NCBI RefSeq assembly: GCF_964275005.1
Contig: NC_092688.1
Span: forward strand, 24,786,434 to 24,850,433
Reading direction: 5' to 3'
DNA: 64,000 bases
From: Diadema setosum
Taxonomy: Eukaryota > Echinodermata > Echinoidea > Diadematoida > Diadematidae
Numbering within the stretch: position 1 is the stretch's first letter; each line of letters opens with the position of its first letter. The translations under genes and the position numbers were made by a program. The notes beneath the pieces are model-generated. The model searched no databases. It was not told where the DNA came from and was given only the letters and a program-made list of their open reading frames with translations. Positions 1 through 64,000 of this stretch are shown here, one piece after another.

Positions 1-1256
1 TCTGGTAGTCTCGACTGTAATTATATCTTCACATATTTGACTGATAAACTTACATAACTTCACGCATGAATAGTATTTTGTTTTTGGTAACACATACACT
101 TCATCTTTAAATGTGAAAACCAAAAATACACTTTCTTCACGAAATTGTTCCGACTGTTGCAAAGATACATGTATGTCTGTTTCTCCAACACAAACTTTCA
201 TTGGAGTTTCACTGAATGTGATAACAGCACGCATTTCTTGATTATAACAACATCGTATTTAAACACTATGACACACGTGTACATCTACTCAATGTACTTG
301 CTCATAAATTTTATACTTATGTCAACTCTGCGTCATAATATAACCAAAACAACAAAAATTTAACCACCGGACATTTCTTTTTGTCCCTTCACACATATTA
401 TGTACTGTCACGCGATAAGATTTTGTAATATATGTGCAAACTCTGGAAAATATCGAGATCATACCGACACACATAGTGACTCTGTCGCTCTGTAACGAAA
501 TACATATTATACAGGTTATTAATTTACAAAAGTGACATTATAACATCTAGGCTTCTTTATGCCTCACTGTCACTCAACACTTTTTCATTTATACAAAACA
601 ACACAAATTCTTTTGTTTTAACACAGATCGGTTGACATAAAACTCAAAATTTGATCAACAGTTTTCCTGTGACTGGCCGGTTGTGTTTTGCTATACTGTT
701 TTTGCCTTTGCTAGCATCAACTCTGAAACGTATCGGTACACATAACACTATGAATCCTTTGACTCTTTGGGGTACATTAAATGACATCAAAATAGAAGTG
801 TGCAACTGAAGCACAACTTTCACTGTAATCTTACACACCACAAATGTTGTATCCTGGCGCTTCCTGTAATGTTGGGTTTTCAAAATATCATACAATGCTT
901 GGCGAGTAACACATCAAAAAATTTTTCAAGCGATGTCTCCTTATAAAGACAGAATATCGATGTGTGTACTAGTACTTTCTCATACTTCCTAGCATCACTC
1001 ACATATACATGTACTGTTTTCGCTTAAAACAAATATGATTAACACAAATACAATTTCTTCCTTCACAGATCCTTGGGAAAGGAAGAAAACTGAACGAAAA
1101 TACATAAACACATGTATACTTTGTTATATACAAAAAAAAATCAACATCAGTTTCTTGTCTGTTTTGAGTCTTGTTTGAAACGTTCAGCTTGATTTAGGTT
1201 TCACTGTAGATTTGAGATAATTATCGTTCGGCAACATTATCAGCGCGCGCACAGTT
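1..1256. other. AT-rich non-coding stretch downstream of the Gypsy ORF
   Basis: No coding region of believable composition is seen here; short open frames are AT-rich and lack recognisable motifs. On the coding strand of the neighbouring retrotransposon this is the sequence after its stop codon, so part of it may be 3' untranslated sequence or a 3' LTR. By eye it shares no long word with 6027-6811, so an LTR pair cannot be called. Confidence 0.4.
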
Positions 1257-4200
1257 TCAAACTCGCGACAAAGCGTCTGCTAATTTGTTGTCCTTTCCTG
1301 CTATGTGCACAATTCTCAGTGGATACGGTTGGAGAATCAAACTCCAACGGAAGAGACGCTGATTCTTGTGCTTGAAGCGTTCTAAGAATGTCAATGGGTT
1401 ATGGTCAGTGTATACCACGATGTCTCTTCCACCGTCCAAATACGCTTCGAAATGTTGCACGGCTAGAACGACACTGAGGCATTCCTTCTCCACAGTTGAA
1501 TACTTTTGCTGATGGCGATTCAGTTTTTTGGAGAAGAAACACACTGGTTTGCTGTGTCCGTTGTCGTCATCCTGAAGTAGCACGGCTCCTACTCCTCGGT
1601 CACTAGCATCCGTAGCTAGCTGGAAGCTCCTCTCGAAGTTTGGTGCGATGAGCACGGGATCGTTGATGAGGACGGCCTTCAGCTTCTGCAACGCATCCTG
1701 GCAGCTCGCCGACCACTGGAACGTTGTACCCCTTTTCAGCAGGTCCGTCAAGGGCAACACCAGGTGACTGAAGTTGGGGACGAATCTCCGGTAGAATCCG
1801 CACATTCCCAAAAAGCGCTGAAGCTCCCGTTTCGATGACGGCACTGGGAAGTCCACGATGGCTCGGACCTTAGCATCTCGTGGTGCGACGCTACCTCGGC
1901 CTACCTTGTGACCTAGGTAAGTCACACAAGCTTTCCCGAACTCGCATTTGGCCAGATTCACCACGAGTCCTGCATGTGACAACCTCTGGAACAGCTCTCG
2001 AAGATGAGCAACATGCTCCTCCCACGTATTGCTGAAAACCAACACATCGTCTATATAGACAACACAGTTATCATGACCAGCAATAACTCGATTCATCATC
2101 CGTTGAAAAGTTGCGGGGGAATTTTTCATCCCGAAGGACATGACACGACACTGGTACAACCCGGAGGGCGTGACAAACGCCGAGATCTCTCTTGCATCTT
2201 TGTCTAATGGCACCTGCCAATATCCTTTCATCAAATCCAATTTGCTGACATACTCAGCACTTCCTACCCGATCAATACATTCCTCAATCAAAGGAAGCGG
2301 AAACGAATCAGTCTTGGTTATGGTATTGACCTTCCTGTAATCGATACAAAACCTGGACGTTCCGTCTGCCTTTGGGACTAGCACTACTGGGGAACTCCAG
2401 TTTGAGTTACTAGGCTCTATGATTCCATTTGCAAGCATGAAATCTACCTCCCTATCCACCTGTTCTCTCTTAGCAGGATGAATCCGATATGGATGCTGCT
2501 TAATGGGTGCATTTTCACCAACATCTACTGTATGAGCAGTGTCTTTTGCACAGCCCAATTTATCACTGCAAACCTCCGGAAATTCCTGGAAGATGTCGAC
2601 AACATCTTGCCTCTCCGAATCAGACAAATGATTGAGCAGTAACTCTGGATTTTCTAGTGCCTTTGAGTTCTCTACTCGCGGAATCATTCCCGACTTGAAA
2701 CTCACACTCTGAGAATCTGGAGCATCAGATTCAAACTCTTCTGCACTTTTCTCAGCACTGTGTAGGACACTCTCACTCACAACTGCACCTACATCTTCTA
2801 CACGTTCATGGTATTTCTTCAACATATTCACGTGACAAACTCTCTTGGTTTTTCTACGATCAGGCATGCTCACCACATAAGTCTCCTTCCCAAGCTTCCT
2901 CTCTACTACATAGGGACCACTGAATTTAGCCTTCAATGCATCTCCTGGCAATGGAAGTAGAACCAAGACTTTGTCTCCAACCTCAAACACACGACTCTTT
3001 GCCTTTCGGTCAAAGATTTCCTTCATTGTCTGTTGCGAAGACTTCAAGTGTTCTCTCGCCACTTCATTCGCTCTCACAAGACGCTCTCTGAACATGGAAA
3101 TGTAGTCTAAGGCATTGGAATCCTTGTCTTCCTCATCAGACAACAGCTGCTCTTTCACAACTTTCAGGGGCCCTCTTGGCTCATGCCCAAACACCAACTC
3201 AAAGGGGGAGAATCCAGGGGATTCATTAGGCATTTCACGAGCAGCGAAGAGAAGAAAAGGGATCCCTTTATCCCAGTCCCTGGGATTATCCTGACAGTAG
3301 ACCTTCAACATCGCCTTTAGCGTCTGATAGTACCTTTCTAAGGCCCCCTGTGATTGCGGGTGATATGCAGACGACTTGATCTGTTGAATACCAAGCTGGT
3401 ACATCAACTCCTGAAAGACACGAGACATGAAATTGCTACCTTGATCCGACTGTATTTCTTTTGGTAGCCCATACCTAGTAAAGAAAGTCAACAAGGCATC
3501 CAGAACTGACTTAGCAGTTATGCTCCTCAACGGAAATGCTTCTGCGTATCTCGTGGAAACATCCATCACAGTCAATAAATACTGACATCCTGACTTGGAC
3601 TTCGGCAATGGACCAACGCAATCTACCATCACACGGCTAAATGGCTCCTCAAAAGCCGGAATAGGAATCAACGGCGCAGGTCTAATGGCATGTTGTGGTT
3701 TTCCTACCACTTGACATTTATGACACGTTCGACAAAATTCAGACACATCCTTTCTCATCTTGGGCCAGAAGAAATGAGTTCTGATTCTACACAAAGTCTT
3801 CTTGACACCCATGTGTCCGGCCATTGGAATTTCATGTGCAAGACGTAGAATTTCCTTTCGATACGGCGGAGGAACAACTATCTGGTCGACAACCGTCCAG
3901 TCCTCATCTGCGGGACGATCTGGAGGACGCCATTTCCTCATCAAAACACCAGACTTTACATAGAAACATTCTGGCACTCCATTCGCCTCATCTACAGTCA
4001 ATGCACCCTCTCTCAACTTCAACAATTCCTCATCTTCCATCTGTGCTTTGATTAAAGCTGGCTGACAGAACACACCTTCCTCCCAACTTTGTTCTCTTTC
4101 ACCTTCACTAGTCACCTTTCCAAAGAATGTGTCACCAAGAGAAATTTTACTTTCAGACTCCTTTCTCTCACGCTCTGCTTCACTTGCTCGAAACCTTGTG

Positions 4201-6026
4201 ATAGCACATGTTGGAAATACTTCTGGAAATTCATCGACAAGTTTTTCGCTTTCTTGCTCGTACACTGGGACTTCGGAAACAACCGGAAGGACACTCACTC
4301 GACCTCCTGCAAGGTCATTACCAAGCAAAAAGGAAACTCCATCCATAGGGAGAAATGGAACAATTCCCACAATCACTTCCCCTGAAATCAGTCCACTATC
4401 CAAATTCACTTGGAATAGAGGGACCGCCTGAGTTCCTCCATTGACATCATGTATCAGTACTTTTCTACCCGTGTTACATTCTATGGGCATACTCTTCACA
4501 TCTCCTACCATGAGGGACTGTGTAGCTCCAGTATCACGAAGTATGACAACCGGTACTCTAACTTCAGCAATGGTAACTATACCCTTGGAAATGAAGTCCT
4601 TGTACTTTTCATCCACACCACTCGAACACTTATCTTTCATTTTTGAGACACTGCTTTTCACAACATTTGGATGACGCTGTTCATCACTTACACTTGACTT
4701 AACAAAACCATTGGTGGCTGCTTGGTACTGTTTCTCTTTTGTTTCAGTATCTGAACTGTTCTGTGTACGTGTGTCTGCATGGACTAAACCATGTGTTGCT
4801 CTTTGCTTTTGTTTTTCTTTTGCTTCATTTTGTTCACGCAATCGCCTACACTCAGACTTAATGTGACCTGTTTTCCCACAGAAAAAGCATCTCACTTCTT
4901 TGTATTGAGGCCGTGGCGATTTTGGTCGCTCTTTCTGTGATTCAGTCTTTACTTTATCCCTGCGTTCACTATGACTACTGTGCCACTTTTGAGTGTCAGG
5001 ATTTCTCGACTGATCAAACTTCCTCTTTCCCTCAGGACTCTTTGTTTTCACTTTATGTGTCAACTCATACTGGTCAGCGGTGACTGCTGCACTCTTTACA
5101 TCATGTACTCTTCGATCTTCCAAATATGTTCTCAAATCTGGAGGTGTCGATTTCTTGAACTCCTCCATCAACACTATCTCTCTCAAATTTTCATAAGTGA
5201 GATCTACTTTCATTGATCGAACCCATCGATCAAACATAATTTCTTTTTCTCTCTGAAACTCTACGTAGGTCTGTCTCGAACCTCTCCTATATCCTCGAAA
5301 CTTTTGCCTGTAGGCTTCTGGGACTAACTGATAGGCAAGAAGGACTGCTTCCTTAACTGTGTCATAGTTATTTGCCTCCTCATCCGAGAGAGCAGACACT
5401 ACTGAATGTGCCTTGCCTGTGAGCTTTTGTTGTACTATCATAGACCAATATTTCTTCTCCCACTCCAAATTCCTGGCTATTCTCTCAAAGGAGAAAAAGA
5501 AAGAGTCTACATCCTCTTCATCAAAGCGGGGGACTGTGTTTGCCATTTTTGCAATATCGGGCGTCTTTGGTCTCGACATAGTAACATTAGGCCTATCCCC
5601 TGGGACGCTACTGGCCTTGGCCTGGGTCAACTCAATTTGACGTTGCATTAACTCTTGTTCAAGCCTCAGATTTTCTGCCTTCATTTTTTCTTTTTCTAAC
5701 TCCAATCTAGCCAATTGTAGTTGTGTGGAATCTACCCTCATCTCACTAGGTCTAGTAATACATGTAGTAGTAGTACTTGGAGCAGTTTTTCTACCAGCAC
5801 TCTCAATCTCATCTGTACTCTCACTCTGGTCTGTGTGTTCATTTTCTACACCACCCAGTTCAAGCTTCTTCACCAGAACTGCACAGATTTCTTTCTTACG
5901 ACTACACTCTCTGATATCAGCATCTACATGAGTTGCAACCTCAATTAATTGGGCTTTCACTAACCCTCTCAATCTATCAAGAGTGACGTCTTTCACAAAC
6001 TCTGCAGCATCGAACTTGGCTGCCAT
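1257..6026 (-). CDS. Gmr1-like Ty3/Gypsy gag-pol polyprotein, integrase before RT
   Basis: Single uninterrupted frame of 1589 residues, starting at ATG (MAAKFD) and ending in LADALSRV. Domains in order, with approximate residues: gag with a glutamate/lysine-rich coiled-coil-like stretch (1-350); CCHC zinc knuckle CFFCGKTGHIKSEC (about 385); aspartic protease motif DTGATQSL (about 500); integrase HHCC zinc finger ending CRTCHKCQ (735-775); integrase core with its acidic residues in MVDCVG, QSDQGSN and QGALERYY (800-895); GPY/F module (FSGPYVV); reverse transcriptase with CIDYRKVN and YIDDVLVF (1190-1400); RNase H with LATDASDRG, EKECLSVV and YTDHNPL (1470-1589). Ordinary Gypsy elements place integrase last. 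Integrase before RT is the arrangement described for the Gmr1 group. Gag and pol are fused with no frameshift or stop. The frame looks intact, so the insertion may be young. Confidence 0.93.
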   Translation of the reverse strand: MAAKFDAAEFVKDVTLDRLRGLVKAQLIEVATHVDADIRECSRKKEICAVLVKKLELGGVENEHTDQSESTDEIESAGRKTAPSTTTTCITRPSEMRVDSTQLQLARLELEKEKMKAENLRLEQELMQRQIELTQAKASSVPGDRPNVTMSRPKTPDIAKMANTVPRFDEEDVDSFFFSFERIARNLEWEKKYWSMIVQQKLTGKAHSVVSALSDEEANNYDTVKEAVLLAYQLVPEAYRQKFRGYRRGSRQTYVEFQREKEIMFDRWVRSMKVDLTYENLREIVLMEEFKKSTPPDLRTYLEDRRVHDVKSAAVTADQYELTHKVKTKSPEGKRKFDQSRNPDTQKWHSSHSERRDKVKTESQKERPKSPRPQYKEVRCFFCGKTGHIKSECRRLREQNEAKEKQKQRATHGLVHADTRTQNSSDTETKEKQYQAATNGFVKSSVSDEQRHPNVVKSSVSKMKDKCSSGVDEKYKDFISKGIVTIAEVRVPVVILRDTGATQSLMVGDVKSMPIECNTGRKVLIHDVNGGTQAVPLFQVNLDSGLISGEVIVGIVPFLPMDGVSFLLGNDLAGGRVSVLPVVSEVPVYEQESEKLVDEFPEVFPTCAITRFRASEAERERKESESKISLGDTFFGKVTSEGEREQSWEEGVFCQPALIKAQMEDEELLKLREGALTVDEANGVPECFYVKSGVLMRKWRPPDRPADEDWTVVDQIVVPPPYRKEILRLAHEIPMAGHMGVKKTLCRIRTHFFWPKMRKDVSEFCRTCHKCQVVGKPQHAIRPAPLIPIPAFEEPFSRVMVDCVGPLPKSKSGCQYLLTVMDVSTRYAEAFPLRSITAKSVLDALLTFFTRYGLPKEIQSDQGSNFMSRVFQELMYQLGIQQIKSSAYHPQSQGALERYYQTLKAMLKVYCQDNPRDWDKGIPFLLFAAREMPNESPGFSPFELVFGHEPRGPLKVVKEQLLSDEEDKDSNALDYISMFRERLVRANEVAREHLKSSQQTMKEIFDRKAKSRVFEVGDKVLVLLPLPGDALKAKFSGPYVVERKLGKETYVVSMPDRRKTKRVCHVNMLKKYHERVEDVGAVVSESVLHSAEKSAEEFESDAPDSQSVSFKSGMIPRVENSKALENPELLLNHLSDSERQDVVDIFQEFPEVCSDKLGCAKDTAHTVDVGENAPIKQHPYRIHPAKREQVDREVDFMLANGIIEPSNSNWSSPVVLVPKADGTSRFCIDYRKVNTITKTDSFPLPLIEECIDRVGSAEYVSKLDLMKGYWQVPLDKDAREISAFVTPSGLYQCRVMSFGMKNSPATFQRMMNRVIAGHDNCVVYIDDVLVFSNTWEEHVAHLRELFQRLSHAGLVVNLAKCEFGKACVTYLGHKVGRGSVAPRDAKVRAIVDFPVPSSKRELQRFLGMCGFYRRFVPNFSHLVLPLTDLLKRGTTFQWSASCQDALQKLKAVLINDPVLIAPNFERSFQLATDASDRGVGAVLLQDDDNGHSKPVCFFSKKLNRHQQKYSTVEKECLSVVLAVQHFEAYLDGGRDIVVYTDHNPLTFLERFKHKNQRLFRWSLILQPYPLRIVHIAGKDNKLADALSRV

Positions 6027-6811
6027 GATTTATTCACATCTAGCTTTCCGACTAGATTTCAAGACTACGTCGCTAACGCAACTTCCTACAGTACACTCCA
6101 CGGCGTACCGAACTACGAGAATAGTCTAAACAATTCAGACCTGACAAACACTCGTATATCTCGAGGCCAATTTCCTCGTAAAGCCACATCTAACGATGCT
6201 AATCCAAATAACCAGAAAGTGACACACTAATCTGATAGAATGACATAACGGAAACGATAATACGTACCCTTCCTTTCCAGCAATCAATACTGCAACCCTG
6301 GTATTCAGCTAGCGAGAAGACCAGTACAAGTGCGCAAAACATACTCATCGCATCGCTTCGCGAATCGCACTTCCATTCACAACCACTGCTAACGCAGCCC
6401 CATTACACATACCGTGCAATGTCACGCAGTATACAATACCGCTACGAACAGTACGAACGACACTGTTACGTTCGCTACTCTGTGTACACATCTCACATGA
6501 GTGCGAACACTACACATACCTCCAACGGGCATCAATCATTACAACGATGTACCAAACACCGAAATACTACCAAAAGACGGCCTGTTTGTATGTTCATTTC
6601 CCGGACATGTTCCCCACATGTCATGCACCAACAGAACACCCGTCAGCACCGACATAACATCTGTCATACACCGACAAAACATTCTTGGATTAGCACCGAA
6701 TGACTGCAACTGTTCACGCCATGTTTGCCAACTCCCACTCTCATGTCCCGAATGGACACTTTTATTCTACCCCACCCTGGTTTCACCAAGGCACATCACG
6801 GTTCTCCGTCA
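6027..6811. other. Probable 5' leader and possible 5' LTR of the Gypsy element
   Basis: This lies between the retrotransposon start codon (6026) and the point where homology to repeat R1 abruptly begins (about 6812). The last bases before that point are CCGTCA, so the plus-strand end has the CA expected of an LTR. No primer-binding site or matching second LTR could be identified by eye. Short open frames here show no motifs. Confidence 0.35.
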
Positions 6812-7600
6812 CAGCCAGCACGGTTTGGTAAAGATTAAGCGCTTGAATAGACACTGTATTTCAGAGCCTCTTTTCTCAGTTCACACTTTTCCTGAGTTTG
6901 TGCTTTCTTTCCAATATTTAGATAGGTTAGGAGAGTCCATTTGATTTGAGTTATACATCATTTTAACGCTTAAAGGTAGGGTATACCTTTTACAGACCTC
7001 CCAAAATGCAGCAAAACATTAAATATGAACCTCAGGGGACTTGTTTAGGCCACTGCTTAGAAATTTGGAAGTCAACAGTTATCTACAATTTGAATAATGC
7101 GCAAAACTCAACTATTCAGTAGTTCTGTGTGTCAGCCACACTTAAGCCTTTTTGTTGCAGTCTTCTGTATTTTTTTATCTATAAACACAAATCTCAAAGT
7201 ATAAGAGCTGATGTAATAACATATAGAGTGTGTGGCAAGAATGTATATAGAAACGTTTGTAAGTTTTGATGAACTTTATTCACAAAATATACATGATGGA
7301 CACACATGCAGTGCATGGGTATGCAAAGGTAGCCTAGTAATGTACTGGAATTTACGGTGAGCCCCGAAAAGAATTCAATTCAAATTCTAACGGTCAATAA
7401 AAATGTACTAAATGTTACCTTCCACTTTCAATACTTTATGGGAGTTTCTAAAATGATACTCTCTTCAACATACCACTGTGTTTATACAACTCTTCATTTA
7501 AGGCATGCAAATGGGATTCCCTACCTTTAAAGTCTGCTCTTTCAGAATATGGTCTTAACTAAAAAGTCATGTCTGGCGACTCTTGTTTGTTTCGAGGTGC
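6812..7600 (-). repeat. Dispersed repeat R1, copy 1 (inverted, truncated)
   Basis: Positions 6812-6969 match the reverse complement of about 11250-11412, and 7527-7600 match the reverse complement of about 11165-11245. The two halves are contiguous in the other copies, but here they are separated by the TTAA element at 6974-7526. Homology stops at 6812, next to the Gypsy leader, which suggests the Gypsy element inserted into this copy. No coding capacity is seen. Confidence 0.85.
6974..7526. mobile_element. 553-bp non-autonomous TIR element with TTAA target duplication
   Basis: Begins AGGTAGGGTATACC and ends with the inverted counterpart of AGGTAGGGAATCCC (12 of 14 matching). TTAA lies immediately outside both ends (6970-6973 and 7527-7530). 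The R1 copy at 11165-11815 carries a single TTAA at the corresponding site and no insert, which fixes both borders. There is no ORF, so it would depend on a transposase elsewhere. TTAA duplication is typical of piggyBac and some Kolobok elements; the superfamily is inference, and the ends do not start with the usual piggyBac CCC. Confidence 0.85.
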
Positions 7601-8531
7601 AGGGTCTATGTATGGCACCAACAATAATAATGTGTTTGTATCTTCATGAGCACTGATATAATGCAGAAACCGATAAAATCAAATTAAATTAAATCAAACT
7701 TTTGTTATGCTCTTTTAATTGTCAAATTTGTCATCTATTTACTATTGAATGCTTACAATTCACACTTGCCTTTCATACTCACTGTTGTATGACTCATGGA
7801 TCAGTTGGTCAGATTCCTGGTCTACCTGTCTGGGACATGTCCATTTTTTAGAGTTCCTTTCTTCAGGCTCTATCTTGCCAAACGGTTCTGATTGAAAACA
7901 GTTTGTATGAAACTATTACATACAACAGCAGCGCCATATTCCCGGGTGTGCCTCTACAGACGAACATACAGTTTTGTTAAAATAAACGTCAGATCCGAAG
8001 AAAGACATAGTCTTAGATGTCTGTTTATCGTCTTACTAGCATCCATGAAATCCAGGTTTTTCATAGGTGTGAAACAAAATGACGGTCACCTGGAAAAGCT
8101 ATATCCAATATACTCTCTTCAAAAATTATCAGCCAATCCTTGTTACGTAATTGTTACAAACCTAATTCTGATAAGACTACCGATCACATTTTGTCTGTGC
8201 ACTTACACTGCCAATAACTTTAGTAGTGCAAAATACAAGTTAATATGATTTTGTTCTTTTATACTTTACTTTACTCATTCCTTATTTACGAATGATAAGG
8301 ACGTGACAGCAAACACCCTTTATCAATAATGTATCCAAGGTATTCTATTGATAAGTATATTGCCGCAAAAGCGTATAGTTGCATGTAGGTAAAACCATGC
8401 CATTTAAAACAGAATGTTTGTGCAAAATGAGAACACTTCCTGCTCTTGACTCCGTAAAACAATGTTATTTGATCATTATGACAAATAAAACATCAACACA
8501 AATTTATTTGTAATTGTATCAGTAGGCTCAC
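7601..8531. other. Non-coding stretch, no supported feature
   Basis: AT-rich sequence without recognisable coding, repeat-end or RNA signature. If the SRCR gene continues past the exon at 8532-8618, further exons would lie here on the minus strand. None could be identified by domain content. Confidence 0.4.
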
Positions 8532-8618
8532 CTTGACATTTGAGTCTAACAGCAACATTCAATAAACAGTCACCGGGTGTCAGTTGACAATCCATCAAAC
8601 GTTGATACGTGCCACTAG
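8532..8618 (-). CDS. SRCR domain, second-half exon
   Basis: An 87-bp exon bounded by an acceptor ending GCATAG and a donor GTGAGC. It enters in phase 1 and leaves in phase 1. The 28 complete codons contain YQRLMDCQLTPGDC and VRLKCQ, the C-terminal cysteine spacing of a scavenger receptor cysteine-rich domain. Joined to the exon at 10458-10679 it completes one domain of about 102 residues, the junction codon reading proline. SRCR domains are extracellular ligand-binding modules with conserved disulphides. The parent gene is not recognisable, and no TM segment or stop is visible nearby. It could be one module of a multi-domain receptor or a decayed copy; the conserved splice phases argue for a real exon. 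Confidence 0.75.
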
Positions 8619-10457
8619 CTATGCATTGATGTAATGGAACACAGTTACAAAACTTCAAAAACATTAACGCACTAATTCAAAGCAAAAGTAGAAAAAATTT
8701 GAATGCAATGTCTTGAAAGCTAATAGAATAGACATTGAACGTTGAAGGCTGAGGTTGAAGTAAAAAAAAATTCGCCAAATTCTGTACTTTGCTTAAAATT
8801 CACTTACCGTCTGACAGTCTGAAAAAGCGTTGCCTAGTTTTCGAAATCTACAAGATTTTAGAATACTTCATATATCGTTTAATTTCTTTTTACATATACG
8901 CAATACTGCAGTCACCATGAAGACATGACAGTAATGATAATAATGACAATAATTTATTGTTTTATAGATTACTATTCAAAACAATAAAATTTAAAATAAC
9001 AATTCAGCAGCTCGAAGGCTCATCCGTTTGATTTATCTTACATCACAGACCCAGCACAGACCTCATAGAATTCGGAATAAATGTACGTTTGCAGTGCATA
9101 TATTTATGTAAGATAATAAAATACGTCACAAATTATAATATAATGCACAACAAACTTAAGTTTCAATAATGGAATAGGTAGATAATGCAAAACAGGAAAT
9201 GAGATTTATGAGATGATACAAGGCAATGAAGAATAACGGGCATGACAGTTGAAAGTAAAGGAAGGTGGATAGGTCGAAAGCACAAAAACATGGAAATGGG
9301 CAGGAACAGGTAATCAGCACAATTATGTCCATATACAAAACAAAAAAAAAAACCAAAACATTAAAACCCGTTCCTTCCGCAATTCTCTGAGTGCCTTTAA
9401 TGCCCCCAAACGAGATTCTTTTCGCCCGTCGACAGAGAGGCACACAGGTTGCTAATCCAGCTGTGTGAAGGCAGTCAAGCGGTTCATTGTGTCCCCCTTT
9501 CCACAGTCAACTACATGTGCCCGGGAACAATGGAAATATCGATCGGGTGCGAGGTATGAATAGAGCGTGCGCTGATGAGCTCTCAGAATCGTTTGTTCTA
9601 CACAAAACCAGGTACCTGAATGAGGTGACTGGGGTCAGCGAACCCGCATTTCTAACTGATCTCAACCTTGATCATTATGTACATGTTCGTACGAGTTTAC
9701 AGCAGAACAAGCAAAACAACTAAATCAGGAAAAGGTACATAATACTTTTTTTAAACAGCAGGAGAACAAATCCTGATAGAATAAGCTCTGATCTTTTTAT
9801 CAAACCCACTTTTCTCAGCATTTTAACATGAAAGAAACATGAATTTAGGCCACTGAAGCAGGCACCCTTGTCTTCATTTTGGGAACCTGGTAAACCAGGT
9901 TCGTGTATATCAGTTGCTCCTACGGGAACCTGGTAAGGAACGGGTTAAAAAAAAAGATAAGAGCGGCAGATAACTTCAAGTAGAACAAGAAAGTAGAAGA
10001 GCGGCATTGTTAACATGAATTGCGGGATAAAAAATGACGACTGATGGTAGAATTATACAAAATTCAAATTTAAAAACAGCCAGAAAAAAAGAAATAAGGG
10101 AATGAGAAAACCATATGAACAACAAGGAAATAAAAAAAAAAAAGATATGTAAGATTTTCACATAAAGAATATCATTATCCGCTGAGACATGGGGAATAAA
10201 TATTAACTTTCCAAAATTAAGGGTCAAGTAACCCAGGGGACCAGCTGCGCTAACCTTGGTCTCTTCTAAGATATATTTGCCATCTCTCTGTACAGTTCTC
10301 AATTCTTTTAAAATTGTTTTACCATCTACAATGTATATACCTATTTCACTTCACATTGCGTTTTATCATTTTCTGCAAAATTTCTTCTTCTTTTTTTTTT
10401 TTTTTTTTTGCTTTTCCCCTCTAAAAAATCTCTGCAATAATTCTATTTTCAGCTTAC
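8619..10457 (-). other. Intron inside the SRCR domain
   Basis: About 1.84 kb between the two SRCR half-exons, bounded by a GTAAGC donor and an AG acceptor on the minus strand. It is AT-rich. A short direct repeat of GGGAACCTGGTAA occurs at about 9890 and 9920. No other coding segment is supported. Confidence 0.6.
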
Positions 10458-10679
10458 GTGGATTTCCACAAGATAGCCGTCCAGTTCTGCGCCGCGATAC
10501 TGTTCGTGGCAATGCTTCAGGCGAATGACTCCCAGACGCGCCTGGGAAACCGATCTCTCCGCAGACCAGTTTGGCAGCTTCGGCGTTAAATCCTTCAGAG
10601 CAAACATATGTGTCTGGTTCGAAGACGACCAATCCTTCAAGGGGGGAGGGTCCGTCAACCAGTGTCACATTGGGTGTTT
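10458..10679 (-). CDS. SRCR domain, first-half exon
   Basis: A 222-bp exon with a GTAAGC donor and a TCTATAG acceptor, phase 1 on both sides. It encodes VTLVDGPSPLEG, then YVCSEGFNAEAAKLVC, GEIGFPGAS and LSCGNP. This matches the opening of an SRCR domain: a hydrophobic first strand, cysteines flanking the helix, and the (G)xxGFP turn. The first cysteine of eight-cysteine (group B) domains is replaced by leucine (SPLEG). With the exon at 8532-8618 the total is six cysteines. Six cysteines and a domain split over two exons are both group A features. The acceptor has a weak pyrimidine tract. SRCR receptors are heavily expanded in echinoderms and linked to innate recognition; the ligand is unknown. 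Confidence 0.8.
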
Positions 10680-11164
10680 CTATAGACCGCATGATAACGA
10701 TATGAACACTTTTATAATTTTCAAGTTTAAGTTCAAGTTGATTTATTCCATTTCCAACAAACAAATAATCAGAAATACCATGAAACACACGTGCATTGTA
10801 TACACAGATGTCAGGAAATACCACAACGCAAAGAACAAAATAACATTGCAAAAAAGATACAGGTAAATTATCAACAGAGATACAAATAACTGTTACGTCA
10901 CTGTGGTAAAGGCAGAAACAAAATTTTGATAATGAAACTCTGACATCTAGACTGATGAATTAAATTGAAAACCGAGTAAGACTTCGGAAAGGTCGCAGTT
11001 TCCAAATAACAAGGTTTACCGTTAGGAGCGTTTTATTTTCAACCCCACGTATGTACTCCTTCTACATGAAATAAAGGTAAAATACTTCGCAATTTTACTT
11101 CTTAAAACCTTAATGACAGGCAATGAAGACTGCAATAACATGTTACAGTGTAGTGGATAATATG

Positions 11165-11815
11165 TGACCCTGCATCTCAAAACAAACAAAACGTCGCCAG
11201 ACATGAATTTTTAGTTAAGACCATATTCTGAAAGAGCAGACTTTAAGCTTTAAAATGATGTATAACTCAAATCAAATGGACTCCCCTAACCTATCTAAAT
11301 ATTGGAAAGAAAGCACAAACTCAGGAAAAGTGTGAACTGAGAAAAGAGGCTTTGAAGTACAGTGTCTATTCAAGCGCTTAATCTTTACCAAACCGTGCTG
11401 GCTGTGCGATGAATGGGACAAAAAACAGGAAGTAAACCACCAGAGTAACAACAATGAAGGGATTATCAGATTAAACTGAAATTAAGCATGCCTCATTAAC
11501 ACATTCTGTCCATAATTAATGCCAACCTTCAAAGCAGTAGCACTATCCTTTCAAAAGTTATCAGAGTTGAAAGTGAAGAGTGTGGACAAGGTTTTTCAGA
11601 AATGAAAAAGGGATTCTAAAGACACACCTAACCACACTATTCTACCAAAAATGTTCGAGATAAACTGTTAAGAAAAACCATACTTTCCTGCCCGTTTTAT
11701 GATACCAAATTTTAGCGTAATGTAAAAGAAGACCGGCTCTTTCAGAAAATATGAAAAAGTCAAGTTCGGCTAGGTTGACCCATTTCACTTATTTTCAGTC
11801 CTCACGCAAAATCAG
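11165..11815 (+). repeat. Dispersed repeat R1, copy 2 (longest uninterrupted)
   Basis: About 650 bp homologous to 14700-15335 in the same orientation and to 6812-7600 in reverse. It carries one TTAA at the site occupied by the 553-bp insert in copy 1. No convincing ORF and no clear terminal repeats. It may be a non-autonomous transposon or a LINE/SINE remnant; its class is unresolved. Confidence 0.85.
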
Positions 11816-14699
11816 TGTGTGCGACTTTACGTTCGTTTTGAGGTGCACGGTCACATATGCTCGTGTTTGACATTATTATACGGCATACACAATACTGCAC
11901 TTTCATTCTGTATTGCTTTCTCTCCATAATTTCGTAATGGAAGGCATTTTCTAATTCTTGAATTTTGTTCGAGAGAGAGAGAAAGCAAAAATAAAGAACG
12001 CAGTACCAGTAACTCATTAGAGAGAAAAGTTGTAGTTCGTCACAACCCGTGACCTCTTTTTGACCTATTCGGTTGCTGAGTGTAAGAGTACTGATTTCGA
12101 GGGAAATCATTAAAACCTCACGGTAACAAGTTATTGCAATCTACTGGTCTATGGATATAGCAGAATAAAGTAGTCTGCTATTTATTTGGTACAGACGTAC
12201 ACTATACCTGGTAAAAAAAACCATAAAATGTTATTTTAGCTAAATAAAACTGTGCGTTTTACTTTTACTTTGCAACCGATGTGTACATGCTGCCTTATCT
12301 CTGGTATAGCTTTAACTAAAACAGCTGATTATTATTATGTGATTACCTTCTTAAAATGTAATGTAACATGGTATGCTTTTCATGAGAATTAGATTTATTT
12401 TCAGGTCTAAAGCCAATTCATCGTACGCTCACTCCCTCTTTCCACGAGGGTCCAAATCTTATTTGAATAGGTGGACGATATGTGAGAAAACATTCTATAT
12501 ATTTGTAGAGGTATGTTTTGACACAAGATGGACAATGGTCGGAAAAAAAAAGAATCATTCCACTTTACCCTGTACGTTATTTGATTGCAATCACTTCGTT
12601 GAGTTTTCTGTTTTTTTTTAAACCAGAGCATGCCACTCGTTTTCCTCTAGTGATGCTTAATTATACATGTTTATCAATAAATCTTCAGATATCTCATCAA
12701 TATTTCTTCTTTTTGAAACTGTGATGTCTGCAGGGTCAGCTGGGTTTTAAGGCATCATATGAGGGTAAAGGCTTTTCCACCTGAAAATATAAAAAAAATC
12801 ATTGTGTTGCACGAGAGCCAATAAATGAGTGAGAAATGGCAATAGTCATAGTGCATGGAAATCGGTTTTAAACATCCGTACTAGATTATTAAAGTGCATA
12901 ATGAATCTATCGATACCTGTATTAAAGTTTTGAGCCTTTGACAAATATTATACACAACAAAACAACACGAAGCGTAACAAAAAAAAAAAAAACAAGCTGG
13001 AAAAATCAAACAATACACAAAAAGAGAAAACAAGAAAGAACAATATGAAATATGACTTTCCGAATGTTCCATTTCCAGGGACTGGGCGAAAAAGTCTTTG
13101 CACTCCCAAATCCCTTCCCCTCCATTACAAATGTCACGCTGCCCCGACACACAATACTTATCATATTATACTATATACGTACATAAATCTCTTGACAAAG
13201 TGAATGACGGATAACAGCACAAGAAAACTACACAAATCCATGCTATTAAGTAGGCCATCCTTCTGTCTGTTGCGATACTCAAAGCCATTGTTTTGTCAAA
13301 GTAAGAACGGCAAGCTTCCCGTCGAATCTGATGATTGTTCCCGTCTCTGTTATCCCTGCTCGTGACACTTCCGTATAATACTTTTTTTTTCAGTATTACA
13401 GAATTACGCCCTGGCCTGCGACGAGTGCGGAGTGATCAGATGTAATTCTATAACAAGAAACAATAACCACATTATAATCGATACAAAGGGCCGAAGTGCG
13501 CGTGTTAAAACTGCGCAGGTAACGTCGTTTGTGTGTCAAAGTATAGTTTAACAAAATAATTTGCATTCCCCCAAAGAATTCCCCCTCTCTCATTCTCTCT
13601 TTTAAACAGAAGGACGACTCATTTGTCTTTACTTTCATATCCTTGTTTGGATACGCCTTTAGAAAAAGTACTTTCAGACCGAACATGAATAAGCAGAGAA
13701 TTTCATTGTGTATGTGATGGATAGTAAGCTCATTATCCTCTTCCATAACTTTCAGTTTTGATGCATTGAGAATCAAGCCACATCAATTCACTGCATGGCA
13801 GGATTTGTGGGATGTCCTGATGTTCTAATTTATTTCTTATTTCAAAGAATGTGCAAAAGACAGTACAATCGCAGATATATACATGTAATGGACGAGAAGA
13901 AACAATAAACACCACCTCCACAATCAAGTGACAATACGAGATTTGATGCTACCAAATTCAAAAGCAGTATGTAATCCTACTGAATATGAAAATACATTAA
14001 AAGCATACTATTTCATATTGACATTTAGATCTTTTATTGATGGTTGATAGTATGTATGGTACTATCATACGTATGCTTGGGGTTCTCGTTCATTTTTTTT
14101 CAGTCGCATTCTTAATAATGTCATCTAGATTTCATGAATGTTGCTTTTCACACATAAATGTGAATCTGGTAATAAATGTGTTTAGGAGGAGATAAAGCTG
14201 CCGCTACTGATGAAAATGACATGACAGCTTGCATTTCACAATTGCATCAACGCGCATCAATGTGCTTTCCAAGTATCGTAGTCAACTAAACATCACAATT
14301 ATGTTAATCATGAATTGGGCAGACATTAAACAAAGAAACTTGCATATACTGTATGCAGCATATCCCTTTGAGGTTGCACCAAAAAAAAAAAAAAAATCCT
14401 TTATTGTATTTCAGCTTCATATGACACACAAAGATTACTATGCTCATATTGGTGTGGTCTGAAGGATATAGTGATAATGCTTGTAGTATTGTATTGTTTA
14501 GACGGAATATCAGCAGAAAATTCTGTTATCTGGGAAATCCTCTCTTTGGATTAGAGAATTTATATTCCATTATTTCATACCCAGTGCAAGTGCTTAAAAG
14601 TGCAATTTTGAAGAGTTTAAAAATTATCATTTTGATATTATTTGACAATTCAGTGAATGATACTTATGTGACGTGAGTGACTCCGCATTGAAAAAAAAA
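11816..14699. other. Long non-coding stretch
   Basis: About 2.9 kb of AT-rich sequence with A and T homopolymer runs. Open frames on both strands lack recognisable motifs and plausible splice context. No exon, RNA gene or transposon end could be supported. Confidence 0.4.
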
Positions 14700-15335
14700 A
14701 GACATGAATTTTTAGGTAAGGGCAGAATCTGAACGAGCAGAAGCTGAAGTTAAAATGATGTATAACTTAATTCGATACACTCTCCTAACCTATCCATATA
14801 CTGGACAGAACGCACACCCTCTGGAAAAGAGGCTCTGAAGAACACGGTCTATTCAAGCGTTCAATCTTTACCAAACCATGCTAGCTGTGAGAAGAACGGG
14901 ATAAAAACAGGATGTAAACCACCGGAGCAACAACATTGAAGAGATTATCAGATTATTAGAAAATAAGCTAAAATTGGGCATGCTCTATTAACACATTCTG
15001 TCTATGATTGATACCAGCTTTCAAAGCAAGAATATTATCATTTCAAAAGTTATTGGGGTTGAAAATGAAGAGTTTGAAAAAGGATTTCCAAGAAATGAAA
15101 AGGCGCCACTAAAACATGCCTGATCACACTACTCTACAAAAAAAAAAAAAAAAAAAAAAGATTGAAGAAATATGCTGAAAACACATTTTCCAATTGATTT
15201 TATGATCCCAAACTAAAAGAAAAAAATGTGTAAAAGACAAATATAAAGAAATATAAAAGGAAATATGAAAACCACAAAGTTGACTTTGTTGACCGTGTCA
15301 CCTTTTTTTTTTTTGAGTCCTCATGTAAGATCAAG
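14700..15335 (+). repeat. Dispersed repeat R1, copy 3
   Basis: Direct repeat of 11165-11815, more diverged, with a 20-base A run near 15140. The site equivalent to the TTAA insertion is also unoccupied, reading GAGCAGAAGCTGAAGTTAAA. Both this copy and copy 2 therefore show the ancestral state of copy 1. Confidence 0.8.
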
Positions 15336-15353
15336 GGGTGTTTGTTATATTTG

Positions 15354-15882
15354 TGACACACACACACACACATACACCCACACACACACACGAAGGTTCG
15401 TTACTCCGAAGGTTCGTTTTTTTCCGAAGCTTCATTTATCCGAAACACACAATTCCCTGTTCCTAGAGGTTCGTTGATCCAAAAATGAAATTCGGAATAA
15501 CGAACCTTCGAATAAAGAACCTTCGGACTAAAGAGCCTTCAGAATAACGAACTTTTGCAATAACGAAATGTAACCCCCTCCCCACATACACACACACACA
15601 CACACACACCCGAACAGATACCACATTCCTTCCTGATGAAATGACTTCCCAATGTTGATAAATAAGACATAATGGACCGTATGCAGAAAAGCAGCATCCG
15701 CCCGCACGCAAACACCACTCCGAATTATTCATAAACAAATCCGCCAAACAAACTCATCAAAGTCAAAGCTGCTGGTAAACTCAGTATCAACGTTTATGCC
15801 ATCAACAGCTTACTAGGTATCCCTACCCACGCGCAGCTAAAAAAACACATACGCAAAAAGCTGAAATAACACATTCTTCCAT

Positions 15883-15920
<38 letters not shown>
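15354..15920. repeat. (AC)n microsatellites around a GAAGGTTCGTT hairpin repeat
   Basis: (AC)n tracts lie at about 15354-15390, 15588-15608 and 15886-15919. Between the first two (about 15392-15572) the motif GAAGGTTCGTTA recurs on the plus strand and then as its reverse complement (AACGAACCTTCG), giving a foldback structure of about 180 bp. This resembles a palindromic MITE with degenerate sub-repeats. No coding. Confidence 0.7.
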
Positions 15921-15924
<4 letters not shown>

Positions 15925-16086
15925 AACGGACACTGAATTATCATGTGCACGCGCACATACACACTTCCTTGAAACCTCACCATGACTTTTTACATGGCAT
16001 GTTTGCATGGATGTAGCCATGTTAGTTATGTGTTAGTATTTCAATGACTATGTCCAGAACGATATTACCCAGCAAAATGTGCTTCG

Positions 16087-19000
16087 AGGGCGGGCGACAA
16101 TCCGTGCCGCCAGCCCTCGTCACGGATTGTCGCCAGACGACAATCCGTGACGGGGGCGACAATCCGTGACGGGGGGGGTTACGCCATTTCCTGACCCACT
16201 TTATCTGACACACTCTTTCTGACACACTTTTTTTGCCATTCACTTTGTACACGGGGCAGTTTTCATGAGACGGCGTCTGTTATTGGCTACTGTGCTAATG
16301 AATATTCAAGACTATGGTATGGCTTGTCGAACGTCGCGCTCAAGGCCGGCCAATAAGAGGCGGCCAGGAGCTGGCGAGCCGGAGGCGCGCGGCAATTTCT
16401 AACCTCATCCACGTGTAGGCCTTGCTACTACGTGGGCTTCCAGTACCTTTTTTTTTTTCAGCTGCTTAACCCATCCACGTACGGGCTTCTGTGTACTAGT
16501 AATCTTCGTGCCTGCCTAGTAAGTCGGCAGTGAACTTGGGCGCGATCTTCCCTACGGCGCGATCTACACGCGAAGGGTATTCATGCTCCCAACCCCTCCC
16601 CCCCCCCCCCAGATAGCTCTGGAACATTCCATTCAATGACGGGGGTTTTATTTTGCAATGTTATCAAATAACTCTCATGTAAGCAAATTCTTGCCATAGC
16701 TAATCTATTTTAGAATAAAATCGTAATCCATCTATGATTAGATAACCTAATTCAAATTGGCAGAGACATAGAAAAATATTTGTTTTACAATCGTGATACG
16801 TTCATTCCAACTACTCATCTGTGCTGAAATCCGCATGTCTGCTCCACACATGTTATCGCTATCGCTCAAACTTCGATCGCGGTGCCGGTGGCTTGTGTGT
16901 GTTTACAACATGTGTGCATATGGAGGAAGCATGGGGCTGAAAAAACAGTACCACGTGGTGAGGTAAAAAACAAATCGGACGTAAGAAGTCGTACATTCGA
17001 GAGCTAAACAGACAAATAGCGAAAACAAAGTCCACTGAAAAGGTCTTGACACTGTAATGTATGTTCCAAATTCATGTCTGGCTTAGTTTCGAGAGAATTT
17101 TCTACACTTGTAAAGGTTTTCTTTGCAAGAGATCTGGAGTGAGATCGGTGAAGTAGCTGAACATGTACTGTACTCTATGTGACTGTTGGTGACTGTTGCA
17201 TGCATGCTTGCACGTGGCTAGCTGGGAGAGTGCGGCAAGAACGCTAGGAATGCACCACCAGCACGTACGGTGGGCTGCAAATTCTTGGGGCAAAATTAGA
17301 CTTCATTGTTCAGCCCGTCTAGTATTTATATATTCATAATAATTCTAATTCTTCATGAAATCACGATAAAAATTCTTCATAATTATTTATATTCATAATA
17401 CATTTAAGAAGCGTAATATGAAATATTTTGACCTTTTTTTGAAATCCAAAGAAAAAAAAATGTTTTGAATAAAAAATTGATAATAAATAATAGTTCTTGA
17501 CTCAAGTCTAAACTTCGTGCGTCTTCTTCCAGTTACCCCGCAGTTGCCCATGGATACGACGCATAAGTAATCAGCTGTTTGCTGAGTCATTCCTACCCTA
17601 CTGCCTCTGTTCAAATTGAGAGCGATTGTGATTTTATCGGTGGCATTTATAGTTTCATGACCTAATCCAATAAAACTAGACAAATTTAAACATCAAATGT
17701 TGTGACAGTTTTTGTCAGAATTTCCTATCAATATCACTTGTTGCCACGATAGTTTTGAGATTTCACTAGCTTCATTATCGAAGCTGTTCTGAGGCTGTTA
17801 TGGACATTTGAAAGAACTGCTTTGTAAGAAATCACCTTTTATTTATTATCTATTTTCACACACAAGAATTTTGATGACTTACATAATCTTTTAAAACTAT
17901 TCTAATGTCATAATATTTCATGATGGTATGTGTTCTGTCTTTACATGGCAAGATGGGATTTTTTTTTCTTCCGTCCAGGGTCAAAGAAGGAAGTGACAGG
18001 AAGGAAACCAACACGATAGGAAGGAAATGAAAAGGATAGAATGAAACACCTGCTCAGCGGGCTCTTTTTTATTGATTTTTACAATGGTGAATGCAGTACG
18101 TCAGAATTTAAGTAAATTTACAGTTCTAAATAATTTATCATTTGAAAAATGAGCAAAGAAAACGGGATATAATCGAGTTCTTAAAATGAAAACTAAATTA
18201 GCATCGCCATTTAGATCTAATATTTACTAAAGAATAGCCCTGAGGCAACCTTATTGTCAAGGTTGAGTTGAGTTTCTTTAGAGAAACGAATTTTTGGAGC
18301 ACTAACCCAAGTGAACAACCAAAAGGTAAAAAAAAAAAAAAACTGATTAAATGCAGGTCTCTAGGTCTAGACCACTCCTGTGCATGAGCGAGCAACAGCC
18401 CCCGTGGACAGTGTCACTCTCGTCCTTGGCCTAGGCTAGGCTACTCGTGTCGTTCTCGCCATCATCAATGATCAACGTCATGGTCACACAAAATAAATTG
18501 CATCATCAAAAGGGTTCGTATATCATCACCAGAATCATCTCAACCACAGCAAAACCCTGAATATCATTCCCACCATAGTCACTCCCAGCTCACAAAAACA
18601 CATCAGCATACAGACATCGCAGACTTTGTAGCTAACTACGTTTGACTTTAGATCAATGTTAGTTGTACACAAAATGAAACGGTGGTGGAAAACTAGTAAT
18701 GAATACACGGAGATCATCAACGATGGCATTTTACCGTAGAAAAAATACACTGAACATCATGCACCGCAAAAAAAAAAAAAAAAAAAATTGAGGTAAAAAA
18801 CTACGTTGAGGAAAACTAGGGTGAAAACTCGCTGCTTGGAAGACGAACGATGAAGACACTGTATCCTGTGACCTTGTGACTATTCATTCTTGACCTCACT
18901 CTGCAACTTTAGCAGTTCTCCTGACTGGAGGAATTCAAACAAAGAAGAAGAAGAAGGTAAAAATGCACACGGAAACAAACGAGTGGGTACCATGAATGTT

Positions 19001-19640
19001 CTCGCACACACGTAGATAATCTACATCGTGTTCAATCAAAAAACTCAACAAACACTCGAACAAAAACTCACCTCTAAATTGTTGCAAACGAGATAATCAC
19101 TTCAAAAAATGGGGGAAAACACTTGTGGTAGTACGATTGTACTCTAAGAATAACAGAGATAAGATGATACGAAAGCAAAAGAGAGAAAAAGAGAGAGAAA
19201 TGGACAGGAAACCTGCAGAAGTTATGCCACACTCACTGGCACTAAAACGCAATTCAACAGACACACGCACACTGGTAATAGATATCGTCATGGACCCCCT
19301 TGAGGAGATCGATATCACGCGTAAGTCAATAGCTAAAAGCCAATCACAGACACAGAATCAGACCGAGTGACTCTTATGAAAAAATTATCGCAAGGCTGAT
19401 GAATATTCATTAGCACAGTTGCCAATAACAGAGGCCGTCTCATGAAAACTGCCCCGTGTAGAAAATGAATGGCAAAAAAAAAGTGTGTCAGAAAGAGTGT
19501 GTCAGATGAAGTGGGTCAGGAAATGGCGTAACCCTGACGGGGGCGACAATCCGTGACGCCAACTCCGTCAAGTATTGTCACCCCCGAGCCGGGGGCGACA
19601 ATCCGTGTAGGGGCGACAATCCATGTCGCAACAAACGACT
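16087..19640. mobile_element. 3.5-kb segment bounded by about 225-bp inverted arms
   Basis: The left arm (about 16087-16307) is the reverse complement of the right arm (about 19399-19640) over about 220 bp. Both carry the shared blocks GTGTGTCAGAAAGAGTG, GTGGGTCAGGAAATGGCG and AACTGCCCCGTGTA. The outermost parts of both arms contain several copies of GGGCGACAATCCGTGAC, some inverted. Long terminal inverted repeats with internal tandem units are a feature of foldback-type DNA transposons. The 3.1-kb interior includes a T-rich tract, a 13-base C run and AT-rich sequence. It holds no ORF resembling a transposase. No target duplication was identified. The interior might be captured host DNA or a decayed autonomous core. 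Confidence 0.7.
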
Positions 19641-19840
19641 TAGCTATTCCAGCTTGTGATTGATTATTTCCCTGAACTTGAATTTTAATTTGAATAACGT
19701 CAGCACCACCTAATGAGCTTTCGATGGTGATTGATAAAGGGCTTAGATTATGATATCGTGGCACAAAAGCTTTCGCTTTGAAACCCAAGTTGCACGAAGG
19801 AGCAGAAATGCCTTTGAAAGATAAATTATCTGACACTTTT
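19633..19840 (-). other. Possible truncated coding segment abutting the inverted arm
   Basis: On the minus strand an open frame of about 68 residues (SDNLSFKGISAPSCNLGF, then SPLSITIESSLGGADV) has balanced, non-repetitive composition, unlike the surroundings. It runs straight into the right arm of the 16.1-19.6 kb element. It may be an exon or older transposon gene cut by that insertion. No family is recognised and no acceptor is certain. Confidence 0.2.
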
Positions 19841-20026
19841 ATTATGAAAAGATAAAATCTACTGGACCATAAACTTGATTTTCTCGGTTACGTGTGCTAG
19901 CGTTTGACGTGATGGGTCATGTATTTTCGGGAAACTAAAACCAAAATATAAGTGAGGATTGAATGAAATAAGCAATATTATTAGAAGACATGAAAGATAG
20001 TTTGGGAAAATTGGACAAAGTTTTGA

Positions 20027-21060
20027 TTTGATTTGATTTGATTTATTGGTTTCTGTATTATCATTGTGCATATACACATTCATGTACAAACATAAATATA
20101 ATAATATATATTTTCTTGTTCATTGCCTGTGTACAATGTACAGCAAAAGTACAACAAAACATACAGTGAATAATACAGAGGGGCTACAGCATAAGCGTAG
20201 CTTGATTTGCGTGCAGCCCCCGTAGCATAACATAATATTATAATATACATCGGAAGGAGAATAGGAGGGAGGGATGACTTGCATAGAGATAGGATAGTTG
20301 AAAGGAGAAAGGGAAAGGAGAGGTTTGTCTGCTTTCACTAAAGGTTTATACAAAGTAAAGTCACCTGTATCAATGATTAGCAAGACATGACAAAATATTT
20401 CCTCACCGAGGTACAGGTGGACAGTTGATACAGGTCATGGTCGGTTACATAATCATTATTACATAATAGATTAATTGCGTCGATATTTCTATGAAAGAAT
20501 TTCGTGTATAATACATCAACAATGACAATGGAATTACTGATATTTAGATAACAACATTGTTTTTACAGCCTTCCTAAAAAATACATGGACTTTAAACTTC
20601 GAATTTCAGATGGAAGAGAATTCCAAACATCGGGTCCGGTGTGTCTGACAGATTTCAGAGCCATCACTGTTTTGGGATAATGCAAGTGAAACTCATCAGA
20701 TTGTCTTTATGGATAAGAATGTATTTCCGTGTTTAACTGAAATAGTGAGTAAAAAGAAGATGGCAACTGACCATTGTGTAAGCGAAAGATAAAGAGTGTG
20801 TTTTGAAAAAAAATTAATGTCATTTACCTTAAGTGTTCTTAATTCTGCGAATAAAGGATCTGAATGGTCTCGATAACCTGAGTTGGTGCATATACGTACA
20901 GCTTTCTTTTGAAAAAGTAAAATACTATCAATGTGGCTTTTTGAAGTTGCCCATACAATGTTGCGATAAGAAATGTGCGATAATATCAACGAATTACATA
21001 ACATAAATAAAATATTCTGAGGGACATAATACTTTAACTTCTGAAGTATACCAACATTTC
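20027..21060 (-). pseudogene. LINE-B: 5'-truncated LINE, RT C-terminal remnant
   Basis: Minus-strand open frame 20696-21004 encodes the region after the RT catalytic core: LILSHISYRNIVWATS, LLFQKKAVRICTNSGYRDH and LFAELRTLKVNDI. This is typical of CR1/Jockey-group non-LTR retrotransposons (Y-x-N-x-VW, LQKKA-RI, L-x-L-x-DI). The 3' end is marked on the minus strand by a short tandem tail (AATC-A repeats, plus-strand GATTT units at about 20027-20048). No endonuclease or YADD motif remains. Confidence 0.8.
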
Positions 21061-21165
21061 ATTCATTTCATTTCTATTTCATTTCCGGCCAAAGCATATA
21101 ATATGACAATTTCATATAAACAGATTAAGTACAATGTAACTTTTACATTTCCAAATGAAATTTAA

Positions 21166-21966
21166 GGCCGTGTCACACCAGCCTTGCGTGCGACTTGCAA
21201 AGAACAATTTTGACTACCCGGAAGTTCCCTTAGATGATCCGCACATGACAGTACCTAGCATGTATCTCAAAAGTAGTCGCCCGGAGGTGCGCACGCATAA
21301 TTATTGTTTTACCCGCAACCGTGTTTAGGCCCTGTCACACCTTTCCGGGCAAGCTACTCGGGCTTGTTACTTGTAAGGATTTTCTAGCATACCGGACATT
21401 CCTGAGGGCGGAAAAGGATTTGTGCGAGTCAGCGCATGTGTCTTACTTGCTGGACGCGTTATACTTGAGAGTATACTGTGTAACCTTTGTACCAGTCGCG
21501 TGGGGGCTGACAACTCAGTGAAGGAATTCCTCTAATGGAATGGCTGAAATCTCACAGAATTTCATTATCTTGGCTGCATACGGAACTGCGAAGTACCTTC
21601 GTGGGAATTGCCTGGGAAGTACTGCCGCTAAGGGTCTCCTACTGGTGTTCTGCGTGGACCTCTACGGGCATTCCCGCGACTCACCCGGAAAAAGTTTTGG
21701 TCATGCTCAAAACTTGGCTGCGGTTAAATCGGACTTGCGTGAGCACCTCCGGGCAACTACGCGCTAGATACTGTCAGGTGCGGACCAACTGCGGAGAGCT
21801 CCGGGGAGTAAATTTGTCAAGCCGCAGAAGTTCCCCCGTACGGTATGACAAGGCATGAATGAATATTGCAAACACTCTTGTTCGCCCGCTGAAAATCTTC
21901 TACGTGCTGGAAACTACCTTCTCGCCACAAGCCCGCGTAGGTTGCCCGGAATGGTGTGACACGGCC
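21166..21966. mobile_element. 801-bp TIR element, copy 1
   Basis: Starts GGCCGTGTCACACC and ends with its exact reverse complement GGTGTGACACGGCC. It is nearly identical to 29463-30256 throughout. Internally it is GC-richer than its surroundings and repeats fragments such as CCCTGTCACACC. Frames of up to 107 residues exist in both copies but show no transposase motif, so it is taken as non-autonomous. A target-site duplication is not clear by eye. Confidence 0.85.
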
Positions 21967-21999
21967 TTTGGATACACGTCATTTGTTTACATGAATCAA

Positions 22000-24020
22000 T
22001 AAACATATAGTTGAAGAAATACATGGACAAAATGTGACTGAATCATAACAAAGAAAAGGTCGGAAATGGAGGGGACTGCTAAAAAGCCAAGCTTGTAGAA
22101 TGCAGTCCCCTCGTGAGTCGTGAAAATTATAATAATAATGCAACGAGACAATTTGACATAATCCTCGGGAAACAGCACATAAAACGAGTACGCACACAAA
22201 CGCACACACTCTCTTACATACGCGTGGAAAGAATAAACAGGAGGTCAAAGGCCAGAAGGGGACAGGAAGACAGAGGAAGACAGAGGAAAGGGCAAAGGAG
22301 GAAGAGTTCAAGGATCGATGCCAGGGCACATGAGACTTTGATCTTACCGAGAAGTGGACTATCTATGAGTAATATATTGTAACGGTTATGAAATAAATTA
22401 AACAAAGTAAAGACATTAGCAGCAAAGAAATCAGTTAGCAGCTTTCGAGATGCAAATCCCCAGTGATATAAGAATTAATAAACATTTTCTTTAATTTCAA
22501 AGTAAAAGTGTTGAAACTTACAGATTAATTTATGCTGCTGTCAAGGGAATTCCAGAATTTAGGTCCAGCGAAGGAGAATATAGACTTTGCAAAAGTCGTC
22601 CTAAAAAGTGGTAAATGGAATTCATTGGTTTGTCTAGTGGGGTATAAATGTACAATTCTATTTTGAATAAACATGGAGTCAAACGCAAAAAAGAAGGGAA
22701 TGATTTATCAATTTGTACATAAACTTACCTAAATTCAAACAATACAAATCCTTGATTTTTAAGATATTATTTTGATAAAACAAGTCATTAGTATGACATC
22801 TCCACGATTCTCTACAAATAATACGAAGAGCTTTTTTCTGCAATAATAATATTCTTTCTAGATATGAGGAGTAAGTGTTGCCCCAGGCAAGAATGCCATA
22901 GTTCAGATAGTGTAAAATTAAAGATGAATATAACATTAATAAAACGTTTTTGGGGAAATAAAATTTAACTTTATTAATTACGCCGACATGTCTAGAAATT
23001 GTACGGCAAACTGAATCAATATGCAAATTCCAGGTGAGCTTATTATCAAGAATCAAACCTAAAAATTTAATTGAAGAAACTTCTTCTACAACTATATTAT
23101 CCAAATAAATGTTCTGAGATAACTTTTCCAAAGAATTACTGAAAAGCATACATTTAGCTTTTTGAATATCAATTGACAATTTGTTGACTGTAGTCCAATA
23201 AAGTAACTTTTTTATCTCGATATTCATAGTATCGATCAATAACAGGATCAGAACTAGAATAGAACACATTTGTATCATCAGCAAATAATAAAAAGGAAAG
23301 GATATTTGATGAATTTTCAATATCATTGATGTAAAGAACAAATAAAAGTGGACCAAGTAAAACTTTCTTGCCGTACACCACAAGTGATATCATGCAAAAA
23401 AAAAATAAAAAAAAAACAGATTCATGACCATTAATATAAACAAATTGTTTGCGATTGGTAAGGTAATTTCTGAACCACTCCAAGGCCATGCCGAATACCA
23501 TAATGGGATAATTTGTAAAGGAGTATTTTGTGGTCAATGGTATCGAAGGCCTTGGAGAAGTCCAGGAACACACCTATAGTATGATGGAATTTATCAATGG
23601 CTTCGGAAACTTTATCTAAGAAAGTAAGGACTACATTAGATGTGTTGTGTTTTTGCCGGAAACCAAACTGATTATTAGAAATAATGTTATGCTTATTAAG
23701 AAAATCCAAAAGTCCGAAATGTACAACTTTTTCCAGTAATTTAGAGATAGTGGGTAACAAAGATATTGGTATTTAATTACTGATGTCTTCCCTATCCCCG
23801 TTCTTAAAAATTGGAATTAAGCTTAGATACTTTCATAGCCTCGGGGAAAATACCATTACTTAAAGACAAATTAAACACATGAACCAAAGGATCAACAATA
23901 AAATCTATGATTTTTTTTTTTTTTTTAAAGAACATTATCAATATTATCATAACCAGCACTTTTTTTACTCTTTAAATTCCGAACTACATGTACATCAATT
24001 AGTTCGTTCCGGTGAGTGGG

Positions 24021-24054
<34 letters not shown>

Positions 24055-25830
24055 AACAACAACAACAAAAAACAGGAGCTGAGATTAGGCGTTTGTAAAA
24101 AATCAACAAACAACTTTTGGGACTTAGGAATCTTTTTAGCAAAATTATATCCTATTTGTGAAAAATATTGATTAAAAACATCAGCTATAGACCTTTCATC
24201 AGCAATGCAAGATCATTATGTTTGATTGTAGTAATACGGGATGTTTCTTTGTTTCTATTAATGGCCGAATCAATAACTTTCCAAGTATTTTAGATATCAT
24301 TTTTAAAATAATGTATTTGATCAGTGAAATATTTTCGCTTTGCACAACGCAAAATTTGAGTAAGAACATTCTTGTATGAAATATATTTATGACGAGATTC
24401 CTCAGTACGTTTAATTTTATCAACGTAATACAAATCATTTTTTTTTTTTTGGTTACTTGACCGCAACAAAGACTTGCATATCCACGGGAGTCTAGGGAAT
24501 CGTTTATAATTACTATTATATTTCTTAACTAAAGGAACATACTTATCTAAAAGTGAATTCAATTTTCTCATGAATAAATCATAAGCATAATTTGGGTCCT
24601 CAGCATCATATACCTCAGACCAATCTACTTCATTAAAACCATCTTGCAACCTAGCTATATTATCGGGTGTAACTTTTCGAAAATACACTACAGAAGAATT
24701 CAGATTACGTTTGCGATTAAAGGGAATATAGGTAAATATGGGGTAATGGTCGCACAAATCTGATAAAACAATGCCAGAAAAGGGTAAAGGGTTAATATTG
24801 CAGAATATATTGTCAATAAGAGTTGCTGAATGATTATTTACTCGAGTTGGCTTTGTTATAGGGGGTAAAAAAGATGAGGACATCATAATATCTAATAAAT
24901 TCTGAGCAGAGTTTAATGTCTGAAAGTTAGATAGATCTACGTTAAAATCTCCCATAATATAACAATCTTTGTTAAAAATTGGATTTTGTAATAACGATGG
25001 CAAATAAGTAAAAAAAAAAAAAACAAACCTTGAACCTCAGAATTTGGAGGTCGGTACATGACTAATACAAGTATATTCCTAGAACCAGGCACGTTAATTT
25101 CAATAAAGAGTGATTCTACAGCTTCACTCATGCAGTTCAATCCACTGTGAATAATGTAATCAAGGTTTTGCTTTATATACAGGGCAACTCCTCCGCCTTT
25201 CTTGTGCTGACGACTGTTTTTTTATAAAATCATAACCGGGAAGAGAGAACGTAGGCATAGAAGTCGGACTGATCCATGTTTCACTCAGACCAATTACAGA
25301 GAAAGATGATTTATGAATGTCATTCATGAAACAACAAAAATTATCGAAATTACGATTCAAACTCCTTTTATTCACTCTAAAAAATCCCGAGTCAGAACTG
25401 ACCCGGAACTGGGTCTGTTGGGGTCATACACCGTTCCGGGTCAGAAATGACTTGGAATATGGTCATGAAGACCCCGAATGGGGTCACCTTGACCCAATTC
25501 ATGACTCTGAATGGGTCATATCTGACCCCATTCCTTGTCATTTCTGACCCGGAACGGTGTATGACCCCAACGGACCCAGTTCCGGGTCAGTTCTGACTCG
25601 GATGTTTTAAGAGTGTTGAGTTGCATCAACGAAAAACTTTGAGTTATTTCAGTTAAAGCTTTGAATTGATTAATTGTAAAATATTCAGAACTAAGATGCT
25701 GTTCATTATTATCTTCACCAAAATTTACACTTTTAGTATGAGAATTAAAATCATAGTTTGCACAGAAACATTTACTGTAGGATTCATTTGTTTTATGAGT
25801 TACCGAGCCATGATTGAACATATCGAAAAA
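22000..25830 (-). pseudogene. LINE-A: decayed LINE with EN, RT and C-terminal domain
   Basis: Minus-strand remnants run in order from 25.8 to 22.4 kb. They are: an N-terminal segment (SEYFTINQFKAL, FSLMQLN); endonuclease start (NRNFDNF, FSVIGLSETWI); YRPPNSEV; endonuclease MGDFNVDL and LSDLCDHYPIF; linker; RT (NQFGFRQKHNT, FLDFSKAFDTIDHKIL); FADDTNVFYSS; the thumb-like SIKFLGLILDNKLTWN; and the C-terminal LLQKKALRIICRESWRCH. The frame changes several times, and T/A runs and stops interrupt it, so it is inactive. The 3' untranslated part covers about 22000-22440. Motifs place it in the CR1/Jockey supergroup; the clade is not resolved. The endonuclease start is split by the palindromic insert at 25373-25615. 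Confidence 0.88.
25373..25615. mobile_element. 243-bp palindromic MITE inside the LINE-A endonuclease
   Basis: The ends are inverted: CACTCT followed by (after a few mismatches) TCCGAGTCAGAACTGACCCGG on the left, and the reverse complement on the right. The whole insert is a near-perfect hairpin built from GACCCGGAAC and GACCCCATT words. TT flanks both sides (25371-25372 and 25616-25617). Removing the insert with one TT restores the endonuclease reading LN-KRSLNR, so the insertion postdates the LINE. No coding. Confidence 0.85.
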
Positions 25831-26479
25831 AAGAATTCATTGTTTAGAGAGTGATAAGGAAAATTCACCACCCGAGTCGTACTATCCATCATATATAGAT
25901 GGCATTACAACATTCGTTGATGGTAAGAACAAGAGTGCAATCAAGTGTACGAGGTAAAGACCCAGACAGAAGTGCAGGAGGAGCAGGGGCAGAAATGTAA
26001 GTAATATACGGTATGCAAGAGAGCGGCGCATCGACATTTTGAACTCGCAAGACAATGACTAGACAAACACACGATAAGAATAAACGAAACAAGGAATACA
26101 TTTTACACTTTGGTAGGAGTAGAAGCAATGAATATAAACTACACACTCGACATTCAAGGAACTGCCGCCACTCGTTAAAATTGATGAATATCTGGAGGGT
26201 ACAAATGCAGTGGAGTACACTGGAATGTAATGTAAGCACTGTGATACAATACTCTGATCTGCGACTTAAAATATCCCGCATTTCAAACATGGTGTCTCCA
26301 TGTTATAGTTTGTGTCAAAATAAACAAAAAAAAAAAAAACAAAAAACAAAACAAAACAAAACCCTATCTTTTGAAGATTATATCTACTATCAAACATGTC
26401 AAATAAACTTCATTAGTTTTCATTCCGTTTAGTTTGTTATGTCCAACAACAACATCTAAGACAACGACTCTTATAAAGA
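25831..26479. other. Non-coding stretch
   Basis: AT-rich sequence following the 5' end of LINE-A. Its first about 60 bp may still be LINE coding sequence on the minus strand (YDSGGEFSLSL-like). An A-rich (AAAAC)n tract lies at about 26323-26362. No gene is seen. Confidence 0.35.
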
Positions 26480-27395
26480 AAAACAGTATACATACGAGTA
26501 GAGTATCATAACATAGAGGTTGACTTTAGCTCTAGCGATCAGGCTGTGGGTGGCGCTGTGGGGGGCGCTGTGGGGGGCGCTGTGGCATAGTGGATAAGAC
26601 TCCCGACTCCCGAACGGAGGACCGCGAGTTCGAATCCTGCCCAGTGCTTACGTCCTTGGACAAGATGTTTTCACCCACAATGTCCCTCTCGACCCAGGTG
26701 TATAAATGGGTACCTGGCAACGCTAGGGTAATAATAATAGCAGGGCCCTCTGGTAGAGCAGTGGCAACACTGAAGAGGCTACCCTGGATAAATAAGACAT
26801 TATTATTATTATTATTATTATCAGGCTGTGGGTGTCAAACATTGCGTTCCAACTATTCATAAAATTGATTAGGCATTTAGTTAGGGTGAATGGAAAAAAA
26901 GAAGCCTAGTTGATTACCTACATACTGCCTCAAGCTATCCAGAACCATAGAAATTAACTAAGTGTTGTATAATAACTGCGGAGCAATATTAAAATGTGGG
27001 TACAAAAAAGAAGAAGAAAAAACACGACACAAATAAGGATACCGTAGCTGACACTACAGACAGCCATCTTGCTATATTCACGTTTTCAATAGAAGCAATA
27101 TACATGTACAATATCATAGCATACGAATTGGCTTTAGCTTGAACGATGGGTGTCAAACAATACATTCCGACTATTCATAACTCTCATTAGGCATTTAATT
27201 AAAGAGAGTGGAAAAGATAAGGCACCCAGTTGGTTACCTGCATACCGCCTCACACTATCTGAACCATAGAAATTCACTGAGTGTTGTATATTATCTGCAA
27301 TATTGGAATGTGGGTACAAAATAAAAATGCAACTGCCTCTACATACACTCCCGTAAATAAAGGTGCTGTAGCTGATTGCAGAAAGCCATCTTGCT
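26480..27395 (+). repeat. Tandem pair of a roughly 320-bp repeat unit
   Basis: Unit 1 (about 26480-27077, counting out the SINE) and unit 2 (about 27078-27395) align over their length. Shared words include GGGTGTCAAACA, TACCTGCATAC, ACCATAGAAATT, AGTGTTGTATA, ATGTGGGTACAAA and GCCATCTTGCTA. More diverged copies occur at 28.7-29.3 kb. Unit 2 lacks the SINE present in unit 1 and serves as an empty-site reference. Confidence 0.8.
26553..26819 (+). mobile_element. tRNA-derived SINE with 15-bp target duplication
   Basis: The body starts with GGCGCTGTGG, present three times in near tandem. A tRNA-like head follows, with an A-box-like TGGCATAGTGG and a B-box-like GAGTTCGAATCC. A central block has TCCTTGGACAAGATG and GACCCAGGTGTATAAATGGG, similar to conserved central domains of animal SINEs (V/Nin-type by inspection). 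The 3' tail is (ATT)n. The 15 bases ATCAGGCTGTGGGTG occur immediately before (26538-26552) and after (26820-26834), a perfect target duplication showing LINE-mediated retroposition. It is not a functional tRNA gene. Confidence 0.92.
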
Positions 27396-28274
27396 AGAAG
27401 TAGTTCAATCTCAAATATTTGGAGTAGTAAAAAAAAAAATATCAGTTATAGCCCTGACAATATAGCAAGCTCACAGGTATGAAACAAATTGTGTTTATAC
27501 GATATGATTTAAAGACAGTGCCGAGGGAGATTGTCCACTTGACAGTGCGCCAGGAAAGAAGACCCAGGTGGGGCTATCAATCAATCAAATTATTTCGGTA
27601 TATTACCAAATCATGAATTAGAAGGAAAACATAACAAAAGATAAGATGGCTGTCATTTGTACCACAAAAGTGCAAAAGAGATCATGGATAACATTGGGCG
27701 ATGTACTACAGGTCATAGATGAGTACAAGACGGCATTTAAGACCTTAAACACTTGCACAGAAAAGAAATGTACAATATCATAACTTATGAATGTACAATT
27801 TACGAATGGTGTTATTCAATCGATGCATACTGATCGTGGCATTCGTCAGGCATATAAGAGAAAACAAAATCGGCAAATGTAAAGCACGTGGTACAAAATG
27901 TACTGCACATCCCCTCAAGCTGGCCGATATGGCAACGGAATAAACTGAATAATGAAAACACCAACTGATATTCGAAACAGTTATTGCGATGCAGGTAAAA
28001 ATATGGAAACAACTCGTATGGTTCTAGCGCTTGTTTCCGTATGTACACCCGTGATAGATAAAGAGTTGCTCATATTTAAACTGCAGCTGCACTAATTATT
28101 GTCAAAAAATGGATCGACTCGAAAAACGAATCACAGACAGGCGCTTACTGAAGGTCTACATGCATACAATATGATATGTAACAGAAAGCATGCATCCGTG
28201 TTATCAATCCATATTTCACAGCTTCAAATTTTATGTCAAAATATAATTAAGAAAAAACCTTACTTCCAAATAGT
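27396..28274. other. Non-coding stretch
   Basis: No exon or transposon end could be supported in this AT-rich sequence. Short open frames have no motifs. Confidence 0.4.
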
Positions 28275-28690
28275 ATACAAATAATGAATGTTTATGAGTG
28301 CAATGGACAGAATATTTCATGAGGTGAAAGATGAAATGATCCATTCAACGAGGCGCAGCCGAGTTGAATGGTTCTACATTTCATCTTTCACCGAATGAAA
28401 TATTCTGTCCATAGTTAGAATGAAAAACATTTATTATTTGTTTTATATAACGCCTAAAATTGATCCTTCTCATTTGATGTTTTATTAATCTAGAAACAAA
28501 AGAGAATCTGAGATCGCGAGAGTGCTCACTGAGCGCTTTACGCTTACGCCTAGCGCGCTGTCGCATATACACACACTGCAATGATCCATTCAACTCGGCT
28601 GCGCCTCGTTGAATGGATCATTTCATCTTTCACCTCATGAAATATTCTGTCCATTGCACTCATAAACTTTCATTATTTGTATAATATCCT
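28275..28690. mobile_element. Foldback/MITE-like element with about 95-bp inverted ends
   Basis: The left end (about 28275-28372) and right end (about 28580-28690) are reverse complements. They share ATGGACAGAATATTTCATGA, AGGTGAAAGATGAAATGATC and ATTCAACGAGGCGCAGCCGA. A further inverted copy of the same words lies at 28375-28415, so the element can fold in two ways. The central part reads AGCGCGCTGTCGC on the plus strand. No coding. Confidence 0.8.
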
Positions 28691-28729
28691 GAACTTCATA
28701 ATCAGGCGATCGGTTTCAGTGTGATCAAA

Positions 28730-29300
28730 TCATGCAGTAGAAAAAAGTGCTTGTGTATAATGTTCCAGAACGTGTGAGTATGAATGTACAGAGTCAACAG
28801 CGTTCAAGTGTACTTTGCTTTGAATAGTGGTACTGCAGCCAGAAATGCAATTGCGCATGACATTCACATGGTGTTTACCGCCATAGGGTGAAGAAAAAAG
28901 AGAAGGAAAAAAAAAAAAAAACGAAACCAAGGTGGTTACCTGCATGCCGCCTTAAACAGTAATCACGGGCCAGTCGATCGATACCAGTGTGTTGGAATTA
29001 AACGGTTAAAAAAAAAGTGTTTGTGTTTGTGTAGAATGTCACGGAACGTCAGAATAGGAATGTACATTATACAGAGTCGTTGCATGCAAGTGTACTTAGT
29101 TATGATAGTATTACATTACAGCCAGCACTGCATTTGTTCGTGACATTCACCTAGTGTTTATTGCATAGGGTCGAAAGAAAGAAAAAAAAAAACGAACAGA
29201 GGTGGGTACCTGCATACCGCCTCAAACTCTCTGGGGTTATAAAACATTGAACTGAGATCTGTGTTACAATAACTGGCACAGTGTAATCATTATACTGAAA
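28730..29300 (+). repeat. Two further diverged copies of the 26.5-27.4 kb repeat
   Basis: At about 28740-28965 and 28985-29300 the same landmarks recur at matching spacing: GTGTAGAATG/GTGTATAATG, GAATGTACA, GACATTCAC, TTACCTGCATGCCGCCT and GTACCTGCATACCGCCTCA. Together with 26480-27395 there are at least four copies of this family within 3 kb. No coding. Confidence 0.65.
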
Positions 29301-29462
29301 TGCGGGTACGAAAGAAAAACGACTGAAGTGATTTTTCTTCTTAGTGTACGTGTGTAGGTCAATCACAGCTACAAGGGCATATTGTTCACCAAAGCACACT
29401 TTGTAATTATCATTGTTATGCTGGTTATTAATTACCCGGAGACGTTATCTGTGCTTAATAAA

Positions 29463-30256
29463 GGCCGTGTCACACCAGCCTTGCGTGCGACTTGCAAATA
29501 ACAATTTTGACTACCCGGAGGTTCCCTTAGATGATCCGCACATGACAGTACCTAGCATGTATCTCAAAAGTAGTCGCCCGGAGGTGCGCACGCATATTTT
29601 TTACCCGCAACCGTGTTTAGGCCCTGTCACACCTTTCCGGGCAAGCTACTCGGGCTTGTTACGTGTAGTAATTTTCTAGCATACCGGACATTCCTGAGGG
29701 CGGAAAAGGATTTGTGCGAGTCAGCCCATGTGTCTTACTTGCTGGACGCGTTATACTTGCGAGTACACTGTGTAACCTTTGTACCAGTCGCGTGGGGGCT
29801 GACAACTCAGTGAAGGAATTCCTCTAATGGTATGGCTGAAATCTCACAGAATTATCTTGGCTGCATACGGGACTGCGAAGTACCTGCGTGGGAATTGCCT
29901 GGGAAGTACTGCCGCTAAGGGTCTCCTACTGGCGTTCTGCGTGGACCTCTACGGGCATTCCCGCGACTCACCCGGAAAAAAAGTTTTGGTCATGCTCAAA
30001 ACTTGGCTGCGGTTAAATCGGACTTGCGTGAGCACCTCCGGGCAACTACGCGCTAGATACTGTCAGGTGCGGACCAACTGCGGAGAGCTCCGGGGAGTAA
30101 ATTTGTTTCCCCGCAAGTAAAGCCGCAGAAGTTCCCCCGTACGGTATGACAAGGCATGAATGAAAATTGCAAACATTCTTGTTCGCCCGCTGAAAATCTT
30201 CTACGTGCTGGAAACTACCTCCTCGCCACAAGCCCGCGTAGCTGGTGTGACACGGC
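29463..30256. mobile_element. TIR element, copy 2 (direct repeat of 21166-21966)
   Basis: Begins GGCCGTGTCACACC and ends GGTGTGACACGGC. It is near-identical to 21166-21966. Differences include a lost 11-12 bp block (GGTTGCCCGGAA) near the right end, a short gain (TTTCCCCGCAAG) near 30105, and scattered substitutions. High similarity of two copies 8 kb apart indicates recent spread of the family. No transposase motif. Confidence 0.85.
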
Positions 30257-30460
30257 TTTACGCTCAAAAGATCATTATGGGTAAAGAAAAAAAGTATATC
30301 TTTGATCATTAAAAACTACAGTCAGTACTGTCTTCTGATTAGTTCACATGGTTGGAAAAACTGATAAAAGCTGTACTTTTATCCGAAAAAAAAAATGCAA
30401 AAGCGTTCACACATATAGCGTAGACGTTATTATCAAGAAACAGTATTAAAAATAAATATA

Positions 30461-32774
30461 GGTTTTCCCGGCCAATTTCGCACTTTTGTCAGTCCATTTG
30501 ATAAAAGGTTCATTCAATTTAGCGAAAATCCTCGTCACTGCACATTCTGTCATTCAAAATTGCAACTAGTTCGTTTAATTTAGCATTTCGGTCAATGAAA
30601 TTCGCACATGTGCCTTTCGAATTCGTAAAACGGGCATTCAAATTGGCACGTGCTCTTCAGTCATTCAAATTCGCCAGCACTGGCGGAAAATGGTATTTCA
30701 GTCATTCAATTTCGCGTATGGGCAGTCAAATTCCAAACATGTTCATTCAAATTGGCGTAATATTATTTCTATTTTGAAAAGGTGAGAACCGTGATTTATA
30801 CGTATTTAAATGTGAATTTTTGTTTCATCCACACACTGTTAAGTATATAGTAAAGGTATCTTTGACCCTAAATAACTCAAGTTTGTTGTTCTGTAACGCC
30901 CCTCTTCTTCCATACATGTTATCAGAACTATACATGCCATGCTTGCACCAGTACCATAGATTCACTTCACTTTCTTATGTCCAGTCATAGCAGCACGAGT
31001 TAGATACAGGCGTATCTCTCAAGACAAGGCAAGTACCAAATTGTGTCTCGCCCATTCGCGTACAAGGAATTAATATCTTTTATAACTCCCAGAAGTTAAT
31101 TGACCTGCTTATGACCTTTGACCTTGTGGTGACTTTCAACACTCCAAAGGACATTTACCATCCAAGTTTGGTCACAAACGGACAAAGGGATCAAAAGTAA
31201 TGCGCTATAATCGAAATGCGCCATAAAAACTTAACATTGGGCCCTAAAAATTTGTTGACCCCTTTTTGTGACCTTTGACCTTGTGATGACCTTTAACTCC
31301 CCAAGGGACATATACCGTCTAAGTTTGGTCACAAACGGACATAGGGATCAAAAGTTATGAGCCATAAACGAAATGCGCCCTAAAAACTTAACATTGGGCC
31401 CTAAAAGTTCGTTGACCCCTGTCTGTGACCTTTGACCTTGTGGTAACCTTCAACTTCCCAAGAGACATCTACCATCACTCAAGTTTGATTGCTATTGTAG
31501 CAACATGTGCTGAGTTACGTGTGATAAGAGAGTCTTGCAAGTAAACTTTAACATATGACCTCAAACGACCTTTGACCTTATCATGTGACCTCTTACGGTA
31601 CCATAACATGAGGTACCCCCAGTGCATCCATCATCCGAGTTTGATTGCCATTGTAGCAACATGTGTCGAGTTACGTGTGATAAGAGTCTTGCAAGTAAAC
31701 TTTAACGTATGACCTCAAATGACCTTTGACCTTATCCTGTGACCTCCAACGGCACCATAACATGAAGGTACCCCCAGTGCATCTAGGACCCACTTTAGGT
31801 TGTAATCCAAGCAACTTATGTGAAGTTATTTGTCAAAAGAGAGTCTTGCAGGTAAACTTTGACATAGAAAAGAGAGTCTTGCACATACTCTTTAATATAT
31901 ATGACCTCAAATGACCTTTGACATCATCACATGACCTCCGACAACACCATAACATGAAGATACCCCTAGTGCTTCTATCACCCAAGTGTGGCTGCCATTG
32001 CTGTAACAGTTGCCAAGTTATGCATCATAAGAGAGTCTTGCAAGTAAACTTTAACATTTGTGACGGACGACGGACGGACGACGGGCGGACGCCATTTGGA
32101 TCCCTTAGTCTCGCCTTCACCTCCGGTGGGCGAGACAAAAACAGGGAGAGAATCATAGAAGCATTTGAGGGTAATAACCTTGACAAATTGATGGCTAGAG
32201 TTGATCCAAGAACTTTTATTTATTCCTAATGATAATTAACGCAATCTAGCACCCACCAAATATGATATTGAAACATGCAGATGAAAGAAATAATAATGTA
32301 AATTGAAACCTCCTTCTCCAATTATTGACAAAACAAACTTAAGATCAATGTATCTGTGAATGAAATAATGCAATCGCACATTATAAACACATACACTTAT
32401 TTTGAAAGTACTGTTGCAAAGGTGGTATCAGAAAAAAAAAGCATAATCGTGTCTGCTAAATTGACTGCAGTAAATGCGAAATTGGATGCCGAAGAATGAA
32501 TTCGAATGAACGAGCGCAGCGTTTACGTGATCACGTGACTATATCGTGCTAAATTGAATGAACGATTTGCAAAATGGTACTTGTCTTACGAATTTGAACT
32601 GAGAAAGTGCTGATTCGAATGATGTAAAAGGTAATTTGAATGCTCCAAAATGAATTTGAATGAAAAGATTATAAAATTGAAATACCGAGCATGCCGTCTA
32701 GGCTAAATTGTGCTAAATTGAATGCAGCAACTAGGTTGTGGACTGAAAAAAGTGCGAAATTGGCCGGGAAAACC
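30461..32774. mobile_element. 2.3-kb TIR element with repeat-rich arms and a tandem-array core
   Basis: The ends are inverted: GGTTTTCCCGGCCAATTTCG then CACTTTT-TCAGTCCA on the left, and the reverse complement on the right. Inside each end, for about 300 bp, variants of TCATTCAAATTCGC are tandemly reiterated, on opposite strands at the two ends. The middle (about 31080-32125) is a separate tandem array. No transposase is seen. The TIR may extend a few more bases outward (AATA-AGG on both sides), so the borders and the target duplication are uncertain. Confidence 0.75.
31080..32125. repeat. GTGACCTTTGACCTTGTG tandem array, copy A
   Basis: Diverged units of about 135-190 bp, each with TGACCTTTGACCTTGTG, GACAT-TACCATC, AAGTTTGGTCACAAA and CGCCATAAAAACTTAAC. 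The later units switch to a related form (GCAACATGTG, GAGAGTCTTGCAAGTAAAC). It ends in a (GGACGAC)n run and CACCTCCGGTGGGCGAGAC. The open frames inside follow the repeat and are not genes. Confidence 0.85.
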
Positions 32775-33470
32775 TTTATTAGCAGATAAAAATCATACAG
32801 AAATGCTGACAAATTTCAAAATAATAATACCTACTATTTGTTGAATATCTGAAAACTACTGTAAAAAAAAAATAGATATCAAAAAAGGTTATTATCAAGA
32901 GTAAAAACTCTTATTTGCTATGACGGAGGCTTGAGACAAATAGAATAGACGTTAAGTACCTAAATAACATTCATGTCATTATGATAATGCATATCGAACA
33001 GGGTTAGTGTAGGTACTGAAGAAACCAACAGGTTGGATACATGACATACCAGGGATATAGAATTTACACTGTGAATTAATGACGGACACATAAACAGCAT
33101 GTGCGTTGCACCTTTAAATCCAAGTGGTCCAGAGTGAAATACATAAACTCATTAAATCGTAATTGTTTGTTATACAATGTATCAAATCATGATAATCCAA
33201 CAAATGAACATCTGGTTCATATTTCACTTCAATTAAACATGTCTTTCATATAGGTCATTTAGTAAATCGTCAATATGACAACAGAACAATCATTCTGCCA
33301 GTGAGAATACAATCAGGATCGCTATAGCATAGCCCACAAAAAACAGACAAAGAAAAAGTATATATAATATATACAGTCTAATTAGATCTATTATTGTAGT
33401 TTCAGTACGAGATGAAAATTGCACCAAGACAGTATGAAAATAGGGCCTAGAACTCATCAAAGCTCACCAT
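32775..33470. other. Non-coding stretch
   Basis: AT-rich sequence between the 2.3-kb TIR element and the LINE ORF1 remnant. The part nearest 33470 may be LINE untranslated sequence. No gene or repeat end was found. Confidence 0.4.
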
Positions 33471-34440
33471 TCATCCTTTGTATGGTTGCCACTCTGAAGC
33501 ACTCTTTACTTTGGAGAATAACAGGACCCTGCTACTAACGACAACGATCTTGGTGGAGAGATTTTGTTCCTTCCTGAGCTTATACGCGACAGCAGCAAGG
33601 TTGCCTCGCTCAGCCTTGAGAGCCGGGGGGATGTCGGCGCGCACACTGATTCTCGGCCTAGGCTGAACGATTCCGGGTTGAACGGTTACGGGATGTCGTG
33701 GTCGTTTTTCGAAGGCGGAGAGCACTCGATTCCGTTGGGACATGTACACGAACTTCGCGATGCTCGGTTGTGGAGCCTTGTTTGCGTTGTTACGCCTCGG
33801 AAGTCGGTGAGCGTTGACTAGGGCAACTGACTGGGCTTCTTCGTCGCTCAAGCCGAGACACACAAACGCTTCTCGGAGCACGTTTTCCACATTTTCATCT
33901 GATTTTTTCTCCAAGCCGTAGAACAGGAGATTCGACTTTCGTTGTTAAATCTCCGATAGCACCAGCTTCTCTTTCAAGGATTCAATCTCCTTCTGGAGTT
34001 TTTCCTCCAATAGGGGGAGCCTTCCTTTCTCCAGATCTATCTATACACGAGCAGAATTATCTTCTACTGCAGCCTCTAGGTCTATCATTCTCTTCTTCAT
34101 AGAGGACATATTTGCATGAATGTCTTCAAGCTTGGCACATACCTTGCTCGAGAAGTCGACGAATTTTTTTTTTTCTGCACGTCTGATAAAGTTGGCTCCA
34201 TGTCCGTTTGGTCACCAGACTGCTGGCGAGACGGTGTCACTGGCGCTGCGGCTTTTTGCGTGGATGGAGGGACGGGTGACTTAGGGCGAGAGCACTGAGC
34301 ACTAGTACCGGTGGAACGCTGAGATTGACCAGGCATGGTTTTGCGCCTCAAGTCATAGGTTTTCCTCATTGAGAAAGAAGCAAAAAGCAGTCACTAATTG
34401 TTCTACAGGTGTGAAAGTGTAATTTTACCCCTTTTGCAAC
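33471..34440 (-). pseudogene. LINE ORF1-like protein remnant
   Basis: The minus-strand frame 33471-33914 encodes ENVLREAFVCLGLSDEE, VNAHRLPRR, IAKFVYMSQRNRVLSAF, ISVRADIPPAL and a basic C-terminal part. This order (E-x-hydrophobic helix, HRLGR-like, KF-x-x-x-xR-x-VL, V-x-D-x-P) is that of the RRM/C-terminal region of LINE ORF1 proteins. Upstream, 34097-34369 encodes a Ser/Pro-rich start (MPGQSQRSTGTSAQ), and the coiled-coil segment between is broken by stops and a frameshift at a T run. RNA-binding chaperone of a LINE, now inactive. No matching ORF2 directly follows. Confidence 0.7.
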
Positions 34441-35055
34441 GTCAGTAGTTACCTCAAGGCATTGAAAATAGTATCATTTCTTGAGGTGAGGACGGAGTTC
34501 AAAGATGGCGCGTCTACTCCATTTGGCTGCGCATGCGTGTCATGCGTTGTTGTTGTTGTTGTTATATATTTTGGCGTTGCATTCAAAACTCGAATATTTC
34601 ACGCCAAACAATTCATTATTTTATTTTTAGACACCACGTTAATTTTTTTTTTCGCACTTATCATAAACAAAATATTTTTCAAAATATATGTTATAAAATA
34701 AACATAAAAAACTGTCCTTTGCACTGGTCCACTCAACCTGCCAACCGCTGTCTAATGGTATAATCTTGCCAACCCAGCTATGTACATTTAGCAGGCTTCT
34801 CAGCACAAAGGCCTAGGCCACTCATATACACGGAGAGCAGGCGGGGGGCGCGAAGATATCAGAAATTTTTAGAAACAATTGAATAATAATCAATTTCTCA
34901 TACTGTAATAATTGGTCTCTCACACTGTAAGCACTTTCATTTGGAGCTTAATTAAAGTGAGTTTATCAACAATGTTAGTGTGCTATAAATACAGCAACAA
35001 AAACAAACCTAGGAAACTATGTGAGAAGAAAAAGGAAAAAAAAAAGACACAGGGT
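34441..35055. other. Non-coding stretch between LINE fragments
   Basis: Contains a (GTT)n run at about 34543-34563 and AT-rich sequence. The part near 35055 is probably the 3' untranslated end of the LINE fragment that follows. No gene is supported. Confidence 0.4.
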
Positions 35056-36870
35056 CTACAGCAATCTAAATCTATTTGTCCTTTTGACGTATTTCAAAAC
35101 GATATGTATATTGCGTGGTTGTAATAAAACATATATATTTAACTCTTTCTGATTAACTTCTGTTTTCATCAACTTCCTCTCATCTTCAAACATATCACAA
35201 TGTAATAAATAATGCTCTACAGTTTCTCGAACCATACATGTGGCACACATTCCCGTCGGATGTTTGCCAATAATATACATAAAATGATTTAATCTTGCCA
35301 CACCAAATCTCAATCTACAAGCAACAACTTCCTCTCTCCTTGTACGACAACTCAGTGATGTGACCGGCAGTACATTATTCTTCACGATATATAAATGGCG
35401 CCCTCTATCGGATGCGTCCCACTGACTCTGCCAGATCGCGTTATAATATCTCCCAATCATTGCTCGTATTTCACTATATGATTTTTTAACAAATATATCT
35501 ACATATTCTCTTTTCAAGGCTGCTTTTGCCAAAGAATCTACCATTTCATTTCCATAAATATCACAATGTGAAGGAATCCATACAAAGGATACTGTTATTC
35601 CCATGTAATATAAATTCGCAATCTTAAACATTATTTCTTGCACTATCACTGGAAACATTTTCTATTTCATGCAAACTATTCGAAGAGTCCGTTAATATCA
35701 CCACATCTGAGACTGGCTGAAATTCTTCTATCCAGTTTAATGCCATTACTATGGCTACTTGCTCCGCTCTACATACTGATATTGACGTAACTTTTTTTCC
35801 TACTGAAACATTCAGCTGAGGAGCGTAAAAGGCAACTGCCGTAGCACCGCTATCAGTCTCTTTGGATGCGTCAGTATATATTCTTAAATGATATATCCAG
35901 CGAGTATTTATCACTTCTTCGCTAACTGTTCTTTGTTGATGAACCATATCAGATTTACTGACCCTGTTATGGATATCATAACATATTTCAGGCTCTACGA
36001 CATGCCATGGAGGGTGTACTGGTACACAGACATTTTCTACCTCCGCATCTAGATTTAGAGTGCGAACAGCTATGGGTTGATATTTCTTATTTTCTTCACA
36101 TTTTCTCGTGTGATATTGCCAACAGTCCGTAAAGCAAGCTCTTGACGGGTGATTGGTACTAGAACTTAATATTCTGTACTTCAATCTATCAGAAAATAAC
36201 TGACGTCTAAGTTCTAAAGGCATCTCGCCACACTCCACTTGCAGAGCCTCTAAAGACGTTGTAGGGAGAGCTCCTGTAACTAACCTTAGACATTGATACT
36301 GTATAGAATCCAAGGTAGATTTAATAGTCTTGCAGGTAGAATCGTACACCTCTGCAGCAAAGTCTATTACTGGTCTGATAAGGTGCCTGTACATCAAATT
36401 GAGGACATAAAAATCACTTCCCCATGATGCACCAGATACACATCGCATCAAATTGATTCTTTTTTGACAACTAATCTTAATTTTTTTTCAATATACTTTG
36501 ACCAATTCAAATTACTATCAAATACCACTCCGAGATATTTATAACTGTGTACTTGCTTTAATTTCAAATCATTCATACATACATTCATATCAGTGTAACC
36601 TTTCTTATTAGTAAATACCATATAACACGATTTTTCTGCTGAAAAATTCATTTTCCAGGATTTACTCCATTCATATAAAATATCCACACAGGACTGCAAT
36701 TTCTTTGCTAATAATTTCAGATTTTTGCAAGAAATCCACAGAGCAATATCATCAGCATATATAAATGTAGTAGCAATTGATAATCCTTTTGATATATCAC
36801 TTACATAAATATTGAATAACAAAGGACATATAACACTTCCAAAGGACATATAACACTTCATGCGTGTCAT
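35056..36870 (-). pseudogene. LINE-D: I-group-like LINE fragment with RT end and RNase H
   Basis: Minus-strand pieces in order: RT palm with SVICPLLFNIYVSDIS and FIYADDIALW, then KYLGVVFDSNLNW; a connection domain (MYRHLIRPVIDFAAEVY, LDSIQYQCLRLVTGA); an RNase H domain with acidic positions in IYTDASKETDSG, CRAEQVAIVMAL, ILTDSSNS and WIPSHCDIYGNEMVDSLAK; and a C-terminal CxxC-H-C motif (CATCMVRETVEHYLLHCDMF). An RNase H domain after RT separates the I/Nimb/Ingi group from CR1/L2. There are at least two frame changes (about 36450 and 35650), and the 5' part is missing. Confidence 0.85.
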
Positions 36871-37440
36871 TACGAGATACTTTATCAGAGATATATTGTA
36901 CATGAACGTTCTATTTCATATTTTCATTTTTATATATTCCGAGGAATTTAATACTCTCTTTTTGTTGCAATAATACACCATCCACCATAATATTTAAATG
37001 TTGCATTTTATTGTTATGCTTCTTGTTATAGAAATACATAAAATTTGTCTTTTTCAGATTACGTGATAATCTATTACTCTTAAACCTTATAGATAATTAT
37101 GGTAATTCAGTATTGAGAGTTCTTAGGAGCGAATGAAAATCAGAATTGGAACAAAATACATTAGTGTCATCAGCAAACATAATATATTGTAGTGACTTAG
37201 ATGAGTTTGAAATATCATTTACATATACTAGAAATAATAGCGGTCCCAATATGGATCCTTGTGGGACTCCACATTGTATAGATAATACTTCAGAGTTAAC
37301 AGAGTACACATATTGCTTTCTATTTGACAAATAATCTTTAAACCATTCAAGTGGAATGCCACGAACACCATAGGACTGCAATTTACGCATGAGGATAGTG
37401 TAGTCAATGTCGTTAACAATGTCGGTGCCGTCATCGCTCT
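36871..37440 (-). pseudogene. LINE-C: CR1/Jockey-type RT fragment joined to LINE-D
   Basis: Minus strand: MRKLQSYGVRGIPLEWFKDY, CGVPQGSILGPLLFLVYVND and FADDTNVFCSNSD, then in a shifted frame a thumb-like block (ESIKFLGIYKNENM, VQYISDKVSRN). It lacks endonuclease and RNase H. It resembles LINE-A (FADDTNVF, NDI) more than its neighbour. Where it stops, LINE-D begins within a 20-bp direct duplication (AAAGGACATATAACACTTCC at 36821-36840 and again from 36841). It is a dead fragment. Confidence 0.8.
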
Positions 37441-38639
37441 ATGAGAAGGCTACAGGAGTTCATGTCGTCATTTCTATATAAAAGCAATAAAAAGGGACAT
37501 TCCATCGCTCATTGAAAGTACACATTTCATCGACTTGGTACTAATATATGGTCAGGATAATATTTTCACCCTGCTTGACCAAGGTGAAGTGCTCTTTCAT
37601 TATACTATAAAAGTAAAAGTGGGTTAAATTTTCTCTACGTCTTCTTTGTTGTCGATAACGAAGACATGGACTGTAGTAATAGTCTATACCCAGCGACGTG
37701 GTACCGAAACTTTAAGAATTCAAAACTTTTGAAACGATCGCCCGATTTCCTTGATGTGTTCTGCGAGTGTTGCTGCTTTCACTCAGTACACATTGTACTT
37801 GGGTTTTGGTTTCTTTAAATGATAAGGTTACTATTTCAGCGTTGAAGAATATCGTATGATAAACAATAACAACAATAACGCTTACACTGTCTTGTTTTTA
37901 GAGGCGGCAATGATTTGTCTTAAACTCCTTCCTCCAAGTTTTCTTGTTGATGACATGTGCAAACGTAATGGTGTTTATATTCATAATTACAGTCATTGGA
38001 GGAGATAACTCGCACCGTAATTATCTGTTTCAATACAAACCATTTTACCTTCTAAATTTTAATATCTTGACCCGGGTGAAAACACTCAAATTTGATAAAT
38101 TGTATATCTCTGGGAAAGTGCTTGAGGTGTACAAGTTTGTGTTTGGTTTCCTTAAATATAAACAGTGAACTTCACATGAATGTTCATAAAAATTATTCAG
38201 TTATTCAACACAATTTAATACGCAACTAGTCGACTTGATTGTTGTGTTCATGCTTTTTATCTATTCCATCATAGATAATTCAGTATCATGTGTTTACAAC
38301 GTGCTGCATAAAATGTCCTTGAATTTTTCTAACCTACACTGTAAATGATCACAAATACAAAAATTACTCATTTATTAATCTTTAAGCCACTTTCATTGCT
38401 GAATTAATACACTACATAACATCCGTTCAGTCTAAAAACCAGTTCTCTCTTTTATTTTTAAACAGGAAGCAAATTCATTACTTTAAAGCGAATATTCATA
38501 CAACAAACAGTTACTGTATAAAGAACAAACAAATAGAGGGAAAAGGAATAAGGAAGGGAAGAGAGAGGTAGAGTAGTAAAGAGTAATACATGTTTTAAGT
38601 CATTGCAAGCAAAGTGAAAATGGAATGCTAATTCGGACA
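37441..38639. other. Non-coding stretch
   Basis: About 1.2 kb of AT-rich sequence. Short open frames have no motif or splice support. Confidence 0.4.
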
Positions 38640-39425
38640 ATTCACAAATAGTTTAGTCACAAATGGAGTTATGGATCAAAAGTTATGACCCATAATGGAA
38701 ATGCGCCATAAAAACTTAACATTGGGCTCTAAAAGTTCGTTGACCCATGTTTGCGACCTTTTACCTTGTGATCATCCACTCCCCAAGGGACATCCACCAC
38801 CCAAGTTTAGTTACAAATGGAGTTATGGATCAAAAGTTATGACCCATAATAGAAACGCGCCATAAAAAACTTAACATTGGGCTCTAAAAGTTCGTGGACC
38901 CATGCTTGTGACCATTGAACGTGTGGTGACCATTCACTTTAATACCAAGGGACATCTACCATCCCAGTTTGATCTCAAATGGAGTTATGGATCCAAAGTT
39001 ATGACCCATAATAGAAACGTGCCATAAACACTTAATATTGGGCTCTATAAGTTTGTTGACCCCTGCTTGTGACCTTTGACCTTGTGGTGATCATCCACTC
39101 CCCAAGGGACATCTACCATCCAAGTTTGGTCACAAATGGAATTACGGATCAAAAGTTATGACCCATAATAGAAACGCGCCATAAAAACTTAACATTGGGC
39201 TCTAAAAGTTCATTGAACCCTGCCTGTGAGCCTTGATCTTGAGGTGACCTCCACATATGGTAAAATGTGAAACTTTGTATGACCCCTCTTCCCTGAAAGT
39301 TTGATTGCAATTGAAGCCCAGAGTAAAGAGTTATTGAAGTTTTTGTAGCGTTACGGACAGACGACGGACGGACGGACGGACAGATAGACGCCGCAGGCGA
39401 GTCTCCCCTCACCTCCGGTGGGCTC
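38640..39425. repeat. GTGACCTTTGACCTTGTG tandem array, copy B
   Basis: Five to six units of about 120-130 bp built from AACTTAACATTGGGCTCTAA, TGACCTTTGACCTTGTGGTG, CCAAGGGACATCTACCATC and AAAAGTTATGACCCATAAT. The array is more homogeneous than copy A. It ends in (GGAC)n and CTCCCCTCACCTCCGGTGGG, the same terminator-like end as copy A, then an A run. This shared end suggests the array is part of a mobile or processed unit rather than a simple satellite. Confidence 0.85.
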
Positions 39426-39713
39426 GAAAAAAAAAAAAAAAAAAAAAACGTATTAGCATAATACTGTTGCTGTATTAACCTACCAGCTCACTCTGCCAAG
39501 CTATTAACGTGCCATAACATAACAAGAAAAATTGCAGTTAAATCAGAAAGGGAAGTTGAGAGATATTAAAAAGGGAAATAGAATCATGGAGGTTAGGGGA
39601 AACTCACGTAGTATATAGCGACATATTATTTCAAATATCAAGTATTCATAATAATAATATTTACAACATTAAAATGTATTTAACTACTCAGTTAAATATG
39701 TCCCTCGGATAGG

Positions 39714-39925
39714 ACATAAAATGGAGGTCCCGTGTATGAGAGAGTCACAGCTCATGCACGTAAAAGATCTCGCTTCATTCATTCATCGCAAAGATCAGGG
39801 TGTTTAACCCGGTGAAGTGGTCCCACATCACATCCAACTGGACCCCATGGAAGACCAGTTTAGCTTAGCTGAATATGGGCTATCCAGCCATCTTCTCGGA
39901 TGGAAATGAACAAACAAACAAACAA
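39714..39925 (+). mobile_element. SINE or LINE 3'-end remnant
   Basis: GGACATAAAATGGAGGTCCC, CACAGCTCATGCACG, CATTCATTCATCGCAAAG and a (CAAA)n tail ending at about 39925. The block resembles conserved 3' domains of marine invertebrate SINEs. No tRNA-like head or target duplication was recognised, so the family is uncertain. Confidence 0.5.
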
Positions 39926-40688
39926 GTTAAGGGAGCGTCGCTGATAATAATTATCAAATATTTTGTCTAGTAATATATCTGTTCTATGGGAAGTTACAAG
40001 AAATGCACAGTGATTTCTTTAGATATTGTGTGTAGTGCAATGTATCTGCAAACATACTGAACTAATGCGTTTATTTGCATTGTTACTTTTACCTGTCTGA
40101 TGTTAGCATGCATATCATTATCATGACTTTGTTGAATGGTAAAATCATACGGCAGCCGTACAGTCAACATCAGTCACAAAGAACAACTGTCTTTTCAAAG
40201 ATTATTGACTTTTCCTACCAGAAATCACGCAGTGGACACAAAGGTGCCTTACAGCCCCCCCCCCCAAAAAAAAGAAAAGAAATCCAAATCTTCTTTTTAA
40301 CGACATGAATTACAAATTAGGGAGGATTTATTTCTTTCGCATCCCATTCTAGAATTACATTAGTTAGTTAGCAGTTATGACATTGAAGACAACCTAAGGC
40401 TGTTTAATACAGGCAAAATTACACATTCTTGTACCTTCAGACACAAATCATGAAGAGGAAGACACTATACCTCGTAATTCGAAACTCATTCTCAAATGTG
40501 GCCTTGATATTTGAAGTCATTTCTCATTGCATGGATAATAATAATATAACAACGTGAAATAATACATGATAAACAATAAATGAACAATAACAAATGACAA
40601 ACAACGGGGTTGGCGGAGATACATATGGGGTCACGAGGCTGTGAGGGTGTCCGCCAGTGGTGGCTACCTGTGTTGCACAGTGGACATA

Positions 40689-40764
<76 letters not shown>

Positions 40765-40949
40765 TCAAGTGGGCGGAGCTTGCTTGTCTGTGCGCGTGTA
40801 TATGACCGGCTGGTTGTAAAGTTTGGGTACGTACCGGGGGTCTCGGAGAGTGTTTTGTTTCAGGGTTGGCAGGGATGAAAGCACACAGCTAAAGAGAATG
40901 ACTGCCAGCAGTGGCTACCTATGTTGCATTATTGACACAGCACATGTAT

Positions 40950-40988
<39 letters not shown>

Positions 40989-42020
40989 CATGCATGCAAA
41001 TGTACTATACATGTACATAACTGTGAGTCAAAAAAAAAATCGACTCTCGCGAAAGTCGCATTTTCTTTTTTCTTTTTCAGTCCCTAGAGCTTCGGCTCGT
41101 GCGAGGTTTGCTGTACCCAGGTACATTTGCCATAGCCTGTAGCTTGTCACTACAATGCATTTTCATACTCATTGTTGCCTCTCTGTACTACTCCCTCTGA
41201 GGAATATTACATTTCAGTGTTGTCATGGGAACTATTATCATGTTTCCGTTGTTTGTTTGTTTGTTTTTTGTGCTTGTGTTTGTGATGTAATGTATTTTTG
41301 TAAGGCAGCTCACCACAAGCTTTGCTTTTTTGAGGTTCTGCCTTCCTGTACAATAATTTTATGCATGTGAATTCCTACATGAAAAAAAGATGGAAAATAA
41401 ATGTTATACAAACTTGAACTTGAGAAACAATAGAATATTGCACTCAAATAGAACATGAAACTCAAATATATGAAAGTTTGAATCTCAGTATAAACGGTGA
41501 GCTTACTGAAAAGCAAGCTTGTTAAGCGTAGTTCCCAGTATTGCAACCGAGTGTAAAGATCAAGATAAGGAGCACTATACAATGGAGGACGAAACTACGG
41601 AAAAAAAAAAATACTTTGTGATACAGCCTATTCTCCTCAGATACAAAGTAGGAGAACGAGTAAGTCACATGCTGCAGAGGTATTAACAGTTGTTATCATA
41701 GCAATGTTGACATGAAAGTTTTCTAGTGCAAATTTTACAATTGGAAAACTATACAGTTGGGTCCTCAGAAGAGATGCGGAAGTATTCGGGTAAAGCAAAA
41801 CACAACGCTGACAGTTCAATAATGATCTACCAGCCAGTTGCAATGACATGAGGACAACAATGCCAGCTGTTACCGCAGATACTGTTGATACTCACAGTGC
41901 AATAAATATGTATAGGATACGGTAGAATAAAGAAAAATGAATGAATGCGAATCGTCATTGGGAAGAGAATGTTGCTTTAGTATACATATTATGCAAAACG
42001 TAGGTCAGGCCTTCAGGCAT
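39926..42020. other. Non-coding stretch with three CA microsatellites
   Basis: (CA)n tracts at about 40694-40730, 40734-40762 and 40949-40986. The flanks of the first and last share GTGGCTACCT(G/A)TGTTGCA, so a unit of about 260 bp including the CA tract is duplicated in tandem. The rest, up to the receptor stop codon at 42021 (minus strand), should include its 3' untranslated region. No other gene is supported. Confidence 0.55.
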
Positions 42021-42836
42021 CTATTTTTCGTGTGATATGCGTGGGTCGACATAAGTGTACTCTGGGCAAGAGTGCGGTTCTTGGTGGGTCTCGGATTGGT
42101 CTGGAGTAATTTGACCAGCATTTGCTCCGAGAATGATATGGTCATGTTGATCCTCATCCAGCTTTTCGCTCGGTTTGCCACAGTAGATAGATGTAGAGTA
42201 CAATCGATCGTTCAGGCTCGTCGGAAAAGGGATAAGCTTTTCACTTTTACTGGCATGCCTGTATTCATGGGATGGCTGCGGTCCTTGGATTTTCTCTGAT
42301 TGGTCTGGAGTAATCTCTTTGGCATTTGATTTGAGAACGAGGTGGCCATGTTCATCGATTTTTTCGCTTGATTTGCTTGAGTAGATAGCTGTAGAATATA
42401 ATTGATCGTTCAGCCTCATTGGTAAATAGACACGTTTTTCATTTCTGCTATTATGCTTGTAATCGGGACGTGAATACGGTACCTGGATGGTTTTAGATTG
42501 GTAGGGAGTGATTTCACCGGTATTTGCTTCGAGAACAAGATAACCATTTTCATCTACCCCCGGCTTTTCCCTTGATTTGACTGAGTAGATGGCTGTAGAA
42601 TATAATGGATCAGTGATCACTTCATTTCTATTGGTAGACTTGTACTCAACTCGTGTCTTCCATCGTGACTGTTCTTGAATTGTCTCGGATTGGCGGTTTG
42701 GAGCAATTTGACTGGAATTTTTTGAGAGAAAGAGATTTTCATCCACCTTGGATTTCTCTCTTGGTTGGCTTGGGTAGACGGATGCAGAACCAGGCCTGTC
42801 TCTCTTGCTGTTCATTTTCTCTGCATGATTGTGGTT
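42021..42836 (-). CDS. Receptor terminal exon: repeated tyrosine-rich cytoplasmic tail
   Basis: Acceptor TATCTTCACAG, phase 0 entry, ends at TAG. It encodes about 271 residues after the exon at 44052-44373. Four tandem units of about 65 residues are visible. Units 2-4 each open with LYSTAIYS, LYSTAIYS or LYSTSIYC. Each unit carries a (V)DE-x-G-x-LVL or related block (ENGYLVLEAN, EHGHLVLKSN) and an ITP-x-QSETIQ-like block, then a tyrosine in RVEYK, RPDYK, SHEYR or CPEYTYV. Unit 1 is the most diverged (SASVYPSQPREK). The tyrosines sit in hydrophilic, proline- and serine-rich sequence, as in phosphotyrosine docking tails. A signalling role is inference. No kinase or phosphatase domain is present. 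Confidence 0.82.
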   Translation of the reverse strand, partial: NHNHAEKMNSKRDRPGSASVYPSQPREKSKVDENLFLSKNSSQIAPNRQSETIQEQSRWKTRVEYKSTNRNEVITDPLYSTAIYSVKSREKPGVDENGYLVLEANTGEITPYQSKTIQVPYSRPDYKHNSRNEKRVYLPMRLNDQLYSTAIYSSKSSEKIDEHGHLVLKSNAKEITPDQSEKIQGPQPSHEYRHASKSEKLIPFPTSLNDRLYSTSIYCGKPSEKLDEDQHDHIILGANAGQITPDQSETHQEPHSCPEYTYVDPRISHEK

Positions 42837-44051
42837 CTGTGAAGATACATACAACACGCAGGATAATGTGGACAAGTTGATGCAGCTATAACATGATCAC
42901 TCGATTTACCTGGCCATCTCTCTAGAGACTCGTTGAAACTACATTAGGAATACTTAATCTGCTTTGTGTGTTTTGTCAACAATTATACCAATATCCAGAT
43001 TTTATGGAGAAGTTACATTTGATAATGACTTCTAGAACTACACAATTGACACCATCAGGATCGTTAATGTGATGATACAAATGATGCAAATGTCTGAATG
43101 TGTCGGTTCTAATTCGTGTATGAGCTATGGAATGCTTACTGAATGCTTTTTTTTTAATTGCTTGCCAATGACGAAAAACTTGGAATCAATACCTCCGGCC
43201 GTGTATCATGTAACTACTAAGCGCACGGTACATTTACTGGATACATGATTTGCTAGGCAATAGGCTATTCTTACTGGCTGCGAGAACGTATGAATATAGC
43301 GAAATTTTGCAGTGAGATGATGCTCCTGCTTCACAGAGATGCTCTTCTTAGATTGAGAATAACATGTCAATGCGCTAAGTTTCGTTTCAGAAGAAGCAAA
43401 TTTTCGTTTATTTGTCTTAATGTTTTTATAATAGTAGTAAAACATTGATTTCGCACAATCTCCTTTCGGTTTCAAAATGTAATGTTCCCAAATGTTAGTA
43501 GTGATTCTATTTTTTCTTTTTTTTTTTAGTGTTCATTATACTTTTTAGAAGTCCTTGTAAACATTCGAAATAATTTTCAAATTTTATCACTGATATATTT
43601 CTAACGCGTTCCCCAATTCCATGGTATGAGTGACAAGGGATAAATAATTGTCATTATCATTGTTATTGTTATTGCCATTGCTACAAGTCCGCGATAACAC
43701 GTTAACAGTATTGGTATAATCACGAGGCAACCTTTGGCCAGGAAAAAACTCCAAACAAAAACAAAGCACAGCTCTCGACCAAAGAGTTCCCAGGATTTTC
43801 GCTACCCGTTCTACAATCATCGTATTATGAAGATGAATCGATTAACCGGGGAATGGAAATGTGGTCACTGTAGAATAGCATGCTTAAGAAATCTGTATGA
43901 GAATGCCCTTTTGAGTATTTTCTCTGATATTTACTAAAATGTGTTATGCATATCAATATTCCACAAAATCCAAATGTGCACATGCACACTTTCATTTCCG
44001 CTAGCACACACATACACACACACACACAGAGTAAACATATGGGATACTTAC
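42837..44051 (-). other. Intron of the receptor gene
   Basis: About 1.2 kb between donor GTAAGT (just below 44052) and the acceptor at 42837. A short (CA)n tract lies at 44005-44030. No additional exon is seen. Confidence 0.7.
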
Positions 44052-44373
44052 TGAGCAAGTGACGTTGCTCTGTAACGAAGATGCACAAAGGAAGACTTGT
44101 TCCAAATTTGGTGCCTGTGAAATTCCCATGTCTACCTCCGCAGCGTCCTGGTAGATGTGATACGGATCCTCTTGATGAGCAGTGACTTCTCTGCAAGTGT
44201 TGTAATAGTGGCTCGGGAAAGGGTGACCCTCTGCTCCAGCGTCAGTACACATTGTACTAGTTTTGCTCAATACAACATGATCCGTCGAGATCATACTTTG
44301 GTTTGTAGTATTTACGGGATGCACCTGCAGTTGTCTATTGTTTGGCTGATTTAAAGTTTGTGATGATCTACGT
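44052..44373 (-). CDS. Receptor first cytoplasmic exon
   Basis: A 322-bp exon with acceptor GCCTTTACAG and donor GTAAGT. It enters with two bases already supplied by the TM exon and leaves in phase 0. It encodes a basic start (RRRSSQTLN) directly continuing the stop-transfer HHKK of the TM exon, then about 107 residues rich in Ser, Thr, Asn and Gln. Tyrosines occur in HYYNTCREV and PYHIYQD. There is no folded domain. It joins in frame to the repeat tail in the next exon (NVTCS-NHNHAEK). Composition is that of a disordered signalling tail. Confidence 0.8.
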
Positions 44374-44876
44374 CTGTAAAGGCAATTATAAGAGACATAC
44401 ACGTTCTTTAAAGAAAAAAAGCAGAACATAAACAACCAACAATACATTTTCAAGATGGGTTGAAAACATTACTTTCCAACATCGAAAACATTGTGGAACA
44501 TAATTATTATTAATATTCAACTTATTTTGACTTCTTCCGAAGAAAAGACATACCATGTCTAGTAAAATATTGTTTGAATATCAAAATCCATTTGTACCCT
44601 TTGACATATGAAAATTGTGTTTTCGAGGGCTACATACACATGCATTTTTTTTTGTTACTCACAGTTTCAAGCATTAATTACATTACTTTAGACATTGTTA
44701 TATAGAATAGTAAAAAAAAAAAAATGTATGACAGAACAATCGCGCTAATATCGAACTACAAATTGTTGATATGATAAGGGAAAAGAAAAGAGTGTCTGCG
44801 GGTGGCAATGTAGATTACCCCCCCCCCCCCAACACACACACACGTGTACACGATATCAGGTTACGTAAACACTCAC
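44374..44876 (-). other. Intron of the receptor gene
   Basis: About 0.5 kb from donor GTGAGT to the acceptor at 44374. It includes an A run at about 44711 and a 12-base C run followed by (CA)n at 44819-44843. Nothing else is supported. Confidence 0.7.
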
Positions 44877-44991
44877 CTTTTCTTGTGATGCCTCCACAAT
44901 ACCATTAACAGAATGGCAACAAGTATGGGAAAAACACACATAAGAACTGCCATTGCAAAGATGTCAACATCTTTCTCAGGAACTTCAGAAG
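44877..44991 (-). CDS. Receptor transmembrane exon
   Basis: A 115-bp exon with acceptor TTTCATTTCAG and donor GTGAGT. After SEVPEKDVD comes a 23-residue hydrophobic helix (from IFAMAVLMC through PILVAILLMVLW), followed at once by RHHKK, a classic stop-transfer sequence. The polar N-terminal side and basic C-terminal side predict a type I membrane protein with the repeat tail in the cytoplasm. Both junctions keep the frame (ACT restored upstream, AGA downstream). A proline sits mid-helix. Confidence 0.86.
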
Positions 44992-45333
44992 CTGAAATGA
45001 AATTAAATACAAGAAATCTTTGTCACCCTTTGTAAAAAAAAAAAAAAAAATACAAAAGTACATTGCATTGGAAAACGAAATATTTCGTTGTTCTTGACAT
45101 AATCCCGTAATGAGTGCACATCATCGTATCATCAACAAAATAATGCTGAAATGATAGCCCACAAATGCAATGTACTATATAATAAAAACACTACATTGCA
45201 ATCGGATGTGCAAAGGATAGGGCACCACCAAGTACGCAGTTTTGAGAAATTACTATTACCTGACTTGAAATTACTCCATTTTAAATCACTATATATTTTG
45301 TCGTCTCTGATGTATAAATTGTAAATTGACCAG

Positions 45334-45479
45334 GGGCCCGTTTCATAAAACTTGTCATCAGTGACAAGTTGTCATAGATGTGACAAGCTACTGAAATCCT
45401 TGCTTCTGATTGGGTGAGAGCAAATGTGTCATAGAAATGTGACAGTTGTCACTGATAACAAGTTTTATGAAACGGGCCC
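45334..45479. mobile_element. 146-bp MITE with CAG target duplication
   Basis: Begins GGGCCCGTTTCATAAAACTT and ends with the reverse complement, forming a hairpin (TGACAAGTTGTCA inside). CAG lies directly outside both ends (45331-45333 and 45480-45482). It is in the receptor intron. Ends of the GGGCCCGTTTCATAAA type are common among short palindromic elements of marine invertebrates. Confidence 0.88.
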
Positions 45480-45799
45480 CAGGTTGACGCGATGACACAG
45501 TTTCCAATGCAGAAAACCTTTGTTTCATTTTAGATCAGTACGCATGAAAACTTTGTGTGTGGGTGTGGGTGTGTGTGTGTGTGTGTGTAAAGATAGATCT
45601 GCTTACAATAATGAACATGAGTTCATATCGCAAGCAGCAAAACATGTCTGCAATCACCATTTGATATACACGGTAGAATTGAAAATCTGAGAAAAAACAT
45701 GAAATCATATCTGCTTCATTATTGGATATAATATTTAACGAATAATTACTAGTATGTGTATAGTTAGATGATACCGAATGATAAGGATATGCAACTCAC

Positions 45800-45856
45800 T
45801 TCTACTCGTTTCGCTTGTATCTCGTAGGATTACATCTTCAGTTGGTTTGCCATCTC
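45800..45856 (-). CDS. Receptor juxtamembrane spacer exon
   Basis: A 57-bp exon with acceptor CATAAACAG and donor GTGAGT, phase 1 on both sides. It encodes DGKPTEDVILRDTSETSR, a hydrophilic Thr/Ser/Glu spacer without cysteines, between the preceding Thr-rich exon and the TM exon. The symmetric phase would let it be skipped without frameshift, so length variants of the stalk are possible. No domain is recognised. Support comes from the two consensus splice sites and the exact frame match on both sides. Confidence 0.7.
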
Positions 45857-46691
45857 CTGTTTATGAAAAGACCAAAGTATAAAGATACATGTTACAGACC
45901 ACCACGATAAGAACATCACGGTATTTAAACCCACAATGAGCTTGTAACCTAATGATTTTATTTCATTTTATTTCCACATCCAAATAATACAAAAACATTG
46001 CAAAGTAAAATCGGAGATTTTAAACAAGATTTGTAAAAAAAAAATAATAAATGTCATCAAGCAAATACAAATACCATACAGACAATAGCATAGCAAAAGT
46101 ACAAAACATACACACCTATGGAGTAAATAAGAAAATTAATTTTCATACAAAGTGGTATTACTTGTGCGCATGCTGATCAAGAGATAATTAAAACAGGATA
46201 CTCTGCCCATGGAAAAGACTTTTACCAGTTACTGTATGACTGAGTTTATATTTCCACAAGGACGAATTATTTACCAATAGCCAGAATACTTGTCAAATTT
46301 AAATGAATGGTTCAAATTAAAAATGGCATTATGATTTTACTTTAACTGTTCATATAGGACTTTATAACTGCTGAAACATAGTTTCTGTTAAATCTAGAAG
46401 GCTCATCTGCCCACTTGTATACAGTTGATGTAACTTGTCTATGAACATATCAAAATGTCCAAAAAAAAAAAAGGAAGAAAGGAAGTTGCGTTGGAATATT
46501 ATTCATTGAATGAGAGTGAGATATACTTTTTTAGTTACAAAGCTATTTGCATGACTAACAGTGGACATTACAATAATTTTCGCAACAGAAGAAAGAACAA
46601 AAAAAGTGATTACAGTAATTATAAACTGAACAATGAGAGGGGTACAAAAGAAAGGTGCATAATTGTAAAAAAAAAAAAAAAATCATCTTAC

Positions 46692-46754
46692 TTATAAACG
46701 ACGTGGCGGTGATCTCGGGCAATGTCGTTAAGTCATCAGTAAGCAGTCCCTCGC
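46692..46754 (-). CDS. Receptor extracellular stalk exon
   Basis: A 63-bp exon with acceptor CAATGAAACAG and donor GTAAGA, phase 1 on both sides. It encodes EGLLTDDLTTLPEITATSFI, Thr-rich and probably O-glycosylated stalk sequence. It joins in frame to the exon at 45800-45856. Like that exon it is skippable. A further small upstream exon may lie near 47366-47390, where AG and GTAAGT flank about 20 bp, but its phase is not secure. Confidence 0.65.
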
Positions 46755-47435
46755 CTGTTTCATTGGAGAAAGCCAAGGGCATTGTGGGTAATATTTGTTA
46801 ATGACCGAGGTACATAGAATCAATCTTTGCTGACGCATATTCGTAGCCAACAAAATGTTGTAATAGTTTACTAAAATACAAATGTAGTGAACACATTGTA
46901 ACAATCATCAGTAGTTTTTACAAATGTTGGATTTAAGTTTCTCATGGTGTTGATGTGATTTGCTAAAGTGGTAGGGTAGTATTAGCGTTAACGGCAATTT
47001 TAAGTCAGATACAACAAGCAAACATGATATCGAATGCCAACAGATATCGAAACATACATCATAAAACAACTACATTAACTCTAACAGCACCTAGCTTGTA
47101 AATATTTTGAATGCTACTCATTGGAGATGTAGCCTGTATTCTGTGTAGTCGTTGTTGTGGTGACTGTCCCACCAACGCATTAAACATAGACATGTAAGAC
47201 TTGATTCAGTTTGAATGTAGCGCGGTAAATCCTCTGGCGCAATTATTAGATATGAAACGCTGTAACTAGCATTGCAAGATTCGGTAAGCTTTTTAAAACT
47301 GTCGATAGCGTTTGCAGTACAAAATTCTTCCACGGCTAATTGACATTTAGATAACGGTACGTAAAACACTTACCTCCCCATCGGTGCATCTTATAACTTT
47401 AATAGGAAAAAAAAAAGTGAACACTATTTTCTTTC
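46755..47435 (-). other. Intronic stretch, possible microexon at its upstream end
   Basis: A strong GTAAGT donor occurs on the minus strand just below 47368. It is preceded by about 23 bp and a pyrimidine-rich acceptor (CCTATTAAAG). A microexon read from there would leave in phase 1 as required by the exon at 46692-46754, but would enter in phase 2 (or phase 0 if the internal TTATAAG acceptor is used). Neither matches the phase-1 sushi exon, so another exon would be needed. Not called as coding. Confidence 0.3.
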
Positions 47436-47893
47436 ATAAAATGGGTTCAAGAATGTAGCCAATTGGAAGCGCTGAAATGAGTCACGTGTGCGTGCATTAA
47501 TTTCTTACTAACATGCACGGGCCGGCCCGCCGTGCAAAAAAGCGTAGAGTCACTGACGTCACAATGTTTACACTAGGAGTGCACACTCAATCAGTTGTTA
47601 CAAGTGCGTCGCGCGCTACTATACGCGCTCTCAATCCTGTAAACAACTTCTAGTTCGGGCTGCCAGCCGGCCTTTCTTGTGCATAACATGTATGTGGCGT
47701 ACGTATACTCTTATACGTACAGTACTTTTATAAAATGGGTTCAAGAACGTAGCCAATAGGAAGCGCTGAAATGAGTCACGTGGGCTTTGATTGCTTTAGT
47801 ACCATTGTACTGCAGTACCAGTGCGCACTCAATCAGTATGTTACAAGTGCGTCGCGCGCTACTATACGCGCTGTCAATACCTGTAAACAACTT
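47436..47893 (+). repeat. Tandem repeat locus with TTATAAAATGGGT ends, left part
   Basis: Two units start at 47436 and 47730 (period 294) with ATAAAATGGGTTCAAGAA, CCAAT-GGAAGCGCTGAAATG and ACAAGTGCGTCGCGCGCTAC. The second unit is cut at about 47893 by the large LINE and resumes at 53458 (AGTTCGGGCTGC). The inverted end TCGACCCATTTTATAA appears at about 53665, so the unit interrupted by the LINE has TIR-like ends and would be about 390 bp. The GTCACGTG word in each unit may be an E-box by chance. Confidence 0.75.
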
Positions 47894-48334
47894 GATACTT
47901 GATACTTGAGACGGTTGGACGTGTATTTGTTGAGCTCCGGCAGATTGGACTTTATTTTCACTATTGGTGTCTGGTCACGGCTATTTGTACTTCACTTTGA
48001 AAGGCTCAGCGAGGTAAATTCGATCAGTTCATGATTTTGTAGATTGTCTTATTCTTTGGGAACATTTACAGCGGATTTGGTCATTTTTTTGGCGATTCTA
48101 CGTACTTTAAAATTTTGATTTTGATTGCCTATTTGCGCAACTCTGCATCATTGGCGCTCACAACGCATTGACTTGACCTTGGCAACTACGCCGTCTCCTT
48201 AGCGACAGGAGACTGGACAAGACTCTGCGCACCCCTTACAAGTGCGTATCACACATCTCCAGAAGGAGCGCTCCACATAGCAACACCGAGCACTACGCAT
48301 CTCACGCGCTCTATTGTTACTCCTTTGTGACGTC

Positions 48335-49276
48335 ATGGCCAACTTCAACGTTCTAGATGATGAGGTGTCTATCAAGGAGGAGGATCCCAGCCGAGCTATT
48401 AATGATGCTGTGTCCTATGCAGTGGTAGCCTCCATGGGTGTTGATGCGGCGTCCATGAAAGGTGTGGGCAAGGGCTCCGGAAGTCAAGGACGTAGTGCAT
48501 CAGGTGGAGGATCTAGGTCTACCAACACCAAGGGAGGAGACACCACGAGCCCTACAGTGACTGGAATTGATGATGCGCTGATAGCCAACATAGTCGCCAA
48601 GGTTATAGTTGCTATCCAGCCTATCATTGTCCAAGCTGTATCTTCCGCTGTTACCGCTGCAATGAAGACCTTGCTTGAGGAACAGAAGACTTGGAAGGAA
48701 CAGAATGAGGAAGGAAGGGCTAGTGGCAGAATGAAAAGGTCTGTTCAAATTGGTCATTTCGAAGTAGAACGACTCGAACAATACACAAGGAAGGAGAACG
48801 TGAAAATCTACGGTCTGAAGGAGGAACAGGGTGAAAATACGACAGGAGTGGTGCTAGACCTAGCGAAGCAAATGGGAGTAGACATCAAGGCCGCAGATTT
48901 GAGCATCTGCCATCGATTGGGCTCAACACCGGCGAATGACCACCAAAGGAAGAAAGCGCGCACCGTCATTGCTCGTTTCACCAGGCGTGAGGCAAAGGCA
49001 ACCTTCATGCGAGCCAAGAAAGGCCTAAGAAAGAGAGAGGATCTGAAACATGTTTACATCAACGACGACCTCACCCGTCTCAGGAGCAAAGTCGTCCAAG
49101 AGATGAGGAAGGACACAGGCATACTACGCGTTTGGACAATAGATGGAAAGATCCATTACATTAGTAAGTCCGATGGGAGGCAGAGCATTAGAGTTCTAGA
49201 TTCGCTGGACAATCTCCATGACATCGGATGGGACGAGGACCGCATCAAGAAGTTGGGGGTTTACCTTGACATCTAG
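48335..49276 (+). CDS. LINE-E ORF1 protein
   Basis: The ATG at 48335 sits in a good context (GTCATGGCC) and begins MANFNVLDDEVSIKEED; 313 residues to TAG. The N-terminal part is Gly/Ser-rich (GKGSGSQGRSASGGGSRS), followed by an Ala/Val/Ile-rich helix. From about residue 150, VERLEQYTRKENVKIYGLKE and ICHRLGS, then ARTVIARFTRREAKATFMRA, VYINDDLTRLR and the C-terminal RVWTIDGKIHYI. This is the RNA-binding ORF1 pattern of LINEs (HRLG, V-x-RF-x-R). The frame is undamaged. The next in-frame segment after the stop is the endonuclease (see ORF2). Confidence 0.88.
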   Translation: MANFNVLDDEVSIKEEDPSRAINDAVSYAVVASMGVDAASMKGVGKGSGSQGRSASGGGSRSTNTKGGDTTSPTVTGIDDALIANIVAKVIVAIQPIIVQAVSSAVTAAMKTLLEEQKTWKEQNEEGRASGRMKRSVQIGHFEVERLEQYTRKENVKIYGLKEEQGENTTGVVLDLAKQMGVDIKAADLSICHRLGSTPANDHQRKKARTVIARFTRREAKATFMRAKKGLRKREDLKHVYINDDLTRLRSKVVQEMRKDTGILRVWTIDGKIHYISKSDGRQSIRVLDSLDNLHDIGWDEDRIKKLGVYLDI

Positions 49277-52200
49277 GAACTCGCGGCACATGCCTGCTCC
49301 GATGACCATAAATATCATTGCTCATCGATTTCAAGGCTGAAGATTGCAGGGCTAAATGTTTGCGGTATTTCTAAGAAATGTGATTATGGCTTCCTACAAG
49401 ATTTTGTCAAAAAGCATGATATCATTTGTCTCAGTGAAACTAAAACGGATTTGAATTATTCTGAGTACTTTCCTGGGTATCAATATGTGACGGCCCAGAA
49501 AAGAAACGTCTCTATCCCCCTCAGCGGGACTCATGGGCTAGCAATAATTGTTTCTGAGAGATTCAAGGGCTGTTATGAAATTTTGAATCAGACTCAGTCT
49601 GATTCTATTTTGTGGATTAAACTTGACTTTTCTGGATGCTCTATTTTGATTGGCTCAGTGTATATTCCGCATGAAGGGTCAAAGTACTATACTGACGATA
49701 TTTTTGACATAATCTTGAATGATTGTACCACTCTGCGGGCTAAATACGATCTCCCGTTTTTGTTGGTAGGAGACTTCAATGCCAGAACAGGGATACTTGG
49801 TGATTTTCTTACAGTGGAAGATGAGATTCAAAATGAAATTGGTTTGTCATTCATATCCGAGAATATAACTGATCCTCAATCTGAACTTGAATTGCTTGGT
49901 ATTTGTACTAAAAGGTTCAACAATGATCGTCATGTTAATAATAACGGTCATAGATTATTAGATCTTTGCAAAAATATGGATATACATATAGTGAATGGCA
50001 GATTCGGTGATGATTTCGGTATTGGTCGTTTAACATGTGGCAGTGCCAGTACTGTTGATTATGCTTTGGCATCTCCCGAAGTGTTCACAAAAATTGAAAA
50101 TTTCTCCATCGGTACTTTTGATAAATTTCTATCAGACAAACACTGTCCGATTTCACTCGAAATTGTCAATAAATTTGCTCATGCTGTGGAAAGATCTACT
50201 GAAAATTATAATGTTTTTAGAACAGACGTAGGTAATTGTAATGATGAAAAGTCAATCAAGATCAAATGGGAGGATAAGAAAAGAAATTATGTTCGTTCAA
50301 AATTTTGATGATGTAGAAATACTTGCATCAATAGATTACATAGAGACACTTGCTAAAGGAAACATCTCTCAAAGTGAAATTGATAAGATCGCTGGTAATC
50401 TACGTAATATCTATTTAGATGCTGCAGATGCGTGTAATATGGTTATTGAGTCTAAAGCAAAGAATTTCAAGGCACGCCGAAACAAATTTCACGCAAATTC
50501 TTGGTTTGATAAAGAATGTTCTGATGCAAGAAAAGATTTCATACGAGCAAGAAATGTCTTCCGTCGAACTAAAACTGATCATAGTGAAAGTGAAATGAAA
50601 CGTAAAAGTAAACTGTACAAAAATGTTATTCGTTTAAAGAAGCAAAGTCATACCTGGCAATTAAATTCAGCGTTAAGGAATTTAAAAAGTTCAAATCCGA
50701 AAGATTATTGGAAACTGATTAATAGGAAGAATAGATACTGTGAAACATCTCAAGAACTATCATCGCATGATTTTTATGATCATTTTAAAAGTTTGGGTAG
50801 TGGTAACGTACGATCTTATGATGCTGGTATTGAAGCACTGCTTAATGAAATGTCAAATGAAGAATTAGACAGAGAGATTGAAATATCGGAAGTTGTCAAT
50901 CAAATGAAACGACTTAAGAATAACAAGGCACCAGGCCTTGATTTGATTTTGAATGAACTTCTGAAGAATAGTTCAAAAAATTTGGTCAAGTTGATAACCA
51001 AATTGTTTAATCTTATATTCGACAGTGGCATTGTCCCAACAGATTGGGTAAACGGTTTGATAAAACCATTGTATAAAGGGAAGGGCTCACGAGATTGTGT
51101 TGACAACTACAGAGGTATTACATTATTGAGCTGTGTTGGGAAGCTATTCACAGCAGTATTAAATGATAGAGTAACTTTGTTTGTAGAATCACAATGCCTG
51201 TTAGGAGAGGAACAAGCTGGTTTTAGATGCGGATATTCAACTATGGACCATGTATTTTCATTACATGCTATTCTTGATTTTTATTTACAGAGAAGGAAAA
51301 GGGTGTATACAGCTTTTGTTGATTACAAAAAAGCATTCGATTTGGTCGATAGATCTTCAATGTGGTTGAAATTGTTTGACCATGGAATTAATGGTAAATT
51401 ACTCCGGGTCGTTAAGGGTATCTATAGAAAGTCAAAATCCTGCGTTTTTTACAACAATTCTAAATCAGATTTTTTTAAGAGTAACATAGGTGTAAAACAA
51501 GGCGAGAATTTATCACCAATATTATTTTCGTTGTATTTAAACGATTTTTCGTCATTTCTGTCTCAGAGATACCCTGGCCTGGATTTTCTTTCATCAGGTA
51601 TGAATGAAACGTGTTCTACCGAAGAAGTGAATATGTTTGTTGATTTATTCACATTACTATATGCAGATGATACGATTGTGTTGGCTGAAAATGCTGAGGA
51701 ACTCCAGTTAGCTCTTGATGCTTTATTTGATTATTGCCAATTGTGGCATCTGACCGTTAATACTACTAAGACTAAGATAGTTATTTTTTTCCCGTGGAAA
51801 AGTTAGAACAGCTCCTACCTTTCTTTTTTGGAGATGACAAAATTTGTGTCTGCGATGATTATGTTTACTTAGGAACGACGTTCAATTATAATAATAATTT
51901 TAAGAAAGCTATAAACAAACAAGTAACCCAAGCCAAAAGAGCGTTGTATTCCATGAAAAGTAAAATTTTACCTCTCCTCCTTCCAATCGACGTAAAACTA
52001 GAGCTATTTGAACATTTGATCATGCCTATTTTGCTTTACGGCAGTGAAATTTGGGGTTTTGAAGACCTCGCCCAAATTGAAACTTTCTTTTGTAGATATT
52101 GTAAGGAACTTCTTGGATTACATAAGCGAACTCCGAATTGTATGGTTTACGGAGAAATAGGTAAAGATAGATTACAAAAAACAGTAACCCTTCGGATGTT

Positions 52201-52829
52201 AATGTTTTGGTTTAAACTTGTTAACAGTAAGATGTCAAAGATAGCGCATGTTTTGTATAATTTTCAATATGTTTTATCGGCAAGGCAAGAAAATTCGATG
52301 ACATGGGTAATTAGGATAAAAGAAATATTTAACAACTTAGGTCTAACTGCAATTTGGAACAGCCAAGCATCACATCTCACTTTAGCTGGCTTTAAAAGTT
52401 TAGTTAGTACCAGATTAAATGATATCTATAAACAAGAGTGGCATAGTAATGTAGACAAAAATTCTCAATGTTTAAATTATCGAATCTTTAAACAGGATCT
52501 TCATTTTGAGAAGTATTAATGATTCACAGGCAAAAATTTTATGTAAATTCCGTTGCGCAAATCATAAACTGCCAATTGTTTCTGGAAGATACAATCAGAT
52601 TCCAAGAAACGAAAGGTTTTGTACCCATTGTAATGAAGAGAAAATTGGTGATGAATTCCACTACCTTTTTCAGAGTAGACTCTTTAATGAACAACGGAAG
52701 AAATACTTAAAAAAATATTACTGGAAATACCCCAACACTATGAAGATGGATCAATTATTTAATTGTCAAAAGAAAACAATCCTTTCTAATTTATCCAAGT
52801 TTTGTAATTATATAATGACACATGTTTAG
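49277..52829 (+). pseudogene. LINE-E ORF2: endonuclease and reverse transcriptase, three frameshifts
   Basis: Directly after the ORF1 TAG the same frame stays open to 50305: SRLKIAGLNVCGISKK, ICLSETKTD, LLVGDFNART and SDKHCPISLEI (APE endonuclease motifs). It has no in-frame ATG before residue KNMDIHIV (about 49977). The frame then shifts near 50241-50305 into the RT (LKNNKAPGLDLILNEL, GFRCGYSTMDH, FVDYKKAFDLVD, NIGVKQGENLSPILFSLY, LLYADDTIVLAEN) up to 51803. It shifts again at a seven-T run (51783-51790) into DYVYLGTTFNYN and MPILLYGSEIWGFED, and once more near 52510 into LCKFRCANHKLPI and the C-terminal CTHCNEEKIGDEFHYLF. RT and endonuclease residues look intact; only indels break it. Confidence 0.88.
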
Positions 52830-53547
52830 ATTCTTAGAATTTTTTTATCCTTTTTGCAAATACTATACATGCCTTTTTTACAGGCTGTGCCTTCTTTACA
52901 ATTGATATGTAACTTATTTGTCTTTCCATTCTCTCCTCCTTTTTTCTTCCCCTCTCTACTTCTTTTTCTTCTCGTTCCCGTCTCCATATTTCCTTCATTC
53001 TTGTTCACTTAGCGTATGGATTCATTTCCGTATGTCTTTGCGTTTTTCTTTTTCTGTTTCTATTTTTTCTTTTTTTTTTTCCTGAACAAAAAGTCCCTCG
53101 TATATCGTTTGTTAATTCACCAGTCTTGTGTCCTTCTCACTCTCCCTCTTCACCTCCATATCCCTTCTCTCTCTCTCGTCATATTTTCCTTTCTTTGTTT
53201 TTCTGGGTTTTTTTTTTTTTGTTCTTTTTACCATATATCGTGTATATATTGTATATTTCTGTACATTTTTTTTTTCTTTTCATCAATCGCATTTCATTCT
53301 TTTTTTGTTTGTTATAGTTGTTTTGTACACTTTTCAGAGTTATTTGCAATTATTATTTATTGATATTATTATGTGCTATGTGTTTTTTATTGGACTCCGA
53401 TACCCAGAGTTTGGGTTGTGAGTAAATAAACTTTCAACTTTCAACTTTCAACTTTCAAGTTCGGGCTGCGTATGCCGGCCGGCCTTTCTTGTGTGCATAA
53501 CATATTATGTGGCGTACGTATACAGTACTCTTATACGTACAGTACTT

Positions 53548-54196
53548 ACATGTGCGGGATTTCCGAGTGCGATGTGCTTGACTCGACTCTCTCGAGCGAG
53601 TACTACATGTAGCTGACTGGACTATTGACCCACAAAGGTACGTGAAAATGCTGTTAGTTTTCGACCCATTTTATAAAAAAAAAAAAAAATGATGCACAGG
53701 ATTATTTCGTGGCGTTAGTGGAGACGCAGCTCACTCTCGGGTATTTACAATGTAGTTCAACATGCACTCGGCTTCGCCTCGTGCATGTTTCACAATTGTA
53801 AATACCCTCGAGTGCGCTACGCCTACACTAACGCACTCTATCCTGTGCATCATTTGTATAACATGTGCGGGATTTCCGAGTGTGACGTGCGTAAATGTTT
53901 GGGACGAACATCTTCGGACATCTTGACTTTTGAGCGAGTGCTACATGTAGCTGACTGGTATTGACCCACAAAGGTACCTGAAAAAATGCTGTTAGTTTTC
54001 GACCCATTTTATAAATCAAATAATACACAGGTTTGAGTTCGTGAGTTCGTGGAGATGCAGCTCACTCTCGGGTATTTACAATGTAGTGCAACATGCACTC
54101 GGCTTCGCCTCGTGCATGTTTCACAATTGTAAATACCCTCGAGTGCGCTACATCTCCACTAACGCACTCTCACCTGTGTATTATTTGTATAATATG
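53548..54196 (+). repeat. 313-bp tandem duplication, each unit ending in a palindromic element
   Basis: ACATGTGCGGGATTTCCGAG starts both units (53548 and 53861). Each unit ends in a hairpin of about 170 bp (53688-53860 and 54025-54190). The hairpin arms carry GATGCACAGG or AATACACAGG ends and GCTCACTCTCGGGTATTTAC, with a loop at CATGCACTCGGCTTCGCCTC. The hairpins look like a MITE that duplicated with its flank. Confidence 0.8.
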
Positions 54197-54497
54197 ATAT
54201 CTCCAAAAATATGAACTCAAAGGATCATCACTGTCTCGCTTTCACTCTTGATTTTCAGCTAAACAGCGAAAGTGGTAGGAATTTTTAGTTATGCACTGAT
54301 TACGGCTGCTTTCAGTGTTTTGTTTTGTTTTGTTTTGTTGTTGTTGTTGTTGTTGTTGGACATTTAAGTCACATAATTTCCTATCTTATGTTAAGTTACA
54401 ATGCTTCATCCTCAAATTCTTTTCTACTACTCTGTCCGTTGTATCCAAATAAAACTTTGACCTTTCACATGATACAAGGTGTATATCAACTACGAAC
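54197..54497. other. Short non-coding stretch downstream of the sushi exon
   Basis: Contains (GTTTT)n at about 54317-54338 and (GTT)n at 54340-54358. Intronic on the minus strand if the sushi exon splices to the receptor exons. Nothing else is seen. Confidence 0.5.
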
Positions 54498-54719
54498 CTT
54501 TTGTCAGATTTTCGAATTCCCAGCAGAATGGGATTGGCACGTTCCAGATAGGAAAGTAAGTCGACCGTCCGGGTAGTCCTAAACACTGCAGTGTCGCACT
54601 GCCATTGACGATGTAACCTTCATCACAGATAAGAGTTATCTTAGACCCAAAGCTTGTCACATTAGAGTTCCAATGACCATTTGACACGTGACCGGGGTAA
54701 ACACAAAACCCCAAAGGAA
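54498..54719 (-). CDS. Sushi/CCP domain exon
   Basis: A 222-bp exon with acceptor TTTTCTTGACAG and a weak donor (AAAG-GTTCGT), phase 1 on both sides, as is standard for CCP exons. It encodes VPLGFCVYPGHVSNGHWNS, then SFGSKITLICDEGYIVNGSA, TLQCLG, and IWNVPIPFCW. The four cysteines (GFC, LIC, LQC, PFC), the CDEGY and the tryptophan before the last cysteine define a complement control protein module. It is extracellular and likely N-glycosylated (NVT, NGS). It is on the same strand and 7.7 kb upstream of the receptor stalk exon, separated by LINE-E. It probably belongs to the same gene, as the ectodomain of the TM receptor, but intermediate exons are not identified. Confidence 0.8.
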
Positions 54720-54776
54720 CTGTCAAGAAAAAGAAAATAAATAATGGAGCAATATAAATAAAGAAATAAAAAATAA

Positions 54777-54975
54777 ATAAATATATATACACATATATAT
54801 ATATAATTATATATATGCATATATTTGAATATATACGCATATTTATGTGTACATGTATGTGTATATAAAATGAATAATATAAATATGCATATTTCTGTAT
54901 ATATACGTATATTCATAATTATATTTGTATATACAATAATATATATATATATAATTATATATATATATGTTGCGA
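54777..54975. repeat. AT-rich (TA)n low-complexity tract
   Basis: Nearly pure alternating A/T with a few G and C over about 200 bp. It lies directly at the outer 3' end of the left Penelope-like copy, and a (TA)n tract also flanks the right copy (58144-58168). Target preference or expansion during insertion is possible. Confidence 0.75.
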
Positions 54976-55002
54976 ATTCACGTATTGGCTCCAATATAGC
55001 GA

Positions 55003-56485
55003 AGAATCAAGAAATAAACTAGTAATGCATTATTTCGCCAATAAGAATGAGTTTATTGAACAACTCAAATTTTCGGTGGCCTCCACCTTCTTCAGGAGTC
55101 TCGACGCGGAATGTCAATACCAAAACATAAATTGAACATGAAGAGCGCGCACTCATATACACAGAATTGGTTGCTATGAGAGTGCGTACCCTTTACATGA
55201 TGTTGCCATGTAGACGCAATGTAGTCAAGGTACCCCACGCATAAGGAGGAGGACATTGACATGTTTATTACGTAACAATGGTGTTCAATTACTTTGTATT
55301 ACTAGTATCACATGTTAAGATATCGACATATGTACTCATCAACGTACCATAAGTTACAAAATTAGGTTAAAGAGCGCTCCAACAATCAAATTGTTTCATG
55401 ACTTAAAATACAAAAATCATCGGTAGGAAGAAGTCGGTATAATAATTCCTGTTAAGAAACTGATGAAATCGTCAATTACAAAAGCCACAGTTCGGTGTCT
55501 CGCTGAAAGCTAAACAGATTTGAACATGCAAGTGTGAAATTGATTGACTCATACAACTGAGTGATAGGATGACAGTGTGAATCCATCTACAGAAAATAAT
55601 ACAAAATAAGAGTAAATTGATTATTAAGATGGAGACATGAAATCATAATATTCGCTATAATTCGTCATAATCTCAGACAGAATAACCAACTAATTTCTCT
55701 ATCACAACACCAGTGGTAGTGAAACAGTTATCAATTAGAAAGATATTTTGAAAAATATTTTGAAAAAAATATCTTATAATCCTCATAATGACTTATTCCT
55801 CTCTTTAACGGAAGAATGAGTAACCGTTTAGAATGGATAAATCCCTGTTCAACCCTTCACCTTGAAAGCTCTTACTCTTCACGATTACTCGTAACTCGGC
55901 GAGTTTTCTTTCCTCTGCTGATGTGTAGTCTCCCCCGAAAATGCACACTCTGACATCCTTCAATGAGTGGCCGGGGAGGTTGAAGTGTTTGGCAACGGGA
56001 AGGTCGTTCCGATTTTTCAGGATGGACGATTTGTGATTATTAAAGCGCATCCGGAATTTGGTGCTGGTCTCACCGATATAGATAGCGTGAGGGCATTGTG
56101 CACACATCATACAATACAGTACATTACTGGAATCGCAGGTAAGTCTCTGTGGACGGAGGGTGACATTGTTGGAGATTTTCACCCTAGTGTCAGTAATAAG
56201 GTGTTTACAAATTTGGCACCTAGGCTTAGTACATGGTGTGTTACCACTCGGTGGTAAAGGTGCTGGGAGTTTGGTACTTACAAGCAATTTTCTGAGATTT
56301 GGGGGCTGACGCTGGGCGTGCAGAGGTTGATCTCCAACAAGTTTCCCTAACTCGGGGTCGAGTGCCAGTGTAGGCCATTCTTGTCTGACTTGTTTCACGA
56401 AAGATGTGGTAGCAGGGTGGTAAGTGGTCACGAATGGCAGACGTGCCTTGTTTTCCTCCAAATTAGTTTTGTTGAGGAGAACTCT
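55003..56485 (-). pseudogene. Penelope-like element, left (inverted) 5'-truncated copy
   Basis: The minus-strand frame 55805-56485 encodes the C-terminal third of a Penelope-like protein. It has a linker with CTKPRCQICKHL, then a GIY-YIG endonuclease: SNVLYCMMC, CPHAIYIGETSTKFRMRFNN, HFNLPGHSLKDV and AEERKLAELR, ending SFFR. The translated part is identical to the right copy over more than 200 residues. The copy extends about 30 bp further at its 3' end (GGAGCCAATACGTGAATTCG) than the right copy. It lacks all of RT. It cannot be autonomous. Confidence 0.9.
55071..55095 (-). ncRNA. Hammerhead-like ribozyme core, left copy
   Basis: Reverse-strand counterpart of 58048-58072: CTGAAGA, five-base stem GGTGG/CCACC with a short loop, then GAAA. 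Identical in sequence to the right copy. Helices I and III are not clear. Confidence 0.35.
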
Positions 56486-58143
56486 TCACATCAAACAATC
56501 GATTGTTTATAGTCAGATGCTTCGCTTCCGCCGAATCATCTCGGACAAGGATATGTTTGACAGAGAGGTCCTTACACTAGGTAGACAATTCCTCAAACGA
56601 GGATATCCTCCAAAAATGATCAGGAATGCAATTCGTAGAGTAAAAGGGAAATCCCGAAGAGTTCTCCTCAACAAAACTAATTTGGAGGAAAACAAGGCAC
56701 GTCTGCCATTCGTGACCACTTACCACCCTGCTACCACATCTTTCGTGAAACAAGTCAGACAAGAATGGCCTACACTGGCACTCGACCCCGAGTTAGGGAA
56801 ACTTGTTGGAGATCAACCTCTGCACGCCCAGCGTCAGCCCCCAAATCTCAGAAAATTGCTTGTAAGTACCAAACTCCCAGCACCTTTACCACCGAGTGGT
56901 AACACACCATGTACTAAGCCTAGGTGCCAAATTTGTAAACACCTTATTACTGACACTAGGGTGAAAATCTCCAACAATGTCACCCTCCGTCCACAGAGAC
57001 TTACCTGCGATTCCAGTAATGTACTGTATTGTATGATGTGTGCACAATGCCCTCACGCTATCTATATCGGTGAGACCAGCACCAAATTCCGGATGCGCTT
57101 TAATAATCACAAATCGTCCATCCTGAAAAATCGGAACGACCTTCCCGTTGCCAAACACTTCAACCTCCCCGGCCACTCATTGAAGGATGTCAGAGTGTGC
57201 ATTTTCGGGGGAGACTACACATCAGCAGAGGAAAGAAAACTCGCCGAGTTACGAGTAATCGTGAAGAGTAAGAGCTTTCAAGGTGAAGGGTTGAACAGGG
57301 ATTTATCCATTCTAAACGGTTACTCATTCTTCCGTTAAAGAGAGGAATAAGTCATTATGAGGATTATAAGATATTTTTTTCAAAATATTTTTCAAAATAT
57401 CTTTCTAATTGATAACTGTTTCACTACCACTGGTGTTGTGATAGAGAAATTAGTTGGTTATTCTGTCTGAGATTATGACGAATTATAGCGAATATTATGA
57501 TTTCATGTCTCCATCTTAATAATCAATTTACTCTTATTTTGTATTATTTTCTGTAGATGGATTCACACTGTCATCCTATCACTCAGTTGTATGAGTCAAT
57601 CAATTTCACACTTGCATGTTCAAATCTGTTTAGCTTTCAGCGAGACACCGAACTGTGGCTTTTGTAATTGACGATTTCATCAGTTTCTTAACAGGAATTA
57701 TTATACCGACTTCTTCCTACCGATGATTTTTGTATTTTAAGTCATGAAACAATTTGATTGTTGGAGCGCTCTTTAACCTAATTTTGTAACTTATGGTACG
57801 TTGATGAGTACATATGTCGATATCTTAACATGTGATACTAGTAATACAAAGTAATTGAACACCATTGTTACGTAATAAACATGTCAATGTCCTCCTCCTT
57901 ATGCGTGGGGTACCTTGACTACATTGCGTCTACATGGCAACATCATGTAAAGGGTACGCACTCTCATAGCAACCAATTCTGTGTATATGAGTGCGCGCTC
58001 TTCATGTTCAATTTATGTTTTGGTATTGACATTCCGCGTCGAGACTCCTGAAGAAGGTGGAGGCCACCGAAAATTTGAGTTGTTCAATAAACTCATTCTT
58101 ATTGGCGAAATAATGCATTACTAGTTTATTTCTTGATTCTTCA
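56486..58143 (+). pseudogene. Penelope-like element, right copy, RT end plus GIY-YIG endonuclease
   Basis: Reads from the inversion junction: HIKQSIVYSQMLRFRRIISD and RGYPPKMIRNAIRR (C-terminal end of the Penelope RT), then the linker and GIY-YIG endonuclease through to the stop at 57338 and a 3' region of about 800 bp. Positions 56656-58143 form a near-perfect inverted repeat with 55003-56485; the 170 bp 56486-56655 are unique to this copy. Penelope-like elements encode RT plus a GIY-YIG nuclease and often integrate with truncated, inverted 5' copies. It is 5'-truncated, so inactive by itself, but the remaining frame has no lesion. Confidence 0.9.
58048..58072 (+). ncRNA. Hammerhead-like ribozyme core, right copy
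   Basis: CTGAAGA (fits CUGANGA), then A, stem GGTGG, loop AGG, stem CCACC, then GAAA: the conserved centre of a hammerhead ribozyme with helix II. It lies in the 3' region of a Penelope-like element, where hammerhead motifs are known. Downstream TTGA-GTTGT-TCAA followed by TA could be a short helix III and cleavage position, but helix I pairing is poor. Motif only; activity is not implied. Confidence 0.4.
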
Positions 58144-58569
58144 TTATATATATATATATATATATATAGTTTCTCAACCAGTGCACTTTTCAACGCAGAG
58201 GCTGCGTAACGGGTACGATGTCAGGTCTCACGTGGACTGTCATTTCAAAGTCCTTCATCGTGCCGACACCATTCAAGACTTCCGGGTATTTTCCTCGTCT
58301 GAAGATGCATGAGAGGGGTTGGCATCATGATCATGGTCATCAGAGCCTGAACAGGATTCAGATGTGGCTGATTCAAGTGTCCAATCATTTTGAATTTCCA
58401 ACAAGAGTGACCATGGGCTGGGCAGCTAGGATCCCAGGCTTGTGACTCTCAAAATGTACAGTTCGTACAAACCTAAGCTGCATCATTTAGTGGTCCAAAT
58501 GGACAAATGATTGGGTCTATTCTGCTGGTTATTGCTTCGGGATCAAAATTCATTCCCGTTGTTTGTTAC

Positions 58570-59090
58570 TGTGGGGCTAGTTTGGAAGTACGGCAAGAGG
58601 TGATGAACCATGCTCTTCCATGATGGCAGCTCGTTGGTCTGCTGCTTGATTCACCCGAGAGTTATTGTCAATCAAAGATGTTAATGTTAAGCTCGGCTGG
58701 TTCACCAAGAAGACGTAAGGGGAGTCTAGATAATGAACACTTATCCACAAATTGGTCGTGAAGATGCTCGTCTCTCCTATTTGAGAACGCACATGATGCA
58801 GCTATAAGCTTTTCAGCCTGGTGCAGAACTTGTCTACCATTCTGTTGGGGTGTTGAGCTGTTTGCCGAAATGATGGCACTCAGATGCAATGTTCAGAGTT
58901 AGCGAGAAGTACTTGTTCAGTGCAGATCGTGCGAAGTCATACTCGTTCTGCTGGCTGGTCAGGTTGCTGGTGTTGCCGCTGGAAGAGTGAGGGTGTTGAA
59001 TACTTTGTGTATCTCGGGGGCCTGCAGTGTGCAGAAGAGGGGCCTTCTTCTGGTTCGCATGTGTGCAAAATGCCAGGTGTGTCAACATAG
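58570..59090 (-). pseudogene. Degenerate Gypsy gag remnant
   Basis: Minus-strand pieces in two or three frames: EYDFARSALNKYF and NIASECHHFGKQLNTPTEW, then ASCAFSNRRDEHLHDQFVDK, LPLRLLGEPAELNI, and RVNQAADQRAAIMEEHGSS. The order (Y-D-x-A-x-x-x-L-x-YF, R-x-x-F, C-x-F, RDQFVDKC, LR-LL-x-EP-x-L, QQAAIM) matches the capsid region of Gypsy gag proteins. No protease, RT or integrase is seen. A short Asp/Ser/His-rich segment at 58270-58400 may be a further piece. Unrelated in sequence to the Gmr1-like gag. Confidence 0.65.
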
Positions 59091-60407
59091 TAGGCGAACT
59101 GTCTAGTTCACCTCGTCCACGCAGTTAAGACTCTTGCAGAGATCATTGTAAAGGGAGCCGATGGAGGTGCATCAATGTACTGGACAATGGTTGCTGCAGA
59201 GCTCAATTAGTCTTCATCACCACTTTATGTCTTGTGTTGGGTACTACATTAAGATCAACGAGCTACAGACTGCAGGTATCAGAAATATGATCATGACTTC
59301 CTTGGTTGAGATCTGACAGGCAAGCAGTTTATTTGAGACAAGCTAGCCATTATATAACAGGCTTGACCACTCACGCACACGTACACGCACCGATTAATAG
59401 GATGTGTGTGGTGCTATACATGTATAAGAATATAAACAGAGATATACAACATATTAATTTTGATGTTCTAGCTAGTTATCTGTATGTACACTACACATAC
59501 GGTTGATCTCTTTATATTGAAATATCTGCTACATGCTAGATTCTAGAGTCTAAACACGGCATGAAATAGAAGTATACATTTGACGTCGGAGCCATGGAAT
59601 GGAACAAAAAGTTTTAGAAAGTTTAACATGGGATTCAATGGAAATTGGTGACTTCAGCCTTGCGAAATAATTTCTTGCTCAAACAAAATTGCACTGCTGG
59701 CAGTCACAGTGTGCGATGGAACTGTCAGTTTTAATATCATGTGATGGGCAATTGACCAATTAGATAACTACATTCTTTTACGTGTTGTATAAATTGTGAC
59801 ATTGCAATTCTATGTGACGTAATACCAGAATTAACACACAAGTGTAATTCTAAGTCGTAGAAAGGTCTCATAATTTGCAGTGTTTGATTGTCTTCATGCC
59901 AAAGTGATATTACATAAGATGAAGTGATAGGCTGGTCAATTTCATGAAGCCTGTATAAGTGAAGATATTCTTTTTTTATGTCTTATTTCATGACTGTGGT
60001 GGTATTTTAATTGAAAATTTTATATGAAATATTTGTATATAACTCAAATCCAAACTTGATATGTTTTAAGACAATTCTATCCAAATAGCTTGTAGGTTAT
60101 CAAAACCTGATATGTTTCACTGGGACAATTTTGTGTGAATCATTCGCATGCTCTTGAAACTTGCATCGTTGTCATTTGAATAGTTTATCACGTAGTGCCA
60201 GTTCGTGGCCCTGAGTAGCCTGGCTGATGATAGATTAAGTCCTGTTCTTAGTAATGTGGTGATACATGTACTGCTAGAAGGGCACCTTTCCACAAGTATA
60301 TACCATGAAATACATTTTTTATTTAGAATGAACCTCGGTACTTTCTGGTTCAGAGAAACAAGGTGAAAAATCAATTGGCACATGATTTAACAAATCAATA
60401 GATTGTA
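59091..60407. other. Non-coding stretch
   Basis: No exon, RNA or complete transposon is recognised. The segment 60060-60137 contains a TGATATGTTTCACTGGGACAAT unit that recurs after the L2 element at 62726. Confidence 0.4.
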
Positions 60408-60627
60408 TCAGTGCACTCCCGTTACAACGAACACGGTTATAACGAAATTTCGTTGTAACGAAGTAAAACTTCTGGTCCCCAAATTATCGCCATTAAAGTC
60501 TATGGTACACAATTTGCTTATGACGAACATGGTTATAGCGAAATTTTCGTTATAACGAAGTCTTTTCTGAGCACCACTGACAAAGAAAAACAAAAGAAAT
60601 GTGCTCCGTTTTAACGAAATACGGAAA
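60408..60627 (+). mobile_element. pogo/Tigger-like TIR element fragment
   Basis: Starts CAGTGCACTCCCGTTACAAC, then GAACACGGTTATAACGAAAT. Further GTTATAACGAAG words follow at 60550 and TCCGTTTTAACGAAAT at 60605. The CAGTG start and AACGAA-rich ends are typical of pogo/Tigger elements. The right TIR is not seen, because L2-related sequence takes over at about 60625. No transposase. Confidence 0.55.
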
Positions 60628-62665
60628 GTTGTTCTGTGATCAGAGAGACCGAGTAAACTACCTTGTGTCCAGAGCCAAACGCATCTATCACACCAGACTC
60701 ATCGAAAACTGCGGAGATGATCATAAGAAGCTTTTCAACGTCGCCAATCGACTTTTGAACCGCAAACAGTCATCTCCATTGCCTAAACATGTCGATGGCT
60801 GTGCCATGGCTGAAACTTTTAGTCAGTTTTTTCATTCGAAAGTTGAAAAAATCCGAGATAATTTCAATTGTAATGTTGTACTATCTGAATCTGAACCTGT
60901 TACCTCTTCCACACTGGAAACCTTCCAACATACAACTACTGATGAAATACTTCTCCTTCTTCGTAAATTGCCTCCTAAATCCTGTCCATTGGATCCGGTT
61001 CCAACCATTCTCTTAAAGGACTGCGCACCCACGTTTGCCCCGATTATTTTTCAAATTGTTAACCTCAGTATCGAGCAAGCTACCGTACCCTTATATTTAA
61101 TATATATATCCGTCCTTTGCTGAAAAAACTTTCATTGGATAAGGAATCATTGACAAGTTATCGTTCTGTATGCAATCTTTCATTTTTTTTTCAAGATTTT
61201 AGAGAGAGTTGTGTTTTCGAGACTCTCAGACTATATGCTGGAACATGGTCTATTCGATCCTTTACAGTCGGCTTATCGCCCTCACCATAGTGTGGAGACC
61301 CTTTTGATAAATGTTTCTAGTTATATTTTAAGGGAAATGGATTCCGGATCCGTCACAGCAATGGTCTTGTTGGATCTGTCTTCGGCCTTCGACACTGTAG
61401 ATCACAGAATTCTTGTCAATACACTTAGAAGTTTGGGTATCCAGGGACAAGCTCTCGAATGGTTTAAATCATACCTATCACACCATTCACAGTCTGTTCT
61501 TTTGAATGGTGTCACATCGTCTTCAAAGCCATTAGGCTGTGGTGTACCTCAAGGCTCTGTTGGCGGGCCCACCCTTTTTTCTATCTATTTGATCGGTCTG
61601 CGGAAAATATTTCAAAGGCATTCTGTTCGGTATCATCTATATGCAGACGACATACAAGTTTTTGTATCTTTTCCACCACATCAAATCCAAGCATCTCATG
61701 CACTGCGCTGTCTAGAAAATTGCATCATTGATATTGATGCTTGGATGAGGTCTAACTCATTGTTTCTAAACCACAGCAAGTGTGAATTTATCCTTTTTGG
61801 TTCTAAATCTCACTTGAATAAGTTGGATATTAATTGTATTTCGATTGTAGGTAATGATATTCCTCTGTCAAAGTCATGTCGCAATCTGGGTGTTATGTTT
61901 GACTCTCACATGGCTATGTCCGATCAAATCACCAACATTTCTAAATCAGTCCGTTATCAATTGCGCAATATTGGTTTTATTCGCAAGTATTTGACTCGCT
62001 CTGCCACGGAAAAACTTGTTCATGCACTTATTTCTTCACGCCTTGATTTTGGTAATGGTTTGTTTTTCAATCTACCAAACTCGCAAATTGCCCAATTACA
62101 AAAGCTACAAAATGCCGCTGCACGTATTGTTTCTTTGTCAAGTAAACGCAGTCATATCACACCTATCTTGAAGAGTCTTCATTGGTTGCCTGTACAGGAG
62201 CGTATTCGGTTTAAGATACTTCTTTTGGTTTATCATGTTATTGAGGGAACATCTCCTGATTACAATGTTTGTTTGTTTCGTCAATACCAAACTTCACGAA
62301 CTCTTCGATCCTCAACTTCAGGTCTCTAACATATTCCGTTTTCTAGGAAATCTTGGCGGGAACGTGCTTTCGCTCACGCTGGACCAACACTGTGGAATTC
62401 ACTTCCTCGTGAGCTGAAAGACTCAAGCTCTATAACATCTTTCAGGAGTAATTTAAAATCCTATCTGTTTAGCAGTGCATTTTGAAGACCAGTGTCTTTT
62501 GAAGACAGACTTTCATGTCTTTTTTTTCTGCTTCTTCATCTTCTTCTATTACTGTGATGTACTTGTATTTTCAATCTGTTTGCTTTGATGTACCTATTGT
62601 AAAGCGCCTTGAGCATTTAATCAAAGTGGAGAACGGCGCTATAGAAATTGTATGTATGTATGTAT

Positions 62666-62717
<52 letters not shown>

Positions 62718-62719
62718 CT
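60628..62719 (+). pseudogene. LINE-F: L2/CR1-type LINE, 5'-truncated
   Basis: A frame to 61123 gives the segment before RT (VNYLVSRAKRIYHTRLIENC, LRKLPPKSCPLDPVPTILLK). After a break at 61120-61210, the frame to 62329 gives the full RT: LQSAYRPHHSVETLLINV, VLLDLSSAFDTVDHRIL, CGVPQGSVGGPTLFSIYL, YHLYADDIQVF, CRNLGVMFDSHMAM, SSRLDFGNGLFFNLP and HITPILKSLHWLPVQERIRF. A third frame holds the C-terminal RSWRERAFAHAGPTLWN-like end. The 3' end has TGTAAAGCGCCTTGAGCATT and GGCGCTATAGAAATTGTATG, then (GTAT)n(ATT)n to about 62719. Motifs and 3' end are those of L2/CR1 LINEs. The endonuclease is missing, and GGP replaces the usual LGP in the GVPQGSVLGP motif. Confidence 0.88.
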
Positions 62720-63247
62720 TACCATGTTTCACTGGGACAATTTTATCCGAACAGGTTGTATGTTACCCAAGCTTGATATACGGTACATGCCTTACACTTT
62801 GACAATCTTATCCGAATATGTATAGTTTGGATAGGAGATTCAAACTTAAAACGTTTCACTGAGACAATTCCATCCGAAGAGGTATAGCTTGTATGGGTAT
62901 GTTACCTTAGCAATATATGTACTAAAATAATTTGAAATAAATCTACATATTTGTTTTTATGAACATGTATGTCTTTTTTTGACTGGACATCGATTGATTG
63001 AAAGTTGGATTTCTTGTGTCAATTTTTACAAAGTTTTTGATTTGTGTTTGTGTGATGGAAGATGAAGAAATAACTAAGTGGAGGGTTTGATGGCTGGAGA
63101 AATAAAATGAAATAAAGTATTAAAAATGACAGTGAGATGTCAGAAAACAAGTGTGTAAACAGAGGGTGAAATTACATGTTTGTTTGAATGAAAACTTCTA
63201 GCTTTTTTCCCCCATTGAATATCACTGGTGATTGAAAGTTGATTCAG
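62720..63247 (+). repeat. Degenerate short repeats after the L2 element
   Basis: GTTTCACTGGGACAATTTTATCCG, truncated here to its words GTTTCACTGGGACAATT and ATCCGAA, recurs at 62726, 62800 and 62853, with GTATAGTTTGGATA or GGTATAGCTTG. Similar units lie at 60060-60137, left of the insertions. From about 63030 a diverged copy of the downstream 212-bp unit begins (TGTGTTTGTGTGATGGAAGA). No gene. Confidence 0.55.
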
Positions 63248-63672
63248 TTTAAGTGGTTTTACATTGTTTTTTTTTTTTAGATGTGTTTGTGTGATTGAGG
63301 ACGAGGAAGAGACAAAAAATTATAGGGTGATGATGTGAGATGTTTATGTGATTGAGAATGATGAAAAGACAAGTAGAGGGTACGATGACTGCTGACAGAA
63401 AATGAAAGGGGTGAGACATAACTGAGAAGTCTGGAAAATAAAGAATGCGTGAGCAGAGGTTTAAGTGGTTTTACATTGTTTTTTTTTTTTTTAGATGTGT
63501 TTGTGTGATTGAGGACGAGGAAGAGACAAACAATTATAGGGTGATGATGTGAGATGTTTATGTGATTGAGAATGATGAAAAGACAAGTAGAGGGTACGAT
63601 GACTGCTGACAGAAAATGAAAGGGGTGAGACATAACTGAGAAGTCTGGAAAATAAAGAATGCGTGAGCAGAG
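63248..63672 (+). repeat. 212-bp tandem duplication, almost identical units
   Basis: Units start at 63248 and 63460 with TTTAAGTGGTTTTACATTGT and a long T run, and match through GATGTGTTTGTGTGATTGAG to GCGTGAGCAGAGG with only a few differences. The near identity indicates recent duplication. The reverse-strand open frames come from the repeat and are not genes. Confidence 0.88.
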
Positions 63673-64000
63673 GGTGAAGTGGCATGGGAGAAAATAAACT
63701 GACGAATTTGAAACAGCCTTGAGATAGGGAACGTAAGAAAAAAAAAAGCATAAGTAGAGGTTGAGATATGTGGTAACAAAGGAATGAAATTAAAAATGTT
63801 TAGAAATTGTAATACCTAGTTCTTAATCACCCTTTTTTACTATTGCAAGATACCTTACCGTTTAAATTGTCTTTATTTAGTATCATTATTTCACAGTCAT
63901 TTAACAACTTCATTAAAACCTGAAATCTGCTCAAAAATGAACAAAAATTCATTCTATATGAAAAGATACATTGTTATATATATATACGTATGTGGCTAAG
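63673..64000. other. Non-coding window end
   Basis: AT-rich sequence ending in a short (TA)n tract. No feature is supported. Confidence 0.4.

Follow-up and report, generated by a model that had tools for sequence, protein, structure and literature searches.

Head-to-head copies of a Penelope-like element in Diadema setosum as the probable product of paired target-primed reverse transcription

The closest described system to the element considered here is Poseidon of Anolis carolinensis (PAc), a member of the Penelope/Poseidon clade whose purified protein prefers AT-rich DNA and is a predicted dimer (Frangieh et al., 2024; PMC11167929). The present family resembles PAc in having a reverse transcriptase (RT) reading frame with a putative GIY-YIG part, a tandem pseudo-LTR (pLTR) structure and AT-rich targets, and, on the reading that we prefer, also in a tail of 30-40 nt that equals the interval between two RT start sites and in the cutting and priming of both target strands (PMC11167929). 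The PAc text leaves aside the pairing of starts across the two strands and head-to-head joining, which are here read from finished insertions, and in that 2024 biochemistry second-strand synthesis and repair remain steps to validate (PMC11167929). A second relevant system is Penelope of the rotifer Adineta vaga, for which the available part of PMC3846280 describes, as in our family, inverted pLTRs, a head-to-head arrangement as the commonest one and a microhomology joint, together with a 31-bp tail optionally present on one inverted pLTR and target duplications of 8-10 bp in some copies. The same part of that source reports a low copy number, unlike the family described here, and invokes self-priming on an antisense template, against which the arm lengths reported below speak. 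A tail on one inverted end was already known, and what is added here is a count of tails, a test of variants shared between arms and a test of arm lengths. In our literature search, with some key older papers outside its reach, no tail count, arm-length test or shared-variant test was found. Twin priming of L1 inverts a 5' piece of one transcript. In our family, unlike L1, both arms hold the 3' end and overlap, the likeness being that both sides of a target break can prime cDNA (on L1 twin priming, see PMC2837659).

The window, i.e., the whole stretch of 64,000 nt of D. setosum DNA that was analysed (C4:24786434-24850433), contains an inverted repeat whose arms measure 1487 nt each and align at 100% identity, with no mismatches or indels, around a spacer of 168 nt (Table 1). 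The next-longest inverted repeat of the window at the same settings is 166 nt at 98%, and the 1487-nt perfect repeat is not due to chance. Both arms code for the same C-terminal 218 residues, except for a TTG read as start in the left listing. The 34-nt tail is found on the left 3' end only, with none on the right, and the insert, which lies in an AT-rich tract and spans 54954-58155 with tail and repeats included, is flanked by a 13-nt direct repeat (ATTATATATATAT) that is a probable target site duplication. The palindrome reads as one insert in which two 5'-truncated copies meet at their 5' ends and each 3' end abuts target DNA. A first-pass annotation had recognized near-identical inverted arms of about 1.48 kb, an identical translation of more than 200 residues and a shorter left copy joined 5' to 5' to the right one, all of which the pairwise check bears out, the left copy starting 168 nt further in. 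Its bounds (55003 and 58143) were off by two and one nucleotides from the exact 55001 and 58142, and the excess that it placed at the 5' side of the right copy amounts to 168 nt, not 170. The tail confined to the left end and the 13-nt direct repeat are additions to what it had noticed.

Table 1. Coordinates of the palindromic insert and its parts, in positions of the window.
Feature	Position	Strand	Remark
Left direct repeat ATTATATATATAT, probable target site duplication, AT-rich tract	54954..54966	.	Like the 12-14 nt repeats at L015, L018 and L022a
34-nt tail (T end), left copy, at its 3' end	54967..55000	-	Same letters as the 34 nt that open the following unit where copies are in tandem
Left arm, tailed (T arm), 5'-truncated Penelope-like copy	55001..56487	-	
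C-terminal coding fragment of the left arm, GIY-YIG-like part	55805..56461	-	
5'-to-5' joint of both copies, 1-nt microhomology	56487..56488	.	
Palindrome loop, 168 nt unique to the right copy	56488..56655	+	
Right arm, without tail (S arm), 5'-truncated Penelope-like copy	56488..58142	+	56656-58142 pairs with the left arm
Coding fragment of the right arm, downstream part of the reading frame with GIY-YIG-like part	56490..57338	+	
Right direct repeat, 13 nt	58143..58155	.	

A search of the 912.7-Mb genome (102 contigs) with positions 56600-58100 of the window as query gave at least 63 matches, and as 40 of 562 candidates were scored all counts are lower bounds. One relative, L012, holds an uninterrupted reading frame of 794 residues matching Pfam RVT_1 (E 2.6e-12, 47.3 bits; cut-off 29.6), and the window fragments match Pfam GIY-YIG under the cut-off of 22.6 (15.1-15.7 bits, E 0.019-0.029); the whole L012 frame gave no GIY-YIG row up to E 0.1. 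The C-terminal part contains an IYIG, spotted by eye, which we take to be the GIY-YIG motif, and by its position and that motif this part is a candidate GIY-YIG endonuclease. Tandem units, i.e., a pseudo-LTR structure, are present in L011 and L015; the L011 unit is 3584 nt long, and the 34-nt tail consists of the opening 34 nt of the unit that follows. Tails across the family are mostly 34-39 nt, with a few up to about 56 nt, and folding of the tail RNA revealed no unusual stability (z -1.10 and 0.56). PAc has a hammerhead. In the present family no Rfam hammerhead match was obtained up to E 1 in positions 54000-59500 of the window, nor in the long or tandem copies L009, L011, L012 and L015; what these scans did return fell short of the gathering scores, was of microRNA and other types and lay for the most part in AT repeats. 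Since PAc insertion in vitro did not need the hammerhead (PMC11167929), the lack of a match is not counted against Penelope-like membership. No match was found among PDB sequences for the L012 frame (phmmer, up to E 0.1) or for a window fragment, and a single-sequence AlphaFold model of the 218-residue fragment (pLDDT 32) was of no use. The first-pass label of Penelope-like agrees with the same-genome relative that combines an uninterrupted frame with an RT and with the weak GIY-YIG match of the window fragments, and the family appears to belong to the Penelope-like elements, putatively to their EN+ (Penelope/Poseidon) type.

We read 51 inserts as letters and typed their outer ends as tailed (T) or bare (S). 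These comprise the window, L009-L042 (where L011 and L012 form one insert and L022 two) and L043-L058. The series up to L042 takes in all 33 other places of the first genome search, treated as 34 loci; a second set consists of 8 short loci out of 13 places newly found by another search, picked for having both arms in view, and a third of 8 out of 38 end pairs obtained by coordinates (both SS pairs and six short ST pairs). As the second and third sets were chosen for both arms in view, the share of one-armed inserts is no estimate, and arm length influenced which loci were chosen. Both outer ends were typed in 37 of the 51 inserts, with 34 T/S, 2 S/S (L029 and L051) and 1 T/T, so that a rule of one tail per insert has three exceptions in 37. 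At the first-search places alone, which were all read, 20 of 21 two-ended inserts were T/S (p ~1e-5 at even chance). Eight inserts were one-armed, ending in S at L014, L016, L020, L033, L036 and L041 and in T at L017 and L024 (six against two, numbers too small to indicate a start-site preference), and six were decayed or had an unclear end (L023, L025, L030, L031, L037 and L040). The tailed end of L047 holds a deletion and was typed by eye, and a bare-ended piece of 57 nt beyond L027 was not taken as an insert. L046 is the sole tail/tail insert among those read. TA-rich tracts hold nearly all ends examined, the exceptions being the left flanks of L023, L037 and L043.

A pattern search for the ends throughout the genome returned 253 T ends at up to 2 mismatches and 120 exact S ends (272 at up to 2 mismatches), the reversed-pattern control giving 0 in both cases. 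Among 100 T and 100 S ends listed, 38 opposed neighbouring pairs lay no more than 12 kb apart, namely 35 ST, 2 SS and 1 TT. One SS pair (C13) turned out, once read, to be T/S (L052), the other (C18) remained S/S (L051), and the TT pair covers two inserts, the S end of L035 falling between. Pooling without double counting leaves 36 T/S pairs, 12 read and 24 unread, the unread ones including one 4.8 kb and one 1.3 kb wide and the remainder being below 0.8 kb. In the pooled set of read and coordinate-only inserts, 58 of 61 were T/S (binomial p ~1.6e-14 at even chance).

The first-pass annotation had related the palindrome to the inverted partial duplications known for Penelope-like elements and to a single recent event. 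The insert does look like one recent event; an inverted duplication of an existing copy is not supported, as most other inserts examined share the same build with different joints. The look for the same junction elsewhere recovered the head-to-head build many times, with joints that differ between inserts. For this reason the two arms were most likely made within the insertion event, as two cDNAs attached to both sides of a staggered break, and the head-to-head form is the usual product of this family and, most likely, not a later duplication.

Both arms of an insert also share their source. Insert groups are separated by 33 columns in the 3' 1.1 kb; in 11 inserts with at least 20 informative columns the arms differed in 5 of 327 cells, where random partners would give about 120, and in 11 inserts with fewer columns they differed in 5 of 28 cells, most of them at one column, a weak contrast with the roughly 9 expected at random. 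Private variants occurred in both arms of one insert 10 times in 13,251 sites (30 inserts, with the three-armed L012 and the rows L015_x and L027_z omitted; 3 of the 10 fall in L037, an insert with an unclear left end), as compared with 20 in 517,751 when different inserts were paired. Further arm differences include 73 that are private to one arm, which are later mutations, and 16 that involve two variants both known elsewhere, 5 of these at one column. As the arms share private variants, they derive from the same source. Gene conversion between arms could have produced the shared variants, but these are also present where the arms share only short stretches of 69, 122 and 240 nt (L028, L035 and L044, respectively); two RNAs of one source locus could have produced them too.

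The joints between arms were free of filler in 21 of 31 cases, with a mean overlap of 3.24 nt against 0.68 nt for random joints; a gap makes the 12-nt overlap of L022b too long (judged by eye, it is about 5 nt), and correcting it brings the mean to about 2.9. In the other 10 of 31 the filler measured 1-28 nt and in some cases resembled nearby sequence. This signature is what one would expect if two free cDNA ends were joined through microhomology, a type of joining for which polymerase theta would be a candidate. The 5'-5' joint of L026 was scored as clean although 131 nt of the element are present there (L026:1940-2070). The piece belongs to the upstream coding region, is in sense orientation and resembles what a template switch in the course of joining would leave. 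At the one-armed insert L033, a short snap-back copy is attached to the 5' end (near 1889), ahead of the (TA)n target.

At the target site, direct repeats other than plain TA were found in 3 of 26 inserts tested, L015 (12 nt), L018 (14 nt) and L022a (13 nt), which with the window makes four inserts with repeats of 12-14 nt; when flanks were swapped between inserts as a control, three such repeats were reached in 7 of 2000 runs. Repeats of merely 4-6 nt occurred in 5 of 26 (L029, L039, L043, L049 and L050), where the target duplication is not universal or has been lost, and most other tested inserts sit in plain TA, in which no duplication can be judged.

In light of these results we read the window palindrome as one Penelope-like insertion by paired target-primed reverse transcription, with a probability of roughly 0.8. 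The enzyme of the element would cut an AT tract in a staggered fashion, and both free 3' ends would prime cDNA on element RNA, one per target strand. The cDNA begun at the outer start site would acquire the 34-nt tail and the one begun at the inner site would have none. Neither would usually extend as far as the 5' end of the RNA, and end joining of the microhomology type, in many cases with filler, would connect the free cDNA ends. The expected product is a head-to-head pair of 5'-truncated copies that carries a single tail and is attached to target DNA by its two 3' ends. What the sequences show directly is the structure, one tail per insert as the rule, a common source of both arms, direct repeats of 12-14 nt at four inserts and the signature of the joints; the succession of steps, the action of a dimer, the repair pathway and a double use of one RNA molecule are inference. 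Outside support comes from purified PAc, which cuts and extends both strands and has two adjacent start sites; PAc in bulk, on the other hand, displayed no start-site difference between strands, which is compatible with either strand using either start (PMC11167929). The eight one-armed inserts and the three that break the one-tail rule also count against paired priming, and the near-equal arms of seven inserts, some with palindromic joints (L022a, and likewise L023), fit a snap-back as well.

Self-priming, in which one template (antisense RNA or the first cDNA) folds back and copies itself into the second arm, is the strongest of the alternatives, and an improbable one. It would account for the identical or nearly identical arms of young inserts, the palindromic joints at L022a and L023, the equal arms at L053 and L057 and the snap-back filler of L033, and it is the published proposal for rotifer Penelope, put forward on the basis of an antisense RNA template by authors who, in the available part of the source, called for further experiments (PMC3846280). 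Self-priming predicts, however, equal outer ends on both arms, and these differ in 34 of 37 inserts. Since the bare arm lacks the tail, self-priming must take the tailed arm as its template and cannot yield a bare arm that extends beyond it at the 5' side. With a threshold of 10 nt, the S arm was the one extending further towards the 5' end in 15 of the 34 T/S inserts (12 of them with an excess above 50 nt) and the T arm was so in 11; in 7 inserts the arms differed by 10 nt or less, and one case was complex. Arm length was scored in 33 inserts, L034 being left unscored although T/S. Self-priming is therefore disfavoured as a general route, the bare arm extending further in 15 of the 33, the window among them.

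Two independent target-primed events at one break, each with its own RNA and a random start site, are very unlikely. Both ends do look like genuine start sites and one-armed inserts use either of them, but an even choice predicts about half T/S inserts instead of the proportion observed in the pooled set, and the arms have private variants in common. Full independence of the two cDNAs is thus disfavoured, since the one-tail rule would not be obeyed. With both alternatives disfavoured, paired priming is left, with one cDNA per strand and one per start site.

Whether one RNA serves both strands is a more tentative matter, on which we lean slightly towards the negative. Two polymerase units would in that case occupy start sites 34 nt apart on the same molecule, each of them extending another strand of the break, and the one-tail palindrome would be the designed outcome and no accident. 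If the bare-end cDNA were begun first and a second polymerase then started from the tail site of the same RNA, this would account for the single tail as well as for arms of one source, as would an asymmetric dimer that used two RNAs of the same locus.

Palindromes can also arise through later inversion or duplication by recombination, and the complete identity of the window arms might be taken in this sense. A normal one-armed insertion that was subsequently inverted and duplicated, or homogenised, is nonetheless highly improbable in view of the dozens of inserts that share the design with different joints and with both 3' ends on target DNA, and of the 12-14 nt direct repeat readable outside a few of them. 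Least probable of all is an assembly or library artefact (a fold-back read), since, although perfect palindromes are a known artefact of long reads and that of the window is known from assembled sequence alone, its ends differ (tailed against bare) as the family rule predicts, 168 nt separate its arms, a 13-nt repeat flanks it and many unrelated places have an insert of the same design, all of which weakens the concern without removing it.

Inverted copies were earlier attributed to self-priming, and a single genome with many young insertions offers a countable answer, i.e., two strands, two start sites and one tail. The insertion record of the family is unusually clean. Paired priming would trace both the tail and the inverted copies, features noted long ago, to a single step, and would show how Penelope-like elements seed palindromes in (TA)n tracts.

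Other repeats are present in the window. Two direct repeats of about 780 nt (21164-21940 and 29461-30241), in register, about 8.3 kb apart and with about 97-98% identity, may represent the paired LTRs of an LTR retrotransposon. Related minisatellite arrays with units of 154-192 nt lie at 31112-32057 and 38650-39254. A hairpin-holding sequence of 184 nt occurs in two copies (53682-53865 and 54013-54196; 87%) and looks like a small fold-back repeat, with a sub-threshold Rfam match to MIR5200 located within it at 54055-54153.
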